A stretch of DNA of 64,000 nucleotides from Hexactinellida sp. DTS-2022 (taxonomy: Eukaryota; Porifera; Hexactinellida): the NCBI GenBank assembly GCA_028753945.1, contig JAPNXP010000002.1, forward strand, positions 7,750,001 through 7,814,000, given 5' to 3'. Positions within the stretch are counted from its first letter, which is position 1, and each line of letters starts with the position of its first letter. Shown piece after piece: positions 1 to 64,000 of this stretch. The position numbers and the translations under genes were made by a program. Under the pieces are notes generated by a model that was not told the DNA's origin, made no database searches, and was given only the letters and a program-made list of their open reading frames with translations.

Positions 1-2345
1 TGATGCAATGTAATCTACAAAAATTCCAAAATTGATAAATTAGAGGTTTAAACCAAAGTGTACTAAGACAAGCAATACACTAAGTGAACACTCTGCTCCT
101 CCGCCTGGACTGTAGTTCCTGTTGTTGTTTGCCTCAATATTAAATAAATTAACTAAATTTTAGTTAAACCAAAGTGGGCTAAGGCAATCAATTTACTATT
201 AGGACACTCTGCTCCTCCGCCTGGAAGGTACTACCTGTTGATGTGTGGCTCAATATTAAATAACAAATTTTAGTAAAACCAAAGTGTGCAAAGATAAGTA
301 TTACAACAAGTGAACACTGCTCCTCCGCCTGGACGGTAGTTCCTGTTGATGTGTTGCTCAATATTAAATATATATAGTAAATTTTAGTTAATCCAAAGTG
401 AGCTAAGGCAATCAATTTACAATGAGTACAGTCTGCTCCTCCGCTTGGACGGTACTACCTGTTGATGTGTGGCTCAATATTAAATTAATATACTAAATTT
501 TAGTTAATCCAAAGTGTTCTAAGTCAATCAATTTACAATGAGTACAGTCTGCTCCTCCGCTTGGACTGTACTACCTGTTGATGTGTGGCTCAATATTTAA
601 TAAATAAACTAAATTTTAGTTTAAACAAAGTGGACCAATGCAACCAATTTACTATTAGGACAGTCTGCTCCTCCGCCTGGACGGTAGTGCCTATTGATGT
701 GTGTTTCAATATTGATTAAATAAACTAAATTTTATTTAAAACAAAGTGGGCTGATGCAATCAATTTAAAATGAGGACAGTCTGCTCCTCCGCCTGGACGG
801 TACTACCTGTTGATGTGTGGCTCAATATTAAATTAATATACTAAATTTTAGTTAATCCAAAGTGTTCTAAGTCAATCAATTTACAATGAGTACAGTCTGC
901 TCCTCCGCTTGGACTGTACTACCTGTTGATGTGTGGCTCAATATTTAATAAATAAACTAAATTTTAGTTTAAACAAAGTGGACCAATGCAACCAATTTAC
1001 TATTAGGACAGTCTGCTCCTCCGCCTGGACGGTAGTGCCTATTGATGTGTGTTTCAATATTGATTAAATAAACTAAATTTTATTTAAAACAAAGTGGGCT
1101 GATGCAATCAATTTAAAATGAGGACAGTCTGCTCCTCCGCCTGGACGGTACTACCTGTTGATGTGTGGCTCAATATAAATTAATATACTAAATTTTAGTT
1201 AATCCAAAGTGTTCTAAGTCAATCAATTTACAATGAGTACAGTCTGCTCCTCCGCTTGGACTGTACTACCTGTTGATGTGTGGCTCAATATTTAATAAAT
1301 AAACTAAATTTAGTTTAAACAAAGTGGACCAATGCAACAAATTTACTATTAGGACAGTCTGCTCCTCCGCCTGGACGGTAGTGCCTATTGATGTGTGTTT
1401 CAATATTGATTCAATATAACAAATTTTAGTTAAACCAAAGTGTTCTATGACAAGCAATACACTAAGTGAACACTCTGCTCCTCCGCCTGTACGGTAGTTC
1501 CTATTCTTGTTTGCCTCAATATTTAATAAGTAAACAAATTTTAATTAAAACAAAGTGGGCTAATGCAATCAATTTACAGTGAGTACAGTCTGCTGCTCCG
1601 CCTGGACGCTAATACCTGTTGATGTGTGGCTCAATATTTAATAAATAACTAAATTTTAGTTAAACAAAAGTGTTCTAAGACAAGCAATACACTATGTGAA
1701 CACTCTGCTCTCCACCTGGACTGTAGTTCGTGTTGATGTGTGGTTCAATATTGAATAAATATAACAAATTTTAGTTAATCCAAAGTGTTCTAAGTCAATC
1801 AATTTACAATGAGTACAGTCTCCTCCTCCGCTTGGACGGTACTACCTGTTGATATGTGGCTCAATATTTAATAAATATACTAAATTTTAGTTTAAACAAA
1901 GTGGGCCATTGCAATCAATTTACTATTAGGAAAGTCTGCTCCTCCGCCTGGACGGTACTACCTGTTGTTGTTTGCCTCAATATTAAATAAATAAAATAAA
2001 TTTTAGTTAAACTAAAGTGGGCCAATGCAATCAATTTAAAATGAGGACAGTCTGCTCCTCCGCCTGGACGGTACTACCTGTTGTTGTTTGCCTCAATATT
2101 AAATAAATAAAATAAATTTTAGTTAAACCAAAGTTGGTCTAATGCAATCAATTTACAATGTGTACAGTCTGCTCCTCCGCCTGGACGCTAATACCTGTTG
2201 ATGTGTGGCTCAATATTTAATAAATAACTAAATTTTAGTTAAACAAAAGTGTTCTAAGACAAGCAATACACATAGTTTACACTCTGCTCTCCACCTGGAC
2301 GGTAGTTCGTGTTGATGTGTGGTTCAATATTGAATAAATATAACA
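1..2345. repeat. Satellite array, ~116-bp unit with 348-bp higher-order repeat
   Basis: About twenty tandem units share a GC-richer core (CTGCTCCTCCGCCTGGAC, then GTTGATGTGTGGCTCAATATT) followed by an AT-rich tail ending near CAAAGTG. From about 435 to 1320 the units fall into a three-unit period: the marker AAAGTGTTCT recurs at 511, 859 and 1206, spacings of 348 and 347. The array runs off the left edge and stops at about 2345. Short ORFs inside it are repeat translations. A centromeric or heterochromatic satellite and an expanded minisatellite both fit. Confidence 0.93.
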
Positions 2346-2891
2346 AATTTTAGTTAAACAGGTATTCACTGCTTCCAGACCATAACTGCAGTGTAGTCCA
2401 GACAAATTCTGAACTTCTATTGGGTTCGAGCGCCAAAAATAATTGGCACGCTCGCTACGCTCGCCCGTTGTTCATTATAAACATTGACAGGAGAAATAGT
2501 TTGAGATTCCCTTGACATATCAAATATTAAAAAACAAAATACTCAATCAAAATTTAGTGTGGAAATCACGAATCAATATGATTCTATACTGATTTGAGCA
2601 CCTCTGGGAACTCCGTGCGAAAGGAGTTACCTGGGGTGCTCAAATCCATATAGAATCAAATTGAAATATCGCCTTGACTTGCTTAGAAAATTTATATTGC
2701 CATTTTCAAGAAATATCCTTTGCATAGGAATAACACGCTGTTCTGCTGGTCCGGCTATGGTCGGAGTAGTTTTCATTTGCTTAACTATGTTATATTATAG
2801 GATGGTCTAGTTTGGCTGGACTACAGAAAATCTTTGGCCGGAGAATTTCCAAAGCCTTATTTTCCCTTGTGTGAAAAAAAATGCTCAATGA
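2346..2891. other. Unassigned AT-rich spacer with one hairpin
   Basis: No coding region is recognised. The only structure is the hairpin described separately at 2580-2657. Confidence 0.5.
2580..2657. repeat. Inverted-repeat hairpin
   Basis: The arm at 2580-2602 pairs with 2635-2657 (GATTCTATA..GAGCACC against its reverse complement) with few mismatches. A smaller nested hairpin (GGAACTCC/GGAGTTACC) sits in the loop. It may be a short MITE or the core of a foldback; no TSD was found. Confidence 0.6.
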
Positions 2892-2899
2892 ACATATAG

Positions 2900-3046
2900 C
2901 AGGGCTGTAAATAAATAATTTATCTTTTCTTAAATCAAATCATTTGAATTTTCAAATAATATCAAATCAATTGCCACTCAATATTCCCGTGAATTAATTC
3001 AAATTAAATCAAATATTTGAAATATTTGGGTTGATTTACAACCCTG
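2900..3046. mobile_element. Small hAT-type MITE
   Basis: The ends are CAGGGCTGTAAAT and its inverse ATTTACAACCCTG. Flanks are 8-bp near-duplicates ACATATAG/ATATATAG. The interior is a run of AAATCAAAT-like words. It is 147 bp with no coding capacity. The ends resemble those of the element at 14927-15803. Confidence 0.75.
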
Positions 3047-3059
3047 ATATATAGTTATG

Positions 3060-3241
3060 TTATATAAGTGTCACTGGACCAGAGGCTTCGCGTGGGTGGA
3101 ACCAGGTGGGGCCTTTGTCCCACCTAAATTAGGAGTGCCCCACCTCATTGATGTGAGTGTGCCCCAGTTTAATAGCCTGTGCCCCACCTTTGACGCAATT
3201 GTGCCCCACCAGTGGCTGCAGGCTGGCGCCGCCACTGCACT
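3060..3241. mobile_element. GC-rich hAT-like fragment with GTGCCCCACC repeats
   Basis: An unusually GC-rich stretch contains four to five degenerate copies of TGTGCCCCACC and ends in TGGCGCCGCCACTG. The inverse of that end (CAGTGGCGGCGCCA) starts the fragment at 6898. The left boundary and TSD are unclear. Confidence 0.45.
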
Positions 3242-3244
3242 GAA

Positions 3245-4778
3245 CTAATAACAATATTATTAAAAGAGATATTATTAAGTGTACCATAAAGTATATGAGC
3301 ACAATTTACTTCTTAAATTATGTTCATATTTAGGTGGGGAATAGATTAACTAGGTATTCCAAAGTGGGAAATGGCAGAGAAAAGGTTAACGGTGTTCTCT
3401 AAAGGGAAAAATCAGAAATTTCGCTCCAAAAGACATCATAACCCTTTTTTTTTTTTTGGTACCAAACACTCCCGAAGGACCATAACTATTGTTTCTATAT
3501 GGTTTTGAGTCTCGTCCACCCGTATTTTCAGAGTTATAAGCTATTTTGTACAGCGGATCACTGGTTTCTCCACTTTGAACGATTCTCTTTATTATATTCC
3601 TCAACAATGGTAAGATTGGTGGTTCCATTACTCTATCCTAGCAATCACTGACGAAAATAAACAACAATTGATCAAAAAAAATTCGCAAAAAGTGAAAATT
3701 TAAACACTTATGGCCTATAATCGCATTCGAGGGTACGTTTTCTGGTCCATTTTTTTTCTAAGACACCCGAGCAGCTACAATATTTATATACCTCTCAAAA
3801 TGCTCGCAATACCCGACTTCCTATCCGTTCATAATACATTTTGTGACCCCAACATGCACCGTTTTCAAAATGATCCGTATATGGGCATGAAATGTGCCCA
3901 ATTTTGATGACACAACAAAATTTATATCAACGAAAGTATAAACTCTAGAGCTTAGATCTAACCAACTATTCACATCAATATCCCACTACAAACTCATTGG
4001 AAGAACAAATGAGACTAGTAACCAAATGGTCACTCTTCTATAAATTCGCATGCCCATATATGGTGGTGTCATTTCAGTGATGTGACCATAAAGTTGGAAA
4101 TTAAATATTACGCTAGACCTTAGTTCTAACTTCCTAGTAACATCAATAATCCATTTTAAGTTAGATGGTATAGTTATAATATACTACTTCGTAAATTTAA
4201 ACGCGTTGGGATTCTTCACGGCCTTTTTCTCAATATGATATAAATGCCGGTGTTAGGGAGATATTGCCACAGATTTTGACGAAATTAAGATCGGTTAAGA
4301 GCTCAAAATTTTTATACAATTTCTATGTCACTAACATGTATTTTCGCATTAATTCGATAAGCCAAAAACACCAAACTTCAATAAATATAATATAAAGTGT
4401 CTCATAAATAAAATAAATGTTCACAAATCCGCAATACTGACACTGTCCCTTGATATTCGGCACATGGAAGTCTAAAATCAAACTTCTCTGTCACTGAATC
4501 GTTAGATTATGCATTAATATAGCTGAATACAAATAGAGAACATTCTAGAACAATTATAAACTAAGTAAATCCATGGCAGTATCTATGTTATATTGAATAG
4601 ACGCTCATAACTGCATTCCAAAAGAATCCATACCTAGACAAAACAATTCAATAAGCACTTGAATGAATAAATTCCTAGTAATATCACTTCTGGCATAACT
4701 CTGTGGTTACTATGAAGTAATCAGAGAATCTATAGACATGTTCAGTACTGAATTATCAATTCGCTATATAGAATTCCG
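3245..4778. repeat. Degraded copies of TTAA-element interiors (F8/F9-like)
   Basis: No gene is seen. The part at 3630-4150 is clearly related to 50400-50900 inside the F8 element: both hold ATCAAAAAAAATTCGCAAAAAGTG-like words, CATTCGAGGGTACG, TGCTCGCAATACC and the decamer CCATATATGG (4054-4063). Clean termini were not found. The rest is AT-rich without recognisable signal. Confidence 0.6.
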
Positions 4779-4782
4779 TTAA

Positions 4783-5477
4783 GAACCACTGCTCTAGAGT
4801 ACTTCTACCATAACTATTCACCCGAATGAATGAATTTTTTTACAGCGGATTTACTTCATCCTCAGGATGCCAAAAATACAATAATATTGGCAAATAAACT
4901 AATAGAGGAAAAATCTTTTTTTAAATTTTAGCATTTTTGCGGAATAGATCAATGAGAAAAGATAAACAATACCAAGAATATTATTGATAAAATGTGTTTA
5001 GCTGGATGTAATATAACTTTTGAGTACAGGAATTGTGAATATCTACATTTTTCTGGATTTCAAATACTTTTATGTGATGTCGATTTTCAAATGAAGATTT
5101 TCATTATCCAAATCCAAAAAACAGATGAACTATTCATATTAGGGTAAATCGCAGCACTGAAAAGTTGTATCTTTACGAGATCTCTCCGAAACCGTTGAGT
5201 TTTTGATTCTACGACCAAAATTGACAAAATGACTTCTTCCGCAATTCTGAAAATGTTAGTTTTGAGATACCGGCTTTTGAAAAAAAAATTTACAGCAATT
5301 ATTCCTAAATTGAGGTGACCAAAGTGTGTCAAACTGGAAAAATAATAGGAATCTTTCTTACAAATCTCTTGAGAGTACTCATTGGTATCAATACAATCCC
5401 AAAATGCAATAAAAGAGAAATAGACAATGATTTGGATTTTATCTAAATATTCGAAATTTGTAGAGTATACCTGAACC
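4783..5477. mobile_element. F2 TTAA element
   Basis: TTAA flanks it at 4779-4782 and 5478-5481. The right end is the inverse of GGTTCAGGTATACTCTA; the left end is more diverged but keeps GCTCTAGAGTACTTCTACCATA. It aligns along its length with the copy at 17244-17939 (695 versus 696 bp). It is non-coding. Confidence 0.8.
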
Positions 5478-5481
5478 TTAA

Positions 5482-5980
5482 ATCTATCGTATATATTATT
5501 ATGAAATTACTTATACAGTATAGAGCTCTGTAATTCAGTATGTGTATTCAGGGACTGAGAAAGGTTAGTTTCCCAAACTTTTAAATTGACCTTTAGAAAG
5601 TTAAGCCTGGGCTTTAGTATGGGAAAAAATCTGAACTCTACAAAGCTCAGCTCTACATAAGGATTCTCTATTATTATTAACTGAATACTGCCGAAAGCTT
5701 TTTCATGAATTTCTAATTCACTACAATTCTTTTGAATCAAGATAATGAACTTTTATATTCAAAATTCATCAAGACATTCATATTTTGTCAACAATAAAGA
5801 TTTTTGGCAAAATTTTGTTCAATATTTTGTCCAAAAAATGGTGACAAACAATTTTTCTTTGAAACGAAATATCCTGAGAATACAGGAAGTTAGTCTTACT
5901 TTGAAAACCACATCATGTGGAGCAATAATATTCCATTTTGGATAACATATTTTAAACGATTCGGACGCATACTACTAAAT
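5482..5980. other. No recognised feature
   Basis: AT-rich sequence with short open frames only. I see no domain, repeat end or RNA gene in it. Confidence 0.5.
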
Positions 5981-6684
5981 CTACATCAATATATTAAAAC
6001 CACTAAAGTTTGTTTTTTGAACCATGGATGACGAAAAAATGTTAGATAATTCCGTTATGTCCCATAACTCTATAAATATACGAGTAAAACATTCAAAAAA
6101 TGGTCTATACATTGAACCACTTGCTGCGTCCGTACTCAATAGTGAATCTTCTGTTCCCATATTTTCTGTATCAATTTCTCTGTACTCGGATCCCCTGTTA
6201 TAGCTAGTCGTTAAACTAAATTCCCCTATCAATTCTCTGTTCCGCGGTGATAATTTATACCGGTTTAGATGCGCTATCTTCTTCCTCTCTGAACTAGGGT
6301 CTACCAGATTAAGGTTAACTCCTAATCTTTCCACAACTAACCAAGGCCCCAAGTATAGTGGGGAAAGCGTGCTACTTCTTGTTTCGTCTCTTACCAGAAC
6401 CCAGTCCCCTGGTGAGATATTACTAGATCTTGTTTTCTGATCGTATGCGGTTTTCATTTTCTCATGTGCAAGTTCGATATTATCTGCTACTCTCTCATGA
6501 AGTTCAAGGTTCTTAGGACTAACAGCTTCACTATATGAAGCAGGATCATCAAAGGTAGTATAATCTGTTTGAGGGATGATTGTGTCAATTTCTCCCCTCA
6601 ATTTTTCTCCAAACATTATCTCCTGTGGAGTGCATCTAGTGCTAGCATTAACCTGCGAATTGTAGATGAACGCTAAATCTTGAG
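5981..6684 (-). pseudogene. LTR-retrotransposon Pol fossil: integrase C-terminal region
   Basis: The minus strand encodes the tail of an integrase of the Ty3/gypsy type. Seen are a stretch like NSQVNASTRCTPQEIMFG, a helical segment with HEKMKTAYDQKTR, a GDWVLVRD motif, a GPWLVVERLG segment and HLNRYKLSPR, the usual order of the integrase C-terminal fold in this family. It is a fragment of a Pol protein. Protease, reverse transcriptase, RNase H and the integrase core are absent from the window, and no LTRs were identified. It is bounded at about 6685 by an F4 TTAA end, so the rest was lost or separated by later insertions. It is a broken fossil. The assignment to Ty3/gypsy rather than another LTR group is inferred from general resemblance. 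Confidence 0.75.
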
Positions 6685-6688
6685 TTAA

Positions 6689-6897
6689 CCGTAGACTGCC
6701 GGAGAGATTTTCAGGAAAATAGCATACCCTGCAGTTCTTTATTTTTAATATTTAGAAACTATTAATTTGAAATCCAACAAGAGCACAATAATGTATAAAT
6801 ATGGTAGAATTTATGAAAAAAATTACTAGAGGATTTCGACAAAAAGTGACTACACACACTTTCTCTTTAAATCGATATAACGCCGTTAAAAACAAAC
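6689..6897. mobile_element. F4 TTAA element, partial
   Basis: It starts after TTAA (6685-6688) with CCGTAGACTGCCGG and follows the inverse of the 25524-26208 copy up to CGATATAACGCCGTTAA. There it is cut by the GC-rich hAT-like fragment at 6898. Confidence 0.75.
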
Positions 6898-7216
6898 AGT
6901 GGCGGCGCCAAGGGGGGGGGGGCATGGCCCCCCATCTTTTGAGGCTGCCCCCCCCCCTAGAATAACAATGTTGTACACAGTGATATGCTCCGTTACTAAA
7001 TCTTCCGTTTACTCGTTACCGTTACTTTATATCTCCCGTTACCGTTACTCCGTTACCGTTCCTTTATTTGTTCCGTTACCGTTACTTTTTTTTCAACCGT
7101 TACTTTACTCCGTTACCGTTACTTTATTTCTTCAGTTACCATTACATTATTTTTCCCGTTACAGATACTCCGTTACTTTTATTAAGTTCACCCGTTTACC
7201 TTTGTCAGTACAGTAA
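6898..7216. mobile_element. Two abutting hAT-type ends, one with CCGTTACCGTTA satellite
   Basis: CAGTGGCGGCGCCA followed by G and C homopolymers starts at 6898. A second end, CAGTGATATGCTCCGTTAC, starts at about 6978 and runs into degenerate CCGTTACCGTTAC repeats. The second end matches the hAT element at 42316-43230 (CAGTGATGTGCTCCGTTAC). No right TIR is present, so both look truncated. The open frame here is repeat translation. Confidence 0.6.
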
Positions 7217-7800
7217 CCTTAAATGAACAATTTATGACAAATTGGTACCGGCCGGAACCATTTTGCAGCCGGAACAAATATGTCAGAACATTACAATTGC
7301 ACCAAATTACTTTTGAGAGGGTCTAACTAGCTTCAGGAAGCTGTGTGGAGTCGAACAAGGTGTCACTCGATAGGGTCAGACACCTACAACATTCCTGCGT
7401 CGTCAGGGAAAAATTGTTCCTGGTGATCACTTAAATGACGCCAAATTTAGTGTTGATGACGAATATGGGCATATAAATTGGATTTGGACTTGATTTGAGG
7501 AAGTTAGATGAGTTCTAACACCTTCAAAAACTGTCCCTTAAGGTGCTTATAACCGGCATGTTCTTATAACCGATATAAAATATACTGGGTATATGGCAAA
7601 CGTTTTCCAACATAGTCTGCTTATATCCGATATGTTCTTCTAACCGTTGTGCTTATATCCGACATCTACTGTAGTACATAGTTCAATCTATACTACAATT
7701 AATTCAATCGTAGCGTATAAATATGTGCAAAATTGATTGTTTTATAAATAATTCATACTTTGAAATACTACAAAGTAAGTTTCTTATTCAATAACTATTT
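7217..7800. mobile_element. Degraded element with TTATAACCGATAT repeats, pogo-like end
   Basis: 7510-7675 has repeated words of the type GCTTATAACCGGCATGTTC and ends with the inverse of CAGTAGATGTCGGATATAAG, similar to pogo/Tigger-type TIRs. The left boundary is uncertain. 7217-7500 shows nothing recognisable. Confidence 0.35.
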
Positions 7801-7809
7801 TGAAATATA

Positions 7810-8036
7810 TTATTTATCTTTTCTTTAAAGTGAATTTTATACGCGACTGCTTTTGAGTAGCAGCTCCTATCGATGATCGAATTCCCCTCATCGAACAGTC
7901 TATATTGGAGTTGAGGAGGGACTCGTGTGACAGGAGGAGGGAAGGTATAAATACGAGGAGGGAGTGCGGAGGGAATTCGCTCTCCTTCAGGAAGACAGGA
8001 GCCTCGGCAGGATTATTCACGTACTCCCTAGAGGTA
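7810..8036. promoter_or_regulatory. Promoter-like GC-richer island with TATA box and splice-donor-like end
   Basis: A GC-richer block within AT-rich DNA has TATAAATA at about 7947-7954, purine-rich GGAGGAGGGA repeats before it, and a GAGGTAAGCAG splice-donor-like site at about 8030. The layout resembles a promoter, first exon and donor, or the promoter part of an old LTR. No coding region follows. Function is not established. Confidence 0.3.
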
Positions 8037-8158
8037 AGCAGTTTAAACTAATTTTCATTAATTGTATCTGAAGACAACGGAGGGGTATATTTACCGTTCT
8101 GAGGCTATGCTTACTATCCTAATTCTTGCCTTAACCGGTTAGGCCAGGTAAAAAAAAA

Positions 8159-8275
8159 ATCCAAAATTGCAGCCTGTGCCGACGCATGATCCTTTGTTGG
8201 CACTATATTTTGTTGTTGGTTTATTGATACTGCCTCCAAAGGAACATGCTTTCGGCACAGGCTGCAATTTTGGAT
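8159..8275. repeat. Long hairpin, copy 1 (AATTGCAGCCTGTGCC arms)
   Basis: ATCCAAAATTGCAGCCTGTG at the left pairs with CACAGGCTGCAATTTTGGAT at the right, and pairing continues inward (CATGATCCTTTG / CAAAGGAACATG). A near-identical hairpin lies at 44473-44590 inside a hAT element, so this is probably part of a related, degraded element. Confidence 0.8.
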
Positions 8276-10040
8276 TTTTTTTTCGCCATGTCATCATCAC
8301 TATGAAGGTGTTAAATTATTTCAGAAAGGTGTTTCAGAAGGCAACGACCCTTTAGAGTGGTGGAAGTTTCCATTCAGCTCACTTCATTAAAGAGATATTC
8401 AAGTTTCAGTAGAATATAATCTGTAATGACTCAGCATTTTTTAAGTGGGTGTTGGGTCATCAACCAACATTAACTAACCCATTTTAAATATCGAATTAAC
8501 AAAATTGTAAAAACACATTTTTTTAACGATGTCATCATCACCTCAAGGTGTCAAGACCCACTTGTATAGGTGGCACGTGTCATAAGGACCAATTGATATA
8601 TTGAAAGTTTGTTTCTATCTTCTATGATCTCTGAGATTTATGATATTTAATTAATTAGTATAAATAATTATTAGTATTATTTATAATGTGACACCAATTT
8701 CAATGTCAACATACAATTATTAAGTTCAATTATTTTGTCATAAATAATTAATTAATTAATTTATCTATCAAATTTCAATTCCGCACACTCGATAACCTCT
8801 AATATACAAATTGGAAGCTTCTATATAAGTTAAATACAAACTGAATTATTTATAATTAATTACGTCAGTAAATTAACAGTGCAATTATATTCTCGCAGAA
8901 GTAAATATAATCACATAATATGTCGTTGTTATGAAATATATAATCTTAATTTTCAATTGCAAAATAGAAGCCAGCTTGAATTCACAAGTTAAATCAATAT
9001 AATTATAGCAAGTTGAATCACTAGAGTAGGATTTAACAAGTTAAATCAATATAATTATTACAAGTTGAAACAATGGAATTAGATTTAACACTTTACTGAA
9101 ATTGAAGTGTGAGTAAACAAAGAAATTTCAACCCCAATTTATGGCAGAAATTGACCCCTTTATTGGAAAATTTATTCTCCCATCAGACGCAGAATTTTAT
9201 GGCGAATCCAAATATGAAATAAAATTTGGGGGTTTAGTAAAACATATTTTGAGTTATGGACCAGACAAATTTTGAAAGGTGTTAAAGATGTGTCCAAAAT
9301 TTGTTAATCAAAAATCGTAACCCCAGGTGCAAATTAGACGGTCCCATCGCACCTACATGCAAAGTTTAAGCCCATCAACTATAAAGCTCTGGCCAGGGCA
9401 CCGTCTACGGAGAAAAAATAATAAAAATAAAAATAAAGGCAGTGATTCTAATACTGGGCCACTATACTATAGTATATATAGTCGGCACAGTAATAAATAA
9501 ATTGTTTATTAACCGGATTTTTTCAGAAAATACGAACGTCGGACGGGATTTTATTCATATTTTTTATTTCCATTGATATGCAAATAACATTAACCTATGC
9601 CAAACAATAAATATTATTATTTAATTAAATTATAAAATCACATAACAATGTTAAATTATAAATAATGCTCTAAAATACAAGACTTATTAAAAATTGATAC
9701 ATTAGGAGTACTTTACACAAGTTTATTAGCTAATAATTTGTACGATTATGTTCATGAGATAATAAGGCTTCCTATCTCGGTAATACTATCGATATCAAAG
9801 CGTGATCAAGATTTCTAGGAAACTATCAAAGCCATAGTTCCATAAATTATTGTCTATAATCAACAGTATTAAATCTACAAATTTGACCATTTTCAGACTG
9901 ATTAGATCATAGTAAAGTACTCTAGAATTACAAACTCCAGTAAATGCGTGAAATTCATTAAAATTTCCAATTTTATGCCTTTTTCTCTGTCACTGAACAG
10001 GAAACAAATCTTAGTTCTGTTCAATAAAGTCAAATATGTT
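8276..10040. repeat. Degraded relative of the hAT element at 43977-45522, otherwise AT-rich
   Basis: Blocks match the interior of the 43977 element: CATGTCATCATCAC after the hairpin, GCCAGGGCACCGTCTACGGA at about 9393, and one unit (9430-9490) of the 58-bp repeat that is triplicated at 44982-45165. No termini were found. The rest, including 8600-9100, is AT-rich with no gene. Confidence 0.55.
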
Positions 10041-10376
10041 GGTTACAGTAAATACTAATCTTATATATTAAATCACAATGATTTGTTTTTGTTTGTTTGT
10101 TTGTTTGTTCAGAATTGATTGAGGAACTGGTAAGAGCTACAGACTTGAAATTTGGCAGGGAGTTGGGAAATACTGTATCTAGGAACAAGTTGTAATATCT
10201 AAGAAAAATATTCATGTCTTCCCTCTCAAAAGGTGACAAAACTATCAGCTCTTAAGAATGCATTATAGAGAGCCTACTGATACTGCAATTTAATTGGCTG
10301 AAAAAATATATACAAATAATTCTGGGTCAATACATTTGACCAATGAATATTACCCTACACTTTACTATTATTAATC

Positions 10377-10386
10377 GTATAAATAG
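10377..10386 (+). promoter_or_regulatory. TATA-like box of the Helitron gene
   Basis: CGTATAAATAG lies about 70 bases upstream of the ATG at 10453, a plausible core promoter spacing. Confidence 0.35.
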
Positions 10387-10452
10387 TCCAACTCTATCAA
10401 ACTCTATAAAAAACTCTATCAAAAAACTTGAACAAGCTTCATAATTCCCCGA

Positions 10453-11918
10453 ATGATAAAACGCGGTCCTCAATGCAAATCACGTTTTACTAAAAACGAT
10501 GCATTGAGAATGGAAATTTTGAGGACTAATGAAACAATAGAAGGTAAACAAGCCAGGCTTGAGAAGCAAAAAAAGTATCAACTGGCATATTATGTAAAAC
10601 AGAGTGATGGAGAACGAGCTTCCCGTCTCGGTCAACAACTAGAATACCAATTATCCCACTTGTGACAATCAGAATGCAGATGATCGAGCTACCCGTCTTG
10701 AACGCCAGCTAGAATATCAGAAAGCTTACTATTTAAGTGAGAGCAGCGATGAACTAATTATCCGCCGCAAGCGCCAGCGAGAACATAGTAAAGCTCATTT
10801 CGAGGACGAGAGTAATGAAAGACGAATTTCCCGTCTAGACTATCAAAGAAAGTATCAGTCCTTAAGGACCAAAGGTAATAGTAATGATAGTTATCTTAAT
10901 ATCGCACGTTCCGTTCCTGCATCTGAATTTAACGATAATATAATCAACGAAAATTCTTTTTGTGCAATGGAATTTAATTGTCCACTTTGTGGCGCGAAGT
11001 TTTGGGAGAGCGAAAAGCTTACCACTAGCACTAAGAAATGCAACAAGTTCCCTCTCTGTTGTGGACAGGGGAAGGTGGTTCTACTCCCTTTAGTCTCACC
11101 GCCTGAGATGCTACTGCATCTGCTAACTACTGCTGACAAACGAGGCAGAGAGTTCAGAGATAAAATTCGAGCCTACAACTCAGCTCTGGCCTTTGCTTCG
11201 CTGGGAATAAACCTCGATAAGGAACTTTGCTCGCGCGAGACGTGGAGTGTACACCTTCCGTATCCAGGGAGTTGTACACCATTATATCGGACAGCTGACA
11301 CCCAGAGAGGGAGAGGCTCCCTCCTTTGCCCAGATATACATCCATGATGGGACAGCTGAGGGCGAGATAGAAAACCGCCAGCGGGATCTGGGAGAGGCAT
11401 CTCTGCCAGAACTGAAAGCTCAACAGGCGCTAATGCACGAGGTCAATCCTTATGTGCAGTACTTCAGACACGGAATAGAGCTAATGAGAGCGCAAGGAGG
11501 AACTGACGTTAGGATGATCATCCGAGCTGATGGTGTCCCAGATCCCAGACGCTATAACGCCCCTGCTGCCCCAGAGGTAGCCGTCATCATGCAGGAGACG
11601 GGTATTCAGAAGGCGTAGCCAGCAGAGACATAGTGCTACATGCACATACAGGGGGTTTACAGCATATAACCGAGTGCAATTGTGCGTATGATTCTTTGCA
11701 TTATGTACTTTTGTTCCCCTCAGGAGATAACGGCTGGCATCTGAAAATCCCTCACAGCAGAGGGAAAGGAGATGTCACTGCATTGGAGTATTACTCTTCC
11801 CGTCTGATGGTGTGAAGTGATTTGAGCTATCTACACATGTTTGGCAGACTCTTTCATCAGTACTTGGTGGATATGTTTGCTAAAGTGGAGCAACAGCGAC
11901 TGAACTATATTAAATAAC
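10453..11918 (+). pseudogene. Helitron replication protein, N-terminal part, pseudogene
   Basis: The ATG at 10453 opens a basic segment of repeated RLE/RQLEYQ.AYY units (10540-10860), like the repeats that precede the zinc motif in arthropod Helitron proteins. Then come CPLCGAKFWESEK at about 10978, PLCCGQGKV, PPEMLLHLL and NSALAFASLGIN, hallmarks of the Helitron helicase-like N-terminal domain. The frame shifts between about 11230 and 11250, after which YTFRIQGVVHHYIGQL, FAQIYIHD, NPYVQYFRHG, AYDSLHYVLLFPSGDNGWH and LFHQYLVDMFAKVEQQRLNYIK follow. In-frame stops fall in the basic segment (after about 10663) and near 11617 and 11813. The HUH endonuclease motif and SF1 helicase that should follow are absent. 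It cannot encode a working protein. Identity rests on family knowledge; I am fairly sure of it. Confidence 0.88.
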
Positions 11919-11975
11919 AAATAACTTAGATAAATAAGTGTAACTTAACATAATATACACGACATCCGAACTTAA

Positions 11976-12728
11976 GGTTCAGGTATACTCTAGAGCACTT
12001 CTACCAAATACACTAACCAGCCAAATGTATTTGAACATTGGAAATTATAATGCAGACACAATAGTCGTCTGGTAACTTATTTACGTTTATTTAAACTACT
12101 CTGAAATGACTATAAATATCTTGCTACAGTTATAAAGTAAAAAATATTTTGAATTCGCGTAATTTATTCAATATCTATGAAGTGGCATAAGTTTCTCTGC
12201 CACGTGCCACTTGTGGCACAAGTGGCACAAATGGGAATGTGGCTGTATTTCAGTAGAAAATACACGTATTGATTTAAAATTAGGCACATAGAGTAATTCG
12301 ACCATTTGGAATTCAAATCTGCAAACAGAACTTCTATATTCTCATTTAATCTTGATGATCAGAAATTATATATTTAATTTGCTAATTATATAGTTAATGA
12401 GTTTAACACCTCCATATAAATGTAAATTCAAAATATTTGCTATTTTATTTACTTTACATATCGTTTTATGTAAATACCATTGTTGATGCATCTACCAATG
12501 CTATTATGCTATTAGAAGCTTGAATGTATAGATACAAATTATTGCTGTTCAAATACTTCTGGCCGGTTAGTGTATATTCACCCGAATTAATTAAATTTTT
12601 TACAGCGGATTTACTTCACCTTCTAAATGGCAAAAATGCAATAATATTCGATCTAGGTAACTCAGTGAATTTTTTTTTTTCTATAAAATCGTATTTTGCG
12701 GAACGGATAAGTTTTTTCCTGTTAATGA
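11976..12728. mobile_element. F2 TTAA element, left part, interrupted twice
   Basis: After TTAA (11972-11975) comes GGTTCAGGTATACTCTAGAG. The copy is split by a TA-flanked element (12011-12572), resumes with ATTCACCCGAATTAATTAAA, and is then interrupted at TTAA (12729-12732) by F3. Its right half was not found. Confidence 0.75.
12011..12572. mobile_element. TA-flanked MITE inside F2
   Basis: The ends CACTAACCAGCC and GGCCGGTTAGTG are inverse and flanked by TA on both sides. They interrupt an F2 copy between CTTCTACCA and ATTCACCC, adjacent words in the copies at 4810 and 17267. A Tc1/mariner-type target site fits. The interior holds a GTGCCACTTGTGGCAC inverted-repeat cluster (12195-12232). 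Confidence 0.65.
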
Positions 12729-12732
12729 TTAA

Positions 12733-13488
12733 GGGGGACACTTGATGAATTTCAGGGTATCTCGCGGTGAAGAGGAAGAAATATTTCAATTTCCAATATA
12801 CAATAGATCAAGTCCGAAAATATGTCAAGAAATCGAATCCGAAATTTTTTTTGAGAAATTTCATCTTTGAGGTCACTTTTGGGAAAAAATTAAAAAAAAA
12901 TTAAAATTATTAAAAAAAAAATTCTGCCACAATTGTTGTTGATTTTGTTCATTCTGATTGTTTTGTAAAAATATATAAAAAATTTCAATATTGATAAAAG
13001 ACACTTTCGCATAAATAACGGTGCAAGAAAACTAAAAATTTTTGAAACGGACATGCATTGTAAAAAAGGCTTATAAGAACGAGTACTAAATGATGTAGGA
13101 ATTAGAATTTTAATTCTATCAGAGTTTTATTGAGAAATAATTTTTTTAGTGCGAAAAAATGATAAATTTTCACTAAAATTAATAAAAATATAATTTAGAA
13201 ATATTTACTAATAAAATCAAAATTGTATTTCCTACATCATCCGCTAAATAGAGTAAGAAACATTTCATAATTGATGAAACTATTCGAAAAAATAATTCTA
13301 GATAGTGATTTCACTTTTCCTGGCTAGTATGGATCAGTATAGTATAGAAATTTGATTAAGCTATAACCGAGGATATATGAATTCGCAACTTCTAATATTA
13401 TGGATATTTACTAGATAGGTATAGAGCAAATTAATGGCTATTTCAACTTTCTCAAATTCGAATGTTGAAAATTCACCAAGTGTCCCCC
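12733..13488. mobile_element. F3 TTAA element
   Basis: It begins GGGGGACACTTG and ends CAAGTGTCCCCC, with TTAA at 12729-12732 and 13489-13492. It is 756 bp and AT-rich with no ORF. Related copies lie at 25149-26602 and 56790-57115. Confidence 0.85.
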
Positions 13489-13492
13489 TTAA

Positions 13493-14174
13493 GAGTAGAT
13501 TGTTATTGCATTGCATGGAGAAACTTCTAAACTATCATATGAGTGCAAGAATTCTTTTAATCACTTATTAGCCAAATTTTACATCAATAAATGTGGACAT
13601 CACTTTTTTCATCATCAATAAATTAAATATAAAGAAAAAGAGAAGTTACAAATGAAATCGCTGCACTCATATGATAGAACTAATTGAGAGCTGTCCAAAA
13701 CCGTTGAGATTTTGTTTCTAGGTGGTATATGAGTCATAATATGACTTCCGCAATGCCAATAATTGTGTTTGGAGATAGCGGGGTTTGAAAAAAGTGTCCC
13801 CTATGGCAGTGGCTTAGGTGGAGGACACTAAAAAGTATGTATCATTGAAAGTATTCAATATTTTTCCATAAGATTTGAAATTAAGATGCGATATATGCTG
13901 TTCTATCCTAATATAAGATAAAACCTATATGTAGCTATGTCCCGAAATTATCAAGTTTCTATGGTATACTGCAACCGGCAAACCAACACCAGAACCCCGA
14001 TATTTTTTTCAAAACTCGAAGTGAGTCAAACTGGAGAAATAATTGGAATTTCTCTTTGAAATTTCGTGAGAGTCCACATGGGTCTCCACACAATCCGAAA
14101 ATGCAATAAAAACGAGATTTACAATGTTTGGGATTTTATCGAAATTTTGGTATTTTGTAGAGTAGACCTGAACC
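13493..14174. mobile_element. F2b TTAA element
   Basis: It directly abuts F3 and shares its TTAA (13489-13492). It starts GAGTAGATTGTT and ends GAGTAGACCTGAACC before TTAA at 14175-14178. Its right half is a diverged version of F2's right half. Copies: 17944-19128 and, inverted, 59409-60071. Confidence 0.75.
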
Positions 14175-14178
14175 TTAA

Positions 14179-14356
14179 GTGTTAGAAAACTATCAATATC
14201 CATGGATAGATATCCATGCATATTCACAAAAGATGGTCTGGATATGCAAGCCTGGAGATTTGGAAAAATAGGGGAGTATGCCGAGCAGCGACTCTTCGTC
14301 AAAAAGTCACGCATTAAGCGAATTTAGCACATATATATGAATTATATCGTCTAAAG
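14179..14356. other. No recognised feature
   Basis: AT-rich spacer between an F2b element and a hAT element. Confidence 0.4.
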
Positions 14357-14662
14357 CAGAGTTCTGCAAACGTTTTCATTAGTGTATTAAAACATCATTG
14401 AGGCCCGCAAGACATAATACATATAAATAATTCCCTCGACAGATTTATTTCAATTTTTTGAGATCTGCTTCTTTTTGTAAGTTACTAATTTGACAATTTC
14501 TAATTGTAAATTTGAAACACTCGAAACATTATCATTACCATTCAAATATAGATAAGTATGGAACAAAAATGCAATTGGTCGCATAACTAAATATTTCAAA
14601 AGGCAATATAATTTGGCGGGCCGCATATTTTGCTCCTGCGGGCCGAAGTTTGGGTACCCCTG
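14357..14662. mobile_element. hAT-type non-autonomous element
   Basis: The left end is CAGAGTTCTGCAAAC and the right end is the inverse of CAGGGGTACCCAAAC. GGCCCGC words lie just inside both ends, as in many hAT-Tip100-like families. Flanks GTCTAAAG and GGCTAAAG/GCTAAAGA suggest an 8-bp TSD with one change. It is about 306 bp, non-coding. Confidence 0.7.
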
Positions 14663-14926
14663 GCTAAAGAATTAATTAAGGTTTAGACTAAAATATTTTT
14701 CACATAAAATTGAAGTAATGTTTGTTCGAATATACTTTTTGAATAAATAATATTATTTGTCGCTATTTCATTGAACAATAATGGCGTAATTAAAATTACT
14801 TTGACAGACCAAGACTACTTGACAGATTTAAATCGAACTAGAAATTTTTCAGTATATCGGATATAATGTATTGTACAGACAGCTAATACAATTGTCCGCT
14901 GCATACTCATGTATCAGACTCAATAC
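14663..14926. other. No recognised feature
   Basis: AT-rich spacer between two hAT elements, ending in the left TSD (CTCAATAC, 14919-14926) of the next one. Confidence 0.4.
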
Positions 14927-15803
14927 CAGGGCTCTACATAAATCATTGATTTTGATTTTAAATCAAAATCATTCAAAAATTAGTGTTGTAAAAATCAATC
15001 AAAATCAAATCATTCAAAATGTGAGATTGAAAAAATCAATCATCAAATCATTTTGATTCACCACAAAATCATCAAAAATCAAAATCAAATCATTTCCAAT
15101 TACGATGATATAATTAGTTTTTTTGTTACTCCCGAGTCCCGAAGATATTCTTTTAGCCGAATACTAATGTACACACAATAACAGATTTTTTATAGGTGAT
15201 CGAAGAATCTTAATCAAGATAATAGCTATAATAACAAATCACTTTGGTTATTTGGACCTGGGAAATAAAAATACATGTTACTATAAATTAGTAATCCTTT
15301 TCAGATGTACCTATTAATAGGTCAAAATATCTCATTCCGAGGAGACTAATAAGCGGAGTCGATAGTAATAGTATACGTATACGTTAGTATATTTCACCCA
15401 TTAAACCGGAGCAATCTAAGACTATTGGTATTGGGTTGTTCCGGGTAAAACTTGGGTTTCGATTTAGCTGAGTGATTGTATTTTCAAACGGGGGTGAAGT
15501 AAAACGATAAAATGCACATAGACCCGCAATTGTATTTAACGTGTTCATACTACTATAACCTCCTGATGTGGAAGCAAATATAACATAAATCTGGGTTAAT
15601 AATATTATACAGAGCAGAAAAATGATTTGATTTAAATAAAAATCAAATCATTAACTTTTCACAAATCAATCAAAATCAAATCATTCTAAAAATGAAATAG
15701 AAAAAATCAATCATCAAATCATTGAATGTTACCCAAAGATCAATCATAAATCATTGATTTGATTTGAAAATAAAATCATCAAAATGATTTATGTAAAGCC
15801 CTG
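14927..15803. mobile_element. hAT-type element with AAATCA-rich ends
   Basis: The ends are CAGGGCTCTACATAAATCA and TGATTTATGTAAAGCCCTG. TSD CTCAATAC/CTCTATAC is 8 bp with one mismatch. Both subterminal regions (about 150 bp each) are packed with AAATCATT/AATCAAAATC words, and the middle is unique sequence. It is 877 bp with no transposase. Confidence 0.85.
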
Positions 15804-15811
15804 CTCTATAC

Positions 15812-16700
15812 ATAATATTAGCGCTCGAAGTCACCATTTAGCATTGATTTCGCTAATCGCTCTGGCGATAGTGCCGCATCTCTACTTAATGATTCAGTAC
15901 TACCCAACTAGAAGCTACAATATACCGGCCAGTAATGGGGGTATGGAGAACAGGGGTTCTCCACAGTGGCGAGGCCTTGGGGGCTAAGCCCCACCAAATC
16001 AGAAATTTAGCCCACTAATACTGATGATGTTTACGTATAAATAGTAAACATTGCTAAATAGAAATTGATAATTTCTGAAATTAATATTTTAGATATCAAT
16101 GTTCTCATATACTTAGTATTGTTTCTTTAAGAGGCATTGGTTTAGATCATCATTGAAAAAGTTTGGACATGAAACTTTTTCATTATTGTTAAATAATGTG
16201 CCAAAAAAATATACGAAGATTACAAATCTAAATTTTTTCCCAAAAATCACCTTTGAGGTTAATGTAGCAAATTGATAAAAAATACAATTAAAAAAATTAA
16301 TTAAAAAATTCCCGTGGAAAAGTTCAGGCGAAGCCTACTCTATATATTGCCTGACAGTAGATGTACCAGGGATGCACAAGAAGATGGGAAATTTTAATTT
16401 TTTAATGTTTTCTATATTGAACTACTAAGTTCTTTATGGGTCTCTAGGTCGTAAACATAACTCAGCCCTGCTTTCCCGTGATTAGTATTAGCTGTAATGA
16501 GAACGGTGATTGGATTCTCATAATTTAATAGTAATAGTAAACACAAACAGTACAATTTCGATATTAATATACAGTAAATAATACACAATTATTTGCTTTC
16601 TTTCCTCTCTCCTCTTTCTCTCTCTGGCTCTAGCAGTGACACATGACACACTTAACTACATAATAGAAATAAGAATAACAGAGTAATACAAATAAGTAGA
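15812..16700. other. AT-rich stretch with a possible hAT end and a CT-rich run
   Basis: At about 15949 CAGGGGTTCTCCACAGTGGC looks like a hAT-type end, but no partner was found. 16600-16635 is a TCTCTC-rich run. This side lies downstream of the P-like relic and may include its 3' non-coding part. Confidence 0.35.
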
Positions 16701-16707
16701 CAAATAA

Positions 16708-17240
16708 TTAAGAGAATTTCATAAATTTACGCTTTCTGTACTTTTCGAAGAACCAGCGAGTTATAATTCTTAACTTTGTTTGCAAGAAAGCAATTCGCTC
16801 GAGAAAGACTAGCTTCGATAAGATGTTCCGACTAAACACACCACAGCTAATACAAGTAGACTTCCAGATACTTGGATCACGATTATCGCAATCTTCCAAA
16901 TACATCAGCGTGAGTTCAACTAGTATTTTTCTAGAAGGTCCACTTACAAGCTTCGCCATCAGCTCTTTATTGTTTTCGATGGCACTAAAGGTCTTCCATA
17001 TAACAAATATGGAATTTAAAACTGGCTCAGATGGATATTTAAGTCCGCCACGGTCCGTTAGCTGCAGAAGTTTATACTGATTTTCCAGGTCTAAATCAAG
17101 GAGAAATTATTTATCAACTGTTAGCATATGTACAGACATGACACGGTTTTGTTCGTTCAGGTACTGATGGACAGTATAGCCTGCAATAAAGGCTAATGAT
17201 TGAAGCAATTGTGAAGCACAATCAATTGTTGATAGATCAT
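16708..17240 (-). pseudogene. P-element-like (THAP9-type) transposase, C-terminal relic
   Basis: On the minus strand SLAFIAGYTVHQYLNEQ is followed, after one frame change near 17110, by DLENQYKLLQLTDRGGLKYPSEPV and then KLVSGPSRKILVELTL, a CISCG motif and a basic end at 16708. These align with the C-terminus of the transposase at 35163-37883 (ALAFIGGYAVHNICKN, then LIHLADRGGLKYPSNDV), but only about half the residues match. The C-terminal CxxCG segment is the normal ending of P/THAP9 transposases and is lacking in the 35-kb copy. It is therefore from a different, older P lineage. The catalytic core and THAP domain are gone, so it is inactive. The F2 element starting at 17244 sits exactly where the upstream part should be. 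Confidence 0.82.
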
Positions 17241-17243
17241 TAA

Positions 17244-17939
17244 GGTTCAGGTATACTCTAGAGTACTTCTACCATAAGTATTTACCCGAATTAATTAATT
17301 TTTTTACAGCGGATTTACTTGATCCTCAGGATGCCAAAAATACAATAATATTGGCAAATAAACTAATAGAGAAAAAATCTTTTTTATAATTTTACCATTT
17401 TTGCGGATTTATCAATCAGAAAAGATTAACAATACCAAGAATATTATTGATAAAATGTGTTTAGCTGGATGTAATATAACTTTTAAGTCCTGGAATTGTG
17501 AATATCTACATTTTTCTGGATTTCAAATACTTTTATGTGATGTCGATTTTCAAATGAATATTTTCCTCATCCAAAATACAAAAAACAGATGAACTATTCA
17601 TATTAGGATAAATCGCAGCACTGAAAAGTTGTATCTTTACGAGATCTCTCCGAAACCGTTGAGTTTTTGATTCTACTAGCAAAATTGATAAAATGACTGC
17701 TTCCGCAATTCTGAAAATGTTAGTTTTGAGATAGCGGCTTTTGAAAAATAATTTACAGCAATTATTCCTAATTGAGGTGACCAAAGTGTGTCAAACTGGA
17801 AAAATAATAGGAATTTTTCTTAGAAATCTCTTGAGAGTACTCATTTGTATCAATACAATCCCAAAATGCAATAAAAGAGAAATAGACAATGATTTGGATT
17901 TTATCAAAATATTCGAAATTTGTAGAGTATACCTGAACC
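17244..17939. mobile_element. F2 TTAA element, best copy
   Basis: Both ends read GGTTCAGGTATACTCTAGAG or its inverse (one or two changes), flanked by TTAA at 17240-17243 and 17940-17943. It is 696 bp and non-coding. It serves as reference for the F2 copies at 4783-5477 and 11976-12728. Confidence 0.9.
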
Positions 17940-18041
17940 TTAAGAGTAGATTGTTGTTGCATTGCATGGAGAAACTTCTAATCTCTCATATGAGTGCAAG
18001 AATTCTTTTAATAACTTATGAGTCCAATTTTTCTTCAATAA

Positions 18042-18215
18042 CGGTAATCCCCGGACGAAAATTTGTCGATTATGTAAAAAAAAAATATTTATCCCGAAAT
18101 ATTTTTTCTTTTGCCAAACAGTAGTGACGGACAATATATATAGTTTGCACAAAGTTTTAAGCATAAGCTCTGGATTCTACCCATATAAAAGGCATATTTC
18201 GTTCGGCGAATACCG
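18042..18215. mobile_element. F8 deletion derivative
   Basis: CGGTAATCCCCGGACGAAAA at the left and GGCGAATACCG at the right match the termini of the 1.4-kb F8 element at 50155-51551, but the middle is missing. The flanks no longer show a clean TTAA. Confidence 0.7.
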
Positions 18216-18769
18216 TCAAATGTGGAGAACACTTTTTTCATCATCAATAAATTGAATAAAAAGAAAAAGAAAAATCACAAATGAAATCGCTGCACTCATA
18301 TGATAGAACTAATTGAGAGCTGTCCAAATCCGTTGAGATTTTGTTTCTAGGTTATTTATGAGTCATAATATGACTTCCGCAATGGCAATTATTGTTTGGG
18401 GATAGCGGGGTTTGAAAAAAGTGTCCCCTATGGTAGTTGCTTAGGTGGATGACACTAAATAGTCTGTATCATTAAAGTTTTCAATATTTATCCATAAGAT
18501 TTGAAATTAAGATGCTATATATGCTGTTCTATCATAATATTCAATAAAACCTATATGTGGCAATGTCCAGGAATTATCAAGTTTCTAGGGTATACTGCAA
18601 CCGGCAACCAACACCAGAACCCCTATGTTTTTTTCAAAACTCGAGGAGAGTCAAACTGGAGAAATAATGGGAATTTTCTTAGAAATTTCGTGAGAGTCCA
18701 CATGGGTATCCACACAATCCGAAAATGCAATGAAAGCGATATTTGCAATAGTTTGGGATTTTATCGATA

Positions 18770-19100
18770 CAGTACACCCTCGCTAATCCGAACAGTGGTG
18801 TTCCGATTCAAAAATCTTCTGTTCCGATTAGTGAATTCGTTCGGATTAGTGAAGTAATGCATTTTCTATGGGCATCTATAAATGAGAATATCGAAAATCC
18901 GAACCAAACTTGCACAAACCTTGTTAATCCTCACTAAAAATCTAGTGTACTCCTTAAAATACTTGTCTGAGACTTATTTTTTATACTTCAGTTGCAATTT
19001 ACGATTTTTTCCCACATTTATTAGTATAATATTTTGGTTTCTCCTGTTCGGATTAGCGAGGGTTCGGATTAGCGGGGTTCGGATGAGCGAGGGTGTACTG
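18770..19100. mobile_element. Pogo/Tigger-like MITE
   Basis: The ends are CAGTACACCCTCGCTAATCC and its inverse, with TA on both sides. Inside are inverted repeats of TTCGGATTAGTGAA-type words. It is 331 bp. A relative lies at 52387-52689. Open frames here are not genes. Confidence 0.85.
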
Positions 19101-19128
19101 TATTTGGGATTTTGTAGAGTATACCTGA

Positions 19129-19912
19129 AAGCAATCCCTTATGAACTTTATTAGATAAAATTCGGAATATGTCAAAAAAACAATAATTGAGTAATTGAAG
19201 GCTGAAGTTTTTTGAATGGGAAATGCATATGTCTATTAAATTTGTCCATATAATAACCGGATTTAGTTTCAATATACTAGATAATTTTCATACTATATAC
19301 TAAATATGTATTGAAACATCATAGTAAACAAACAACTTGATTAAATCGAATTCTATGCAAGTTTCTGTCATATTAATGGAGTCCGCTTTCTTTTGGGACA
19401 TCATTATCAGCGATAAATCATGGCTAACGTAGTGATTGATGCTCTAATATGTATAATACGTATGTCTACACTAGTTGGGATACAGTATGAATATACTAAT
19501 ATATATGACAATTGAGTTGAATAATATAATATAGTCAATTAATCTTTTGATGATGTATACAAAAATTTAAAAAATATGCAGATCAGAATTTCTTGCCCAT
19601 TATAAACTGGTTTTGGCAATATATGCTAATCACTGAGATATTTGTGCATATTAATGTTCGTTTATATACATGAAGTTTATAAGTGCAAGATAAGGTACAT
19701 ACAAAACCAAGGAATGTCAATTGAGATAATAAAAAAGCTACATCATCAACAATGACTTCACAAAATTGACATTTTGAAGACTTTGTAGAATATTTTTTCA
19801 AAAGATTTCACTTATCACATAATTTAATGATATATTAGCTTCCTTTCACTGAATAAACTCGAATTTCAATTTTGTCACTAAAGACCCAAAATCTCACCCG
19901 AAGCATCCTTAA
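19129..19912. other. No recognised feature
   Basis: AT-rich sequence without element ends, coding similarity or RNA structure that I can see. Confidence 0.5.
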
Positions 19913-21304
19913 AGCCCACCATACACGATGCAACATTGTTGCATGCAATGGTTGCACGCAACAAAGTTGCATGCAACAAGGTAACATACACGGTGCAACA
20001 ATGTTGCAAGCAAAATGTTGCATGCAACACAATTTTCGTGCGACAAGTTGCATGCAACATTTATTTTCGTGCAACATTGTTGCATTGAAATTACTCTATT
20101 ACACGTGGTAAAATAATATTTTAAATCAGTACTATACGTATAATCCCAATGGATTTGTTATTTTCCAATTCATTATTGTGGATAAAACACACGTTGTCGT
20201 TTCCGCATTCCAAATTATTATACTTCGCCGGAGGAAATTGCAATTGACCCGTCAACGCAAATTGAGATCTCATGGGTTAAGGCTTGGATCAAAATCGAGA
20301 GACGCAAAGTGCATTTCATCTATTGATGAGAGAAATTTTTTAGTTGACACATCAAGTTATAGAAATTTCGTAGGATGATCGATCGTCTCTCCAGTGTTAA
20401 TTAATTAATAATTACCATTTTTGGTATTCTTAGTTAGAACTGGATATCTATATATCCATCCAAACCTCATTAATTCGGGCACTGTCGTCCGGAGGCTGCT
20501 CATCAGATACGGAACCGGTCGGGTCTGACCGGCCGGTCGAGATCTCTATATGATCTATTCGATATCATAATATCATAATTTGTTTTCTATTATTTATAAA
20601 TTATTGCTAGCTATGATTGACCGGTCGGGTCGGGTCAAATTTCCAACTGCACCGGTCGGGTCGGGTCATGAAAATCCCGACCGGTTCCATCTCTGCTGCC
20701 CATAATTAGAATTTACCCGGATCTTAGAAATATAGTGGTTAGTACATGTGCAATCCCAAAGTGTATAATCCATATTTTCTAGATTCATTCAAAATAAAAA
20801 AACGTCGTTAACGGGTCCTGGATATTTTAGATGTGTAGTATTTCTAGGAAAAGAATATGCAGCAATACAATCAGTGTTTTTTAAACATTGCTCAAATTTC
20901 TGATATATACATTTGTGTTCGCATCATAGGTGGCTTGATTAAGGGTAGTGAGAGTAAGTAGTAAATTAAATAGGTACACTAGAAAGAACATGTGAATTTT
21001 TCAATTGTTTTGAGTAGGTGAAAAAATTCAAACGAAAATAATCTGAAAATATGTACTGAATTTCCATATTTTGGTGCAACATGTTGCAAGGAAATTGAAC
21101 ATGTCCAATTTTCATGCAACATGTTGCATGCAACAATATTGCTTGCAACAATCAACATACACGGTGCAACTTTGTTTCATGCAACAAAGTTACACGCAAC
21201 ATTGTTTCATGCAACAAAGTTACACGCAACATTTCAACATACACGATGCAACAAAGTTGCATGCAACAGTTGCATGCAACTTTGTTGCATCGTGTATGGT
21301 GGGC
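19913..21304. mobile_element. F10: TTAA element with TGCAAC-rich ends
   Basis: The termini are GCCCACCATACACGATGCAAC and its inverse, next to TTAA (19909-19912; 21305-21308), with one extra A at the left. About 170 bp at the left end and 250 bp at the right are built from TTGCATGCAACA-type words in both orientations. The middle (20120-21050) has no transposase and carries a hAT insertion (20504-20695). Several overlapping open frames here are translations of the repeat. Confidence 0.8.
20504..20695. mobile_element. GC-rich hAT-type MITE
   Basis: The ends are CAGATACGGAACCGGTCGGG and its inverse CCCGACCGGTTCCATCTCTG. TSD CTGCTCAT/CTGCCCAT is 8 bp with one change. The subterminal parts repeat CGGTCGGGTC. 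It is 192 bp, inside F10. Confidence 0.82.
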
Positions 21305-21539
21305 TTAACATGCAATATAGTATAGTTATGGTGAATTCAATTTCAATGTTTTTCCTAACCACAACATTCTGTTTTGAAAATGAGTATTACACTACTCATT
21401 CCTTTTCACAGTAGTCATTGTCATTGCATTGTATTACTTTTAAAAATATGTTTAGTTGTTTTAGGTAATGCTGAATCAAAAAAAAAGTATAAGTAATAGA
21501 TTTGACAATGTTATAAGTTACACTATTTCCCCTGCTTTG

Positions 21540-22440
21540 CCCACTGTGGACCAGGCACCTAGATAAACCCCTGACCTACTCCGTACTCTTATAATCTCTA
21601 AGGTTAAATTACCCCAGGTGAATGAAATTTCTTGTATTAATCTGTAATTGTGAGAAATAGATACCTATACGATACAAAGCAATATACCAAAAAGAAAATG
21701 TCTCTATCTATTATTCTTTTTATTTTTTGTCGGTTTCAAGATTTGGCTAATACAAATCTTCATAGCGCGATTTCCAAAAGTGGTGGTCGTTATTATGCGG
21801 TATTTTGGCAATGCGGTCCTCAATGTTTATTTTCAGGATCAATATTGAAATATTATAAGCGTACGGAGTTGGTAGTCGGTTTACATATTTGAATTATGAC
21901 TCCGAATATATTTTTTCAAACCTTTTATCAAATATCACATAAAAACATGACCTTTTAAATCATTTTTTGAGTTCAAAAGGTCGCATTTTATATTTAGGTC
22001 AAAGCAAAATTCTAAACCTGCCACCAACCGCCCATAACGATTATCTATGTGTTATATCGCACAGAATATGTCATTAGCTAATATTGATCTTGCAAAACAA
22101 ACACTTATCAGGTGTAGTCTGAAGAAATCCCCCTATTCGACTTTTGTATTACGTTTAAAAAACACGCCCCATAAAATCGAATTTATATAAGATAATTTGA
22201 TTTCGTTTTCAGTTACGAAATAGCTATAATGTCTTCTATCATATACTTGAAAATCAAATACCTAACTTCAAAACGAAATTATGTGTTTTTTTGCAAGAAT
22301 CTGCCTGTATTTAACCATAAATATTGATTCTGAGAACAAACTAAGAGAGCTACATTGGCCAAAATTTATTTAAAGTACGATCACCACTAACGGGAAGTCA
22401 CCTATGCGAGATTTGTATTAGACAAATTTTGAAACCCAGC
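21540..22440. mobile_element. F1 TTAA element (older, minus orientation), split by another F1
   Basis: The flank CTGACCTACTCCGTACTCTT (21571-21590) and the flank after 22320 (AAATATTGATTCTGAGAACA) are adjacent words in the inverted F1 copy at 57116-57834. The outer ends are worn. Confidence 0.7.
21602..22316. mobile_element. F1 TTAA element (younger) inside an F1
   Basis: Starts GGTTAAATTACCCC and ends with the inverse, GTATTTAACC; flanking tetramers CTAA and ATAA are one-base variants of TTAA. It is 715 bp, with the same sequence order as 30249-30968. The 80-codon frame inside is not conserved as a gene. Confidence 0.82.
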
Positions 22441-22442
22441 TT

Positions 22443-23097
22443 TGCTCACCGAATTCCATAATTTGTATGAAGTGTCGAATTCCATTCGCCAATCATGTTT
22501 ATTCATTTTGTGAGATGTGCCATCCGGCAGAGATAGCATTAGTCACTTTACACCTCACAATATAACCAAAACCATTCAAGTTCAAGTTTTGAAGTTGATT
22601 GAATTACAAGAACGATTAACTTCTTCAACCCCCAGTGAATATGTAGGTGACATTTATCACTGCTGACTTCCATCTTGTTATGGAAAAAGGGACATTCCCA
22701 GTTACCTCTTTTACTGTGTTCACTGCTTTGACGCAGTGGCGTATCCAGGGGGGACGTGCCCCGCTTAGCCGTATCATATCCTGTTAACGCGGCTGAGGCT
22801 TCGGTTGTCGCACCTATGGTACCCTCTCCCACATTCTCTGTAGTTCAACCTTTCAGACCCTGCTGAAAAACTTAGTCAGGGCCTGCTGCAAGGGCGAATC
22901 GAGGCCAAGGATGAGGTGCAAACATATTTTTCATGAATTCCGCAGCTTTTCTACCCTATTATCGTTCAAACATAGATTTTTAAAAGCAAATACTCTCATA
23001 CAATCTCGAGCCTTTTTTCAAATGTGTCCAACCTCTAGTACCTACATTATACACTGTGCCATACCAAAGTATTCGTGCGCAACGGAGAAATTCTTCA
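22443..23097. other. Unassigned, with one GC-rich hAT-like end
   Basis: CAGTGGCGTATCCAGGGGGG at 22734 is typical of a hAT end. It is followed by about 100 bp of GC-richer sequence; no partner end was found. The remainder shows nothing I recognise. Confidence 0.4.
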
Positions 23098-23101
23098 TTA
23101 A

Positions 23102-25144
23102 GGGTATCTTGTATTGATATTCGGGCGTTCACGGTGAATCTCAGAATTGCATAATTTACTACTAGGAATACTCTAGATGAGATAGAGATTGACTTCTATG
23201 ATTTTTTTTTTCTTAATTTTCAATCAAGATGGTGTTTTTTAACATAATAAGACGTCGACTTCCTTATATGGGCATTACATTTTTTCAAAAATTGTTGAAT
23301 CTTTTTGAATTTTTGAACATATTATTATGAGACTATTTCCTCTCAGTAATAATTTTTATTTTATTTATTTTTGCAGAAGAAACGATGCTAAAGGGCATTT
23401 TTTCAAAATAATCATAAAACGCAGTCGTGCACTAAACTATCGTTATAAAATGTTAGAAGAAAAATTTTTCAATTCTAGTTCAAGGGTCTGAGGATGTATC
23501 ATGTGTTACCCCAGAGAAATCTTTTGACTTTCTGATAATTATTTTTGGTTTTATAAGCATTCTAAGGCTGCGGCCCACGAATTTTTCCGAATTTCAACAT
23601 CAAAAGAGGTGATAAAATTCTGCACTGCCATATATTGTTCCCAAAATTAAAAAATTCGGAATCTACAGGTGAAAATATATAGGTTCACGTCAAAAAGTTC
23701 AGGAATATGTCAAAAATTAGGAAATTAGGGGCATAAATGAAGATGAAGGCTATGCCAGTACCCGGTGATCATATATTACTGTGGGAAATTGAACTGCAGT
23801 ATAATTCTGTTATTCTTCATTAAAATGCGTCAGCTTCTTATCTATACGTAGCATTTGGTTTCAACACTTTTACATTAATATATCATGAGTTATGACCAAT
23901 TAATGACTATGGTTTTGTCTGTTTTGTCATATTTTCACACCTCAAGGCCCTCAAATATGCAATAATGTATTATATAAAACCCCAATTTGGGAATACAAAG
24001 ATGGAAATAGCATTTGCGCACAAAATGAGACGTTACACGACACGATCCAATCACTATTCGTTAGGTTATGGACTTTTGGGCCACAGCAGGGGGCAAAAAA
24101 TCACACATTTCACACCTGTTGATATTTTAGAAACCCTTTGAGATATAATGATTATAGCCATCAGAAAATACTGTAAATACCTGACTTTCTATACGTTTAT
24201 AATACATTTTCGGACTCTAGGTGTCATACTTTTTAACATGACCATATATGGTAATTTGATGTGCCCAATTTTGATGACGAAGCAAATTTTGTAACTCTTG
24301 ATCTCTGGACAGCAGAGACTAGCTCTAAAATTCTAATCACATCATGATACTATTTCTTACTCATTGGATAAACTTTTGGGATTATATTATAAATCGAATG
24401 ATGTGTTCTGATTTCAAATGCCCAAATATGGTGGTGTCAAAGTGTCAATTTGTTAAAAAAGCTGACAAAAATCCAACTTCTGATCCAAATGAGATAGAGC
24501 TTAGCTCTAAATTGATAAAAATAGTCTAATTCAATTTCAAATGACATTATCTATTTTATGCAGTTTAGGAACTCCTTTTCTTCGCACTTTCATATTCTGG
24601 ACTCAGCCACTTCGACACAAATTAATTAAATGCTAATTATGAAGGTGTAAAAAAGACCATTTGGGCATATGGATGTAAAAAAGAGAATTTTTATTCTAGA
24701 AAGTCAAACTTTTTTTTAAAATGCTCAGGATAAGTAGGCGCATGTTTTAAAAGACCTGAGTTTAGCCATTATAATACAAAAAAATTGAATTAGTATACTT
24801 TTAATGAAAAAAAGTGGTTTTTTTTGGCCAATTTCACAAAAATGACAATAACATAGAGTAGATTAAAGAAAAAGCATATTTCGAGATCTTTTAAAACATT
24901 GAGTATTGACTCAGGTATAATTTATAATTGACATGTTTCGCGCTAAAAACTAACATAATTTTTTTTTTTAATTTCTTGGCTAGTATGGATTAGGCCTATA
25001 TTGACATTGTCTAGTTCATAACTAGGGATATATACATAGTAGAACTCTAATATTCTCAGGGATATCTTAGAATATTTAGTACTATCCAAAAACGCAATAA
25101 AAACATTAGGTCGTCGGGTGTCAAAATATCAGTACAGGATACCC
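23102..25144. mobile_element. F9: 2.04-kb TTAA element, copy 1
   Basis: It begins GGGTATCTTGTATTGATATT and ends with the inverse of GGGTATCCTGTACTGATATT. Left flank TTAA (23098-23101), right TTCA (25145-25148). It is 2043 bp with no transposase. The second copy (53158-55201, inverted) is 2044 bp and collinear. Confidence 0.9.
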
Positions 25145-25148
25145 TTCA

Positions 25149-26602
25149 GGGTACCTCGCGGTGAAAAGGAAGAAATATTTCAATTTCCAATATACAATAG
25201 ATCAAGTCCGAAAATATGTCAAGAAAACGAATCCGAATTTTTTTTTTTTTAATTTCACCTTTGAGGTCACTTTTGGGGAAAAAATTAAAAAAAATTAAAA
25301 AAATTAAAAAAATTAAAATTTTTTTTTTTGCGACAATTGTTGTTGATTTTGATCATTCTGATAGTTTTGGAAAAATGAATAAAAAATTAAAATATTAATA
25401 AAATACACTTTTTCATTAATAATTGTACAAGAAAAGTAAATTTTTTTGAAACGGACATACATTGTAAAAAAGGCGTATAAGTACCAAAACTGATGTCTCT
25501 CCGGAATAGAATTTCAAATTTAACTGTAGACTGCCTACTGATACACGTTGTGCCAGGAGGAAAACAGGTCGATCAAATAATTCAAATATCAAGAAAATTG
25601 GAATTTAGACATGGTTTTGTACTCTGTATCGATTTCATTCAAAAAATCAAAATTTTCAGAAATTGTTATGATGACGTAGCAGAAAAGTGAACTGCTCCAC
25701 TTGCCCGCCACTTGCTTTTCTAAATTATAAATGTTCTAATTTCACCGTAGAAATACCCGAAAGAAGATATTAGACTAAATAATATCTATTTTAGTATATT
25801 TGGTTTGACTAATACAGAGTTGTGATAGATATAACTCAAATATATTTAACTTTTCGCAATCCATGGTTCTTCAAAAACAAATTTGCCGATTTTTTAAAAA
25901 AGATGTAACTTTCGTTTAGTGAATCGGATTTGTTCAATTTTTGAGATCTGATGACTAATAAGATTGTCGTCATTATCCAAGTTTAAAAACAAAGGATTAC
26001 TTACATGTTAACGGCGTTATATCAATTTAAAGAGAAAGTATGTGACATCACTTTTTGTCGAAATCCTTTAGTAAATTTTTTCAAAAATTCTAGAATGTTG
26101 ATATATTATTGTGCTCTTGTTGGATTTCAAATTATTAGATTCTAAATATTAAATTCAAAGAACTACAGGGTTTGCTATTTTCCTGAAAATCACTCCGGCA
26201 GTCTACGGTTAATTAAGTTTTATTGAGCAATAATTTTTTTAGTGCAAAATATATGGAATTTTCGATTATTTTTCCACTAAAATTACTAAAAATAAAATTT
26301 ATTAAATTTTAATTCTAAAACAAAAATTCTAAACCGGACAGACATCGCTAAATAGAGTAAGGAACATTTCATAATTGAGGTTACTATTCAAAATCATAAT
26401 TCTAGATAGTGAATTGTCGATAATTGGCTAGTATGGATCAGTTTCGATTAGTATAGTATAGAAATTTGAATTCGCTATAACCGAGGATATATGAATTCGC
26501 AACTTCTAATATTATGGATATTTACTAGATAGGCATAGAGCAAATTAATGGCTATTTCAACTTTCTCAAATTCGAATGTTGAAAATTCAATAAGTGTCCC
26601 CC
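25149..26602. mobile_element. F3 TTAA element, copy with F4 inside
   Basis: It matches 12750-13488 from GGGTACCTCGCGGTGAA to AAGTGTCCCCC before TTAA (26603-26606). The first ~16 bases are missing at the junction with F9. The extra length is an F4 insertion (25524-26208). Confidence 0.82.
25524..26208. mobile_element. F4 TTAA element, 685 bp
   Basis: The ends are CTGTAGACTGCC and GGCAGTCTACGG, with TTAA at 25520-25523 and 26209-26212. It is inserted in F3: the words either side (ATAGAATTTCAAA, then GTTTTATTG) lie next to each other in the F3 fragment at about 56840-56870. Confidence 0.88.
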
Positions 26603-26606
26603 TTAA

Positions 26607-26722
26607 CCAGTAAGTTATTTGAATCAGTTAAACAATTTTGAATTATTTTAATCTATATTTTCCACTGGTTACTCTCACATGCAGATAATATGGAAAATGA
26701 TCAAGACATTTCTGTACATGTT
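26607..26722. other. No recognised feature
   Basis: Short AT-rich spacer between TTAA elements. Confidence 0.4.
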
Positions 26723-26726
26723 TTAA

Positions 26727-27411
26727 CTGAAGACTGCCCAAGGCTTTTTCTGCAAAATAGGATTTACTGTAGTTCATTGTATTAAATATTTAGATATTAG
26801 TAATTCGAGATCCAAAAAGAGCACAATAATATCTAAACATGCTACAATTTTTGAAAAAAATTTCATCAAGGATTTGACAAAAAGTGATGCCACATACCTT
26901 TTCTTAAAATCAACATAACAGACCTAGCATATCAATAAACCTTTGTTTCTCAACATGAACAAACACGACTATAGTGCTACATATCAAATCTTCAAAGTTT
27001 GAACAATTCTGCCTCAGGATAAAAAAGTTACGTTAATATTCAAAAAAATGACAAATCTGTCTTAGATGAACCATGGATTAGCAGAAATTGAATTTATTTG
27101 AGTATTATCTATCTCAACTCTATAATAGACTAACAAAATATCGTAAAAGTTATTATTAGTATAATATCTTCGTATGGCTATTTCCACAGTGAAATTTTTA
27201 TTAATCCTATGTACAAAAGCTAGTGGAATGCAAGTAGAGCATTTCACTATTCTGCTACGTCATCATCGCAAATTTTAGAAAATTTCTTTTTTTTGATTGA
27301 AATCGATAGAATATACAAAATAATTCCTAAATCCTTATTTACACGAAATTTGAATGCTTTTATAGACCTCATTTCCAAATGTCACGTTTTGAGAATCTGG
27401 GCAGTGTACGG
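26727..27411. mobile_element. F4 TTAA element, second 685-bp copy
   Basis: The ends are CTGAAGACTGCCC and GGGCAGTGTACGG, with TTAA at 26723-26726 and 27412-27415. It has exactly the length of the 25524 copy but is inverted relative to it and clearly diverged. Confidence 0.85.
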
Positions 27412-27415
27412 TTAA

Positions 27416-27940
27416 TCGAGCCAGTTGGCTGCGAACTGGCAGAACACCTGACTGTAGAGAAGATTGAAAACCTCGACACCTCAAGTTCTAACTTAAGCTA
27501 TTCTCAGGATTCCTATATGAGATAGATTAATCAAGGAAATATCAAATCAAATCTCGAATTGAATTTCCCCGAAATGCCAATTCCTTCATCAACCGATATA
27601 CCAACCTGTTCCCTGGCGACTAACCTAAACCGATAACTACTCCCTAATAGATAAAGTTCCCTTTTCCCACGATAGCACTCCAGTTACGATCCTTAACCCT
27701 CGTCTGGCTAGGAATGTAAAATTGAAACTGAAAGTTAATTGAATTTCAATTGAAAGTGAAAGTGAAAGTGGGGTTTTTCTATTTATACCTTTTACCCCAA
27801 GCCAACTGAGGGTTAAGTTCCATTTGCAACCCATCATAGTCCAAATTCAAGATTTTTACAACCAGATGTATTCTCTTATACTTCACAATTATCTGGAGAG
27901 ACATATCTCCTAGATGGTGATAGACCTTAATGTGCAGTTT
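27416..27940. other. Possible 5' region of the integrase-type relic
   Basis: No coding similarity is seen. There is a short GAAAGTGAAAGTGAAAGTG run at about 27750-27770 and a TATTTATACC word at about 27780. Confidence 0.3.
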
Positions 27941-28545
27941 GTTTGCAGAGGTGCAGTGAAGCACACCACTGTCCTGTATGTCAGCGAGCTGTCCACACAT
28001 TGTGTGGTATTCAAGTAGCCGGCTTCGAATGTTATGGTGCATCAGTGTGGTGCAAGAATTGTTATCTGGGTGAGAGAGAAGATGCTATACACCACAGTAG
28101 AGCCACTGCTAAACGAGGACAAGAGAGGCAAATTAATAGGATGGAAAAACAGTCAGTTAAAAAAGCAAGAGGAACCGACATTGGAGATAACATAATCATA
28201 CCAATCCCTGTTGTCGATAAGAGATCCCTATTTGATCCTCCCAACCTAGCTGGTGTTATTATTAATTAATCAACGGAAGGCTACTACAGATTGGTACACT
28301 AGCAGGGACGCTTGACATAAGTTATTTATCCACAGAAATTGAATTGTCCCACTCAAAATCTTTGCTACCTAAGATGTTCTTGAAACCACTGTGACACTCC
28401 GGCAAGCCATTTTAGCTTCTGTCGGAAAGCACAAATTATATTGTAGTTGCACCAGTGGATGTGGGTCTAACCGTTGCAGACGTCGACGTGCTAAGAACAC
28501 TTGCAACTCTAAGTGTCATCGGAGGTTATCTTGCCATAACAAATA
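27940..28545 (+). pseudogene. C-terminal remnant of an integrase-type transposable-element protein (KRBA2/Ginger-like)
   Basis: A plus-strand frame encodes a zinc cluster CPVCQRAVHTLCG with a later CKNC, a basic linker, and GDNIIIPIPVVDKRSLFDPPN. This combination is what I recall at the C-terminus of proteins annotated as KRAB-A domain-containing 2-like, which derive from integrase-bearing elements. After a gap a cysteine-rich tail is readable at about 28436-28540 (KLYCSCTSGCGSN, then TCNSKCHRRLSCHN). The integrase core is not present. It is clearly a broken remnant. Whether the source was a Ginger-type DNA transposon or an LTR relative cannot be told from this part. Function in life: zinc-binding tail of an integrase. 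Confidence 0.55.
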
Positions 28546-29229
28546 AGTTTTCTTAGTTTTGCAATTGCAAAATATTAAGCCACAATAAAAAGGTATAATT
28601 ACATAGATTAATATTTAATATGACCTTGTCTTGATTGAAAAGATTCCCTTTATCTCCGTGCTCAAAGTGACAAGCTTTACGCGGAAATTCTTCCTCGCAT
28701 GTTTGTTGGTAAGTGTGTGGGATACACATTCGCATATAGAAAAGTGTAATATGAGCGTTTCTTCAGATACCATTTCCAAATTAGGCAGTATGTTTTGTGA
28801 TACAATATTATATACCATATGAATTTAGACGTATATACGGTGTTTAGAACCCAAGACTAGTGCATAAGCCTAAGGGGAGTAGGAATCAGACGGTAGTGTA
28901 ATATCCATTGTCCAGTAATAGTAAGAAGTAAGATTCAGACGGTAGTAGAAATCAAACACAACAGACCTGCTATGATCATCAAGTAACAAATTATTTGAAT
29001 GAGACATGTTGGAACAATCAATAGTGAATGGTGAAAAAATAGATTGAGTATGATTTTCAGATATGGAACACTTAGTGGAGACAAAGTTGACGAAGTAGCA
29101 ACTAAGTTAGAAATACCAAGAGGACAGATAGCAAATCACTTTGAGAAACCAAGGTAGAACAATTTGAAATTTCAGAAGAGTGTACCGAGGTTGACATAGA
29201 AGAAACTATAGAGTCACTCACGTCAGATA
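28546..29229. other. No recognised gene
   Basis: Several short overlapping frames occur on both strands and none has a recognisable domain. The stretch separates the integrase-type and recombinase-type remnants. Confidence 0.4.
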
Positions 29230-29236
29230 TTTGGAC

Positions 29237-29815
29237 TTATTTATCCATAAATGGATCCATTTGCAATTTCTCGAGCTTAATAAATGTAGCAACCAATCTG
29301 AGATTTCCAAACTGTTTTCGGTAATTTTTTAACATGAGCACGGCGACTGTGTCCCAATTAAGGGAAGACACTGAAAGATGGGGTTTATGCTGGCCTGTTT
29401 GAGGGACCGCGGCACGCACAAAATCCGTTACTGTGCCCACATATATAATTTTCATATCTTTCAAACACCTTCTAATAAAGGATGTTACTAAGGAGCTCTC
29501 TACATTTTTTGCCTCCAAACGTCTGGAAGACTTGACCTTGAGAACATAGGATATATTTTCTCAATGAGTAAATTCCCAGTGTGGCAAAACGATCTGTGTA
29601 AATATTTTAAGAGCGGGTAAGGATGAAGGATAGAGAAAAATCGTTGCGCAATGGATATGCCCGGTCTTATGATTAGCCACATTGATTTTGTAATGTTTAG
29701 TATAATCAAGTGACCTGTCCATCTCCACCTCTTGGATCTTCATACCAGATTTAATATGTGCACGTTGGCTGTTAGGAATAATTATCTCGCAAATTAATAG
29801 TTTCTCATTCTGCAG
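29237..29815 (-). pseudogene. Tyrosine-recombinase-like remnant (Crypton-type?)
   Basis: On the minus strand a frame from about 29815 gives KLLICEIIIPNSQRAHIKSG, EMDRSLDYTKHYKINVANHK, HCATIFLYPSSLPALKIFTQ and VLPHWEFT, then a stop and a frame change near 29550. Next come EAKNVESSLVTSFIRRC, a stretch with VRAAVPQTGQHK and AVLMLKNYRKQFGN, and a stop at 29237. The HK in the middle, a later R..A..QTGQHK and a terminal YRKQFGN resemble the K, R-H and Y boxes of Crypton-type tyrosine recombinases. I inferred this from pattern and could not confirm it. The N-terminal half was not found. Moderate to low confidence. Confidence 0.4.
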
Positions 29816-29847
29816 TACGAGTCATCTTTGAGAAGAACATTGGGGAA

Positions 29848-31585
29848 TAGGGATCGACAGGGAATCCCGGTTAATTGCCGGTTTTGCCGGGATTTGGTTA
29901 TTTTGGTGGGGTCCCGGTTATTGCCGGGAACGCCTGAATTTACCGGGATCTAGACGGGAATTATTAAAACCTTTATGTAGTGGAACTTCTAAATATTAAT
30001 ATTCTACTAATTAATTTATGGTTAAACGTATTCATAGGCGTAGAGTTATTAATTATTTACAAAAAGCTGACGGGGCGTGATTCTGTGTTTGAAAATAATT
30101 TTTCGTTCATATACAATGGCAAAAAAAATTTGAATAGCGGCGTGGTCGTAATTCCAAAATCAATTAATACTAATGTTAATAAGTGGTGAACGAGAATGTA
30201 AAAAGTAGTAGCAATATCGGGATGATTTTATTCTGAGGTGGTCGTTAAGGTTAAATTACCCCACGGGAATGAAATCTCTTGTATTAATCTGTAATTGTTA
30301 GAAATAGATCAAGGTACGATACAAAGCAATAAACAAAAAAGAAAATGTCTCAATATATTATACTTTTTATTTTTTGTCGGTTTCAATATTTGGCTAATAC
30401 AAATCTCCCATAGGGCGATTTCAAAAAGTAGTGGTCGATATTATAGTGTAATTTGGCAATGCGGCCATCAATGTTTGTTATCAGAATCAATATTGAAAGA
30501 TTATAAGCGTACGGAGTTGGTAGTCGGTTTACATTTTTGAATTATGACTCTGAAATTATTTTTCAAACATTTTATCAAATATCTCATAAAAAACATGACC
30601 TTTTTACTGATTTCTTTAGTTCAAAAGGTCGCAACTTTTTTTATTTAGGTCAAATCAAAATTCTAAACCAGTCACCTACAGCATATAACGATGATCTATG
30701 TGATATATCGCACATAATATGTCTTTAGCTAATAATGATCTTGAGATCGACACACTTATCAGGTGGAGTCTGAAGAAATCCCCCTATGGGACTTTTGTAT
30801 TACCATAAAACTGCACGCCCCATAAAATCGAATTTATTCAAAATAATTCGATTTCGTTTTCAGTTTCGATATAGCTATAATGTCTTCTATTATATATGTG
30901 AAAATTAAACATCTTACTTCAAAACGAAATTTATGTGTTTTTTTACATGAATCTGCCGTAATTTAACCTTAAGCGGTATTCCCCAATTGGTATACTTGTA
31001 CAGTAAATTATTGATGAAATATCGGGAAAGTATAGCTATTCTTGATTGAAATAGTCATGATTTCATACTCTCTATATATTTATATATTTTCTGGAATCCT
31101 TTACAGAAGGCTGACGGGGCGCGCCTAAGAACGTATTTATTATACACTATAGACATTAAAATTAAATTATTTCAGAATTCTGGACACCCCACTTTTCCGA
31201 ATCCCGACCATTCTTTAGGACGAAACCCTACCTAAGGCTACCTTTATCCTCAGAAATACAGTCCACTCATAACATCAATAGTTTACGTGCTGAACCAAAA
31301 CATTTGATTGATAATTATAAACGAGACAATACATTGCAATGTAGATACATACTTACATATCTATAAATGATATACATCCTATTTAGTCATACTATTTAGT
31401 ACCTTCATATAGTTCCAAATAATAGTTGAACTTCATAATGTGACATTTAGATTCTCATACTACTATACTAGTACATAATTGTGTATTACGTACGTTTATG
31501 TACTATTCCCGGCAAAATCCCGGCAAAAATCTGACAATCCCGGCATAATCCCGTCCGGCATGAAATCTTATCCCGGTCGACCCCT
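29848..31585. mobile_element. hAT element with CCCGGCAAAA-rich ends
   Basis: The ends TAGGGATCGACAGGG and its inverse (CCCGGTCGACCCCTA) are flanked by a perfect 8-bp TSD, TTGGGGAA (29840-29847; 31586-31593). Both subterminal regions carry repeated CCCGGCAAAA/TTGCCGGG words. An F1 TTAA element (30249-30968) sits inside. No transposase remains. The open frame at 29980-30189 is not recognisable. Confidence 0.93.
30249..30968. mobile_element. F1 TTAA element, best copy
   Basis: GGTTAAATTACCCC and GTAATTTAACC are flanked by TTAA (30245-30248; 30969-30972). It is 720 bp and younger than the hAT element around it. Confidence 0.9.
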
Positions 31586-31774
31586 ATTGGGGAACTCATT
31601 AATTAACGAATAAATTAATATGTTCGTTTTGAACTTTCGATTTTTCCACATCTGCACTACTTGGACTGTATGGTCAAAGTTTTCTCTATTTACCGACATT
31701 ACTGAACGCATCCGCATATTTCTCTAACGAACCAAAGATTTTCAATTCCATTTAGCATCGATTCAAACGCTTAA

Positions 31775-33359
31775 GGCCCCTCTTTGGTTAATTTGGTAAT
31801 TGAGATTAGACTGATTCCGTATAGTACACAGTAAAGTATTGGTACATTGAAAATTTCAAGTGAATCTGAGCTCTACTTTTGCTGTTAATACCAGTTTAGT
31901 GCTCAGGAATGTGTGTATCATCATGAAAATGTCAATTTTCAATTGAAAATATATTTACATTTGGTTCAACTATTGCAAATTTGGTCTAAATAGTTTGAAA
32001 CCAAGTCTAAACTGATGAAGACATATGTAATTCGGGAGGATTTTTCAAACTAACCACTAACATACAAACTTTGTGAGTTATAGCCCTTTGAAGTCACATT
32101 TTGAATGCCAATTTTTGCATTATTCGATGTTTTATGTAAATATGCGGTCCAAGTCGAACTTCAAAGATATAGAATTCTGAATTTTTTTATGCTAGAGGTT
32201 AGTTTGAAAAATCCCCCCGAATTACATATGTCCTCGTTAGTTTAGACTTGGTTTCAAACAATTTGGACCAAATTTGCAATAGTTGAACCAAAAATAAATG
32301 GAATTTTAAATTTACTTTTCACACTATTATGAGGGTATTCCGGTCAATATATAGGACAGCAATCTTTAGGAAAATGGTTTCAATTGTGATTCTAATGGGT
32401 TTGCAATATTATATGGATGTGATGGGAAATTTAGTGCTAAGCTCTAGAGTTTATAGTTTTGAAGAAATAAATATGCTAAATCATCAAAAATGGGCACATT
32501 TTATGCCCATATATGGTCCTTTGGAAGATTTTTGCGATTAGGGTCATAAAATGTATTATGGACGAATAGGAAACCGGGTATTGCGAGCATTTTGCACTCA
32601 AATATTTCATTATTGGTCGACGGGTTTCTGAGATTCAATGTAGAGATGTGAAAGGACCACCCAATGAGTTGAAAGGTCAGAAAGTTTAAAATGCTAAAGC
32701 GTTCACAGTTTTCATCCAAATTGTTTGAAACCAAGTGTAAACGATTGAATATATATTTAATATGGGAATGACCCTTGATCTAAACTTTACAATACAAACT
32801 TTCAAAGTTAATGCCCTTTGAAGTCAGACTAGGGACCTTGACAGTCCAAATCTGACTTCAAATGGCTATAACTCGGAACTTAATTTTTGGAATGTTGAAA
32901 ATTTAAGTTTACAAACTAAGTAGATATGCAAATATACTTTTGTATGAATAACAACTATATTGAAAACAAATTGTGGCAGTGCCAGCCTACTAAACTTTCA
33001 TTCCATTTGAAAAAGTCACCCTCCATGATGTCCTTCACATTCCTGGATCTTATAATGGTCGCTACAGCAAAACTATTAGTCAGATTCACCTGAAATTTTC
33101 AATGTGGATTTACTTTCTGGTGTACTATCCAAAAACTATCGAATCTCAATTTATCTGACCAGCATTGTGTGGCAGTAATTTATATTACTCTCAATTTGGC
33201 CATATAACAGACATTCCCAAATTTCAAATTGCTCTAGTGAGTTCAATTGTCCTCAGAATTAAGCCAAATTTTCCTATATTATCCTCCCGGGTATTATAAC
33301 TAATAAAAACGAAATAAACTCAATTATTTAAATAATTCAGAATTAACCCGAGAGGGGCC
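31775..33359. mobile_element. F5 TTAA element, copy A
   Basis: Starts GGCCCCTCTTTGGTTAATTT and ends AACCCGAGAGGGGCC, with TTAA at 31771-31774 and 33360-33363. The two subterminal regions are themselves diverged inverted repeats for several hundred bases. It is 1585 bp, non-coding. Copy A' lies inverted at 34271-39236. Confidence 0.92.
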
Positions 33360-33363
33360 TTAA

Positions 33364-34076
33364 GGATCGACCCACACCTCAATCAACAATGTTATATTAC
33401 TTAATTCCTAATTATATCAGTGAAAGCCTACTCTATACTGCTTACAAATCCACCGTCTAAATTGATTTCGAATAATATTCGCTCGAGTGATTGAGTATAG
33501 TTCCATATTACGTAATATTAAATTCATATATCTGACTGAAAATATATGAGGCACTCTCACAAAGTAACCACACTAGTTCAAGTGTTGATTAAGCTTTATT
33601 TATCCAATACATATACTAGTGTAATACCTTCACCTTTAATATTCAGCAATTTCATGCTTACGAGAAGATTTGTAGTCAGTAAAGTAAAACCAAGGCAATG
33701 ATTAATGATTATTTTGCATTTTTTTGATTCAAATTCTTATAACACTTCTATTGAAGTATTTGAAGCCTTGTTTTTAGGTGAAGGTTGAGTAACAATACTA
33801 TCTAAATAATTCATTTTTCTCAGATCATCAAAAACTCATTAGAATTTTTCTGGAGACGTGTACATGTTGGAGAGTCTTTGCGACGCGAAATAATTTCTTA
33901 AATTTGTACATTTGTATTACGATTCTTTATTTCCAGTTCCATATCTCCTAAAGTATTTAATATTTCTGGATTAAATTTCCAGGGAATATACACAACATAT
34001 AGACCTCTCGAAATAAGCAATAATATACACTTAATCAGTTTCCCGGAAACGCCCTGTTTGAGGTGTGGGTCGAGCC
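33364..34076. mobile_element. F6 small derivative (713 bp)
   Basis: The ends are GGATCGACCCACACCTC and GAGGTGTGGGTCGAGCC, with TTAA at 33360-33363 and 34077-34080. Its left ~430 bp are the inverse of 47400-47831, and its right end is the inverse of 39340-39450, so it is a deletion derivative of the 8.5-kb F6 element. Confidence 0.9.
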
Positions 34077-34095
34077 TTAAAATCTGGGGAGGAAT

Positions 34096-34145
34096 GGAGA
34101 TCGATATATAAATGGATCATAAATCCATTTATATATCAATCTCCA
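34096..34145. repeat. Near-perfect 50-bp hairpin
   Basis: TGGAGATCGATATATAAATG faces CATTTATATATCAATCTCCA around a 10-bp centre. It lies in the unassigned spacer between F6 and F5 elements. Confidence 0.75.
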
Positions 34146-35162
34146 GTCTGATTGCATTCTGCAACCTTTTCATTCCCATTTCATTTTTATAGTATTTCTC
34201 TTAGAATGGGATGGGAATCAAATTTCGTTGTAGCAATAGCAATGAAATTTCATTTTATCAATTAATTTAAGGCCCCTCTCGGGTTAATTTTGAATTATTT
34301 AAATAATTGAGTTTATTTCGTTTTTATTAGTTATAATACCCGGGAGGATAATATAGGAAAATTTTGCTTAATTCTGAGGAGAATGGAACTCAAATGAGCA
34401 ATTTGAAATTGGGGAATGTCTGTTATATGGCTAAATTGAGAGTAAAATAAATTACGGCCACACAATGCTTGTCAGATAAATTGAGATTCGATTGTTTTTG
34501 GATAGTACACCAGAAAGTAAAGCCACATTGAAAATTTCTATGAATCTGACTAATAGTTTTGCTGTAGCGACCATTATAAGATCCAGGAATGTGAAGGACA
34601 TCATGGAGGGTGACTTTTTCAAATGGAATGAAAGTTTAGTAGGCTGGCACTGCCACAATTTGTTTTCAATATAGTTGTTATTCATACAAAAGTATATTTG
34701 CATATCTACTTAGGTTGTAAACCTAAATTTTCAACATTCCAAAAATTAAGTTCCGAGTTATAGTCATTTGAAGTCAGATTTGGACTGTCAAGGTCCCTAG
34801 TCTGACTTCAAAGGGCATTAACTTTGAAAGTTTGTATTGTAAAGTTTAGATCAAGGGTCATTCCCATATTAAATATATATTCAATCGTTTACACTTGGTT
34901 TCAAACAATTTGGATGAAAACTGTGAACGCACAGACTACGTTACTATAGACTATTCACTGATTGATTTTTCCATTACCATGGATTACTTCAAGTCTATTT
35001 TGTAAACCACCCACAATATTTGAATATAAGTTTACTACCATTCAGTCTAGATCAATCTCTTTTCTACACATTCTTTGTGCCTTTCTATTTACCACACCAC
35101 TTACTCTTTTATGCTTCTACTCTTTATTTATCTTTTCTTTCATTTTTATATATACTAGAATC

Positions 35163-37883
35163 ATGCCAAACAGGTGTAGTGTTGCTAATTGCACTTCTAA
35201 TTATGATGGTACTGAATACACTCCTATTTTTGAGATGTTACATCACTGGCCAAAGGATGTACAAGATGATTGGAAAAAGTTTTTACATCGAGATGATGCC
35301 TGGCAATTGTGCAGAATTTTCATCTGCGCTAAACATTTTAGTGAGCAGGACCTGTTACTTTCTGTTGCAATTCCTCAAGGCGATGGTTCTATCAAGAATT
35401 TTCCCCGTAAGCCTGGTCTTCGCAAGGGTGCTAAGCCTACTATTCTACCAAATTGCCCATCTTACTTACAAGATCAAAATGTACTTCCTGAACGTCTTGA
35501 CCGCGATGAATTAGATATCCGACATTTTCGTCAAGCGCTTCAGTTGAGTATTGCTGAACACCAAACAGAGAATGAAAAGTACTCCGTGATGAGCATTGAT
35601 GAAATGCAACAGAAATATACAATTTTAAACTTGTATGAAGAATGGTTATATTTTCGCTCTAGTCCAACTACCCTGCACATCTTCAAAAAAATCTTGTCTG
35701 GACATCTACTAATAATGTCTCACCAGATAATATTAAATGAAGAATTGAATGTCAAATGTTTTCTTAACGAGGTACAAATTCAAACACGGATTTCTCAGAT
35801 AACTGACATGCGTCAAATTTCTCAATTAATTCAAGAACTCGACACGTATCAAAAGCCAGATGATATTGAGTTAGGAATCACCAAAGCTATCGATAGTGTT
35901 AAGTACACAGTAGGAAAGTTAACAACTAACGAAGATACCACAATACATGATTCTCAAACTTTACTTAATCGTTTGCAATTTATTCTCTGTCAGCTCGAAA
36001 ACTTAGATATGTCGAAAACAAGACGTCGCTATAACGTCTTGACATTAGTCTTCTCCCTTAAAGCTCAATTGATATCTTCTGGTTGTTACCGATATTTGCA
36101 ATCATTGGATTGTCTTAGTTTACCCCATCCTTCAAGACTCAGAAGACTCTATTCTAACATTGGTTTAGATACAAATTTTGTTGATTATTTGAAAGTTGAG
36201 TGCCAGAATTTTGATAAGTTCAAAAGACATGTTATTTTAAAACTTGATGAAATTCACGTACAGTCTAAGTATACCTACAAGGGAGGAAGAATCTTTGGTT
36301 CGCCTTTTATTAATTCAGATTCCATCACGTCTGTCAGCCAATCTTCTGACCTGGATCCAGCTAAAACTGTTTTGGCTTTTCAAATTTCAAGTCTCTTCAC
36401 CAAATGGTCCGAAATTGTAAGACTCCTTCCATGTTGTAATGCTAAATCTTCTGAATTACTTCCAGTAATTAATCAAGTAATTATAGACATCGAAAGTTGT
36501 GGCCTAAAGGTAATAGCAATCTGCACTGACGATTACCAGTTGAACGTGAGTTTATTCAAATCGTTAGCTAATTCATCTAACTTGCAGTTTAGTTTTCCGA
36601 ACCCAGCTGATCCCACTCGAGCTATATTCTTGATGTTCGATCCAGTACATATTGTTAAATGTATTAGGAATAACTGGATAAATCAGAAAGATCCCCTTAC
36701 CACGCTTATTTTCCCATCTATCACTGATTATTTCAATAATACCTTTCCTTATCAACTAGCAACGGCTTCTTTCCAGGATATCAGGAACTTGTACAAGTTC
36801 GAGCAATTTTCAAATGCTAAGACAGCCCACAAGTTAACTTCACAAGTAGTCTGGCCATCAACCTTTGAGAGACAAAGTGTACCCTTAGCTCTAGCAGTTT
36901 GGGATCAATCAACACACAACGCTATCTTTGTATTCAACCAGAGAAACAAAATTTTCAACCAGACTCATCAATTTATCGATCTTATATCCAGATTTTGGAA
37001 GATGTGCAACATTCATTGTCCTGGTAAAGATATTCGTCTACGTGATTCTGATTCCAAAGTATTCAAACACCAAGATGAACGTTTTGAATTTCTTGCAAAA
37101 TTTTGTTCTTGGCTTGAGAACTGGAAAATACATAGCTGTACAGGAAAAGCCGGCAAACTTAGCCCACAGACCTTTACCAGCTTAATTCACACTACTAAAG
37201 TAATTCCTAAAATTATCAATCATTTGACCAGCGATGAATGTGGATTTTCCTATGTGTTAACCGGATTCTTACAAAACGACTCTCTAGAGAAGCATTTTGG
37301 TGTTTACCGGCTAATGTCTGGTTGCCAATACAACGTTTCCTTTTGTCAAGTTCTTGAGAGCGAGCGACGGATCAATGTTGGTAACATTCTGAAGTTGTAC
37401 CAAGCCCAAGATGGCAAATATGAGTCGTCACTAAAGGAATTCGTTAGAGGTTTTTCAGTTCAACAGGATGCTGGAGTTCGCCAATCAGACTTGAACATTT
37501 ATTCTTCTCTTCTACATGAAAATTTTGAATTCTCACCTACAGTGGAAATCCGCCAAGCATTGGCTTTTATTGGTGGATATGCAGTTCACAACATCTGTAA
37601 GAATATGCTCTATTCAAAGAAGTCTAAATTCACTACATATTGTAATCATTGTGTATCTCTACTCACTGAACTAGAATGTTTCTCTCTCGAGTGTGAAGAG
37701 ACCGATCTTACACTAATTCACTTAGCTGACCGGGGTGGACTTAAATACCCATCCAATGATGTAATAAGCGCAGTTACTATTCAATGGCAAATACTTACTA
37801 TTCTTGAACAGAACCCAGCTTTGTTGAGACAATTCATTGCTGAATCTAGACAGAAAGGTTTAAATTCAATTAGCGATATCTAG
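35163..37883 (+). CDS. P-element-like THAP-domain transposase
   Basis: The 906-codon uninterrupted frame starts at the first in-frame ATG (MPNRCSVANC). Upstream codons are open back to 34962 but contain no ATG. Residues 1-95 are a THAP zinc finger (C5, C10, a conserved W, CAKHF, and AKPTILP matching the family's AVPTIFP box), expected to bind the element's termini. A helical region follows, then the RNase H-like core with candidate acidic residues D362 (LDEIH, before KYTYKGG), D456/D457 (CTDDYQLN), D493 (FDPVH) and E709 (NDSLEKHFG), in the order known for P/THAP9 transposases. KTAHKLTSQVVWPSTFERQS is a strongly conserved block. Relative to THAP9 and to the relic at 16708 it lacks the last CxxCG segment. 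No introns are needed. It could be functional; activity is unproven. Confidence 0.93.
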   Translation: MPNRCSVANCTSNYDGTEYTPIFEMLHHWPKDVQDDWKKFLHRDDAWQLCRIFICAKHFSEQDLLLSVAIPQGDGSIKNFPRKPGLRKGAKPTILPNCPSYLQDQNVLPERLDRDELDIRHFRQALQLSIAEHQTENEKYSVMSIDEMQQKYTILNLYEEWLYFRSSPTTLHIFKKILSGHLLIMSHQIILNEELNVKCFLNEVQIQTRISQITDMRQISQLIQELDTYQKPDDIELGITKAIDSVKYTVGKLTTNEDTTIHDSQTLLNRLQFILCQLENLDMSKTRRRYNVLTLVFSLKAQLISSGCYRYLQSLDCLSLPHPSRLRRLYSNIGLDTNFVDYLKVECQNFDKFKRHVILKLDEIHVQSKYTYKGGRIFGSPFINSDSITSVSQSSDLDPAKTVLAFQISSLFTKWSEIVRLLPCCNAKSSELLPVINQVIIDIESCGLKVIAICTDDYQLNVSLFKSLANSSNLQFSFPNPADPTRAIFLMFDPVHIVKCIRNNWINQKDPLTTLIFPSITDYFNNTFPYQLATASFQDIRNLYKFEQFSNAKTAHKLTSQVVWPSTFERQSVPLALAVWDQSTHNAIFVFNQRNKIFNQTHQFIDLISRFWKMCNIHCPGKDIRLRDSDSKVFKHQDERFEFLAKFCSWLENWKIHSCTGKAGKLSPQTFTSLIHTTKVIPKIINHLTSDECGFSYVLTGFLQNDSLEKHFGVYRLMSGCQYNVSFCQVLESERRINVGNILKLYQAQDGKYESSLKEFVRGFSVQQDAGVRQSDLNIYSSLLHENFEFSPTVEIRQALAFIGGYAVHNICKNMLYSKKSKFTTYCNHCVSLLTELECFSLECEETDLTLIHLADRGGLKYPSNDVISAVTIQWQILTILEQNPALLRQFIAESRQKGLNSISDI

Positions 37884-38240
37884 AATAGAATTTGTTAGTT
37901 TCGAATTCTGGAGAAATGAATGTCCTGACTGCCAGAAACCTTTTATGTACTATCTGGCTCAAATTCTCTCTGCTACTACTAATTGTTTATTGAAGAATAA
38001 AATAAGAAATTTGAATTCTAAACGTGGCCTAAACAATCCTACAAGATCGAATAAAAAGCTACTAAAGTTGCAGTCAAAGTGAATTCGATAGTATGTATTT
38101 TATTATTATTAGTTAATTGTATGCGTTCAAGTATTCGTAATATCGTTGAATGCAACCATTTCGTTATCATTCAAGTTATTAAACTATACAAAGCATGATA
38201 TTAAATATTAGAGAGTATATTTTAGATTTGACTTATCTAA
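37884..38240 (+). other. P element 3' non-coding region
   Basis: It follows the transposase stop. GAATAAAATAAG at about 37995 is a plausible poly(A) signal. It leads into the right TIR. Confidence 0.5.
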
Positions 38241-39240
38241 GTAACTAGACTTGAAGTAATCCATGGTAAATTCAGTGAATAGTCTATAGTAACGTAGTCT
38301 GTGCTGTGAAAGCTTTAGCATTTTAAACTTTCTGACCTTTCAACTCATTGGGTGGTCCTTTTACATCTCTACATTGAATCTCAGAAACCCGTCGACCAAT
38401 AATGAAATATTTGAGTGCAAAATGCTTGCAATACCCGGTTTCCTATTCGTCCATAATACATTTTATGACCCTAACTCGCAAAAATCTTCCAAATGACCAT
38501 ATATGGGCATAAAATGTGCCCATTTTTGATGATTTAGCATATTTATTTCTTCAAAACTATAAACTCTAGAGCTTAGCACTAAATTTCCCATCACATCCAT
38601 ATAATATTGCAAACCCATTAGAATCATTATTGAAACCATTTTCCTAAAGATTGCTGTCCTATATATTGACCGGAATACCCTCATAATAGTGTGAAAAGTA
38701 AATTTAAAATCCATTTATTTTTGGTTCAACTATTGCAAATTTGGTCCAAATTGTTTGAAACCAAGTCTAAACTAACGAGGACATATGTAATTCGGGGGGA
38801 TTTTTCAAACTAACCTCTAGCATAAAAAAATTCAGAATTCTATATCTTTGAAGTTCGACTTGGACCGCATATTTACATAAAACATCGAATAATGCAAAAA
38901 TTGGCAGTCAAAATGTGACTTCAAAGGGCTATAACTCACAAAGTTTGTATGTTAGTGGTTAGTTTGAAAAATCCCCCCGAATTACATATGTCTTCATCAG
39001 TTTAGACTTGGTTTCAAACTATTTAGACCAAATTTGCAATAGTTGAACCAAATGTAAATATATTTTCAATTGAAAATTGACATTTTCATGATGATACACA
39101 CATTCCTGAACACTAAACTGGTATTAACAGCAAAAGTAGAGCTCAGATTCACTTGAAATTTTCAATGTATCAATACTTTACTGTGTACTATACGAAAACA
39201 GTCTAATCTCAATTACCAAATTAACCAAGAGGGGCCTTAA

Positions 39241-39335
39241 GGTTAAATTACCCCACTTGAATGAAAGTTCTTGTATTAACCGTAGACTGCCGGAGTGATA
39301 TTCAGGAAAATAGCATACCCTGTAGTTCTTTGAAT
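39241..39335. mobile_element. Stub of F1 followed by stub of F4
   Basis: 39241-39275 is the first 35 bases of F1 (GGTTAAATTACCCC); TTAA; 39280-39335 is the first 56 bases of F4 (CCGTAGACTGCCGG); then TTAA and F6. Each junction is a TTAA, as expected from serial insertion into TTAA sites. The other halves are not found beyond F6. Confidence 0.8.
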
Positions 39336-39667
39336 TTAAGGCTCGACCCACACCTTCAGGTTAAATTTAATGAATTTAAGTTTTCGCGTTTTATTGCGTA
39401 TTTCGAAAGCTCTATATGTTCCGTGTATTCCCTGCAAATTTCATCAAAAAACTCCAAATATTTATTGAAATATGCCACCCTGAATGTCATCATCTCTATT
39501 CTAGATTTAGAATCTCAAAAAACTTTTATCTTCACCATTTTATAGTGTAATTTTGTTTTTTATGTTGATTTATTACTAATATATTAGTAACATTATATTA
39601 TCAACCCATAACAAAATATTTTGTTTTTCTTGTAGAACCACATTATTATATTTCAACTTATTCAAGT

Positions 39668-40735
39668 CGTGACCTTCGATATATAAGGCCTGAGTGCTGG
39701 TTTGAACCATGGATTACTTAAAGTGCATTGAAAAATGGAGAATTGTTCTTTATCCCAATAATTAGCAATGATAGAGCTGAAAAGTGTATTATAACTATAT
39801 AGGAATATGGTACCCAGGTATACATAGCACTCTCCAGAATTGTGATATGTCATCATCTGATGACGTAATGGTAATTTTGGTTGCGAATTATCTTGTTTTT
39901 CTAGCATACTTTTAACATAGTTAAACGCGTTATAAATGTTCAAAATTGGAACATGGTTATACCCATAACTAGTTGAAAAAAATATATCGAAATTATAAAT
40001 GGAATGTTGACACATTCCTCGGTTGCCATGGAAATGTATATTTCCTAAAATGTGTCATAACTCAAAAACTATGAATGTTATGTAAACTAGGCTGGTACTG
40101 ATCTGTCCGGAATAGGTAACTTCCTATTCATTGATAATACATTTTATATGCCTAACTTCAATCATCTTTGAGATAGTGAGTCATTACCTAATAATGAATT
40201 AAGTGTTAATTATGTCATGATCTCAAAAGTTATTGAAGTTAGGCATATAAAATGTATTATCAATGAATAGGAAGTTACCTATTCCGGACAGATCAGTACC
40301 AGCCTAGTTTACATAACATTCATAGTTTTTGAGTTATGACACATTTTAGGAAATATACATTTCCATGGCAACCGAGGAATGTGTCAACATTCCATTTATA
40401 ATTTCGATATATTTTTTTCAACTAGTTATGGGTATAACCATGTTCCAATTTTGAACATTTATAACGCGTTTAACTATGTTAAAAGTATGCTAGAAAAACA
40501 AGATAATTCGCAACCAAAATTACCATTACGTCATCAGATGATGACATATCACAATTCTGGAGGGTGCTATGTATACCTGGATACCATATTCCTATATAGT
40601 TATAATACACTTTTCAGCTCTATCATTGCTAATTATTGGGATAAAGAACAATTCTCCATTTTTCAATGCACTTTAAGTAATCCATGGTACACAAATTTTC
40701 GCTTAGCACTCAGGCCTTATATATCGAAGGTCACG
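39668..40735. mobile_element. Foldback element, P-superfamily-like
   Basis: This is a nearly perfect palindrome: two arms of about 500 bp (CGTGACCTTCGATATATAAG and its inverse at the ends) around a centre near 40200. TSD TTCAAGT is a perfect 7 bp (39661-39667; 40736-40742). The arms share ACCATGGATTACTT with the termini of the P element. The two open frames in the arms (117 and 126 codons) are mirror images with no recognised domain. Confidence 0.9.
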
Positions 40736-42138
40736 TTCAAGTATAGTATATATAGATGAGCTGTTTTCTATTGAAATTAGTACTCTTGCTTTGCCCACCA
40801 ATTTGTATTGTTGCTGGACCGACCAAGAGAATCCACTGGTTACAATAATTTGTGTTCAGTCTAAAAACCACCAAAACTAATAGACCCCTTGACCTTTTTT
40901 CATTTTATTTCCTGCTGACAACTAATTAGAACTATACAATTGAATGGCCAGTCGAGATACTCTGTATAGACCGCCTTCCATTAGTGACAGCGACGACACG
41001 CCACCCGAAACCACCTGCTCACAGATGAGCCTGTCCAGTGTGGGGTCTCCGATGACACCGTCCCTTAGTCAATCCTTAGGGGACTTCACATTCGCGACAC
41101 CGCCGCCAATACCATCTCCGTCGCTGCGAAATTATAAACCGAGGAGGAAAAGATCCCGATTCCACGGAAATCAATTCTCAATGAAGAAAGGGCTCGCTGC
41201 GAAGAAGTTGAGAGTCGGAACAACAACGCCCGAAACAATACACGTTCCGCATAGCTCTAAAGACACCGCAGCATCGCGAAAGTTGGACTTCCCGGATCAC
41301 TCATTTCTACCTGCGATTCAAAATATCAGGGTCCGGAGTTCTGAAGGAAAAGTTGAGGAAGTATATGTTCTTCTAGTGACAGGTAATGTTATTCTAAATG
41401 TCGAGTCTTTTGTTTCAATTCTAGGTGAAGTAGCTGTGTGCAGGAATTGTCAACTTGGTACATTAGAGTTGTATCAGAAACCATACCACCTGTCCTGTGC
41501 CACGCAGCTCATGTTCCGCTGTAAACAGTGTCTTACCACCCGAACATTTTGGAGCGTGAGCGGCTACTTCAGGTCAAGTATTGAGCTCGGAGAGAAGAAG
41601 ATATCCAGACGCAATGATATTATGTACAGCAGTGTCTTGGGAGGTCGACTTTGTGGAATTGGAGAACCCAACCTCCGTTTGTACCACGCCTGCATGAACT
41701 TGCCACCGCCACCAACAGGTCCCTACTTCCAAAGAATACAGAAAGATCTGCTAATTGCTAGCGAGTATGTTTCCAACAATACCATGATGCAAGCGAAGAT
41801 CGGGTTAGAAACAATCCTTGGCATCAATCCCCTAACCAACTGTGTGCACAGTGTGGTCTCCTATGACGGCGCCTACCAGATCAGGTCGAAGAAAGGCGGA
41901 GGAGGTTACAGCCCGTACTGCTTCGCTGCAGCTATTTCAGTAGACACCGCGAAGGTAGTAACTTATGATGTAGCGTGCAACACCTGCAGACAGTGCAACA
42001 TGTATGCCAGTAAATTGAGAGATAACGAGATCACAGAAGAAGAACATCACAACTGGCATATTGAACACAAAATCACTTGTCCTGCCAAATATTCTGAGTA
42101 CGCGTCCGTTCACATAGAATCACTCTTAGCGCCTCTCG

Positions 42139-43790
42139 CAGTGCTGCCAAGTGAGTTCAGATAAATTCCTGGAGATTTACCATAAAATTTACGGAGAATG
42201 AAATTTTTTTACGGAGCATACTAAAATTCCCTCTGCGACCAAAAAGTTCTTAATTTGCTTTTCAAAAATATAAAGTAACTATTTGTATGAATAATCATTT
42301 ATAAAAGGTAGATATCAGTGATGTGCTCCGTTACTAGTAACGGAGTAACGGTAACGGTAACGGTAACGGAAAAAGTAACGGTAACGGAAGAAAAAAAGTA
42401 ACGGTAACGGAAAAAAGTAACGGTAACGGAGGAAAAAAAGTAACGGTAACGGAAAAAAGTAACGGTAACGGAAGTAAAAGTAACGGTAACGGAAAAAAGT
42501 AACGGTAAAGGAAGAAAAGAAGTAACGGTAACGGGAGAAAAAAGTGTAAGGAAATCATTTACATTTATCTTTATTCAGTCACTCTTACCATTCCATTACC
42601 GTTGCTCTCTTACCGTTCCTATGTTAAACTTTTCCATTACCGTTACTCAGTTACTCCATTATTCCGTTACTCCGTTATTCCGTTACTCCGTTATTCCGTT
42701 ATTCCGTTACTCCGTTATTCCGTTACTTTTAATTAATTACTGTTATCTTTAATTACATTACCGCACTGTTACATCGTTATCTTTAGTCCGTTACTTTGTT
42801 ACTTTTAATCAGTTACCGTCCGTTACATTAAGCTAAAGGTAACTGATTGAATGTAACGGCTTAACGGTAACGGAAGAAATAAAGTAATCGTAACGGGGGG
42901 AAAAAAGTAACGGTAACGGAAGAGTTAAAGTAACGGTAACGGAAGAAATAAAGTAACGGTAACGGAGTAACGGTAACGGAAGAAATAAAGTAACGGTAAC
43001 GGAGTAACGGTAACGGAAGAAATAAAGTAACGGTAACGGAGTAACGGTAACGGAAGAAATAAAGTAACGGTAACGGAGTAACGGTAACGGAAGAAATAAA
43101 GTAACGGTAACGGAGTAACGGTAACGGAAGAAATAAAGTAACGGTAACGGAGTAACGGTAACGGAAGAATTAAAGTAACGGTAACGGAGTAACGGAGTAA
43201 CGGAAGATTTAGTAACGGAGCACATCACTGGTAGATATATGGACGCTTTCGCACATGTAAAAAATAAGATATACTAACTAGTATCATGTATCAAACTATC
43301 AAAGTAATATTTAATTTTGCTAATTTTTATTGTGAAACTGTTTTAAATCAAAGTATTCTTCGATAGGAATAATTCATCACTATGTTATTATTTAACATAG
43401 TAATATAAAACAAAAATAATGATATGGTGGTTCACAAGTAACAATAAAACGCATTTATATTGTTATGAAAAATTATATTAACCTGAACAAACAATTGACC
43501 AAATGAAGTAGAGTTAATTATAGAATTTGAATAAACAATAAACAAATAAGAATAACATTGAATATTAATTATCATAAGCGACTACTTTACTTTCGTCTGC
43601 ATGGCTGGTCTATAGCACTAAAATAGATCCAGGTTAACTAAGTTGTACTAAACTATAACAATATGTTAAACAAAAAGTATTAATATATATTTCGCTAGAA
43701 ATACGTAGAAATAAGTTTTCATACGTAGACACGTAGATAGGGGTCATATTTACGTAGTCTACGTAAATTTACGGAGACTTGGCAGCACTG
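42139..43790. mobile_element. hAT element in the transposase gene (first)
   Basis: The ends are CAGTGCTGCCAAGT and ACTTGGCAGCACTG; the perfect 8-bp TSD is GCCTCTCG (42131-42138; 43791-43798). It is 1652 bp, of which 915 bp is a second hAT element. No transposase. Confidence 0.95.
42316..43230. mobile_element. hAT element made of GTAACGG satellite, nested in the previous one
   Basis: The ends are CAGTGATGTGCTCCGTTAC and its inverse; the perfect TSD is GTAGATAT (42308-42315; 43231-43238). Almost the whole interior is GTAACGG-based repeat: plus orientation at 42330-42545, inverse at 42590-42830, plus again at 42840-43215. The last part is about 6.5 copies of a 37-bp unit. Open frames on the minus strand are satellite translation. 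Confidence 0.95.
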
Positions 43791-44472
43791 GCCTCTCGTA
43801 GTACAACAGGCATATGACCGAGGAATAATATTCAGTGGGGTAGTTTCTGACGGGGACAATAAGACAGATGCAGCACTGAAGGATGCAGATATTTATAACA
43901 GCTTGGGATTTGACATGGAGATCGGGGGACTGGAGTGTCTTAGTCATGTCCTAAAGAGGATGAAGACCAACCTGTGCAGGGCCGGATTACGACTGTGCGG
44001 GGCCTTAAGCCATACATTTTTGGGGGGCCCCTAAGACTAAATACATATTAATGAAAGTAAATTTTTTATGTATTATTTTCAAAGATACATGAATCATTAC
44101 ATATCCATAAAATCAACTTTTGTCAAGCTTTTATTCTTGCTAAGTCATCAATGATATCCAAGCGATGACTGCATGTCTAACTAGTTAAACTTATATTATG
44201 TACTATACATAATACGTTTCCACTTCGAGACATAAATATCAAACATGCAGATTACATTAATAATATAATTCACGAAATGTCAACCCAGTCAAAGTTTCTA
44301 AACGAAAAATATCATTTAATAATTTAGATGTCAATCTAACTTCTATTACAAGGTAATATTTTGTCTAGAAATAGGTTCTCAACATTAGTAGTCCAACAGT
44401 GTAGAACTTCAAAGAACACAACATATATTTTAAAAGGTATAATACTTATTACAAATAAGTGCTCATTGAAAA

Positions 44473-44590
44473 GATCCAAATTTGCAGCCTGTGCCGACGC
44501 ATGTTCCTTTTGTGGCACTATATTTTGTTGGTGGTTTATTGATAGTGCCTCCAAAGGAACATGCTGTCGGCACAGGCTGCAATTTTGGAT
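44473..44590. repeat. Long hairpin, copy 2
   Basis: Same structure as 8159-8275: arms with TTGCAGCCTGTGCCGACGCA and CAAAGGAACATGCTGTCGGC facing each other. It lies inside the second hAT element. Confidence 0.85.
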
Positions 44591-44981
44591 TTTTTTTGCC
44601 ATGTCATGAACGCGTCAAGGTGTTTAGTTAGGCTCATCTAACAAGTTGTTACAGGACAAAGGAAGGATTGATAAATTTGAAGTTTGTTTCTATCTTAAAC
44701 CATCTTGAGTATATTGCCTTTCATTAATTATGTAAAGATAACTAATAATATTAATAGTTAACTATTTTAGCAATGTTATCCACGTTGTGTTGAGTTGAGT
44801 CAACAAATTCCTCATGTTATTTATTATAATTCTATCCATTGTATAACATTTTGAAAGGTGTTAAAAATGTGTTAATCAAAAATCGTAACGGTCATTCGCA
44901 CCTACATGCCAAGTTTCAGTTCATCATCTATAAAGCTCTGGCCAGGGCACCGTCTACGGAGAAAAAAATATAAATATAAGT

Positions 44982-45165
44982 AATAAAGGCAGTGATTTCA
45001 ATACTGGGCCACTATACTATAGTATAGTCGGTACAGTAAAATAAAGGCAATCATTTCAATACTGGGCCACTATAGTATAGCATAGTCGGCACAGTAAAAT
45101 AAAGGCAGTGATTTCAAACTGGGCCACTATACTATAGTATAGTCAGCACAGTAAAACGTATTTAT
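44982..45165. repeat. 58-bp tandem repeat, three units
   Basis: Unit: TAAAGGCAGTGATTTCAA, ACTGGGCCACTATACTATAG, TATAGTCGGCACAGTAAAA. Each contains the palindrome CTATACTATAGTATAG. A single unit is at 9430-9490. Confidence 0.85.
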
Positions 45166-46533
45166 ACAACTTAGCGGGAGTGAACTATGAATAAATAAAG
45201 GTTGTATGAGGTACAATCTTATCAATGTTATAAAAATATATATTGAAATTGGTTGCATTCTAAATAGTAGAAATTTGCATGCATCAATATCAATTTATAA
45301 ATTAAAATGAGTACCACTATATCCGATAATAACGGACCCAATATAAATATTAGCATCCTTGCTAGACACGATGAGTCCATCTGCCCAATACATGAAGCCT
45401 AATTTTTAATAATTTTTCTAAAAATTCACCTATACGCCCGGAGCCGCTACAAGCGCGGGGCCCCCCAAAAGCGCGGGGTCCTAGGCCATGGCCTACTTGG
45501 CCTATGCGGTAATCCGGCCCTGAACCTGTGTAAGAAACAAGAAGTGGTGCTGAAAGATGCGAGAACTTCATAGAAAGTCTATACTAAAGAGCTGATAAAG
45601 AAAGGCAAGAGTAAGAAAGAGGCTGCTAAATTACTATCAAAGGATTATCAGGGAAGTTTACGAAGAGTTTCAAAGAGCAGGGAAAGTTGGAAGAGTTCTG
45701 AGACATCCGTTGAAATCAAACATCTTTCTGAAGCGATGTGCGGACAGATAGCAAGCTATTATCGTCTTGCTGTCCAACGGAACAAGGGAGACACCGACGC
45801 CATAATAAAGGCAGTGAAAGCTATACCTTACCACCTAGGGGCTAACGACACCAACGCAGTAGAATACCACCGATACTGCCCCTTTGAACAAGACAGCTGG
45901 TGCCAATACCAATCGGCAATATTTGACAAGAAGCCTCCTCCCCACCATCCTAATTATCTATCTGAGGAGGCTGTAAACATTGTGTTGGAACTCTATGAAG
46001 AATTCAAGCTGACCACACCGGAGTTCATAGACAAAATAAAATCTTCCCTGACTTCCAATAACAATGAAGCAATTCACAGCGTGCTCTTTGACACTGTACC
46101 CAAGAAAGAAAACATTGGCAAAGAACTGATGTTATTGGGAGCTGCACTCTCTGTCATACTATTCAACGAGGGATATCAAGGAATCAAGAGAGTATTCGAG
46201 ACATGCGGAATAACACCTGGGGACTATTTGTCGGAGACCTTTAGCAATCTTGATAAGGAGAGAATAGTTCGTAGAAAATATCCTCCTCAGTCAACAGCGA
46301 AAGTTTGCCAAAAAGCAGCGAAGGGGAAAGAAAGTGAAGAGCCAGATTAGAAGACATGGGTTAGGCTATGGCTCCGGGAAGTACACATCAGCACAACCTG
46401 ATTTAGAGACCGAAGCTGAAGATGTGACACCTGCCCCGACATCAAGCACAGCACCCCATACTGATGTAAACACAGACAGTAATGAAGAAGACCGTCAATC
46501 TCCAATAACAACATTAGCTGAAGAAGAATCTGA

Positions 46534-46720
46534 CATCTGTGAGATCTGTGTTTATACCGAGGAAGAAGGTCTTGTAGGTATCGGACTCGGTATACCTTTG
46601 CCACCCGAAGATTTACTATGGGTACAATGCGAAGACTGTGCGAAGTGGTATCACCTCCTGTGCCTGGGAATGGAAAAGGAAGATCTGCCAGCAGGTGACT
46701 GGAGATGTGGTAAGTGTTAG
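46534..46720 (+). other. PHD finger at the end of the F6 transposase
   Basis: The spacing CEIC, then WVQCEDCAKWYHLLC, then WRCGKC gives the Cys4-His-Cys3 pattern of a PHD finger, including the tryptophan before the third cysteine. The protein stops right after the last cysteine. PHD fingers read histone H3 tails in general; a role in choosing chromatin targets is only inferred. An acidic, Thr/Ser-rich linker precedes it. Confidence 0.88.
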
Positions 46721-47310
46721 TTCAGTATATGTATATGTTTAGTGTAGTATTGTAACAAAAAAAACAAAAAAAATTATTATAAAACAAAAAACCCACAAAA
46801 AAATAACAAAAAAATTGAAATTCATAAAAAAAAATACTTATATAAACCTTAGAATGTATTATTCAGTGTTTCTTCATTAGTATAGTCTAATTAGTTCCTA
46901 ATCATATAAACTTCTCCGTATTGTCAATCATTTCCTCCCTTTCACATATCAGTTTATTTTTATCAATTTATTTATTCTTATATATATTCATGCTATTTTC
47001 TATAGATATTTATCTATTTCATTTATCCTATTATTCATTAGATTGTTGTATTTATATTCATTCAATTATTATAAATGTTAGTAATTACATTTTTCGTGTT
47101 TGTATGTGTGTACGTATGTCTTGTCTTTCTCTAGGTATAGTTCTAATCCGAACTACTCATGAGACTTATGGAGAGTCGAAACCTAGAAAATTTTATAATA
47201 TTGCTTTTAAATTATTGTATACACCCTCTAGAAAACGTTAGAATTGATTCAAACATCAAAACAATTATTTTATAATTTTTTATTTTTTTGATTTTTCAAA
47301 TTATTTTGTT
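46721..47310. other. A-rich and T-rich low-complexity tail of F6
   Basis: 46750-46850 is A-rich with AAAACAAAAAA words directly after the transposase stop, a possible 3' UTR. 46920-47140 is TTTATTTAT-like low complexity; the long open frame there reflects composition. Confidence 0.5.
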
Positions 47311-47835
47311 TTGACAGTCGAAACGTGCCAACATGTACACGCATTCCAAAAAAAGTTTGCTAGTATTTGATGATTTGAAAATTCTGCATTATTTAGATAG
47401 TACTGTTAAATAACCTCCACCTAAAAACAACGCTTCAAATACTTCTATTGATGTGTTATAAGTATTTGAACCACAAAATGCAAAATAATCATGAATAATT
47501 GCCTTGGATTCACTTTACTGACTACAAATTTTCTCGTAAGCATGAAATTGCTGAATATTAAAGGTGAAGGTGTTACACTAGTATATGTATAGAATAAATA
47601 AAGCTTAATCAGCACTTGAACTAGTGTGGTTATTTTGAAAAAATGTTTACCGTAAATTCAGTCGGGTATAGGAATTTAATATTACGCAATATGGAACTAT
47701 AATCAATCACTCGAGCGAATATTATTCGAATTCAATTTTGATTGCAGATTTATGTAGCCTATAGATATGGCTAAAACTGATATATGTTTGGATTTGAAGG
47801 GGACGTTATTAGTGAAGGTGTGGGTCGAGCCTTAT

Positions 47836-48360
47836 ACAATGTTATTCAAATTGATTCCGAAAATAGAACAAAGGAAGTTATACAGTGGTGATTATATGCT
47901 TAGTTATGTAATTACAGTCTAGTATAGAGAGTTTCAATGCAATATTCAAAATATTGTGGAAACCACCCATATCGCTAATACATTCTTGGCAGCAAGCATC
48001 CTTAAATGTGTAATATAAGTATATATTGTTGCACATAAACTTTTCCTAATTTGGTATAATTAGTTATACCTCATTACACTGGTATACATAAATTTTGCTG
48101 ATATGTTTTTAGCAATAATTCTATATTCTATATATGTTATTAACTAATTACGCACCATTTTTGCACCTCCAAAGGGTCTCAAGAAGAATTTAAGAATTAT
48201 TTAATGCAATAGAACTACTTTTTCAAAAATTATTATTTTATATATAAATTGTCTTGTATTTTCAAAAACATCGTTTTATTAAACATTTCAATTCATTTTA
48301 ACATTTAAATATTTTTTCCTCATTACTAGCAGCGTAAATACAATTAGGTATTTCTGTATT
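47836..48360. other. No recognised feature
   Basis: AT-rich spacer between F6 and the zinc-motif pseudogene. It could hold the latter's 5' region. Confidence 0.4.
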
Positions 48361-48364
48361 ACGA

Positions 48365-49665
48365 ATGCCAAGATTTTGCAGATATTCTCCAGACAAGTTT
48401 TGCTATGTTTGTGGAAATTATACCACATTTGATCAAAGGCAAAATATCACCAAAGCGGTGAGACGATGTTATTTTGCTTATTTCGGCTGCCATGTTGGAG
48501 ATCAAGATAAGGTATGGGCACCTCATAGTGCATGTAGGACGTGTATCGAAATCTACGCTTGTGGAATGCAGGCAATAGAAAGAAGATGCCATTTGCGGTT
48601 CCAATGATATGGAGAGAACCAACATGTTGTGCCACAGATTGTTATTTCTGTTTGACTAATGTAGATGGTATCACAAAGAAGAACAAGGGCAGTATTGTGT
48701 ACCCGAACGTACCGTCAGCCATCAGACCAGTTCCACATTCAGATGAATTGCCTGTACCAGTTCCCTCAAATAAACTGCTTGATATAGGAAGTGACAGTGA
48801 AGGCAGTGGGGAAGAAGAAGAGTACATCCCACAAGAAAAAGAACAATTACCTCAGCCTTTTGATCAGAATGAACTTGATGACTTAATCCGAGATCTAAAT
48901 TTATCAAAATCAGCATCAGAGATTCTTGCTTCACGTTTGAAAGAAAAGAATCTGTTGCTTCCAGGAACGAGAATTTAAAAATATCGAAATCGGGAACAAG
49001 ACTTTCTTAATTTTTTTAATGTGGAGGATTCACTTGTGTACTGTGTGGATGTTCCGGGTCTGGTAGAAAGGCTAGGAGTAAAATATGACTCTAGAGAATG
49101 GAGCTTGTTCATTGATTCGTCCAAAAGGAGCTTGAAGGGAGTTTTACTCCACAATTGGAACAAGCTGGCGTGCATCCCAGTGGCACATTCAGTTCAAATG
49201 AAAGAGAGCTACGACAACATGAAAATCCTCCTGGCTGCACTAAAATACAGCTTACATCAATGGTTGATTTGTGGAGATCTCAAAGTTATCTCATTACTTC
49301 TTGGGCAGCAAGGTGGTTACACGAAGTATCCATGTTTTATGTGTTTGTGGGATAGTCGCGCAGACGCAAGACATTACGTCCAAAGGTTTTGGCCAATGAG
49401 AGACCAACTGACTCTTGGAGAGCACAATGTAATTTTGGAGCCCCTGGTGGATTGCAAGTACGTGTTGTTGCCACCTCTTCACATTAAACTTGGTTAATGA
49501 AGAATTTTGTAAAAGCATTACCAAAAGATAGTGCTGGTTTTTTATACCTAGTGCAAAAATTCCCAGCTATTTCAGATGCGAAGATAAAAGGTGGTATCTT
49601 CGTGGGACCGCAAATTCGAGAGTTATTCAAAGATCACCTCTTTGTTAGCAAGCTTAAACACTAGG
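48365..49665 (+). pseudogene. Multi-copy arthropod-type zinc-motif protein, broken
   Basis: The N-terminus has FCYVCGNYTTFDQRQNI, AYFGCHVGDQDKVWAPHS, and a CRTC pair, followed after a frame change (~48545) by KKMPFAVPMIWREPT, DCYFCLTNVDGI and PSAIRPVPHSDELPVP, an acidic linker (GSGEEEEYIP), and from about 49021 EDSLVYCVDVPGLVERL, LFIDSSKRSLKGVLLHN, ICGDLKVISLLLGQQGGYTK, FMCLWDSRADARHYV and LLPPLHIKLG. After another frame change near 49495 comes MKNFVKALPKDSAG through VGPQIRELFKDHLF. An in-frame stop lies near 48976. I recall this architecture as an abundant, uncharacterised family in insects, spiders and some other invertebrates, with a further C-terminal part containing DEQGERFHQD; that part is missing here. 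The copy number suggests a transposon origin, but its superfamily and function are unknown to me. Confidence 0.7.
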
Positions 49666-49669
49666 TATT

Positions 49670-50150
49670 TAAAATATTATTCTATGTTGATAATATTTGG
49701 AAACGCATCTATTGGTTTAATATGTCTTACTATGAGAATAGACCGTTTTTTTACGCGATTTCGTTTTACGCGGGATTTTCAAGGAACGCATCTACCGCGT
49801 AAAAAGAGGGATACCTGTATTTGAAATGATCTGGAATGTTTTGCAAAGGGGAATTCCATGTCAAGTCGACCAGTCATTTCACCACTATAAATCGATTTGT
49901 CTGAAAATTGCTGTGTAGCAAGCTACTAGCAAGTCTTTACTATTCTCAAAATTTTAGACCAATCGGCACTGTTGTTTTTGATTTGTGACGTCACAAAATT
50001 TCATTTTTTTGTTGATTATCCAAACCTTTTTCAAAATGTTGAAGCACCATCTCACTTCAAACTCGTATAACTTTTGTTATAATTATCCAATTCTTTTAAA
50101 AATTGCTAAATATGTTTTAATAGATGGAAAATTCAAATCAGACGGATATA
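49670..50150. other. Fragmentary repeat sequence
   Basis: 49735-49820 has TTTTACGCGATTTCG and TACCGCGTAAAAAGAGGGA, which looks like the end of a small element. The rest is AT-rich and shared in part with other repeat interiors. No gene. Confidence 0.4.
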
Positions 50151-50154
50151 TTAA

Positions 50155-51551
50155 CGGTATTCCCCGGACGAAAATTTGTCGATTATGTAAGAAAAATAAA
50201 TTTATCCCGAAATATATTTTCTTTTGCCAAACAGTAGTGACGGACAATATATATAGTTTGCACAAAGTTTTAACACTTTTCCATCGTATTTTCAGAGATA
50301 TGACCACTTGGGTCAATCAGTCGATAGGATTTCACCGTTTCTATCGATTGTTCGTGCTTCATTATCCAATATTGGAAAGACTGGAGTCAACATAACTTTT
50401 TCCATGGTTTGTCAGACAAAAATAATCAACAAATGATCAAAAAAAATCGCAAAAAGTGAAAATCTAAACATTTATGGTTTATAATCTCATTCGAGGGTAC
50501 GTTTTCTTGCCCATTTTTTTCTTCTCAGACACCCGAGCAGCTAGAATCAACTTTTACGTCTCAAAATGCTCGCAATACCAGACTTCCTATCCGTCAATAA
50601 TACTTTTCGTGACCCTAACACGCACCGTTTTCAAAATGATCCATATCTGGGCATCTAATGTGCCCAATTTTGATGACGCAGCAAATTTCCTCTCCTGAAG
50701 TGTAGACGCTAGAGCTTAGGTCTAAATATCTAATCACATCAAAATATCCCATTTCAAACTTATTGGAAGAACAAATGAGACCATTATCCAAAAGGCTACA
50801 ATTCTATAAATACCCATGCCCATATATGGTGGTGTCATTTCTGAGATGTGACCATAAGATTGAAATTAAAAAAGTAGCTAGAGCTTAGCTCTAACTTTCC
50901 AGTCGTATCAATGATCCATTTTAACCAATACCCGAAAACTATTAGCGATATATTCCCCAAAGTTTCGGAAATAATAACAATAATAAACTTTGTAAGTTTC
51001 TTTCTCAGAATATTATTGTTGACCATAGTGACGTAGACGGGGGACATCACTGGGACCAGAAAAGTGTACTTAGAGTTCTGAAAATTTTCGCACATATTAT
51101 TATAGTGTTTTTGAACTGATCGGCCACTACGAATCCTAAATTTCAAATTTTACACCCGGCTGTGCTTGTTTAAAGTTTGATTAGAGGATAAATCCATGGT
51201 ATTTCTGGCAAATTTGGTAAAATCAAAGAAAAAACCCTAGTCAGTTATCTGAATTAATTAGTGATCTATCTAAGTAATTTCATTGGACTCTAAACTAGTT
51301 GTATAGGCTTTACTGAAGTTCCTAAGATAAATTGATTATGAATCCATACTGATTGAAACTATGTTACCCCCTATGAAGCTCAAAAACGTGATTCTAAAAA
51401 TAACTCAATACTTCAATCAAAACAAAGGCTTCAATCAATTTCATAGTTCTATTTGCTCAATTTATTCTTCCTATTTTGGGGTTTAGATAAACTTAAGCAT
51501 AAGCTCTGGATTCTACCCATATAAAAGGCATAAATCGTCCGGGGAATACCC
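50155..51551. mobile_element. F8 TTAA element, 1.4 kb
   Basis: It starts CGGTATTCCCCGGACGA and ends with the inverse of GGGTATTCCCCGGACGA, with TTAA at 50151-50154 and 51552-51555. It is 1397 bp. The centre holds the module shared with F5 and F9 (CCATATATGG at 50820). Open frames are not gene-like. Confidence 0.85.
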
Positions 51552-51555
51552 TTAA

Positions 51556-52386
51556 GTTATCAGTTGTTTTTATTAGTAAAATTAGAACTGAAACCAATAC
51601 CGGAAGTAGAACCGGAACCATGACGTGACAATAATGTATATTTTCTGATCTCTTTTATTTTATGGTAATTTATTGTATGTAGTCTTACGTCATTGTGTAG
51701 AAAATTTAATTATGGTTTCCATATCTTCCCATTGAGTTATTCACATTTTTGTCCTCTAAACGCTATTTATGTGATACTACAACTTATTAATGTTCTTTAT
51801 AAAAATAGAATACTGGCTAGAACCTTAATCTATTTCTATCATATTGATAAATATTTCATATTTAAATAATTATTATCACCAGTGTATTATACAGCCATTT
51901 GTAGACACGCTCCTAATCCTGGTCTGATGCAATTTCATACGCCTAAATCACAAATTATTGTTACCGTATAGGAGAGTATTCCAAATTTTCGCGCTCCTAA
52001 ATTCCAATTTTCCAAAAATCATACTCCAAAAGGAGCGTCTCGTGCTCCTGGATAATTCCTTGATTATCACTCATTCCAACAGCATTATACAATTGATATA
52101 CGTATGTATCAGAAATTTGTGTTTTGTGGTATGTTTGACCTCCGATACACTACACATGTTAATTAAGTGCATTAAGTGCATTAGTATTGTTGCAATGTAT
52201 AATTGGAATGCAATTGATTAAACAAATGAACTGTGAACTTACTTACATTAACTAATGGTCGTTGTCACACTGTTATTTGGGCCTACTTAATACCAATGTA
52301 TTGGTTATTTACATTATTATTCAAATAATTAAGATTGCTTATAATTCATGATTTGATAATTGTCTTTGATGTAATATTCATATATA
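51556..52386. other. No recognised feature
   Basis: AT-rich sequence without element ends or coding similarity that I can identify. Confidence 0.45.
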
Positions 52387-52689
52387 CAGTACCTCCTGCT
52401 AATCTAACATAGGTGTTCCGATTCAACTAAAATCTCTTCCGATTAGTGAATTCGTTCCGGGTAGGGATGTAATTCATTTTCTATAGGCATCTATAAAATG
52501 AGACCCCAATATTCCGACCCGCTCTTATTAATCCATACAAATCATATAGTACACTACCTTATACTTATTTTTGTATAATTTCAATGTATTATATATACAA
52601 ATATTTATGATTTACCCTCTTTTATATGAAAAATATTTTGGTATCTCCTGTTCGGACTAGCGAGGGTTCGAATTAGCGAGGGTATACTG
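52387..52689. mobile_element. Pogo/Tigger-like MITE, second copy
   Basis: The left end is CAGTACCTCCTGCTAATCTA and the right end CGAATTAGCGAGGGTATACTG, with TA on both sides. It is 303 bp and more diverged than 18770-19100. It shares GTTCCGATTCAA and GATTAGTGAATTCGTTC. Confidence 0.8.
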
Positions 52690-52691
52690 TA

Positions 52692-53090
52692 TTTCCAAAT
52701 GGATTACGTACGTTTATATATTTACAATTTAATCTCTTGCTACATTTGAAAATCAGTAATTAGCTTCATGTCCATAGATGAGATTTTAAACTTCCTTGAA
52801 CGTTTTGAAGTTTTTGGTGTGGATATATAGCCTATTACATCATTTTGAGGGACATAACAAACGTCTTCTGTTGAGTGCCAATATAAACTATTTTCAGGAC
52901 GCCCTGGTCCTTTTGGATGCATAAAGCTGACTTCTATATCACCTTCTTCCTCACAGACTTCTTTAAGGGAAAGCGGAAGTGATCAAAGTTGCAAAAGGAG
53001 TTTAAAGGAAAAAATATTTTTAAATCGATGTTTACATCTGTCTCTTTTAGATTCTCACACATCTATCTACTAATCTACTCTCTATATATC
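52692..53090. other. Unrecognised, weakly coding-looking on minus strand
   Basis: The minus strand at 52740-52922 encodes HPKGPGRPENSLYWHSTEDV and CYVPQNDVIG, which looks like real protein sequence (perhaps a transposon-protein exon), but it is too short to place. Confidence 0.25.
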
Positions 53091-53148
53091 ATATATGTAT
53101 CTATATCTATATCTATATCTATGTATCTATCTATGTATATCTAGCACT
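53090..53148. repeat. TATC microsatellite
   Basis: Run of TATCTATATC/TATCTATG words next to the F9 TTAA. Confidence 0.85.
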
Positions 53149-53157
53149 ATATATTAA

Positions 53158-55201
53158 GGGTGCTCTGTACTGATATTTTGACACCCGACGACCTAATGTT
53201 TTTATTGCGTTTTTGGATAGTACTAATATATCTAAGATATCCCTGAAAATATTAGAGTTCTACTATGTATATATCCTTAGTTATGAACTAGACAATGTCA
53301 ATATAGGCCTAATCCATACTAGCCAAATATTTACAAAAAAAATTTATGTTAGTTTTTAGCGCGAAACATGTCAATTATAAAATATACCTGAGTCAATACT
53401 CAATGTTTTAAATCGAACCGAAATATGCTTTTTCTTTAATCTACTCTATGTTATTGTCATTTTTGTGAAATTGGTCAAAAAAAAACCACAATTTTTCATT
53501 AAAAGTATACTAATTCAATTTTTTTGTATTAAATTGCCAAAACTGCCCGCTTTTAAAACATGCGCCTACATATACTGAGCATTTTAAAAAAAAGTTTGAC
53601 TTTCTAGAATAAAAATTCTCTTTTTTACATCCATATGCCCAAATGGTCTTTTTTTACACCTTCATAATTAGCATTTAATTAATTTGTGTCGAAGTGGCTG
53701 AGTCCAGAATATGAAAGTGCGAGGAAAAGGAGTTCCTAAACTGCATAAAATAGATAATGTCATTTGAAATTGAATTAGACTATTTTTAGAAATTTAGAGC
53801 TAAGCTCTATCTCATTTGGATCAGAAGTTGGATTTTTGTCAGCTTTTTAACATATTGCCACTTTGACACCACCATATTTGGGCATTTGAAATCAGAACAC
53901 ATCATTCGAATTATAATATAATCCCAAAAGTTTATCCAATGAGTAAGAAATAGTATCATGATGTGACTAGAATTTTAGAGCTAGTCTCTGCTGTCCAGAG
54001 ATCAAGAGTTACAAAATTTGCTTCGTCATCAAAATTGGGCACATCAAATTACCATATATGGTCATGTTAAAAAGTGTGACACCTAGAGTCCTAAAATGTA
54101 TTATAAACGTATAGAAAGTCAGGTATTTACAGTATTTTCTAATGCCTATGATCATTTTATCTCAAAGCGTTTCTGAAATATCAACAGGTGTGAAATGTCA
54201 GATTTTTTGCCCCCTTCTGTGGCCCAAAAGTCCATAACTTATCGAATAATGATTGGATCTAGTTGTGTAACGTCTCATTTTGTGCGCAAATGCTATTTCC
54301 ATATTTGTATTACCAAATTGGTGTTTTATAAAATACTTTATTGTATATTTGAGGGCCTTGAGGTGTGAAAATATGACAAAACAGACAAAACCATAGTCAT
54401 AAATTGGTCATAACTCATGATATTTTATTGTAAAAGTGTTGAAAACAAATGCTACGCATAGATAAGAAGCTGGCGCATTTTTATGAAGAATAACAGAATT
54501 ATTCTGCTGTCCAATTTCCCACAGTAATATATGATCACCGGGTACTTGCATACCCTTCATATTCTTTTATGCCCCTAATTTCCTAATTTTTGACATATTC
54601 CTGAACTTTTTGACGTGAACCTGTATATTTTGACCTGTAGATTCCGAAATTTTTAATTTTGGGAACAATATATGGCAGTGTAGAATTTTATTACCTCTTT
54701 TGATGTTGAAATTCGGAAAAATTCGTGGGCCGCAGCCTTAGAATGCTTATAAAACCAAAAATAATAATCAGAAAGTCAAAAAATTTCTCTGGGGTAACAC
54801 ATGATGCATCCTCAGACCCTTGAACTAGAATTGAAAAATTTTTCTTCTAACATTTTATAACGATAGTTTAGTGCACGACTGCGTTTTATGATTATTTTGA
54901 AAAAATGCCCTTTAGCATCGTTTCTTCTGCAAAAATAAATAAAATAAAAATTATTACTGAGAGGAAATAGTCTCATAATAATATGTTCAAAAATTCAAAA
55001 AGATTCAACAATTTTTGAAAAAATGTCATGCCCATATAAGGAAGTCGACGTCTTATTTTATTAAAAAACACCATCTTGATTGAAAATTAAGAAAAAAAAA
55101 ATCATAGAAGTCAATCTCTATCTCATCTAGAGTATTCCTAGTAGTAAATTATGCAATTCTGAGATACACCGTGAACGCCCGAATATCAATACAGATTACC
55201 C
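53158..55201. mobile_element. F9: 2.04-kb TTAA element, copy 2 (inverted)
   Basis: Begins GGGTGCTCTGTACTGATATT and ends CGAATATCAATACAGATTACC plus C, with TTAA at 53154-53157 and 55202-55205. It is collinear along its length with 23102-25144 in reverse and 1 bp different in total length. It is non-coding. Confidence 0.92.
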
Positions 55202-55205
55202 TTAA

Positions 55206-55698
55206 ACGCGATGATTATTTGTCCGTCTGCATTTTGATTCGGAACTGTAATTATAAGGAATAATTATATAATTGAAATTTGGCAAGGAGATTTGGTTATA
55301 AATTGAAGGAGCAGTTAAATTTTTAAGAATTATTTAAATATTAGTAATAATTGTCTGTTCAGCAGTTTTGGCAAAAGATTGCACGAATTTTTTCGTTAAT
55401 TTTTCTTTACTTTCCATAATATTGAATTTATTACAAACGGCATAACATCTGAAATAGCATTTACTTTCATACTAGCGAGGGCCGCAGGCCCGAGTGCAAG
55501 TTGTAAGAACGCGCGTAGCGCGGACGAGCAGCTTGTATACATAAAAATTTCATAGAGCAAAAATCATTACTTTTTCTAAAATCTTGGTTGAAAGCTCCAA
55601 AAATCCTGAATTGAGCAATCGACGCTCAAAGTTTTCCCTGCAAATACAATTAGAACTAATCTATCACAGGGTGTTTCATCCCGGGATGGAATCATCAG
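55206..55698. other. No recognised feature
   Basis: AT-rich, with a small GC-richer patch at 55475-55540 (GAGGGCCGCAGGCCCGAG, then GCGCGTAGCGCGGACGAG). The patch resembles a degraded element end. Confidence 0.4.
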
Positions 55699-55702
55699 TT
55701 AA

Positions 55703-56261
55703 GGAGTAGAATCAAAGGTTTTTTCTCCATTCTCTATTGTATGTCTCTACAAAGTTTTTGTAAACGCTCTAATTCTGATTGGCCCGTGACTGGAAGTCCA
55801 TAAGAAGTCATTCAGAATTTATTCTGGAAGATTCTATTTAATATTCGTGTCAGGATAATTCAAAACGTCAAAATTCAACCCTTAGGGGTCAAAAATGGAC
55901 CATCGGCAAAAAGTCCGTCAAATTCAATCAGATTACTTTTTAGATTAATTAAAACTTACTGAGACAATCAGCGGAAGATTTTAAACGGTGAAATTAGGAT
56001 GGCAAGTATATAACTGGTGTATTTATACCCATGATGAACAAAAGTTGCCATGGGGTCTTTTTGTCCGATTTTCCGAATTTATTTAAGATTTTGGGACGTT
56101 TTGAATTATCCTGACATGAATATTCAATAGAATCTTCCAGAATAAATTCTGAATGACTTCTTATAGACTTCCAGTCACGGGCCAATCAGAATTAGAGCGT
56201 TTACAAAAACTTTGTAGAGACATACAATAGTAAATGGATAAAAAACCTTTGATCCTACTCC
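55703..56261. mobile_element. F11 TTAA foldback element
   Basis: Starts GGAGTAGAATCAAAGG and ends CCTTTGATCCTACTCC, with TTAA at 55699-55702 and 56262-56265. Arms of about 180 bp are closely inverted (for example GACTGGAAGTCCATAAGAAG at the left). It is 559 bp. Confidence 0.9.
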
Positions 56262-56265
56262 TTAA

Positions 56266-56700
56266 GCTCCCATTCGCTTAAACATTGTATTTCGAATAAT
56301 TTGTTGGTTTGGGAATGATTTGGAACTGTCAATAGCAGTCCACATTCTTTTGGGACACTTTTTATGGCAAAATGTAATTCAATAACTATCTGAAATTGTT
56401 ATTTTTGTCATTATACATGTCAGTTTAGCTTTGGTTATATCAGGGACTTCTTTAAAATAGGGACTGTAAACTTAGTTTTACGGTAAATTCGCGTAGGCCT
56501 AAAACAGTATTGTTACTTATCGATATCCCGTAATCCGCTAATGCTAGAGACAGGAAATGTATTATTGTTGTATAGGAAGTCATATTTTGGGAGTCCAACG
56601 GTCATATTGGTTTATCGAAAATATTTGTGGAATGTAAGTTAAGTGCGATTTTCACACCTTCCATATATGGTAATATTGTTAAAATCTCGAGATTACTTAA
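56266..56700. other. Unassigned; contains one CCATATATGG
   Basis: No gene seen. CCATATATGG at 56661-56670 may mark another worn copy of the shared module. Confidence 0.35.
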
Positions 56701-56704
56701 TTGA

Positions 56705-56790
56705 CTTGATTTTCAGTTTGGGAAAATCTATGATCAGTTCGTTAAATCAAATCTACGTTCGTTAAATTGATTCTCAGTTCATTAAACGGA
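56705..56790. repeat. 20-bp minisatellite, left remnant
   Basis: About four units of the GATTCTCAGTTCGTTAAATC type, the same as the larger block at 58138-58450. The two blocks are separated by F3 and F1 sequences. Confidence 0.75.
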
Positions 56791-57115
56791 AATACATTGG
56801 AAAAAAGTCGTATAAGTACCAAAACTGATGTCTGTCCGGATAGAATTTCAAATATTATTAAGTTTTATTCATCACTATTTTTTAGAACAAAATATTCATA
56901 ATTTTATGCTAAAATTACTCAATCCAAATTTATTTAATTCTAAACAGACAGTCATCGCTAAATAGAGTAAGGAACATTTCATAATTGAGCTTACTATTCA
57001 AAATCATAATTCTATATAGTGAATTGTCGACAATTGGCAGGTATGGATTCATAATGTATACAAATTTGATTCGGCTATAACCGAGGATATATGAATTCTT
57101 AACGTCTAATATTAA
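56791..57115. mobile_element. F3 TTAA element fragment, split by F1
   Basis: It matches 25480-25523 joined directly to 26213 onward, so it lacks the F4 insertion. At TTAA (57112-57115) F1 interrupts it, and a worn remainder continues from 57839 to about 57920. Confidence 0.75.
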
Positions 57116-57834
57116 GGTTAAATTACGGCAGATTCACCCAAAAAAACACATGAATTTAGTTTTGAAGGTGGGAGTTTGAATTTCACATATATGATGGAAG
57201 ACATTATAGCTATATCGAAACTGAAAACGAAATCTAATTATCTTCCATAAATTCGAAATTATTGGGCTTGCAGTATTATGCTAATACAAAAGTCCCATAG
57301 GGGGATTTTTCAGACTCCACCTGATAAGTGTGTGGTTTGCAAGATCATTATTTGCTAAAGACCTGTACTGTGTGATCTATCAGATAGATCATCGTTATGG
57401 GCGGTTGGTGAGTGGTTTAGAATTTTGATAAGATCTAAATAAAAAATATTGCGACCTTTTGGAACCAAAAAATGAATAAAAAGTTCATATTTTCATGCGA
57501 AATTTGATAAAATGCTTGATAAAAAAAATTCCAAGTCATAATTCAAAAATGTAAACCGTCTACCTACTCCGTACGCTTATAATCTTTAAATATTGATTCT
57601 GAAAGCAAACATTGATGGCCGCATTGCCAAATTACCGCATAATATCTACCACCACTTTTGGAAATCGCCCTATGGGAGATTTGTATTAGCCAAATTTTGA
57701 AACCGACAAAAAATAAAAAGTATAATAGATAGGGACATTTTCTTTTTGGTTTATTGATTTGTATCGGATAGGTATATATTTCTCACAATTACAGATTAAT
57801 ACAAGAACTTTCATTCACGTGGGGTAATTTAACC
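57116..57834. mobile_element. F1 TTAA element, inverted copy
   Basis: GGTTAAATTACGG and GGGGTAATTTAACC are flanked by TTAA (57112-57115; 57835-57838). It is 719 bp, reverse orientation relative to 30249-30968. Confidence 0.9.
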
Positions 57835-57944
57835 TTAAGCAAATAAACAACTTTGTTATAGAGTATTTTAATGTTAATTTTAACTTTCTCATATTCGATA
57901 TTCGGAAATTGCATCTGGTTTTCCTCATCAGCAAATGAAAATCG

Positions 57945-58135
57945 AAGCTGTTAATTAACAGCTAGTTGCCAACTAATGCCATAATTGAAATATTGTTTAT
58001 ATATATTTGAACTGATAATATTGCATTTCTTTAATGTAATTTGGCTGTTAACAGCTAGAATTGGGCTGTTAACAGTTCAAATTGGTTGTTAACAGCTCAA
58101 ATTAGCTGTTAATTAACAGTTTAAATGGAAGTTAA
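57945..58135. repeat. Short repeats of AGCTGTTAATTAACAGCT / GCTGTTAACAGC
   Basis: Five to six imperfect units of about 22 bp, each a palindrome around TTAA or TTAACA, for example AGCTGTTAATTAACAGCT at 57946 and GCTGTTAACAGC near 58030. Confidence 0.75.
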
Positions 58136-58137
58136 CT

Positions 58138-58450
58138 TGATTGTTAGTTCGGTAAATAGATTCTCAGTTCGATAAATCGATTCCTAGTTGGTTTAATAAA
58201 TTCTAACTTTATTAATTCGAGTCTGAGGTTCGCTAAATTGAGTCTCAGTCCATTGACTTGATTCACAGTTCGGTAAATCGTTTTTCAGCTCGTTAAATCG
58301 AATCTACGTTCGTTAAATTGATTTTCTGGTCATTAACATGATTCTCAGTTCGTTAAATCGAGTCTAAGTTAATTAAATCGATTCTGAAATTCGTCAAATC
58401 GATTATCAGTCGGTTAAATAGATTTCAACTTCATTAATTTCGATATTGAA
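58138..58450. repeat. 20-bp minisatellite, main block
   Basis: About 15-16 degenerate units of GATTCTCAGTTCGTTAAATC. Confidence 0.85.
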
Positions 58451-59180
58451 GTTCGTTAATTTTGGTGAGTAGTCCGTCGACCTGTAGTGGCCCGAAGACT
58501 ATAGCCTACTTAGCCTAATAGTAAATCCTGACTGGGCATAGGTGGTGCTGCCAACGCCAAACTGTTCGGTACCATTATAATCTTATTATTTGTAACCATT
58601 AGATTTTTTAGCATGTAGCACTCTTTCAACGATTCAATAAACACAGTACAATACTAAATTTGGTTAGTATTTTGTACTTTGGTATTACCCTTAGTTGAGT
58701 AACATAAAACATATAGTAAAGAGCGTATACGTATGTAGAAAAGATTCATGGCGAATTAAAATTAATAATGTGACGTCACTATGCCGCACCAATAAATGTT
58801 GGCGTGCTACGGGCCTGCGAAAGTCGACTACGACAAACAATATACAAAGTGCACAGTGGCACACCACCTGGAAGTAGGCCATTTTTCTTATGTTAAAAAT
58901 CGTACAATTTAATGCTAAACTGAAAGCGCAATATCTTATTACTTCAAAAAGATAAAAAAGCTCTAATACGTGTACCTCACTTTATTTTGCCACAATTGGA
59001 ATTCGTCTAGTGTACTATACAAATTGTTCAGAAAGAATTATTCAAAATCACAAATGAACAGTGTGTATCATCACTCTTATTTCTTAAAATATATACAACA
59101 TGAGCATTATAATGACTTCTTTTTGTACTTATTACATTAGAGTTTCATAATACAATGAGTATTTATTTACGAAAAACAAT
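58451..59180. other. No recognised feature
   Basis: Mirror-like open frames at 58691-58882 are not gene-like. No element ends found. Confidence 0.4.
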
Positions 59181-59184
59181 ATAA

Positions 59185-59365
59185 AAAGTGGACATTCTCC
59201 CCCTCCCCCTGGCCGGTAGTGCTTGCTGAAGTGTGGGTCTATATTACTGAAATATACATAATTTTTGTCAGACCAAAGTGGACCCTGACAAACAAATACC
59301 GAGGGGGAGTCTCCCTTTTCCCCTGGCCGTTCTATCCGAATGTGTAAATCTGAGCAATTTCACTA
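59185..59365. repeat. Diverged relic of the 116-bp satellite
   Basis: Two units: TCTCCCCCTCCCCCTGGCCG, GTAGTGCTTGCTGAAGTGTG, CAGACCAAAGTGGACC, then a second CCCCTGGCCGTTC. Order and spacing match the satellite at 1-2345 (CTGCTCCTCCGCCTGGACGG, GTAGTGCCTATTGATGTGTG, CAAAGTGG), with many substitutions. Confidence 0.7.
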
Positions 59366-59369
59366 TTAA

Positions 59370-59404
59370 CCGTAGACTGCCGGTGTGATTTTCAGGAAAA
59401 TTAC
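59370..59404. mobile_element. F4 stub
   Basis: Starts after TTAA (59366-59369) with CCGTAGACTGCCGG. It is cut after 35 bases by the F2b element's TTAA. Confidence 0.75.
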
Positions 59405-59408
59405 TTAA

Positions 59409-60071
59409 GGTTCAGGTATACTCTACAAAATCCCAAATTTATATAAAATCCCAAACAATTGAATATCTCGTTTTTATTCCATTTTCGGATTGTGCGGGTG
59501 CCCATGTGGACTCTCACGAAATTTCTAAGAAAAATTCCATTATTCACCAGTTTGACTCTCCTCGAATTTTGAAAAAAACATAGCGGTTCTGGTGTTGGTT
59601 GCCGGTTGCAGTATACCCTAGAAACTTGATAATTTCGGGACATTGCCACATATAGGTTTGATCAAATATTTGTATAGAACAGCATATATCGCATCTTAAT
59701 TTCAAATCTTATGGAAAAATATTGAAAACTTTCAATGACACAGACTTTTTAGTGTCATCCACCTAAGCCACTTCCATAGGGGACACTTTTTTTCAAACCC
59801 CGTTATCTCCAAACACAATTACTACCATTGCGGAAGTCACATATACCACCTAGAAACAAAATCTCAACGGATTTGGACAGCTCTCAATTAGTTTTATCAT
59901 ATGAGTGCAGCGATTTCATTTGTGACTTTTCTTTTTATTTAATTTATTGATGATGAAAAAAGTGATTTCCACATTAATTGATGAAAAATTGGGCTCATAA
60001 GTGATTAAAAGAATTCTTGCACTCATATGAGAGACTAGAAGTTTCTCCATGCAATGCAACAACAACTACTC
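59409..60071. mobile_element. F2b TTAA element, inverted copy
   Basis: GGTTCAGGTATACTCTAC at the left and GCAACAACAACTACTC at the right, with TTAA at 59405-59408 and 60072-60075. It is 663 bp, reverse orientation relative to 13493-14174. Confidence 0.85.
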
Positions 60072-60082
60072 TTAATCATTAA

Positions 60083-60954
60083 GGAGTCCGAAAGTTAAAA
60101 ATGGCCAGTTTCTATAGATCTCTACAAAGTTGATCAGAACACTCCAATTTATATATCCGCACGACTGGAATCACATAAAAAATCATTAAAAAATTTATAG
60201 AAGATTTAATGTATTTTCTTGTCAGGAAAGTAGAAAACATCGCAAAATACATTTGAAATTCGGACAAAAGGACACTAAACCACGTGGCGCCGGTCATTTA
60301 TAACGGGTCTAAATAACTTTGTTATATAATCATTTTCCTGGTAAAGAAGTCTAAAATCTGCCGCTGTTAGTGTCCGGAAGTTAGAACTAAGCTCTAATGA
60401 AGATTTTATTTTTGCTTACGTCATCAAATTGTGCAAACATGACACATCCATATATTGAATACAAAATCATAGAAAGTAAACTACTTGGTATGTAGTCCCA
60501 ATTTGTTGCCCAGTGAATTTGTATTGATTAATTGTCATCGTTACATGGTTAGAGCTAGTCGCAACGACTTCTCATTCGTGAGATAATTAATTGCTTCGTC
60601 ATCAAAAGTGGCGCATCCATAAGACCATATATGGTAAAAATTTAATTTGTCAGAAATATGAATTTTAGTATCTCAACTGTTTAGAGTCATTCTAATAGGT
60701 CTAAATCCAAATTTGCTAACCAATATGATTGAATTTGCCAAACTTATAGCTGATGGTCCATTTTCTGGCCCCTGCAGGTGTTGGATTTACGATGTTTTGA
60801 TCTATCCAGACAAGAATATAACATACAATCTTCTTGAGTAAATTCTAAATGACTTTTATGGGCTTCATATTCACGTCCGTAAAATATTTGTAGTGTTCTG
60901 ATTAACTTTGTTGAGACGTTCTATATAAACTGGCCATAAATAACTTTTGACTCC
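60083..60954. mobile_element. F11-related TTAA element
   Basis: GGAGTCCGAAAGTTAAAAAT and its inverse TTTTGACTCC, with TTAA at 60079-60082 and 60955-60958. The outer ~170 bp pair loosely and resemble the arms of 55703-56261 (GACTGGAATCACATAAAAAA, TTGTCAGGA). The centre carries the CCATATATGG module (60625). It is 872 bp. Confidence 0.82.
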
Positions 60955-62390
60955 TTAAAATGTTTATATCCTTTAGAGACTACTGTAAATACCTTCCTTT
61001 CTATATATATATGATACATTTAGGACCCCAGGTGTCAAGGTTTTCAAAATAACCATATATGGTAATTTTGATTGGACCATTTTTGATGACGAAGCATATT
61101 CCAACTCCTGATTTATGGACAGCAGAGACTAGCAGTAAATTATAATCACATCATGATACTATTTCATACTCATTGGAAAACCTTTGGGATTATATTTTAA
61201 ATTTAATGTTGTGTTCTGCATTCAAATTCCCTTATATGGTGGTGGCAGAGTAGCTATATTTTATTACGCTGGCAAAATCCTACTTTGGAGCCAAATGAGA
61301 TAGAAATTGTTAAAATTAATCTAATTTAAATTCAAATGACATTATCTATTTTATGCAGCTTTGGAACAGTTTTTTGCGCACATTCAAATTCTGGACTCAG
61401 CCACTTAGACATAACTCAAAAGAATAGTTTGGGAAAAGTGGCTCGTGAGAACAATTTTTCATTCGTACACTGCAGGGGCGTAGGAGTAGGCCGTCGCGAG
61501 CTAGACGAATAATTTCATAATGATTTTTTAGAAAAGCTATGGTGTTTATATGGATAGTATTTAAATTCATTTTGATGATATAATCATGGTTAATCTCCAT
61601 ATTTTTGTATTAATCTCAATATTATTGTAATATTATATTGGTGTTGATTACTACATATTTTCTATGATTTGCATATGATTAATAAATATTGGAATAATTA
61701 CAGTTGACACCGCTTAAGTAGGGCCTAGAGACGTCAATTCGATTCCGAATCAACAAAACTTAACTTACTAATAGTATACAAGCTTTATAAATGAAGAGTA
61801 TTTACAACAAACTTGGTGATAGTCTTTACGTAATACTTGTTAGCCATATATTCCTGCGTTTAAGTCTAGAAATCTAATAGTAAAACATCAAATTGATAGT
61901 ATTAAAGGAATTCTACTAGTTCTGTTCGTCTCTAGAAATTTAAGTAAAAGGTAATTACAATGGCAAAAAGTATACTGCAAATACCATACCGTATGGTAAA
62001 ATTTATACTAGTTAGTGCTTATTTTGTATAAGATAAGTTAGGATTTTAGGGTTGTTTGAACTATATTTAGTTATCAAAGTGAGCAAGCCATAGTATACTA
62101 AGATGCGGTCCGCGGGGGTTGCGGATTTTGCTGCGGGACGAAAAGACCCATAAAACCAATTTTTATAAATGAGCCTATTCTATTACTAGAACACGTTAGA
62201 GTCATATATTAGATATTTCATAATTAACATATTTTGAAGTTAATGTACGTGTACCGAAACATATTTTTAGCATGATGCTACTCCTGTTGGGTGATTTTTA
62301 TTAGCAGAAAAAAACACCCGCAAAATAGTTTATTATAGAATGTCTGTTCGACCAGCAATAAATAAGCTGCTTGCGGGCTTCGTAAACGGG
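60955..62390. repeat. F9-related module, then unassigned AT-rich DNA
   Basis: 60960-61400 follows the centre of F9 (compare 24160-24590): GTAAATACC, CCATATATGG (61053), and CTGGACTCAGCCACTT at about 61390. At 61472 CAGGGGCGTAGGAGTAGG may be a hAT end. 61500-62390 shows nothing recognisable. Confidence 0.5.
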
Positions 62391-62394
62391 AACC

Positions 62395-62520
62395 AGTACA
62401 TAAACAATCAATTCGGTCCCTCAGGGCTGCTGATAACAATCAGTGGGTGCACTTGGGACACACTTCAGTGCCTTTCCCCGATTTTACCCTCTCAATAAAT
62501 AAATAAATTTAATCAACAGT
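62395..62520 (+). repeat. Possible LINE-type 3' tail
   Basis: A GC-richer stretch (GTGGGTGCACTTGGGACACA, TTCAGTGCCTTTCCCCGATT) ends in CTCTCAATAAATAAATAAAT, the style of many insect non-LTR retrotransposon tails. No coding part is adjacent. Confidence 0.3.
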
Positions 62521-62812
62521 AAACCATTGGGTAAATCGATCATTATGAGCCAATTGGCATACATATTGGATAATCAATTTACCGCATCTAAACAATGTGC
62601 AAGTTACACACTTGTGAACAGCTCAATTCTCAGACGCTTGAAATGCTACACACATTAAAAATAAGCCAGCTATATATGCGCTTGTTATAACCTATAACAA
62701 TCTACTGCATTAGTCTGCATATACTCTTGTTAGGTGTGTAGCAGTGTAATCAATACTCATCTGCGCTCTGAAACACAAGCCACATGTAATAAACAAAGTT
62801 ATATTCATAAAA
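62521..62812. other. 3' region of the endonuclease-OTU element
   Basis: This is downstream of the minus-strand stop. I looked for a Helitron-type terminal hairpin and CTRR end and did not find a convincing one. Confidence 0.35.
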
Positions 62813-64000
62813 CTAATGAACCCGATATAACGCATCATAGTGGTTAGCAGATGGTCCAGAGAAATTAATACTATGAAACAACACAGCAAGGTGTCTCCCT
62901 CCATATATTGGATCACTTGGTTTACCGAGAATATTCTCAGTAGACACATCAGTTATTACCCACTTAGAAGGGTCTGTATCAACACCATTAATGTAACTAA
63001 CATTAATACCAGCTAAGATTCCAAACATAATAAGTTCATTCACAGTTCCCCACGAGTAATTACAGCGCATATTACTCAAGTGTTGCTGAATAGTAACTGC
63101 ATTATAGCCTTGGATGCCACAGAAAGCAGCAACACAAGGACTTTGTTCAAATGTGTCTATTAGAGAACCACGGATATTATGATGCTCACTTTCATCACCG
63201 AAAATAATGTGAGACAATGTTCTAAATAAACAATTTCCATCACTTGTTACAGGAACTATCCTGAAATTAAACCGATCACTTACATTTGTACGCATAAAAT
63301 CATAATAACCAGTAGCTGAGACTCTAGACCCAGTATAGTTAGTCGGTCTTAAAGGTATTCTCTGTAGATTAATGCATTGTGCTAATGACTGTCTCATCGC
63401 AATTGTGAATGAATTAGCATTGTCATATGCAACTACTGGAGGCAGCACAGGAGTAGGGATGGATACATGACTAACAATTACATCCTGAATATCCTTGGTT
63501 GTATTATCAATTGGTATTTGGTCAATATCAATAATATGTTGACTAGTAGCATGTGATATAATTGGTTGATTATCCACATTACTACAGTCACTAACAACAC
63601 TTCCAAGAGAAATCAACGTTGGCTTATGATCACTAAAGTATGATTCATAAAAACCAGATGAACAGATCAAGTTTTTAGTGAATACACAATCCAGCTGAGA
63701 TCCATAGTTAGTGGAAACTCCAGACAAAGATTGCATCATTCCTTTATTTGCAAAATAATTTATCAAGGTATCTCTCTCAGGAGATCGCGCAAATAAATCT
63801 ATATTGAAGTCCCCAGTAATTATCAAGGGATCAGAGTTAACAATTTACTTAGAACCTGATCTAGTTCCGAGTAAAATTCCTTCATTGGGGATTGTGGTGA
63901 TCGGTATATAGACATTACTACGATAAGCTTATCGATTATCATGGGATCATAGAACTGTACAATCAATATCTCTATCCTAGCGCCATTATGACAGCCTGAG
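62813..64000 (-). CDS. EEP endonuclease-OTU cysteine protease fusion, partial (Helentron-like?)
   Basis: Reading from the right edge: GCHNGARIEILIVQFYD, MSIYRSPQSPMKEFYSELDQ, then a one-base frame change near 63842, then DPLIITGDFNIDLFARSP, LDCVFTKN and FYESYFSDHKPTLISL. IYRSP, GDFN and SDHKP are the endonuclease/exonuclease/phosphatase motifs found in LINE ORF2 and Helentron endonucleases. About 100 linker residues follow. Then an OTU protease: TSDGNCLFRTLSHIIFGDES (nucleophile Cys about residue 199 of the 337-codon frame) and ANHYDALY with the likely catalytic His at about 329. No reverse transcriptase follows, arguing against a LINE. The combination fits Helitron-group elements, some of which I recall carrying both domains. 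The 5' part lies outside the window, and the frame change may make this copy inactive. Confidence 0.72.

Follow-up and report, generated by a model that had tools for sequence, protein, structure and literature searches.

Within the window (the whole 64,000-nucleotide stretch of DNA analysed here), a transposable element of 8,492 bp as found occupies positions 39340 to 47831 of the forward strand. It is bounded by 19-bp terminal inverted repeats, the left one (39340 to 39358, forward strand) beginning 5'-GG and being identical to the right one (47813 to 47831, reverse strand), which ends CC-3'. The target duplication TTAA lies directly to the left (39336 to 39339), and TTAT, one change from TTAA, lies to the right (47832 to 47835). 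The terminal sequence GGCTCGACCCACACC is exact at 39340-39354 (forward) and 47817-47831 (reverse). With up to three mismatches allowed it has five matches in the window against 0.27 expected, the fifth of which (at 28458, with three mismatches) is an end of neither this element nor the smaller one described below.

Between these ends, a transposase of ~850 codons with no intron seen is read on the forward strand in separate pieces. The first piece (40944 to 42138) holds the ATG, a C4 knuckle, the first catalytic aspartate (D1, codon 41865-41867) and a CCHC zinc finger; it was recognised from conserved columns and from a PF20700 match at E=3.8e-20 in its 406-aa frame. The second (43791 to 43976) carries the second catalytic aspartate D2 (SDGD) and a CxxH motif (CLSH), is 96% identical to L061, a coding copy elsewhere in the genome, and matches PF20700 at E=3.8e-4, below the curated cut-off. 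The third (45523 to 46350, reading frame 45574-46350) contains a zinc finger of H-H-C-C type between CxxH and the catalytic E (NNNEAIHS), with PF20700 at E=0.0018, likewise below the curated cut-off. The protein ends in a C-terminal PHD finger of C4HC3 type (46538 to 46717, PF00628 E=1.6e-8) with all eight zinc ligands present, followed by the stop TAG at 46718. An earlier sequence-only reading of this DNA had seen a Mutator-like transposase ending in a PHD finger, and both Pfam matches agree with that description.

The same reading had taken the element to be 8.5 kb long. The ends and their TTAA/TTAT flanks stand, but the element proper measures ~4.2 kb; the rest of the length comes from four later insertions, flanked by duplications of 7-8 bp. 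Insertion A (39668 to 40734) is a near-perfect palindromic element with the duplication TTCAAGT. Insertion B (42139 to 43790; inverted repeat CAGTGCTGCCAAGT, 8-bp duplication GCCTCTCG) has insertion C nested in it (42316 to 43230; inverted repeat CAGTGATGTGCTCCGTTACTA, 8-bp duplication GTAGATAT), the latter with abundant GTAACG repeats, and insertion D lies at 43977 to 45522 (inverted repeat CAGGGCCGGATTAC, 8-bp duplication AACCTGTG). A script identified the duplications of B and D; for A and C they were picked out visually in the flanking sequence. Two of the insertions interrupt the gene, and a frameshift separates the 258-aa frame from the PHD-bearing 150-aa frame; the window copy is therefore dead.

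Genome-wide, GGCTCGACCCACACC has 177 matches with at most one mismatch, compared with a single match for the reversed pattern. Among the copies so bounded is L061, which spans 4,207 bp, encodes the same transposase and is collinear with the window element to both termini (over 39340-39667, 40735-42142, 43791-43976 and 45523-47834, at 82-96% identity). Consequently, the transposase belongs to these ends, an ownership that the sequence-only reading had proposed by inference: the other copy carries the same rather than an unrelated transposase, and no closer terminal repeats of the gene's own appear. Two further copies (L062 and L063) are collinear from the gene onward to this right end, and one insertion lies close to it. 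Four other insertions do sit within the element, and one might suppose that the Mutator-like gene is likewise an unrelated element nested in it with closer ends of its own; L061 rules this out for practical purposes, since the same gene and the same pair of ends lie collinear within its 4,207 bp, and L062 and L063 speak against it on the right side as well. Apart from the transposase, L061 has no frame of at least 150 aa, which leaves no room for an equally large accessory nuclease or helicase. Viral contigs searched for relatives gave no match.

A 713-bp non-coding relative (MITE) lies at 33364 to 34076 on the reverse strand between TTAA/TTAA flanks. Its left end differs from GGCTCGACCCACACC by one mismatch and its right end is exact, which bears out the earlier claim that the two elements share their ends. 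It shares ~510 bp at 82% with the right end of the window element, only 84 nt at 77% with the left, and is 76% identical to the last 398 bp of L061. The suggestion that it is a deletion derivative of the large element is thus correct as to shared ends and relatedness, but it is not a direct deletion product of the window copy. In a joined-flank query for its empty site, the left flank proved to be the terminal part of a different TTAA repeat: of the 42 matches, 40 begin where the query begins and stop at its TTAA or at most 4 bases beyond; two matches are in the window.

Analysis of 29 end-paired copies reveals an exact 4-bp duplication in 19, TTAA/TTAA in 17; the ten pairs lacking an exact 4-bp duplication include the window element and L061. 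The flanks, which were to be checked for being TTAA throughout, are therefore so in 17 of the 29 pairs but not in all. TTAA stands directly outside 73 exact ends (58 of 100 among the exact ends listed); as background, it occurs at 0.9% of window positions. In a second PHD-bearing family the duplications are likewise 4 bp long, again of TTAA, with one copy flanked by TTAG/TTAG, and the deepest split separates the two families. Longer duplications are few: L072 has an exact 10-bp duplication (TTAATATCTC), L017 an 8-bp one with one mismatch and L019 a 19-bp one with two mismatches. We considered these as a second target mode and rejected it, since two of 29 pairs with at least 8 bp (at most one mismatch), against 0.6% in shuffles, are too few. 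With respect to the 8-11 bp duplications of Mutator/MULE elements, the 29 pairs yield only one exact 10-bp and one near 8-bp case, and the 9-bp duplication of Rehavkus was found in none of them.

The catalytic and zinc-finger residues point the same way. D1, CCHC, D2, CxxH and H-H-C-C occur in 19 of 19 aligned proteins, and the catalytic E in 17 of 19, the remaining two being truncated rows. The published Kolobok signature (PMC9587614) comprises D-D-E, CxxH and two zinc fingers, one located between CxxH and E, the other a CCHC finger following D1 that is known from KolobokP/E/D/5. The termini GG...CC of the element fit 5'-RR ... YY-3', as does the left end GGG of the L087/L088 family, but the termini are CG...CG in a family of 798-aa transposases, of which the genome holds three intact, near-identical copies. 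No match to the MULE model PF10551 was found in the window pieces, and among the 150 PF10551 places listed none falls on any of the 116 PF20700 places listed (one lies within 5 kb of one); assignment to MULEs by Pfam is thus rejected. By the available tests, namely 4-bp TTAA duplications, GG...CC termini, the published zinc-finger signature and the missing MULE match, the transposase appears Kolobok-type rather than Mutator, Rehavkus and Kolobok being compared by description. Of the two alternatives raised from the sequence alone, a Kolobok transposase with a Mutator-like appearance or a Mutator-like enzyme using TTAA, the evidence favors the first. PF20700, named by Pfam a Mutator-like transposase domain, covers TTAA elements with a Kolobok signature, so annotation that relies on the Pfam name may assign a superfamily wrongly.

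This Pfam name, the few duplications that reach 10 or ~8 bp and the PHD finger already recorded for Rehavkus (PMC6446971) would fit a different history, in which the group descends from Rehavkus/Mutator and switched to a 4-bp TTAA target, so that "Kolobok" would denote its mode of action and not its identity. Rehavkus is the published PHD-bearing outgroup of MULEs; it is recorded from arthropods and annelids, and its target duplication is 9 bp long (PMC6446971). We regard such a descent as rather unlikely. The 4-bp duplications recur in two PHD-bearing families across the deepest split; L061 has short terminal repeats and no minisatellite; and the zinc finger between CxxH and E is missing from MuDR, P and hAT according to PMC9587614, whose statement does not extend to Rehavkus.

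The PHD finger turned up in 29 of the 39 distinct related loci that were read, with both deep clades represented, and in none of the shuffled translations, so that the recurrence of the finger in relatives, flagged for checking earlier, is confirmed; it was not found in the other ten loci. L053/L057, which form a separate clade, may be genuinely without it. Downstream and on the same strand, a PHD finger accompanies 23 of 111 merged PF20700 loci, compared with 2 in three control arrangements; the 23 are a lower bound, the window copy itself being left out because its insertions push the finger beyond the distance limit. The first tree labels, with PHD in 11 of 19 rows (three changes), are an undercount from which we draw no gain or loss: C-termini, a motif search (9 of 15 loci) and a profile search add the finger for L039, L045, L047, L055, L059 and L090, the last a sibling of L089. 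On the preferred Kolobok-type reading, the finger is a long-standing and widespread component of these transposases in the genome, rather than something captured recently.

The finger is also under constraint. Seven zinc ligands are invariant in 13 aligned tails that are 25-85% identical to the window's tail, and the eighth is missing only in L061. In five comparisons with dS above 0, dN/dS of the tail is 0.30-0.44, with dN at or above dS in 0, 1 and 3 of 300 bootstraps in three comparisons with L081; between the window and L061 the figure is 23 of 300, and constraint is not clear for that pair. The first transposase piece, at 0.13-0.22, is more strongly constrained (1.76 for the window copy and L063, which are near-identical and both decaying). 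This weaker constraint on the tail and the ten loci in which no finger was found would be expected of a functionless passenger, but dN below dS between subfamilies and the near-invariant ligands make that explanation improbable.

What the finger binds can be approached from its residues and charge. PDB relatives of its profile include KDM7-type, TAF3 and BPTF fingers, which read histone H3. Tryptophans occupy two cage positions in 11 and 10 of 13 tails, respectively (L039, L040, L045 and L092 are without one or both); tryptophans there presumably form an H3K4me3 cage, the alignments showing the residues alone, and we treat a two-tryptophan cage as a lead. The net charge of the tail is -9 in the window element and negative in 12 of 13 tails. 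From the conserved tryptophans and acidic charge together we infer histone H3 reading, and consider binding of the H3 tail a plausible though tentative assignment, at somewhat less than even odds. The finger might instead bind the element's own DNA ends, with no role at histones. A precedent is the cysteine-rich domain of piggyBac transposase, which binds DNA, likewise forms the C-terminus of a TTAA transposase and has a canonical cross-brace fold, unlike that of Pgm (PMC8086355). However, the same text ties DNA binding to positive and histone binding to negative surfaces; the negative tails, as well as cage tryptophans kept in most of them that DNA binding would not need, render end binding the less probable of these two functions, though still a serious rival.

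In sum, we put a probability of about 0.68 on the reading that the window holds a dead Kolobok-type cut-and-paste DNA transposon whose PHD-ended DDE transposase most likely contacted the H3 tail. In the proposed mechanism, the DDE transposase would bind the 19-bp ends and excise the element, which would then be joined to a target cut with a 4-bp stagger, normally TTAA, yielding the TTAA duplication. Most likely, the PHD finger would contact the histone H3 tail, perhaps at methylated K4, and this contact may help to bring the transposition complex to chromatin. A bolder version, which we consider doubtful, holds that PHD-Kolobok is an unrecorded major lineage that has had the finger since its base and reads H3 marks to pick TTAA sites, Rehavkus and these TTAA elements being one stock with a changed stagger length. 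If true, PHD-Kolobok would parallel, among DNA transposons, the chromodomain integrases. Transposases that mostly end in a histone-reader-like finger make chromatin choice by DNA transposons testable, and the three intact 798-aa copies would help, through peptide binding and comparison of insertions with histone marks.

Similar to described Kolobok elements, the element shows a 4-bp TTAA duplication, 5'-RR...YY-3' termini and D-D-E with CxxH (PMC9587614, PMC6004289), together with both zinc fingers, the one that separates CxxH from E and the CCHC one following D1 (PMC9587614). It differs in its C-terminal PHD finger, the word PHD occurring 0 times in PMC9587614, in having no accessory nuclease or helicase of at least 150 aa, and in a finger that is H-H-C-C here and H2CH in Xenopus. 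It also differs in the THAP domain, for which four window pieces and 10 relatives gave no match; this domain is called usual for Kolobok in PMC6004289 and lies outside the definition in PMC9587614. A limited, largely open-literature search found no PHD finger on Kolobok in print. With MULEs it shares a DDE domain with C/DxxH, plus the Pfam label, whereas MULEs have 8-11 bp duplications, a PF10551 domain and usually long terminal repeats (PMC6446971, PMC13359780). Rehavkus likewise joins a PHD finger to a MULE-related transposase, but is described with 9-bp duplications, terminal repeats of 26-400 bp and a minisatellite preceding the 3' repeat (PMC6446971, PMC10218199), compared with 4-bp TTAA, 19-bp repeats and no minisatellite by TRF within L061 309-4515. 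From piggyBac, it differs in that no piggyBac model of Pfam matched the window pieces at E<=0.1, and the domain of Pgm departs from a canonical PHD (PMC8086355). According to the same source, piggyBac-type transposases, including Pgm and Tpb2, also combine a TTAA target with a C-terminal zinc-binding, PHD-like domain, and the Pgm and Tpb2 domain contacts histone H3, a PHD fold having once been proposed for Tpb2.

The ends described in the sequence-only reading hold exactly, as 15-bp sequences at 39340-39354 and 47817-47831 (the inverted repeats match perfectly over 19 bp), and the 713-bp MITE paired with the element there (33364-34076) carries the same ends with one mismatch. Genome-wide searches (112 Mb, 18 contigs) found 177 places matching the 15-bp end with at most one mismatch, versus 1 for a reversed control pattern. 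That these ends own the transposase gene is borne out by L061 (C11:6799808-6804014), which carries this gene between the two ends in 4,207 bp. All 18 non-coding copies compared with L061 contain its right end (over 170-400 bp, at 76-88%), and most contain a brief segment of its left end as well.

The window element and L061 align collinearly in four blocks (39340-39667, 82% identity; 40735-42142, 87%; 43791-43976, 96%; 45523-47834, 89%). The DNA between the blocks consists of later insertions, each bounded by inverted ends and a duplication of its own: A (39668-40734; TTCAAGT), B (42139-43790; GCCTCTCG), C inside B (42316-43230; GTAGATAT) and D (43977-45522; AACCTGTG), the duplications of A and C being read by eye from printed flanks. 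Insertion C is TIR-bounded and contains many GTAACG-type tandem repeats. The 8.5-kb element is therefore one of ~4.2 kb plus nested transposons, and the window copy is dead. No intact copy was found among the five of its subfamily checked for open frames. A frameshift splits L061 itself into frames of 325 and 553 aa; in L081, its 83% relative, a 772-aa frame is open and the PHD finger lies in a different one; and in L062 and L063 the gene is broken in the same way, into 496 and 235 aa. A pair of elements bearing these ends meets at positions 75-108 of L062 (C11:9802374-9802407) with one TTAA common to both, resembling an insertion of one element at the other's target duplication.

Pairing ends by spacing among the matches listed for the 15-bp end, with flanks left out of account, gave 29 copies with both ends, 27 from elsewhere and two in the window. 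The flanks are not always TTAA: 17 of the 29 have it on both sides, and the rest differ. Two show other exact 4-bp duplications (TTAT and ATAA); L072 (C11:6105657-6106545) has an exact 10-bp duplication beginning with TTAA, in an otherwise 4-bp family; L017 has one of 8 bp with one mismatch, and L019 one of 19 bp with two. The remaining copies, among them L061 and the window element (TTAA/TTAT), show no duplication. TTAA directly precedes 73 exact ends genome-wide, and 58 of 100 exact ends among the matches listed; the background frequency of TTAA in the window is 0.9% of positions. The MITE adjoins exactly the TTAA closing another repeat (CCCGAGAGGGGCC followed by TTAA; 33340-33363 and 34267-34290), which matches the genome at 40 places (two in the window) and probably represents one more TTAA family whose ends are GG...CC.

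In Pfam, the first piece of the transposase matches PF20700, "Mutator-like transposase" (E=3.8e-20), the second and third match it weakly, below cut-off, and the last matches the PHD finger model PF00628 (E=1.6e-8). PF20700 has at least 116 matches in the genome and the MULE transposase model PF10551 at least 150, and among the matches listed their places do not overlap. All 19 aligned proteins keep the catalytic residues D1 and D2, a CCHC finger after D1, CxxH and, ahead of the catalytic E, an H-H-C-C finger; E itself is found in 17 and missing from two truncated ones. In the excerpted text of Kojima and Bao, D1, D2, CxxH, E and an H-H-C-C-type finger are Kolobok features, the CCHC finger is one in some lineages only, and MuDR, P and hAT are without a finger between D2 and E (PMC9587614). 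The window element thus shares TTAA, GG...CC termini and the protein signature with Kolobok, while the THAP domain, usual in Xenopus Kolobok (PMC6004289, in excerpt), is absent from these transposases. THAP aside, the Kolobok features examined (signature, TTAA and termini) would place the element there, in line with one of the two alternatives in the sequence-only reading, a Kolobok transposase that only looks Mutator-like. One PF20700 match (C1:15616617-15617675) lies in a frame that runs unbroken for 1,692 aa, double what is usual, possibly a fusion or a host gene.

A PHD finger lies 547-1,122 bp downstream of PF20700 in 23 of 111 merged loci, versus 2 in control arrangements. A profile built from 13 PHD tails matches 33 of 45 locus records and no shuffled ones; with records of one place merged and the window copy added, the finger is present at 29 of 39 distinct places. 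It was not found at the other ten (L036, L038, L046, L050, L051, L052, L053, L056, L057, L089). L089 is a near-identical sibling of L090, which carries the finger; at most of the others the DNA examined reaches only 1.5 kb past the match, and the negative may be loss or short reach. L053 and L057, a clade of their own, may lack it. The finger occurs on either side of the deepest split in the tree (support 100/100) and inside a single open frame with the transposase at L040, L043, L049, L086, L087, L091 and others, so it is a long-standing component of these transposases. In comparisons between subfamilies, dN/dS of the PHD tail is 0.30-0.44 in five cases (dS is 0 in the sixth), that of the first transposase piece 0.13-0.22 (five comparisons; 1.76 for the window copy versus L063) and that of the E region 0.14-0.58. 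For the tail, dN equals or exceeds dS in 0, 1 and 3 of 300 bootstraps in comparisons with L081, and in 23 of 300 for the window versus L061.

In a PHD family of 798 aa (TIR CGCTACCTACGACTACT; termini CG...CG, not RR...YY), TTAA adjoins 45 of 48 exact ends. Of the remaining three, two bound a single copy flanked on either side by TTAG (C13:3223178-3224839), which shows the four bases to be duplicated target and not repeat sequence; the third comes from a copy whose flanks are TTAA and TTAG. The left end of an 802-aa PHD family, the only end reached, reads TTAA followed by GGG at two different sites. The four-base duplication therefore holds for PHD families on either side of the deepest split. 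At 15 places (e.g., C11:5148160-5149822 and C1:2102563-2104226), a 297-aa frame corresponds to residues 505-798 of the 798-aa transposase, keeping the H-H-C-C finger, the catalytic E and the PHD finger and losing D1 and D2. These frames, which we take to be reminiscent of the P-element KP repressor, are 99-100% identical, 14 of 15 are without stops, and by coordinates 13 lie inside elements of ~1.66 kb that have this family's TIRs at their ends; in copies so young, open frames alone prove nothing. Three copies of an 827-aa PF20700 family, each on a different contig (L082, C11:6364100-6369400; L083, C12:1550000-1555500; L084, C18:4403900-4409500), agree at 100% over >5.3 kb with no element end seen inside the identical stretch, and represent either a young element of greater length or recent duplication.

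The cut-and-paste chemistry of DDE transposases is known, and together with the element's anatomy it suggests that the enzyme would cut and paste the element at TTAA. The PHD finger, in our preferred reading, would recognize histone H3. Tryptophans occupy the cage positions in 11/13 and 10/13 tails, the net charge is -9 in the window element and negative in 12 of 13 tails, and the PDB relatives include KDM7-type, TAF3 and BPTF fingers, which bind histone H3. A precedent comes from piggyBac-derived Pgm and Tpb2, whose C-terminal domains contact histone H3 (PMC8086355, in excerpt). The same excerpt supplies the main rival, that the finger binds the element's own ends, since the C-terminal domain of piggyBac itself binds DNA; the cage residues, charge, structural relatives and precedent together lead us to prefer H3 reading.

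PHD fingers are on record in Rehavkus, a MULE outgroup described in the excerpted source as having 9-bp duplications, ends of 26-400 bp and a minisatellite (PMC6446971). The finger is common to Rehavkus and the window element, in which none of these other three traits was found. The piggyBac-type TTAA transposases likewise have PHD-like C-terminal domains, already in print (PMC8086355, in excerpt). A limited literature search turned up no Kolobok element described as having a PHD finger; what is apparently new is thus a PHD finger in a Kolobok-type element, the Rehavkus finger and the PHD-like domains of piggyBac-type transposases being already known.
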